NCBI GenBank assembly: GCA_937888925.1
Contig: CALARM010000027.1
Coordinates: 1-18,032 of the forward strand
From: an uncultured Synergistia bacterium
GTDB lineage: Bacteria; Eremiobacterota; SpSt-956; JAKJGF01
Direction: 5' to 3'
Length of the DNA stretch: 18,032 nucleotides
Part shown: positions 1-18,032 of the stretch, one piece after another
Layout of the letters: every line of letters starts with the position of its first letter
How positions within the stretch are numbered: the first letter of the stretch is position 1
Program-made: the position numbers and the translations under genes
Notes under the pieces: generated by a model
What the model saw: the letters and a program-made list of their open reading frames with translations, nothing else
What the model was told of the DNA's origin: nothing
Databases searched by the model: none

Positions 1-27
1 TTTTGAAACTTAATCCTTCCGATTTTT

Positions 28-813
28 GTGTCTAGTTTTATGGGTCCATTATATTATACTGATGGCTCTGGCTTCAATTCACTCACACCGGAAATATTAA
101 TAGAAAAAACAGCCATGGAACCTCCTCCTGTTGATATTTCAGTAAGTCATGAACTTTACTATAAAGAAAGTTATGTTCCAATGAAAATAACTGTCAGGAA
201 TACTTATTCTGAAACACTCAGATTTATTTACTTTCTTCAGGATGGGGCATGGATGACCGACCAGGATGTGTCAATAGCTCAGACAAATGTTCATCAATAC
301 TGGGATGACGGCGAATGTAATTATGCAAGATTATGGACCATAGATGAGTCTAATAGAAATAATAAGAATAACTGGGTTGGAATGTATAATGATTCTAATG
401 GAGGTATATTTGCAGCTACTTATGCTCCACCGGAAGCTGATGGAATACGATATCATGCCACATGGGATGATTTGAAAAATGTTTCTTTACAATCTTCTAA
501 TTTTGAAAATACCCTGCAAACTCAGGCAATAGATTGTTTACTGGATTATCAGTTGGATGGACAGCAGATTATTCAAGACTGGTATAAATTTGAGAATTTA
601 CTTTATTATGTAGATACACCAAATGAAAATAATCTTTATGATAATTATCAGTGGAAATGGCATGGAACTGCCATTGATTTTGGCAATCTTAATCCGGGAG
701 AAGAAAAGACCCAGGTAATTGTTAAAATAATGTTTACCGGATACCAGAACAGGCAGGATATGCATGAAAAAGTTAATAATATCATTAATAGAATTCCGTC
801 TTATAATTTGTGA
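28..813 (+). CDS. C-terminal-domain paralogue of the lipoprotein at 10889-12619; probably a 5'-truncated or frameshifted gene
   Basis: Function is not recognised. The 261 residues match the C-terminal half of the lipoprotein encoded at 10889-12619 along almost their whole length. Shared blocks include YVPMKIT, VHQYWDDGE, KNNW-GMYND, YAPPE, HATWD, WFKFENLL-like, HGTAIDFG and NPGEE-TQ-IVKIMF-GY. The signal peptide, lipobox Cys and N-terminal jelly-roll of the full-length relative are missing. An in-frame TGA lies at 4-6, and the first usual start is GTG at 28 (ATG at 40). Neither has a Shine-Dalgarno sequence, so a true start here is doubtful. Removing one T from the T5 run at 23-27 would join this frame to another open frame that runs to the window edge, which suggests a frameshifted longer gene. 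It ends with tandem stops (TGA TAG), 5 bases from the end of the convergent methyltransferase. The homology is certain; whether the gene is functional is not. Confidence 0.6.
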   Translation: MSSFMGPLYYTDGSGFNSLTPEILIEKTAMEPPPVDISVSHELYYKESYVPMKITVRNTYSETLRFIYFLQDGAWMTDQDVSIAQTNVHQYWDDGECNYARLWTIDESNRNNKNNWVGMYNDSNGGIFAATYAPPEADGIRYHATWDDLKNVSLQSSNFENTLQTQAIDCLLDYQLDGQQIIQDWYKFENLLYYVDTPNENNLYDNYQWKWHGTAIDFGNLNPGEEKTQVIVKIMFTGYQNRQDMHEKVNNIINRIPSYNL

Positions 814-818
814 TAGCT

Positions 819-1541
819 CTATTTTTTTTTAAGAACAATATAACATCTGAAAGCAAAAAGTAACAGGAAAGGTGATAATAAGGATTCAAAAAAATGAAAT
901 AAAGGAATTAAACAATCAGGAATCATAGATTTATGTTCAAAGCCACCTGATGCAGGATATAATATACTGCTCATTCTCTCACATTTTATAAGAGTAAAAT
1001 CTTTCTCAAGTAATGTTAATAATTTTTTTCTATGTTTGAAAAATAATAAATAAGATATAGCCTGATTTGCTTCCCATGGATCTTTCTTATCCCCTTCTTC
1101 TATCTTACTGAAATAATCTATATTCATTAAAAAGGGTTCAGGATGAAATAAGCGATATATTATTAAAGAAAAAAGAGAAGGATATGGCTCTATTATAGCT
1201 ATCTTCCCTTCTTTTTTTAGAGACAGAGAGGCATCTTTTAAAAAACCTACAGGATTACTTAAATGGTGTAGTACATCAATCATTATAATATTGGAAATAC
1301 TGTTACTTTTAAAAGGCATATTATGAGCATTAAAACATATATCCAGCCATTCAGAATACTCAATATCAGATGAAATTATTTCTGGCTTGAATTCTTTAAA
1401 ATTACCGCTCCCGGAACCAAGCTCAACGGTAATTCCATCTTTATTAATATCTTCTAAAATTTTTCTGTACCATTCTGTATAAATAATCCTGAGAATTTTC
1501 TTGTTTTTCCAGATATGGCGGTGTTTTGTTAGCTTATCCAT
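819..1541 (-). CDS. class I SAM-dependent methyltransferase (Methyltransf_11 type)
   Basis: A 240-residue protein with a Rossmann-type SAM-binding core. Motif I is VELGSGSGNF (about residues 39-48), the acidic end of the second strand is SSDI (57-60), and MIDVLHHLSNP (87-97) is the post-III segment typical of Methyltransf_11 enzymes. After the core come a WEANQA segment and a hydrophobic stretch near the C-terminus (about 205-235) that could lie on the membrane. It ends in KKK encoded by an A9 run. The substrate cannot be read from the sequence; in this setting a sugar or lipid-linked glycan is the natural guess. The ATG is 2 bases after the stop of the upstream methyltransferase-GT gene and has no good ribosome binding site, so translation is probably coupled. 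It is the last gene of the minus-strand series. Confidence 0.85.
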   Translation of the reverse strand: MDKLTKHRHIWKNKKILRIIYTEWYRKILEDINKDGITVELGSGSGNFKEFKPEIISSDIEYSEWLDICFNAHNMPFKSNSISNIIMIDVLHHLSNPVGFLKDASLSLKKEGKIAIIEPYPSLFSLIIYRLFHPEPFLMNIDYFSKIEEGDKKDPWEANQAISYLLFFKHRKKLLTLLEKDFTLIKCERMSSILYPASGGFEHKSMIPDCLIPLFHFFESLLSPFLLLFAFRCYIVLKKK

Positions 1542-1543
1542 AT

Positions 1544-2968
1544 TTATATAAATTTAATTTTATTCATAGCAAAGAATACCATTTTTATCAGTAACCACCC
1601 GTGTATAAAACGGGATATATTAGTAGAACCGTACTGTCTTGATTTATATCTTATAGGAATCTCTGCAAACTTCAGATTTAATTTGGCAGAGCCAAATATC
1701 AGGTCAAAATCTCCAAATGGATCAAATTCACCAAAATACTTTCTATTACATATTATTTTTTCATAGTTTTTCTTCGAAATAACTTTTGTTCCGCACAGAG
1801 TATCTTTAAGTCTCTGACTTAAAAGCCAGGTAAACATTATAGAAAAGAATATATTTCCAAGCATATTTAACGTTCTCATTGCATCTTTTTCTAAAGGATA
1901 AACAAGACGGGAACCGTTTATATACTCTCCTTTTCCTGTAGAAATAGCATTGTAGAATTTTGGCAAATCTTCCGGCGGTACTGTCAGGTCTGCATCCAGA
2001 ATCATAAAAATATCTCCTTTTGCAATAGAAAAACCTTTCCTGACTGCATCACCCTTTCCTTTACCATTTTGAACTGTATATTTTATATCATATTTACCGG
2101 AGTATTTTTCACATACTCTTTTAATCTCTTCCAGAGTATTATCAGTTGAATTACCTTCTACGAAAATAATTTCTGTATGTCTTCCCATGTGAGGTATTCT
2201 GTTAACGGCATGTTCAATATTTCCTTTTTCATTTCTTGCCGGTATTACTACACTGACACTGAATAAATCATTGTCTGCAGGATTAGATATAGATGGTCTG
2301 GCTATCACATAGCCTGTTATGCAGAAATTATTGAATAAAGGGAGGTTGGCAATATATTTGTTTAAAAAATTTGAAACTACCGGGATAGATTTAGGACATA
2401 TAAATCTTCTTCCTTTTTTTATAATGTCAAAATTTGCCAGAGAAAGAAGGTTGGATATATCATCCAGATTTAGCCAGTTTAATTTTTTAGGTGACATTTT
2501 TAGCCCAAGAAATTCAGCCAATGTCAGAGCAGGTTGCCATAAAAAATTATGATATGTAATAATTATCCTTGTATCTTCATTACATAGTTTATGTAATTCC
2601 TGGAAAGCTTTTTGAACATCTTCAAAATAACCGACCGTATCAGAAATAATTATGAAATCAAATTTTTCATCCATCTGTATATTTTCTGCATCACCCTGAA
2701 TAAATTCAAGATGGCTGTATTTATTCTGTGCTATTTTAATCATCTCTTCCGACAGATCTATACCCACTCCTCTACCGGGTTTTATACTGTTTAACAGGTA
2801 ACCTGTTCCACACCCGATTTCCATTACACTGCTGTATTCCGGTATGGTAAATCTTAGAAATTTTGCCAGATCTTTATAATAATATTCATTCTTTTCTATC
2901 CACCTGTCTCTATATGGAGCTATTCTGTCCATATATTCCATAACCATCTTTTTTTCTTTTGTAATCAT
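1544..2968 (-). CDS. bifunctional methyltransferase - family 2 glycosyltransferase fusion
   Basis: Two enzymes in 474 residues. The N-terminal half is a class I methyltransferase with motif I MEIGCGTGYLL (49-59), GIDLSEEMI (69-77) and FDFIIISDTVGYF (103-115). The C-terminal half (about 236-474) is a GT-A fold family 2 glycosyltransferase of the polyprenyl-phosphate mannosyl/glucosyltransferase kind. It has SVVIPARNE (239-247), FVEGNSTDNT (269-278), GKGKGDAVRKGF (302-313), the metal-binding DAD (325-327), CGTKVI (392-397) and FGDFDLIF (418-425). A basic and hydrophobic end follows but no clear multi-pass membrane part, so it probably acts on the cytosolic face. A sugar-phosphate-lipid product would feed the membrane GT encoded two genes upstream; this is inference. 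The start is an ATG with AAGGAG 9 bases upstream. The intergenic gap to the FkbM gene is 36 bases. Confidence 0.88.
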   Translation of the reverse strand: MITKEKKMVMEYMDRIAPYRDRWIEKNEYYYKDLAKFLRFTIPEYSSVMEIGCGTGYLLNSIKPGRGVGIDLSEEMIKIAQNKYSHLEFIQGDAENIQMDEKFDFIIISDTVGYFEDVQKAFQELHKLCNEDTRIIITYHNFLWQPALTLAEFLGLKMSPKKLNWLNLDDISNLLSLANFDIIKKGRRFICPKSIPVVSNFLNKYIANLPLFNNFCITGYVIARPSISNPADNDLFSVSVVIPARNEKGNIEHAVNRIPHMGRHTEIIFVEGNSTDNTLEEIKRVCEKYSGKYDIKYTVQNGKGKGDAVRKGFSIAKGDIFMILDADLTVPPEDLPKFYNAISTGKGEYINGSRLVYPLEKDAMRTLNMLGNIFFSIMFTWLLSQRLKDTLCGTKVISKKNYEKIICNRKYFGEFDPFGDFDLIFGSAKLNLKFAEIPIRYKSRQYGSTNISRFIHGWLLIKMVFFAMNKIKFI

Positions 2969-3004
2969 TTTCTATTTCTCCTTATATTACACATAGATAG
3001 ACTT

Positions 3005-3736
3005 TTATATATCTTTCTGTCCATAAAAATCCGTATAAAAGTATTTATTATTAATTTCTTTTTCATAATTCCTTTTTTTATTGAAAAATTCTATCTTAAA
3101 TCCTGACTCTTCCAGTAATTTAATATAATCTTCAGGTCTGACTCCCGATTTATACAGACCATATGGCCAGAATTCTCCCAGTATTATTACTTTACCTGAT
3201 CTTTTAATAGTATCTTTCATGCCACAGAGTGCAAAATAATCGTATCCCTGTATATCTAGTTTTATTAAATCTATTTTTTCATTATTTTTAAAATAATCAT
3301 CTATTGATAAAGAGTCTATTTCAATAAAAGGTCTGTTTTCTCCACTGTCATATGTCTGATGGTCTACATTCAAATTTTTCGATTGATAAAGATGTATTTT
3401 CTCTGATTTTGCACCGATAGCCTTATTATTTATATATATATTTTTTGCTCCTTCTGTATTTTTTTTCAAATATTTAAAGTTCAGCATGTCAGGTTCAAAA
3501 GCATGAACAGAGCCTTCTTTACCAAGCCACATTGAAAATAAAACTGTGTAAAATCCTATGTTCGCTCCTATGTCAAGAACTCTCATGCCTGTTTTGATTT
3601 CTTTCTTGAGAAAATCTATTTTCTCTTTATCACTGATTTTTTTATAATAAAAATAGAGTGGTTTATAGAGAAAATAGTTTTTTTGGTATATACAATTGGC
3701 TATTTTATAGAGTAATAATTTTATGCTATTTTTCAT
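3005..3736 (-). CDS. FkbM family methyltransferase
   Basis: A 243-residue SAM-dependent methyltransferase of the FkbM family, which typically O-methylates sugars or polyketide hydroxyls. Visible marks are VLDIGANIGFYTVLFS (motif I, 53-68), VHAFEPDMLNF (77-87, the acidic residue that binds the ribose), and IKLDIQGYDY (158-167), the FkbM version of the (I/L)K-D-x-(E/Q)-G motif. EFWPYGLYKSG (188-198), usual in this family, follows. The N-terminal 40 residues are basic and aromatic. The start codon lies inside the end of the upstream membrane GT gene (11-base overlap, different frame). AGAGG 9 bases and AAGGAG 15 bases before it can serve as ribosome binding site. The overlap implies coupled expression with that GT. 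Substrate unknown; O-methylation of a glycan residue fits the neighbours. Confidence 0.9.
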   Translation of the reverse strand: MKNSIKLLLYKIANCIYQKNYFLYKPLYFYYKKISDKEKIDFLKKEIKTGMRVLDIGANIGFYTVLFSMWLGKEGSVHAFEPDMLNFKYLKKNTEGAKNIYINNKAIGAKSEKIHLYQSKNLNVDHQTYDSGENRPFIEIDSLSIDDYFKNNEKIDLIKLDIQGYDYFALCGMKDTIKRSGKVIILGEFWPYGLYKSGVRPEDYIKLLEESGFKIEFFNKKRNYEKEINNKYFYTDFYGQKDI

Positions 3737-5702
3737 AGGGCAATGCCTCTTCTCCTTTATTTAGCTGAACCTGTGTGATGAAATACGAACCTGTTACAGG
3801 ATTTTTATTCTCAGGGAATCCGAAGTGTTTATTATAAGAAAACCATATTATAAATTTTAAATAGGTAATATCATTAATGTTAATACCTTCAAATTTATAC
3901 AATTTCCATTGATATGTGACATTAAGCACAGTTATATTATGCTTAATACCATCGACTAGATCAATACCTATGGTAGAATCTGCAGGAGCTTTTATCCATA
4001 AACTACAAGAGATAGTTTTATCTTTAAACCTTTTGAAGTCATCTATTGATTGAACTATACAGTAACTGGTAGTATTGTCTTCCTTACCTTTATCTGTTAC
4101 CTCTACTTCACAACTGAAAGGAGATTTGCTGGCAGGAGGTATTGTCGTAGAACGTTTTATATTGATTGAAGGCGTTCTGCCATTTCCTTCTTCTTTATTA
4201 ACGAACCAATTATCTGCTATAAAGTCATTTGATGCAGGATTTATGAAATTGCTTCCCTTTGACCATTCTTGATATCCTCCGTTTTTAATGGCGTTTTTTA
4301 GAAAATCATCATCTTTATTGAATGTACCCGTTATGGCAATAAAGGTTATTCCTGTTATTACAATTGAAGATAATGAAAATATTATTAAAAACGTACTGCG
4401 AAATTTTTTTATAAACGATAACTCATCTAGAAGTAAGAACCATGCAAAATTACCAAATAAAAAGACTGGTATTACCGGTTCAAGCATTCTTGGATAACCT
4501 AAAAAAAGACAGGCTGTCATCCACGATGAAATAGATATAAACAGGAAGATATATAAATAAGAAAATTTTATTGCTAAAATGGTTAATCCTGCTAGACCGA
4601 AAATTATCAGTAAAGGTTTTTTATCAATTAAAAAATAATTTAATATATCTGGATAAAGCTCGGTGCGGGACACTTTGGTAAGATAAATAGTTCTGTCATT
4701 AATAGTCCTGCATAATCTCATAATAATAATGCCTGGATATTTTCTCCAGTTGTTTTTTAACCATTGTTTTACAAATTTATTTGCATATATTGATGCTTCA
4801 TAATCATTAGGAAATTGTTCAGGAGCTTCATTCTGCAGAATGTTACAATTTTTTGTTACTTCTTTTCCTGTCTCATCTTTTATTTTTATATCACCCAGTT
4901 CCCATAAAAAACTATAAGGCCCCTGGGTTGTGAGTAACATTATATGCCCATAAAGATTATATGATCTTATAATCCAGGGAAACCATACAATAGATATGCC
5001 TAATAAATAATACATACATAGAAAAAGAATTTTTTTATTACACATTTTTCTATTATAGTAAACTTCATATATGAGAAAAGAAAATATAAAAATTGGGAGT
5101 ATCAATATAAAATTTGTTCTATTAAACACTGTTATCATATAAATAAAACCTGTTAAAAAAAATAATAAAGGCTTTTTATTTCGTAAAGCTGAAAGAGATA
5201 TGGCTATAGAGTAATAAATAAATGCTTCAGACATACTTTCTCTGGCCAGTTTCAGACTCCAGAAAATAGATGATTTACTTAATGAAACCGTCCATAATAG
5301 TAATAAGGCCAGCCAGGGTCTCTGGGTTATTTTCATTATTTCATACATCAGCCAGAGTAAACCTGTAAAACTTATAAGTGTTTGAAATAACTGCCACATA
5401 CTGATGGAATCTCCCAGAATGGTTATCTGCAAAGCTCTCAATAGAGCCAGTGTTGGAGGATTGTAGGTTCTCCAGAAATCATTCCAGCTAAAATCAACAT
5501 TTTTTAAAATGTTTCTTGCAACACCTTCAAAACCACTCATGTCGGAAAAGATAGGTTCGTCAGTAATATTCCAGTAATAATAACGTAATAACCAGAAATT
5601 ATATATTCCCAGTATTAAGATTAATATATACAAAATACGTATATAGCTGCATTTTGTATCGGACTTACCCATTTTTTGTAACAGTGAGTTTAATAAAAAC
5701 AC
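3726..5702 (-). CDS. membrane glycosyltransferase (GT39/ArnT-PMT-like) with C-terminal jelly-roll domain
   Basis: A 658-residue polytopic protein. Residues 20-460 hold about ten hydrophobic segments with the layout of lipid-phosphate-sugar-dependent GT-C enzymes. The first extracytoplasmic loop carries an acidic motif (DEPIFSDM, 48-55), LARESMSEAF lies at 152-161, NRTNF at 194-198 and YPRMLEPVIPVFLF at 403-416. Such enzymes use a polyprenyl-phosphate sugar and act on the periplasmic face. After the last membrane span, about residues 475-650 form a soluble beta-rich domain opening with NGGYQEWSKGSNF, then ADNWFV, a pattern like the carbohydrate-binding jelly-rolls of phage virion proteins and CBM-like modules. 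The start is GTG at 5702, favoured by AAGGGG 6 bases upstream; the first in-frame ATG (5672) has none. The 76-base gap upstream is the second largest in the cluster. The exact family (GT39 or GT83) is not certain. Confidence 0.8.
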   Translation of the reverse strand: MFLLNSLLQKMGKSDTKCSYIRILYILILILGIYNFWLLRYYYWNITDEPIFSDMSGFEGVARNILKNVDFSWNDFWRTYNPPTLALLRALQITILGDSISMWQLFQTLISFTGLLWLMYEIMKITQRPWLALLLLWTVSLSKSSIFWSLKLARESMSEAFIYYSIAISLSALRNKKPLLFFLTGFIYMITVFNRTNFILILPIFIFSFLIYEVYYNRKMCNKKILFLCMYYLLGISIVWFPWIIRSYNLYGHIMLLTTQGPYSFLWELGDIKIKDETGKEVTKNCNILQNEAPEQFPNDYEASIYANKFVKQWLKNNWRKYPGIIIMRLCRTINDRTIYLTKVSRTELYPDILNYFLIDKKPLLIIFGLAGLTILAIKFSYLYIFLFISISSWMTACLFLGYPRMLEPVIPVFLFGNFAWFLLLDELSFIKKFRSTFLIIFSLSSIVITGITFIAITGTFNKDDDFLKNAIKNGGYQEWSKGSNFINPASNDFIADNWFVNKEEGNGRTPSINIKRSTTIPPASKSPFSCEVEVTDKGKEDNTTSYCIVQSIDDFKRFKDKTISCSLWIKAPADSTIGIDLVDGIKHNITVLNVTYQWKLYKFEGININDITYLKFIIWFSYNKHFGFPENKNPVTGSYFITQVQLNKGEEALPYEK

Positions 5703-5708
5703 AGTATA

Positions 5709-5714
5709 CCCCTT
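5709..5714 (-). promoter_or_regulatory. ribosome binding site (AAGGGG) that supports a GTG start
   Basis: On the minus strand AAGGGG lies 6 bases before GTG at 5702. The alternative ATG at 5672 is preceded by a stretch with no purine-rich site, so the GTG start of the membrane GT is preferred. Confidence 0.6.
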
Positions 5715-5778
5715 GTTGTAATATTTAAATGAAAAGGTGAAATTATGTAAAAACTATATTGTTGGCGCGTTTGACATA

Positions 5779-8214
5779 TTATGATATTTTATTTATTGTT
5801 TTTATAACTTTTATAAATTTTTCTTGAATTTGTGATAATTCTTCTATAATTAATTTATCTTTTAGAAGAATATTTGAATAATTATCTACCCTGTAAATAT
5901 AAATAATATCTCCATTAGTTTTTAATTCGTTATTACAAGTTAATGGATTTGTTTTTGATTTTATACTTATATTTTTATTCCCGAAAAGAGCTGAAGCTTT
6001 TACCACTTTTTCAAATAAATCTTCATCAAAAGCATGCCAGTGCAGTTCGTTTTCTTTTGCTTTTGCACATTCATGAGCTTTCTGAGCTATATAAAATTTA
6101 TCTTTATCTTTAGCAAAACCATCATCAATCCAACCCATAATAAAAGAATATATATGTTCTCTGGATTCAAAACTATTATCATCTCTATCAAGTAAATAAT
6201 CCAGTAATATGTGTTCGAATGGTGGGATAAGCCTTCCTCTATCAGGACAATAATTTGTATGAGGGACAGAAATAACCACTGTACCGCCTGGTTTTACATA
6301 ATCATTCCATTCTATAAGGGTTTTAATGGGATTGGATGTATGTTCCAGCACATTATGGGCTATCAAGAAATCTGCCCCATCAGGAAATCTCTCTCTAAAG
6401 ACTTTTAATGAATAGGTTTTTTTTATCTCTCTTTCATTTTCATTTTTTTTATCAAAATACTCACAGAATACTCCTTCCGGAATTTGCTGAGGGTAAGCTC
6501 CTGCCCCTATCTCTAAACCTCTCCCTTTTAAAAATTCTTTGCTTAATTTATATCTAATCATATTACAATCTATTCCAAAAGGTTTTCCTTCTGGAATAAA
6601 TTGTAATTCATTATCTGGAATAGTTATTATATTATCTGTCTTTATAGCCAGATTTTTTAAAATATCAGGCGAGGTAACCAGTCTTTTCTCAGAACATTCT
6701 ATTAAATATATTTTTACATCTGTTTCACCTTGAACAAAATGACCTTCATGTTTACTATTATTATATCTGGTATTAATAATATGCTCCTCTACTGAAATCT
6801 TATCAAATACCTTGAACGCTATGTCAAAATCCATCAGACTATCATTATAATAAAGTTCGCCGAGCTGGAAACATTTTATATCTGACGTTCTTATTGTTAC
6901 AGTATTTCCAGGAGTAGCTTCAGGCGATTCTATAATTATATAATATTTATTAGTAATATTAGATTTTACAGGATTAAAAGTAAACTGAACCCATGAATTA
7001 TCCTTTATACAGGAAGCATTTATTTTTTTTGTTACTAATGTTTCTTTATTATTTAAATCATTTTTTAAATGAAAGATTATATCTTTATTATTTGTTCTAT
7101 TGAATGTAGCAAATAATATGTCAATCTGGCAGAGTTCTCTGTCAGTAATAAAAGTCTGTATTATTTTTGTATGTCCATATATTTCATTTAGATGAGAAAG
7201 GCAGTTACACTGAGCTACAACCGGGCGAGGTCTTGTAAATGAGTCATCAAGAAAGGTTATCTTTACAATTTCCTTTGATTTTTTTGGATATTTACATAGG
7301 AAGACTGCCCCAAAAGAAGGACTTTTATATAGTTCTTCAAGTTCTACTTCTTTTAAAATAAAATCTTTTTCTGTAATAGTAGTTTCTTCTGGTGTATTGT
7401 TAAAATCTCCAATATCTATGCCGGATCTGTTAATATGAGTATAGCACAGTATTTGCCTGAAGTATTTGTTTAAAACATATTTCCACTGTCTGGGAGACCA
7501 TATATTTAGATGTTGTGATATTCCAATATTATCATCTCTTTGAATTTTACATATTATTATAGGAACAATTATAAGTAAAAGACCGTCAGGTTTTAATATT
7601 TCACAAAGACATGATAAAAAATCCTGGGTATTCTCAATATGTTCCATTACGTTTGAACAGTAAATAAAATCAAAATAATCTTCAGTAAAACCAGTTATAT
7701 GCTCTAGATCCATTTGTTTATAAGTCAAATTTGACCTGACAAAAGTTTTTTTACTGAATTCAACAGCTTTTTCACTTATTTCCAGCCCAATAACTTCGTA
7801 ATCTCTATTTATATCGGCGAGGTAGGCTGTACCATATCCACAACCTGACCCTGCATCAAGTATTTTATTTCCTTTAATAAATTGTGTTGCTAGATAATAT
7901 AAAGATAGGTGAGCAAAATAACAGTTGTTTTTATATAAATGTGAAACTCTTTCTCCATATTCATGAAGCTCTTTGATAGTTTTATCAACTTGAAGTTCAT
8001 ATTTAGATTTAAAAGTCTTTTTATCAATTAAATTACCACTGGGAATTGCAGATAGCTCTGTATAAGGAATTTTCTTTATATCATAACATTTAAATTTTAA
8101 TTTTTCAAAAATTTCCGGACTTACGATCCATCTTTTTAATCCATTTTCAACCAGGTAAACTTTACCTTCATCTGTATTATTTTCCCCGGTAATGAGTTTC
8201 CCTTCAAGTTCCAT
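5779..8214 (-). CDS. multidomain protein with two methyltransferase domains, a jelly-roll and two VYLVENG-type modules
   Basis: An 811-residue protein with the order module - MT1 - jelly-roll - module - MT2. The small module (about 17-64, KVYLVENGLKRWI...ELSAIPSGNLID) recurs at 499-548 (KIYLIECSEKRLV...ELQFIPEGKPFGID). MT1 (about 75-310) has ILDAGSGCGYGTAYL (118-132), GLEISEKAV (143-151) and SNVMEHI (187-193). Residues 315-470 resemble the jelly-roll attached to many surface-glycan GTs (IDILFAT-NR-N, DIIFHLKND, DNSWVQFTFNPV, YYIIIESPEATPGNTVTI). MT2 (about 550-777) has GLEIGAGAYPQQIP (566-579), HNVLEHTSNPIKTLIEW (620-636) and GGTVVISVPH. It is a paralogue of the C-terminal domain of the neighbouring asparagine synthetase fusion. 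The tail is helical and Lys-rich. There is no signal peptide, so it is presumably cytosolic. The ATG is backed by GGAAGGG 6 bases upstream. Substrates unknown. Confidence 0.82.
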   Translation of the reverse strand: MELEGKLITGENNTDEGKVYLVENGLKRWIVSPEIFEKLKFKCYDIKKIPYTELSAIPSGNLIDKKTFKSKYELQVDKTIKELHEYGERVSHLYKNNCYFAHLSLYYLATQFIKGNKILDAGSGCGYGTAYLADINRDYEVIGLEISEKAVEFSKKTFVRSNLTYKQMDLEHITGFTEDYFDFIYCSNVMEHIENTQDFLSCLCEILKPDGLLLIIVPIIICKIQRDDNIGISQHLNIWSPRQWKYVLNKYFRQILCYTHINRSGIDIGDFNNTPEETTITEKDFILKEVELEELYKSPSFGAVFLCKYPKKSKEIVKITFLDDSFTRPRPVVAQCNCLSHLNEIYGHTKIIQTFITDRELCQIDILFATFNRTNNKDIIFHLKNDLNNKETLVTKKINASCIKDNSWVQFTFNPVKSNITNKYYIIIESPEATPGNTVTIRTSDIKCFQLGELYYNDSLMDFDIAFKVFDKISVEEHIINTRYNNSKHEGHFVQGETDVKIYLIECSEKRLVTSPDILKNLAIKTDNIITIPDNELQFIPEGKPFGIDCNMIRYKLSKEFLKGRGLEIGAGAYPQQIPEGVFCEYFDKKNENEREIKKTYSLKVFRERFPDGADFLIAHNVLEHTSNPIKTLIEWNDYVKPGGTVVISVPHTNYCPDRGRLIPPFEHILLDYLLDRDDNSFESREHIYSFIMGWIDDGFAKDKDKFYIAQKAHECAKAKENELHWHAFDEDLFEKVVKASALFGNKNISIKSKTNPLTCNNELKTNGDIIYIYRVDNYSNILLKDKLIIEELSQIQEKFIKVIKTINKIS
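5884..6558 (-). repeat. duplicated methyltransferase-domain coding segment (partner at 8342-9043)
   Basis: This segment encodes MT2 of the 811-residue protein and matches 8342-9043, which encodes the C-terminal domain of the asparagine synthetase fusion. Similarity is visible in the DNA as well as the protein, for example around 6155-6250 against 8610-8705. The protein match starts just before EIGAG and runs to YRVD. The copy here is 9 residues shorter between FDK and RFPDGADFLI. This is a diverged domain duplication, not a mobile repeat. Confidence 0.75.
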
Positions 8215-8257
8215 AACTTACCCTTCCGTATTTAATCTTTTTATAGCAATATTGACT

Positions 8258-10873
8258 TTATCCAGACCAGATTTTATTTTTTTCCTCTATTTTATTGATT
8301 TCTTTTATTATTTTATTATCCTGTTTGTTGTCTTCTAATAAATCAACTCTGTAAATACAGATAATATCTCCTTCTGTAATGAGATTATTGTTTGAATTAT
8401 CCGGCGTGGCTATCAGTTCTATATTGATTTTTCTTTTACCTACATATCCGGATGTAATTATTATATTTTTTAACAGCTCTTCGCTGAATACATGCCAGTG
8501 TATTTCCATCTCTTTATTTTTTATATGTTCATTGGACAGTTTAGCAAATTCCATTTTATCCATGCCTTTTGCAAAACCTTCATCTATCCAGCCTGTTCTA
8601 AAGGAATAAAAATGTTCTCTTGACTCGAAATTATTATCATCTCTATCCAGTAAATAGTCTGACAGTATATGTTCAAATGGCGGAATAAGCCTTCCTTTAT
8701 CAGGGCAATAATCAGGATGTGGGACAGAGATAATAACAACTCCTCCGTTTTTTACATAACTATTCCATTCAATAAGAGTTTTTATAGGATTGGAGACATG
8801 CTCCAGTACATTATGGCCTATCAAGAAATCTGCTCCATCAGGAAATCTTTCAGGAAGTATTTCCAATGGATAAATATTATTTATTTCTATTTTATCTACA
8901 TCAAAATATTCTTTTAATTCTTTATCTGTTCTTTTATCAAAGTGTTCAACAACAATCCCCTGTGGAATAATTTGCGGATAATTTCCTGCTCCTATTTCTA
9001 TACCTTTGCCTTTTAAAAATGGTTTTGCTATTTCACATCTTATTCTATCACGTCTCCGAAATACATTTCTTCTGGATAATTCTTTATTTATCCGGTTAAT
9101 TTCTATTTTTTCTAAAAGATTAGAAACACTGTTTTTATATCCGGGAAAAGCATAACTGAACCAGTAAGACATAACAAATAAACTCCATATCTGTAAAGAT
9201 GAAATATTATGTCCTTTATAATAATTATTAACATAATTTTTCATATATTCTATATCTAATATGTCCGGAAGAGGTGTAGATGACAGGGAATTAAATACAT
9301 CTAGCACCAGAGGTTTTAATGATTCTAATAATTTATCAACAGGAACAGTAAAACCCATTTTAGGTCTATTTATTATTCTTTCAGGCAGATGGGAATGGAT
9401 AATTTCCTTTAATATCCACTTTGCAGTTCCGTCTGGATGTAATTTGTAACACTGTGGCAGCTGTGACGTATATTCGAACAGTTCTCTATCAAGAAAAGGA
9501 AACCTTCCTTCCAGGGAATGGGCCATGAGGATTTTATCTGCTTTCATCATAAGGTTTTCCGGCATCCAGGTTTTCATGTCATAGGCCATCATGCCGTTTA
9601 ATAAAGGCTGTTCCTCAAAATATTTTCTGTATCTCAGATTATGTGGAGCCATAAAGGGATCTTTTAAGAATTTTAGATGATTATTAAAATACCAGCTTTT
9701 TTCTAAAAATAATTCAAATCTTTTATTATATGGTATATCTTCACTCATCATCTGTTTATATTGAGGATATCCGGCAAAGATTTCGTCTCCGCCTTCACCT
9801 GAAAGTACAACTGTTACGTGTTTTTTTAATTCTTCACATAGAATGTAAAGAGGCAGACAGGCAGGATCTGCAATTGGTTCATCAAGTGAAAGAATGATAT
9901 TATCAAAGTTTTTTATTAATTCTTCTGCTGTAGTTAATACTTCTATATGCTGAAGATTATATTTTTTTGCCACTTCCCTTGAATATTCGAATTCATTGAC
10001 CTCAGGAAAACCTATATTAAATGTTGTCAGGTTTGCTCCCCAACTATGTATAAGATAGGCAATCGTACTTGAATCGATACCGCCACTGAGTAATACTCCT
10101 ATTGGAACTTCTCCCATTAATTGAGATTTTACAGCTTTTTTTATTTTCTCAAGTAATTCTTCTTTAAATTCATTTATGTCTTTATAAGGATACGTATCTT
10201 TATAAGATATATCCCGGTATCTGTAACTGGTGGCTTTACCATTTTTAATTTCAATATATGTTCCTCCTTCCAGTCGTTTTATTTTCTTAAAAAAACTGTA
10301 GGGAGCCTGAATATATCTGAATATCAAGTAATCCTGAAAACCTGAAGGATCCAGGCTTAAATCTATATCCGGTATTGCAAGAATTCCTTTTAATTCAGAG
10401 GAAAAAATTATCTTTTTATCATCTTCATAAATATAAAGAGGCTTTATTCCAAAATAATCACGAACAAGGTAAATAATATCTTTTTTATTATCCCATATAC
10501 AGAAAGCAAACATTCCATTAAATTTATTGAATGCTTCAATACCATATTCTTCATAACTTTTCAGGATAACTTCAGTATCTGTATTTGTTTTGAATATATA
10601 TCCTTTTTTAAGTAGATCCTGTTTAATATCATTATAATTATATACTTCTCCGTTATAAACGATTCCTATTGTATTATCTTCATTAAAAATAGGCTGCCTG
10701 CCACCTGCAATATCTACTATTGAAAGGCGAAGGTTTATAAAACCACAGTTTTGACCTGTATACTCTCCATATTCATCAGGCCCCCTGTGAAATAATGCAT
10801 GTTTAAAGATGTTTAAAGATTCTTTTACAGGAATATTATCTTTTTTACCAATAATTCCAGCTATGCCACACAT
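8258..10873 (-). CDS. asnB: glutamine-dependent asparagine synthetase-like amidotransferase fused to a methyltransferase
   Basis: An 871-residue fusion. Residues 1-590 are a complete AsnB-type enzyme. Cys2 is the glutaminase nucleophile (MCGIAG), followed by HRGPDE (29-34), YNGEVYN (73-79), TDTEV (98-102) and RDYFGIKPLY (138-147). The synthetase part has the ATP pyrophosphatase loop LLSGGIDSS (261-269), LSGEGGDEIFAGY (357-369), GRFPFLDRELFEY (456-468) and RPKMGF (503-508). Free-standing AsnB is about 550 residues, so the rest is extra: a class I methyltransferase (about 611-845) with GIEIGAGNYPQIIP, GHNVLEHVSNPIKTLIEW and SVPHPDYCPDKGR. AsnB homologues in O-antigen and exosortase loci are thought to amidate sugar carboxylates. 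Here amidation plus methylation of one glycan residue is plausible but inferred; plain asparagine synthesis is not excluded. The ATG has GGAAGGA 9 bases upstream. The gap to the lipoprotein gene is 15 bases. Confidence 0.9.
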   Translation of the reverse strand: MCGIAGIIGKKDNIPVKESLNIFKHALFHRGPDEYGEYTGQNCGFINLRLSIVDIAGGRQPIFNEDNTIGIVYNGEVYNYNDIKQDLLKKGYIFKTNTDTEVILKSYEEYGIEAFNKFNGMFAFCIWDNKKDIIYLVRDYFGIKPLYIYEDDKKIIFSSELKGILAIPDIDLSLDPSGFQDYLIFRYIQAPYSFFKKIKRLEGGTYIEIKNGKATSYRYRDISYKDTYPYKDINEFKEELLEKIKKAVKSQLMGEVPIGVLLSGGIDSSTIAYLIHSWGANLTTFNIGFPEVNEFEYSREVAKKYNLQHIEVLTTAEELIKNFDNIILSLDEPIADPACLPLYILCEELKKHVTVVLSGEGGDEIFAGYPQYKQMMSEDIPYNKRFELFLEKSWYFNNHLKFLKDPFMAPHNLRYRKYFEEQPLLNGMMAYDMKTWMPENLMMKADKILMAHSLEGRFPFLDRELFEYTSQLPQCYKLHPDGTAKWILKEIIHSHLPERIINRPKMGFTVPVDKLLESLKPLVLDVFNSLSSTPLPDILDIEYMKNYVNNYYKGHNISSLQIWSLFVMSYWFSYAFPGYKNSVSNLLEKIEINRINKELSRRNVFRRRDRIRCEIAKPFLKGKGIEIGAGNYPQIIPQGIVVEHFDKRTDKELKEYFDVDKIEINNIYPLEILPERFPDGADFLIGHNVLEHVSNPIKTLIEWNSYVKNGGVVIISVPHPDYCPDKGRLIPPFEHILSDYLLDRDDNNFESREHFYSFRTGWIDEGFAKGMDKMEFAKLSNEHIKNKEMEIHWHVFSEELLKNIIITSGYVGKRKINIELIATPDNSNNNLITEGDIICIYRVDLLEDNKQDNKIIKEINKIEEKNKIWSG

Positions 10874-10888
10874 TAAAATTATCCTTCC

Positions 10889-12619
10889 TCAGTTGTCAAG
10901 ATCATAGGAAGGAATATTATAATAAGGAATTCTTGCAATTATTTCCATTATTTTTTTATGCATATCCTCCCTGTCTTTATATCCTGAAAACATTATCTTA
11001 ACAATTATTTGAGTTCTTTCTTCTCCCGGATTAATTATTCCAAAGTCTATAGCAGTTCCATGTATTTTACCATATGGATTATCATATTTGTCTTTATCAT
11101 CCGGTGTATTTACATGATTTAACAAATTTTCAAATTTAAACCAGTCATCATGCCAGATTTTTTTTTTGTTATATTTTCCCATAGATGAAGGCTTCAGTAG
11201 TATTGTATAATGATCTATATAGGAAACAAATTTCTTGTTTTCATTTATCAGTGTTGCTGGCTTAGTGCTGTCCCAGGTAGCATGCCATCTTACACCTTTT
11301 GATTCAGGAGGCGCGTAAGTGCCGGCAAAAAGTTTATCATTCCTATCATTATACATACCCATCCAGTTATTTTTATTCTTTCTATTTTTTTTGTCTATTT
11401 TCCATAATCTGGCACAGTCATACTCGCCATCATCCCAGTATTGATGAACGTTTTCCTGATGAAATACAAGGTCTTTTTCGAGAAATGTACGATCAGACAT
11501 AAGAGCACCATCCTGGAATATATATATATAACGCAAAGGGACTTTATATATATTTTTTATAGTTATTTTCATAGGAACATAATTTTCGTTATAGTACATT
11601 TCATGGTTTACAGTGATTATTGCAGGAGGATTTTTCCAGCCTGTCTTTAGAATATTTCCATAATTAGAGCCATTTATTACATAAGGATTAAAACCATCTT
11701 TGTAATTGTACGAATACTCTACATAAGCTGTTTGATTGTTATTTACCAGATTATGATTTATTTTCCAGTTTAAAGCAATTGCTCTTGTTTCGAAAGAAAC
11801 TTTGTTATTATAGGCAATAATAAGATCATCAGGCGTGCAAAAATAATCCCGAAATGTAAAAAGATTATAGATGAAAAAATTCTGGTAAAAATAACCTTCC
11901 AGATTATTTTCATCTCCAAAAGTCATTGCTATATCTGAAGCTTTACTTCTATATATTTTTCTGTTGAATACTTTTGACCATAGAAAATATTCTATTTCAT
12001 CTTTGTTTTCTTTTTTTAAAGATTCATGAAGGCCAACCTTAAAGATTGGTTTATTAAAATAAACTGTAGCATTATTTCTTACCCATAAATGTAATCTTAT
12101 GTTATTAGTAGATTTTTCACCTATAACTCCTTTGGCAGTCAAATATTCCCATTGGTCAGTTTTAGACGGCCCCATAGGTGAATTTGTCCAGGTTTCTCCG
12201 TCATATAACGCAAGGTATACAGAATTGCACTTGTTACTATTTACCAGGCAACTAAATATAAATTCATTATTTTTATATTTCTCTATTTCTATATTAATAT
12301 CCTGATATAAAGCAATCTGATTGCCATCTTTATGGGTAATTTTTGCACTATTACTACTTTCTTTTCTTTCTTTATGTATAATTCCTTTACCATCTCCTCC
12401 CAGTATCCAGTTGTCAGGATTTTGATTGTCTCCCTGAGTCCATGATGAAAAATCTCCGTTAATTTCTTTCGAATCTGAGCTGGCTTTATTTTGTAAGATT
12501 AAGGTTTGGTTATTTTTTGAAGAAGTAATTTTACTATCGTTTGATTTGTTATTACAACTGTTAAATACTAAAGAAATTAATATCATTAAAAAGATTAGAA
12601 TTAAATTTTTTGCTTTCAT
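10889..12619 (-). CDS. lipoprotein with N-terminal carbohydrate-binding-like jelly-roll and an unrecognised C-terminal domain
   Basis: A 576-residue secreted lipoprotein. It has Lys-rich start MKAK, a hydrophobic core, then lipobox F-N-S-C with lipidated Cys22 and N-N after it (no Asp, so no inner-membrane retention signal of the E. coli type). A Ser/Asn/Lys-rich linker leads to residues 54-195, a jelly-roll of the CBM4/9-like kind (NGDFSSW, NPDNWIL, ALYQDI, WEYLTAKGV, LHLWVRNNATVYF). Residues about 200-576 form a domain I do not recognise, rich in aromatic residues, with HQYWDDGE, APPESKGVRWHATWD, HGTAIDFG and NPGEERTQIIVKIMF. This domain recurs in the plus-strand fragment at 28-813. ATG at 12619 is chosen over an in-frame GTG at 12628, because that GTG is part of the AAGGTG ribosome binding site. 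The gene sits between glycan enzymes, so binding or modification of the exported glycan is a fair guess. Confidence 0.82.
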   Translation of the reverse strand: MKAKNLILIFLMILISLVFNSCNNKSNDSKITSSKNNQTLILQNKASSDSKEINGDFSSWTQGDNQNPDNWILGGDGKGIIHKERKESSNSAKITHKDGNQIALYQDINIEIEKYKNNEFIFSCLVNSNKCNSVYLALYDGETWTNSPMGPSKTDQWEYLTAKGVIGEKSTNNIRLHLWVRNNATVYFNKPIFKVGLHESLKKENKDEIEYFLWSKVFNRKIYRSKASDIAMTFGDENNLEGYFYQNFFIYNLFTFRDYFCTPDDLIIAYNNKVSFETRAIALNWKINHNLVNNNQTAYVEYSYNYKDGFNPYVINGSNYGNILKTGWKNPPAIITVNHEMYYNENYVPMKITIKNIYKVPLRYIYIFQDGALMSDRTFLEKDLVFHQENVHQYWDDGEYDCARLWKIDKKNRKNKNNWMGMYNDRNDKLFAGTYAPPESKGVRWHATWDSTKPATLINENKKFVSYIDHYTILLKPSSMGKYNKKKIWHDDWFKFENLLNHVNTPDDKDKYDNPYGKIHGTAIDFGIINPGEERTQIIVKIMFSGYKDREDMHKKIMEIIARIPYYNIPSYDLDN

Positions 12620-12625
12620 ATAAAG

Positions 12626-12631
12626 CACCTT
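12626..12631 (-). promoter_or_regulatory. ribosome binding site (AAGGTG) that fixes the lipoprotein start
   Basis: On the minus strand AAGGTG lies 6 bases before ATG at 12619. The in-frame GTG at 12628 overlaps this site and would have no ribosome binding site of its own. Starting at the ATG also gives a typical short basic signal-peptide head (MKAK). Confidence 0.65.
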
Positions 12632-12683
12632 ATTAATTTATATACTTTTACATTTTTTTCCTAAGCCTTATGTCACCTTAGTG

Positions 12684-12699
12684 TTACCCTACAGGGTAA
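12684..12699. other. perfect stem-loop in the gap between the giant GT gene and the lipoprotein gene
   Basis: TTACCC-TACA-GGGTAA forms a 6-base-pair stem with a 4-base loop inside the 111-base gap. On the plus strand it is followed by AAG and six T's, terminator-like, but no plus-strand gene ends there. In the direction of the operon the U-tract is missing and an A-run precedes the stem. It could be an mRNA processing or pausing hairpin that separates expression of the two genes. A second weak pair, CTAAG/CTTAG, lies beside it at 12661-12681. Confidence 0.4.
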
Positions 12700-12730
12700 A
12701 GTTTTTTCAAACTTCTGCATGTATAATATT

Positions 12731-15700
12731 TTATTTAAGAATTTCTGAAATATTATCCTCCCATAATTTCAGGTATCTGTCATGATTAAATATATCTATT
12801 GCTGTTTTTCGTGCTTCCATACCTATCTTTCTTGTTTTCTCAGGATTTTTTGACAGGTATAATAAATATTCTCTTAATTCACCAGGATCATTTGAGTAAA
12901 ATCCATTTACTCCATTTTTTATAAATAAGTCTACGTCATGGTTATTATTACTGACCGGTACGAGGCCGCACATCATTCCCTCTCCTCTTGATCGAGGCAT
13001 TGGAGAACGTAGTGTTGGATTGAAATAAATTGAATATTGTCTGATTTCATCAATATAATTACGAAATTTTGCATAAGCGTAATTATTATTATCATGTCTA
13101 TAATTTATATCCGGTTCTGGTACAGAAAGCGTATCAGGCATAAATTCATCGGGAAATTCTTTGAATACGTCTTTAAATATAAAATAGCCGTTATAATGAG
13201 GACGATATAACATGGCGTTTAAAAACATTGTCAAAATTCCCTTTTTATAGGTGGCCGGATAAAATTCAGTAGGATCGAAGCCATGCCATATGACTGTTGA
13301 ATTTTTGAACTGCCATTCTCTCTGAGCCTGATAAGAATTGACTACAACCATTATGTTTTCTGTTAAGTTGAGCAGTTTTTTTCTTTCTTCTTCCATAACT
13401 TCCATTAAATTGTCTTCCCTGTAGTTTATATCATACTGGCCATAAAACTGCGGAGTACCATGACATATTGCAATTTTAGGAATATCCGCATTTCCCATAA
13501 ACCATTTAAATGTATCTCCCCATTTCCAGTCAGGACGGATAAATCCATTGGTATGTTCAGGAGATAATACATTTTCATCAAAATGCAGTATTGCCAGATC
13601 ATAATTTTTAATGTTTATGCTGGAAATATCTTTAAATATTGCATTTTCAGGTAATGGTCTTTTATCATATTCCCAGAATTCTGTTATTCCTGTGCCAAGT
13701 CCTGTTGCCAGAGTAAAGTTGTACGGTAATTTGTAAAGTTCGTATTGATGAGAACAATGCCATCTGTAGGTCAGTATGTTTAATTTTCTATTGCTTTTAA
13801 TATAAAATGATGATGGGATAAATCTTTGAAACATGTTTTCCAGATAATAATTATCTTCATTTTTCTGATTTTTATGGTAAGCCATCCAGTCTAAAATTTT
13901 TTCGTAAGTATCAAGGGTCCATCTTCTTGCAATATACAATAATTCCGGGTGGGTTTCGTACAGTCTTCTGAAATTTAAGAGGGAACGGACTGGCTTTGTA
14001 TCATCGTTTACAGCTGAAGCATGAGTTATATGAATACTGAATGCATGGGGAGTATATTTGATTCTTGCTCCTTTTTTGTATAGTACATAACCCATTTCAA
14101 TATCTTCCCATCCAAATCCTGATGCAGGATCTTTAGAATAAGAAAAAAGAGGATTGAATAAATCTTTATCAATAAAACTTTTTCTTATTGAAAAATTTCT
14201 TGTAATACAATTCAAAAAACTTCTATAGTTAATTGTATCCTGCAAAATGGCATTTTCTTCTACTTTTTCAGGATTATGTTCGTAATCTGTCAGGACTGTA
14301 AAAGGTTCTTTACCTTCTGTTTCAATATTAAAGGGGCCAATCACCACATCACAATCTTTATAGGTATAGGCTGAGGCATGGGCAAGTAGAAAATCTTTAT
14401 TTACAATACAATCTGCATCGATAATAATAATGATGTCACCAGTGGCATGTTTTATCCCACTGTTTCGTGAGATACAATTTCCTGAATTTTTTTCATTTTT
14501 TATAATGCGAATAGATGGAACATTCTTTTTATACGTATCTTCTTTTAAATTGTTTATATAATCTTCCACTATTTTTATGGAATTATCAGGAGAATGGTCG
14601 TCTACGAGGATAATTTCAAATGTCCCCGGATAGGTTTGCCTGGTAAATGAGTCAAGATAGTATTTTATTTCTTTTTCTTTTCCATATAAAATGCTGATTA
14701 TACTGAATACTGGTAATTGTCCGTTGAGAAAAAAACCGGACATTTTATAGTCCTCAATAATGGTTTTATAGATATCTATGACATCTGTAATTACATGTTT
14801 AATATAGTATTTTCTTACAAAATTATCTCTGGCTATTTCCGCCATTTTTTTTCTGAGACAGGGATCTGTTATTAATAGAGAAATTTTTGTAAACCATTCT
14901 TCCTGAGTCTCCGCCAGAAATCCGTCGACTCCGTCTGTAATACATTGTTTGTACGAATCTGTCGGAGAAGCCACAGTTGGTACAAGAACCAGTGCTGATT
15001 CGAATATTTTTAGCTCGCTTTTACATGATGTAAATATATTATTTAATTCCAGTGGAGCAAGATTAATATCCATATTTGATAGATATTTAAGCATCTCTAC
15101 ATAATCCATAATAGGTTTTCTTATTATTCTTTTACCGAATTCTGAGAATTTTTCTTCTAAATCCAGTTCCCCTACTACATGAAATTCTATGTCAGGAAAT
15201 TCTTTTAATATTTTATATAAACCATTGGAAGCTTCTAAAAAATCTTTGTTATGAGTAATAGTACCACTGAAATACCCTATTTTTACTGCCTTGTTTTTCT
15301 TTATTCCACTATGTTTATTAATTAATTCTATTTCATTTCTGGTAAACTTTTCTTTTTTTAATATATTTTCTATGTCTTCCTTTGATAGAGGGATGTTTTT
15401 TATGGATTTCATAATATTTATTTTATTATCTTCCATATTACCGTTTAATTTCTCTATTGTTTCAGGACTTATTATATACCAGGGTTTTTCTATTAATTTT
15501 TTTGAAAATTCGTATTGAATATTATTAATTGTATTTTTTATGACAAAAGATTTTTTATCTAATTTCCCGGATATGTCTGCCAGTAATTTTGTTGTGCATG
15601 TAATATAATCACATCTCAGTAATGTTTCTTTCCATTGTTGAACTCCAAATAAAAATTGTTTTTTCTCCCAGTCATTTTTATAGTTTAACCCATCAAAGTA

Positions 15701-18032
15701 TTGCAAAAAATCCATCGAAAATATAAGATCATCTATATCAAAGATAATCGGTATATGTTTATCTTTAAATTTATTTATTATATGTCCTAACTTATGTGTC
15801 ATAAATGCTCTGAAAATTACTAATATATCAGAATCCATTAAAGAATTCATCATGTCTACATCAGTCTCGTAAAAGACGAAGCATTCTATTCCTTTCCTGG
15901 TTAATTCTTCAATTAAATTATAGATTCTGTATCTTTTAGAGTTTTGATCAAATGGTGTAACTAAAAAAGATATTTTTTTGATATTTGTTTCTTTATATTT
16001 TCCCGGGTTAAAATGTTCCATTGTTACATTAAATATTTTTTTAATATTTATTTGGCTATTCCTGTTCTCTAATTGAATTTCCAGCCATATTTTCTCTTCT
16101 CCGTATTTATTGAACATAACTGATGTACTGAAACCGCTATTGCTACTAAATTTATACTCTTTATAACATTCTTTTACATCTTTTCTTTCTATCGGGTAAT
16201 TACATTTATAAGAAGAGTTACCGGCATGCAATATAATGTTGTTAATTTTTTCTGTTTCATGAAAACACCATCCTGAAAAAACTACAGGTTTAAAAGGTGG
16301 CCCTTCCCACCTGTCCGGTAAATCTAACCAGTATAGAAAACCTTTTGTAATGAACTTATTTTCTATATCAAGGTTCAGCTTCTTCCCGTTATTCAGAATA
16401 ACTTCAAGGTATAATGACTGTTTGCCTGTATTTTTAAAAGAGATATATGAGTTAAATCCGCTGTTTAAACTGAATGGATAATCCTTATAGATTTCTCTTA
16501 CATCCTTTCTTTCTATCTGGTAATTACATTCAAAAGAAGAAGTATCAGTATGTATTGTAATTTTTTCAATTTTTTCGGTTTCGTGGAAACACCAGCCTGA
16601 GATAAGAATTTTTTCTCCTGTAATAACTTCCCATGTTTTCGGTATATCCAGAGAATAGAAAAATCTCTTTATATTGAATTTTTTCTCCATGGGAAATTTC
16701 AATTTTTTTGCATTATCCATAATAACTTCTAAATATAAAGAATTTTCTCCCGGTGTATTAAAAGATATATATGCATTAAATCCACAGTTCCAGCTGAAAG
16801 TATAATCTTTATATACCTCTCCGACATCTTTTCTTTCTATAGGATAATTACATTCAAACGAAGAATTATCCGTGTATACTATAATTTTTTCGATTTTTTC
16901 AGTTTCGTGGAAACACCATCCGGAGATAAGAATGGTTTCTCCTGTTGTGCCTTCTCGGTTCTCTGGCAAATCCAGAAAATAGAGAATTTTCTTTATATTG
17001 AATTTTTTATCTATTTCAATTATCTGTTTTTTCCCATTCTTCAGAATAACTTCAAGATATAACGATTTTTCACCAGGTGTATCAAAAGATATATATGCAT
17101 TAAATCCGCTGTTTAAACTGAACGAATATTCTTCATAGTTCTCTTTCACGTCTTTTCGTTCCATTGGATAATTACACTCAAAAGAAGAATTATCAGTGCA
17201 TATTGTGATTTTTTCAATTTTTTCAGTTTCATGGAAACACCAGCCGGAGACAAGAATTGCTTCTCCTGTTGTGCCTTCCAAAGGTATCGACACGTCCAGA
17301 GAATGAAAAATTCTATATATATTGAGTTTTTTATCTGTGTCAATTTTCAGGTTTTTTCTATTGTTTAGAATAACTTCAAGATATAAAGATTTTTCACCAG
17401 GTGTATTGAAAGATATATATGTATTAAATCCGCTGTTTAAGCTGAAAGGATAGTCGTTATATACTTCTCCCACGTCTTTTCTTTCTATCGGATACGTACA
17501 CTCATAGGAGGAATTGTCGGTATGTATTATGATTTTTTCAATTTTTTCACTTTTGTGAAAGCACCAGCCGGCGATAAGAATTTTTTCTTCTATGATAAAG
17601 CTCAATGTTTCTGGCAAATCTAAAGAATAAATAATTTTTTTTGTGCTCTTGAAATATTTATTTACGCCTTTTATTATTTTATTTATATTAAGATTTTTAA
17701 CAATAAATTTGGCAATTTTTCTCTTTTTTGAATTTTCAGGTAAAAGGAAATCTCTGATACTGTAGTATTTACATAAAGCTTTCCATCCATGAGACATATA
17801 AATATCATTTAATATTCTTTCTTTTTCCTGAAGGGCAATTATGTGATTATTTTGGTTATATAGTAATATGTTTTTTCTCTCTATATTATCTTTTAGTTCG
17901 TATTCTATATGTTTCATCTGATTGTATAGATTTTTTATAATCTCTTCTTTTTCCTGAATAATATTTATTTTTTCCTGTTCTTTTTCCTGAATAATATTTA
18001 TTTTTTCCTGTTCTTTTTCCTGAATAATATTT
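12731..18032 (-). CDS. giant multi-glycosyltransferase with coiled coil and five tandem beta-rich modules (5' end outside the window)
   Basis: The frame is open to the right edge, so the start is outside; residue numbers count from the internal Met at 17917. Upstream of it is a coiled coil of 11-residue repeats (IIQEKEQEKIN), then MSHGWKALCKYYSIRDFLLP (41-60), a segment often seen after coiled coils in surface-glycan GTs. Residues 95-634 are five 108-residue modules with a GWCFH motif. GT unit 1 (about 645-1055, GT4-like) has FDIDDLIF (726-733), KIGYFSGTITH (879-889), FHVVGEL and FESALVLVPTVAS (972-984). GT unit 2 (about 1068-1300, GT2) has LVDDHSPDNS, NSGNCISRNSG, DAD (1167-1169) and GFGWEDIEMGYVL. 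GT unit 3 (about 1375-1728, GT4-like) has ICHGTPQF, VIWHGFDPTEFYP and RGEGMMCGLVPVS. Each unit keeps its family motifs, so all three may be active in building one chain. No signal peptide or membrane spans are visible; cytosolic action is likely. Confidence 0.88.
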   Translation of the reverse strand, partial: NIIQEKEQEKINIIQEKEQEKINIIQEKEEIIKNLYNQMKHIEYELKDNIERKNILLYNQNNHIIALQEKERILNDIYMSHGWKALCKYYSIRDFLLPENSKKRKIAKFIVKNLNINKIIKGVNKYFKSTKKIIYSLDLPETLSFIIEEKILIAGWCFHKSEKIEKIIIHTDNSSYECTYPIERKDVGEVYNDYPFSLNSGFNTYISFNTPGEKSLYLEVILNNRKNLKIDTDKKLNIYRIFHSLDVSIPLEGTTGEAILVSGWCFHETEKIEKITICTDNSSFECNYPMERKDVKENYEEYSFSLNSGFNAYISFDTPGEKSLYLEVILKNGKKQIIEIDKKFNIKKILYFLDLPENREGTTGETILISGWCFHETEKIEKIIVYTDNSSFECNYPIERKDVGEVYKDYTFSWNCGFNAYISFNTPGENSLYLEVIMDNAKKLKFPMEKKFNIKRFFYSLDIPKTWEVITGEKILISGWCFHETEKIEKITIHTDTSSFECNYQIERKDVREIYKDYPFSLNSGFNSYISFKNTGKQSLYLEVILNNGKKLNLDIENKFITKGFLYWLDLPDRWEGPPFKPVVFSGWCFHETEKINNIILHAGNSSYKCNYPIERKDVKECYKEYKFSSNSGFSTSVMFNKYGEEKIWLEIQLENRNSQINIKKIFNVTMEHFNPGKYKETNIKKISFLVTPFDQNSKRYRIYNLIEELTRKGIECFVFYETDVDMMNSLMDSDILVIFRAFMTHKLGHIINKFKDKHIPIIFDIDDLIFSMDFLQYFDGLNYKNDWEKKQFLFGVQQWKETLLRCDYITCTTKLLADISGKLDKKSFVIKNTINNIQYEFSKKLIEKPWYIISPETIEKLNGNMEDNKINIMKSIKNIPLSKEDIENILKKEKFTRNEIELINKHSGIKKNKAVKIGYFSGTITHNKDFLEASNGLYKILKEFPDIEFHVVGELDLEEKFSEFGKRIIRKPIMDYVEMLKYLSNMDINLAPLELNNIFTSCKSELKIFESALVLVPTVASPTDSYKQCITDGVDGFLAETQEEWFTKISLLITDPCLRKKMAEIARDNFVRKYYIKHVITDVIDIYKTIIEDYKMSGFFLNGQLPVFSIISILYGKEKEIKYYLDSFTRQTYPGTFEIILVDDHSPDNSIKIVEDYINNLKEDTYKKNVPSIRIIKNEKNSGNCISRNSGIKHATGDIIIIIDADCIVNKDFLLAHASAYTYKDCDVVIGPFNIETEGKEPFTVLTDYEHNPEKVEENAILQDTINYRSFLNCITRNFSIRKSFIDKDLFNPLFSYSKDPASGFGWEDIEMGYVLYKKGARIKYTPHAFSIHITHASAVNDDTKPVRSLLNFRRLYETHPELLYIARRWTLDTYEKILDWMAYHKNQKNEDNYYLENMFQRFIPSSFYIKSNRKLNILTYRWHCSHQYELYKLPYNFTLATGLGTGITEFWEYDKRPLPENAIFKDISSINIKNYDLAILHFDENVLSPEHTNGFIRPDWKWGDTFKWFMGNADIPKIAICHGTPQFYGQYDINYREDNLMEVMEEERKKLLNLTENIMVVVNSYQAQREWQFKNSTVIWHGFDPTEFYPATYKKGILTMFLNAMLYRPHYNGYFIFKDVFKEFPDEFMPDTLSVPEPDINYRHDNNNYAYAKFRNYIDEIRQYSIYFNPTLRSPMPRSRGEGMMCGLVPVSNNNHDVDLFIKNGVNGFYSNDPGELREYLLYLSKNPEKTRKIGMEARKTAIDIFNHDRYLKLWEDNISEILK
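16016..17635 (-). repeat. five tandem 324-base repeats encoding 108-residue GWCFH modules
   Basis: Five in-frame copies of 324 bases follow each other without spacer. The Trp of the GWCFH motif is at residues 118, 226, 334, 442 and 550 of the giant GT (numbered from the Met at 17917), and the Leu-Asp pair opening each module is at 100, 208, 316, 424 and 532, so the period is exactly 108. Shared motifs per copy are LDxP, SGWCFHETEKIEKI, SSFECNYPIERKDV, FSLNSGFN, YISF and SLYLEVIL. The fifth copy is most diverged. Similarity is plain at the DNA level, for example around 17160-17250 against 16835-16930. Single copies of such modules occur N-terminal to bacterial glycan GTs; five in register is unusual to my knowledge. 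Confidence 0.92.
17948..18032 (-). repeat. perfect 33-base tandem repeat encoding 11-residue coiled-coil units
   Basis: The 33-base unit is present twice in full (17948-17980 and 17981-18013), and the first 19 bases of a third copy (18014-18032) reach the window edge, with no mismatch. It encodes the hendecad IIQEKEQEKIN in the frame of the giant GT. The copy number beyond the edge is unknown. Confidence 0.9.

Follow-up and report, generated by a model that had tools for sequence, protein, structure and literature searches.

Five contiguous 108-residue copies of one module lie between a coiled coil and a GT4-GT2-GT4 block of glycosyltransferase (GT) units in a large bacterial enzyme, probably a builder of surface sugar chains. 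The array occupies positions 16016–17635 on the minus strand of the window, the whole 18,032-nucleotide stretch of DNA analyzed here. As judged by sequence, it is an extended form of a known part that has one to three copies in the relatives found and four in an amidase. We propose, with a probability of about 0.45, that the protein is a multi-unit glycan synthase, in which the array would be an extended spacer arm making weak, repeated contacts with the nascent glycan.

Organization of the window protein

The open reading frame runs on the minus strand from 18031, at the window edge, down to 12731, and its 5' end is open. Inspection of the sequence between the edge and an internal Met at 17917 revealed no in-frame ATG, GTG or TTG. 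The database entry P0001 (1728 aa) is identical to the reading frame from that Met and is annotated with that start. The order of elements along the protein, all on the minus strand, is a probable coiled coil recognized by eye (17786–18031, extending beyond the window), a W-K and basic segment C-terminal of it (17648–17785) with weak likeness in some catalytic relatives, the five modules, the C-terminal part of a first GT4-like unit (14777–15301; Pfam Glycos_transf_1 / Glyco_trans_1_2), a GT2 unit (14183–14704; Pfam Glycos_transf_2), and the C-terminal part of a second GT4-like unit (12776–13048; Pfam/NCBIfam). A Pfam DUF1529 match to the protein was under its cut-off and was disregarded. Inside the probable coiled coil, TRF reports a 33-bp repeat (17945–18032, minus strand; 2.7 copies, 100% matches) that encodes an 11-residue unit and reaches past the window edge; in contrast to the array, this repeat looks recently expanded.

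Elsewhere in the window, the asparagine-synthase ORF (8258–10873) and the methyltransferase ORF (5779–8214) have a common C-terminal stretch (246 aligned residues, 60% identical). Two opposite-strand ORFs without a Pfam match, 10889–12628 and 28–813, align over 247 residues at 55% identity; the former has a lipoprotein-like start, as judged by eye.

The five-copy array

Counted as 108-residue units from residue 95, copies 1 (17312–17635), 2 (16988–17311), 3 (16664–16987), 4 (16340–16663) and 5 (16016–16339, closest to the catalytic part) fill exactly the minus-strand interval given above, which is the interval named in an earlier note on this DNA. That note had also described in-register copies without length drift, and its tryptophan markers were reproduced: the tryptophans of the GWCFH motifs are residues 118, 226, 334, 442 and 550, numbered from the internal Met. 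Self-identity over residues 80–640 is 58.6% at an offset of 108, versus 4–11% at 16 other offsets from 100 to 116, and TRF finds a 324-bp array of 3.9 copies with 78% matches and 0% indels. Pairwise identity is 65–69% among copies 1–4 and 44–46% between copy 5 and these; 33 of the 108 positions are invariant across all five. The G-W, R-x-D and G-F residues are kept in every copy, and the serine of S-G-F is replaced by cysteine in copy 3.

The predicted fold is that of an immunoglobulin-like domain. An AlphaFold2 model of 112 residues (copy 3 plus the 4 preceding ones) is an Ig-like beta-sandwich with a mean pLDDT of 93, and copies 3 and 4 modeled in tandem form two separate sandwiches. Together with the domain matches, these predicted sandwiches agree with the bead-like array ahead of three catalytic units that had been suggested; in the two-copy model the modules are separate and do not make one closed fold. 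Structure comparison of the single-module model gives general Ig-like, PKD and FN3-like domains. The tandem model matches multi-domain Ig-like chains and others in the PDB at low query TM-scores (0.25–0.39 among the 50 matches listed), and no solved structure is related by sequence at E up to 1.

A mobile or viral origin of the array was considered and rejected. Plasmids and phages searched with the array at E 1e-5 gave no match, no match to viral contigs was confirmed, and the array (30.8% GC) hardly differs in base composition from the catalytic part (30.4%). A viral fold library gave no match at E 0.001 or better. PHROGs gave eight weak matches (best phrog_35916, E 5e-7), in none of which does a stretch pass alone.

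Distribution and copy number of the module family

The module belongs over its whole length to a GT-linked GW-RxDV-SGF family (A1/A3 alignments), present beside glycosyltransferases in cyanobacteria, Pseudomonadota and Chthoniobacterales. Independent support for this membership comes from two phmmer protein searches with the window array as query, which recovered, besides the window protein itself, 20 further proteins with the module. The final profile scores the five window copies at 96–107 bits, these copies being part of its seed alignment. Over 140 fetched proteins the profile detects modules in the same 21; it detects none in the remaining 119, the listed catalytic relatives discussed below. 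The link to glycan GTs made in the earlier note holds, since 18 of the 20 other module proteins carry GT units; the remaining two are cell-wall hydrolases, the amidase P0015 with four copies and the glucosaminidase P0021 with one. The 18 GT proteins have one to three copies, when the split match of P0003 is counted as one module and P0002 as two full copies plus a partial one. Within the limits of the searches, no described family was seen in which arrays of five or more copies are common; the highest number in any other protein examined is three with glycosyltransferases and four in the amidase.

Among 64 fetched loci, found by searching with the window module and including some genomes twice, we counted 72 module-bearing ORF segments. 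A tandem pair is present in 55 of them and a single module in 17, and no segment has more than two. The view that the module usually occurs singly thus fits the 17 single segments and conflicts with the 55 pairs. Those loci that came from genome searches were taken with flanks of about 1.5 kb, which could clip very long arrays, and two of the three protein searches scored about 8000 candidates each, restricted to 0.55–1.75 times the query length; given these bounds, longer arrays may exist elsewhere. Matches were found in 4 of 299 genomes of a Pseudomonadota sample (at most 17 candidates scored per genome), in at least 15 of 291 genomes of a sample of the phylum Cyanobacteria (at most 18), and in at least 120 of 388 genomes of a Cyanobacteria order sample (at most 13).

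Tryptophan-to-tryptophan spacing in the other tandem proteins is 106–126 residues over 16 intervals, five of which equal 108; this set omits P0002, whose interval of 149 spans its partial copy. The spacing in P0017, counted on the alignment, is also 108, and that in 24 tandem loci is 105–113. The exact period is less telling in this light, since the spacing elsewhere covers 105–126 and 108 is the commonest value in proteins. Nevertheless, four intervals without an indel at such divergence suggest some constraint on length.

The closest parallels to the window layout are cyanobacterial proteins (Planktothrix, Okeania and others) that combine a sulfotransferase, a coiled coil, a module pair of the same family and GT units. 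In these proteins, as in the window, the module stands between the coiled coil (by eye) and the catalytic units, at comparable spacing, but none of the loci examined has more than two copies in an ORF. The single-copy relative P0010 has two GT2 units followed by GT4, unlike the GT4-GT2-GT4 order here. The metagenome protein P0002 has the module sequences nearest to those of the window and likewise carries repeated copies ahead of GT units; however, it differs in copy number, and its catalytic units are GT8-like and GT4. The P0002 array also contains, at residues 99–181, a 42-residue duplicate that is 93% identical, pointing either to a recent rearrangement or to misassembly.

The amidase P0015 has the same module by sequence (phmmer E 7e-25), in copies 109–114 residues apart. 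Its copies overlap Pfam Big_7 (PF17957; E 3.5e-18), whereas neither the window protein nor the array alone matches Big_7 at E up to 1. P0015 is a cell-wall enzyme, secreted as judged by eye from its N-terminus. Its matches among plasmids and phages, as far as listed (25 of 50 plasmid and 15 of 26 phage records), all start at residue 449 or later, within the amidase part or the tail of the fourth module, and so reveal no second array there. Among the papers listed by our literature searches, no title concerns the module in glycosyltransferases.

History of the duplications

In a tree of 70 rows and 91 columns, in which 25 of the 67 inner branches are starred and which came with a long-branch warning, window copies 1–4 group as a clade (97/97). 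Copy 5 branches next to them at 94/76, unstarred and below the 95/80 threshold of the tool, followed by the two full copies of P0002 (100/99). Identical codons at positions with the same residue are about as frequent as expected at saturation in the pairs with copy 5 (24 observed versus 24.9 expected for 1-5, 21 versus 25.6 for 2-5, 24 versus 26.2 for 3-5, and 30 versus 25.1 for 4-5), and nearly so in pairs 1-4 (39 versus 36.0) and 3-4 (44 versus 38.6). An excess is seen in pairs 1-2 (53 versus 36.2), 1-3 (52 versus 39.4), 2-3 (57 versus 40.1) and 2-4 (48 versus 37.6). NG86 dS values are 0.57 to 1.43 among copies 1–4; with copy 5 a single pair gives a value (1.53), and the other three are undefined.

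Relative to copy 5, synonymous sites are therefore saturated; among copies 1–4, saturation is partial or nearly reached. The exact period had been ascribed to strong constraint or to recent homogenization of the copies; the synonymous divergence speaks against the latter, which we reject, and of the former some constraint on length is what the data suggest. Near-saturation implies that the duplications are old and have been kept under purifying selection, while the codon excess in four pairs makes later exchange or duplication among copies 1–3 possible.

A conserved C-x-H...C trio

A C-x-H...C trio is present in all five window copies (16016–17635). In the 24 tandem loci it occurs in 23 of the GT-proximal copies and in none of the first copies, unlike the window array, and it is absent from all five modules of the two cell-wall hydrolases. 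Among 96 modules, the second cysteine is found in 47 of the 53 with the first cysteine and the histidine, versus 6 of the 43 others. The modules being related, this co-occurrence reads as a pattern of descent and perhaps of constraint too. By its residues, the trio is a possible metal or thiol site.

Relatives of the catalytic part

Among the best 120 of 380 matches to the catalytic part, the window protein's own included, the closest relatives are P0022 (58% identical) and P0023 (55%, Thermodesulfovibrio sp.). Both align across the entire catalytic part, and neither has the module. Other relatives listed are named as Nitrospiraceae, Thermodesulfovibrionales, Brocadiaceae, Trichlorobacter, Pseudoxanthomonas and others; going by these names, the host is likely to be Nitrospirota-like. 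The likeness of the W-K segment is uneven, with z of 5.9 in P0024, 3.9 in P0029, 3.5 in P0023, 1.4 in P0022 and about 0 in several others. The weakly matched segment ends 26 residues before the catalytic part in P0022 and 9 residues before it in P0023.

Six of these relatives were scanned with Pfam for an N-terminal domain. P0022 and P0036 have a GT2 domain and P0028 and P0033 a methyltransferase, in each case preceding a probable coiled coil; P0023 and P0026 gave no Pfam match for either domain. Residues 358–441 of the window ORF 5779–8214 are 35% identical over 84 residues to the P0036 region preceding its GT2 block, and perhaps represent another accessory domain in the same slot.

As described in PMC11231755, a coiled coil separates terminator from polymerase within one chain in WbbB and Klebsiella ORF6-O7, and the ORF6-O7 polypeptide combines a predicted Ig-like fold with two GT2 modules at its C-terminus. 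The layout of the catalytic relatives resembles this terminator-coiled coil-polymerase order. The likeness of WbdD, WbbB and ORF6-O7 to the window protein is one of layout, a coiled coil adjoining catalytic units. ORF6-O7 has one Ig-like fold before its coiled coil, whereas the window protein has five between coiled coil and GTs.

Possible roles of the array

In the mechanism that we favor, an accessory module adjoining catalytic units in cyanobacterial relatives would have been amplified in tandem within this lineage. The array, which we infer to be cytoplasmic, would set the distance between coiled coil and polymerase as an extended arm, and its modules would touch the nascent sugar chain weakly and repeatedly. 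An arm is suggested by the predicted separate sandwiches in an exact array, the clade of copies 1–4 and their kinship with P0002, and by the P0022 and P0023 catalytic parts, which are complete without a module that all 119 listed relatives lack. The occurrence of the module with GTs and, in the two remaining proteins, with glycan-acting cell-wall hydrolases favors weak glycan contact. The residues kept despite saturated synonymous sites relative to copy 5, and a trio in all five copies that is typical of GT-proximal ones, favor, without proving, more than a passive spacer. Against the arm with glycan contact stand the general character of the fold matches and the result that the window protein matches no carbohydrate-binding (CBM) family in Pfam or NCBIfam. 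The nine window ORFs scanned with Pfam gave no match to an ABC transporter domain, the N-terminus of the protein lying beyond the window, and the position of the Ig-like fold in ORF6-O7, ahead of the coiled coil, also counts against it.

Ig-like, PKD and FN3-like domains are frequently spacers, and the modules could merely hold the catalytic block off the coiled coil or the membrane, with copy number nearly neutral. We consider this a real though doubtful possibility. The listed catalytic relatives manage without the array, and copy number ranges from 1 to 5 across module-bearing proteins; however, 33 invariant positions point to purifying selection on specific residues, part of which may be due to the fold, and the presence of the trio in every window copy but in neither hydrolase also speaks against a plain spacer. 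Ig-like domains are also frequently protein-binding, and methyltransferase ORFs as well as a further GT2 enzyme are encoded in the same orientation within the window. Nevertheless, the occurrence of this module in cell-wall hydrolases is more in keeping with a glycan or spacing role, and a platform that docks partner proteins of the glycan pathway seems very unlikely.

A ruler, in which the length of the array, placed in series with the coiled coil, would fix glycan growth before termination, is unlikely. The position of the array between coiled coil and polymerase and its four indel-free intervals would suit such a role, and PMC11231755 describes a ruler function for the coiled coils of WbdD and related proteins. 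The ruler described there is, however, a coiled coil and not a string of Ig-like beads, the listed catalytic relatives have no array, and no terminator domain lies within view of the window. It is hardly probable that each Ig-like module would be one glycan contact site, module number and coiled coil together setting the modal chain length, with the trio maybe a metal- or thiol-dependent part.

If the array serves as a spacer only, it would be a modest example of a domain amplified within a glycosyltransferase chassis, the listed relatives of which are without the module. If it binds the growing glycan or determines spacing, varying the copy number in this one natural protein would be a direct test of whether beads behave like a coiled-coil ruler during glycan assembly.
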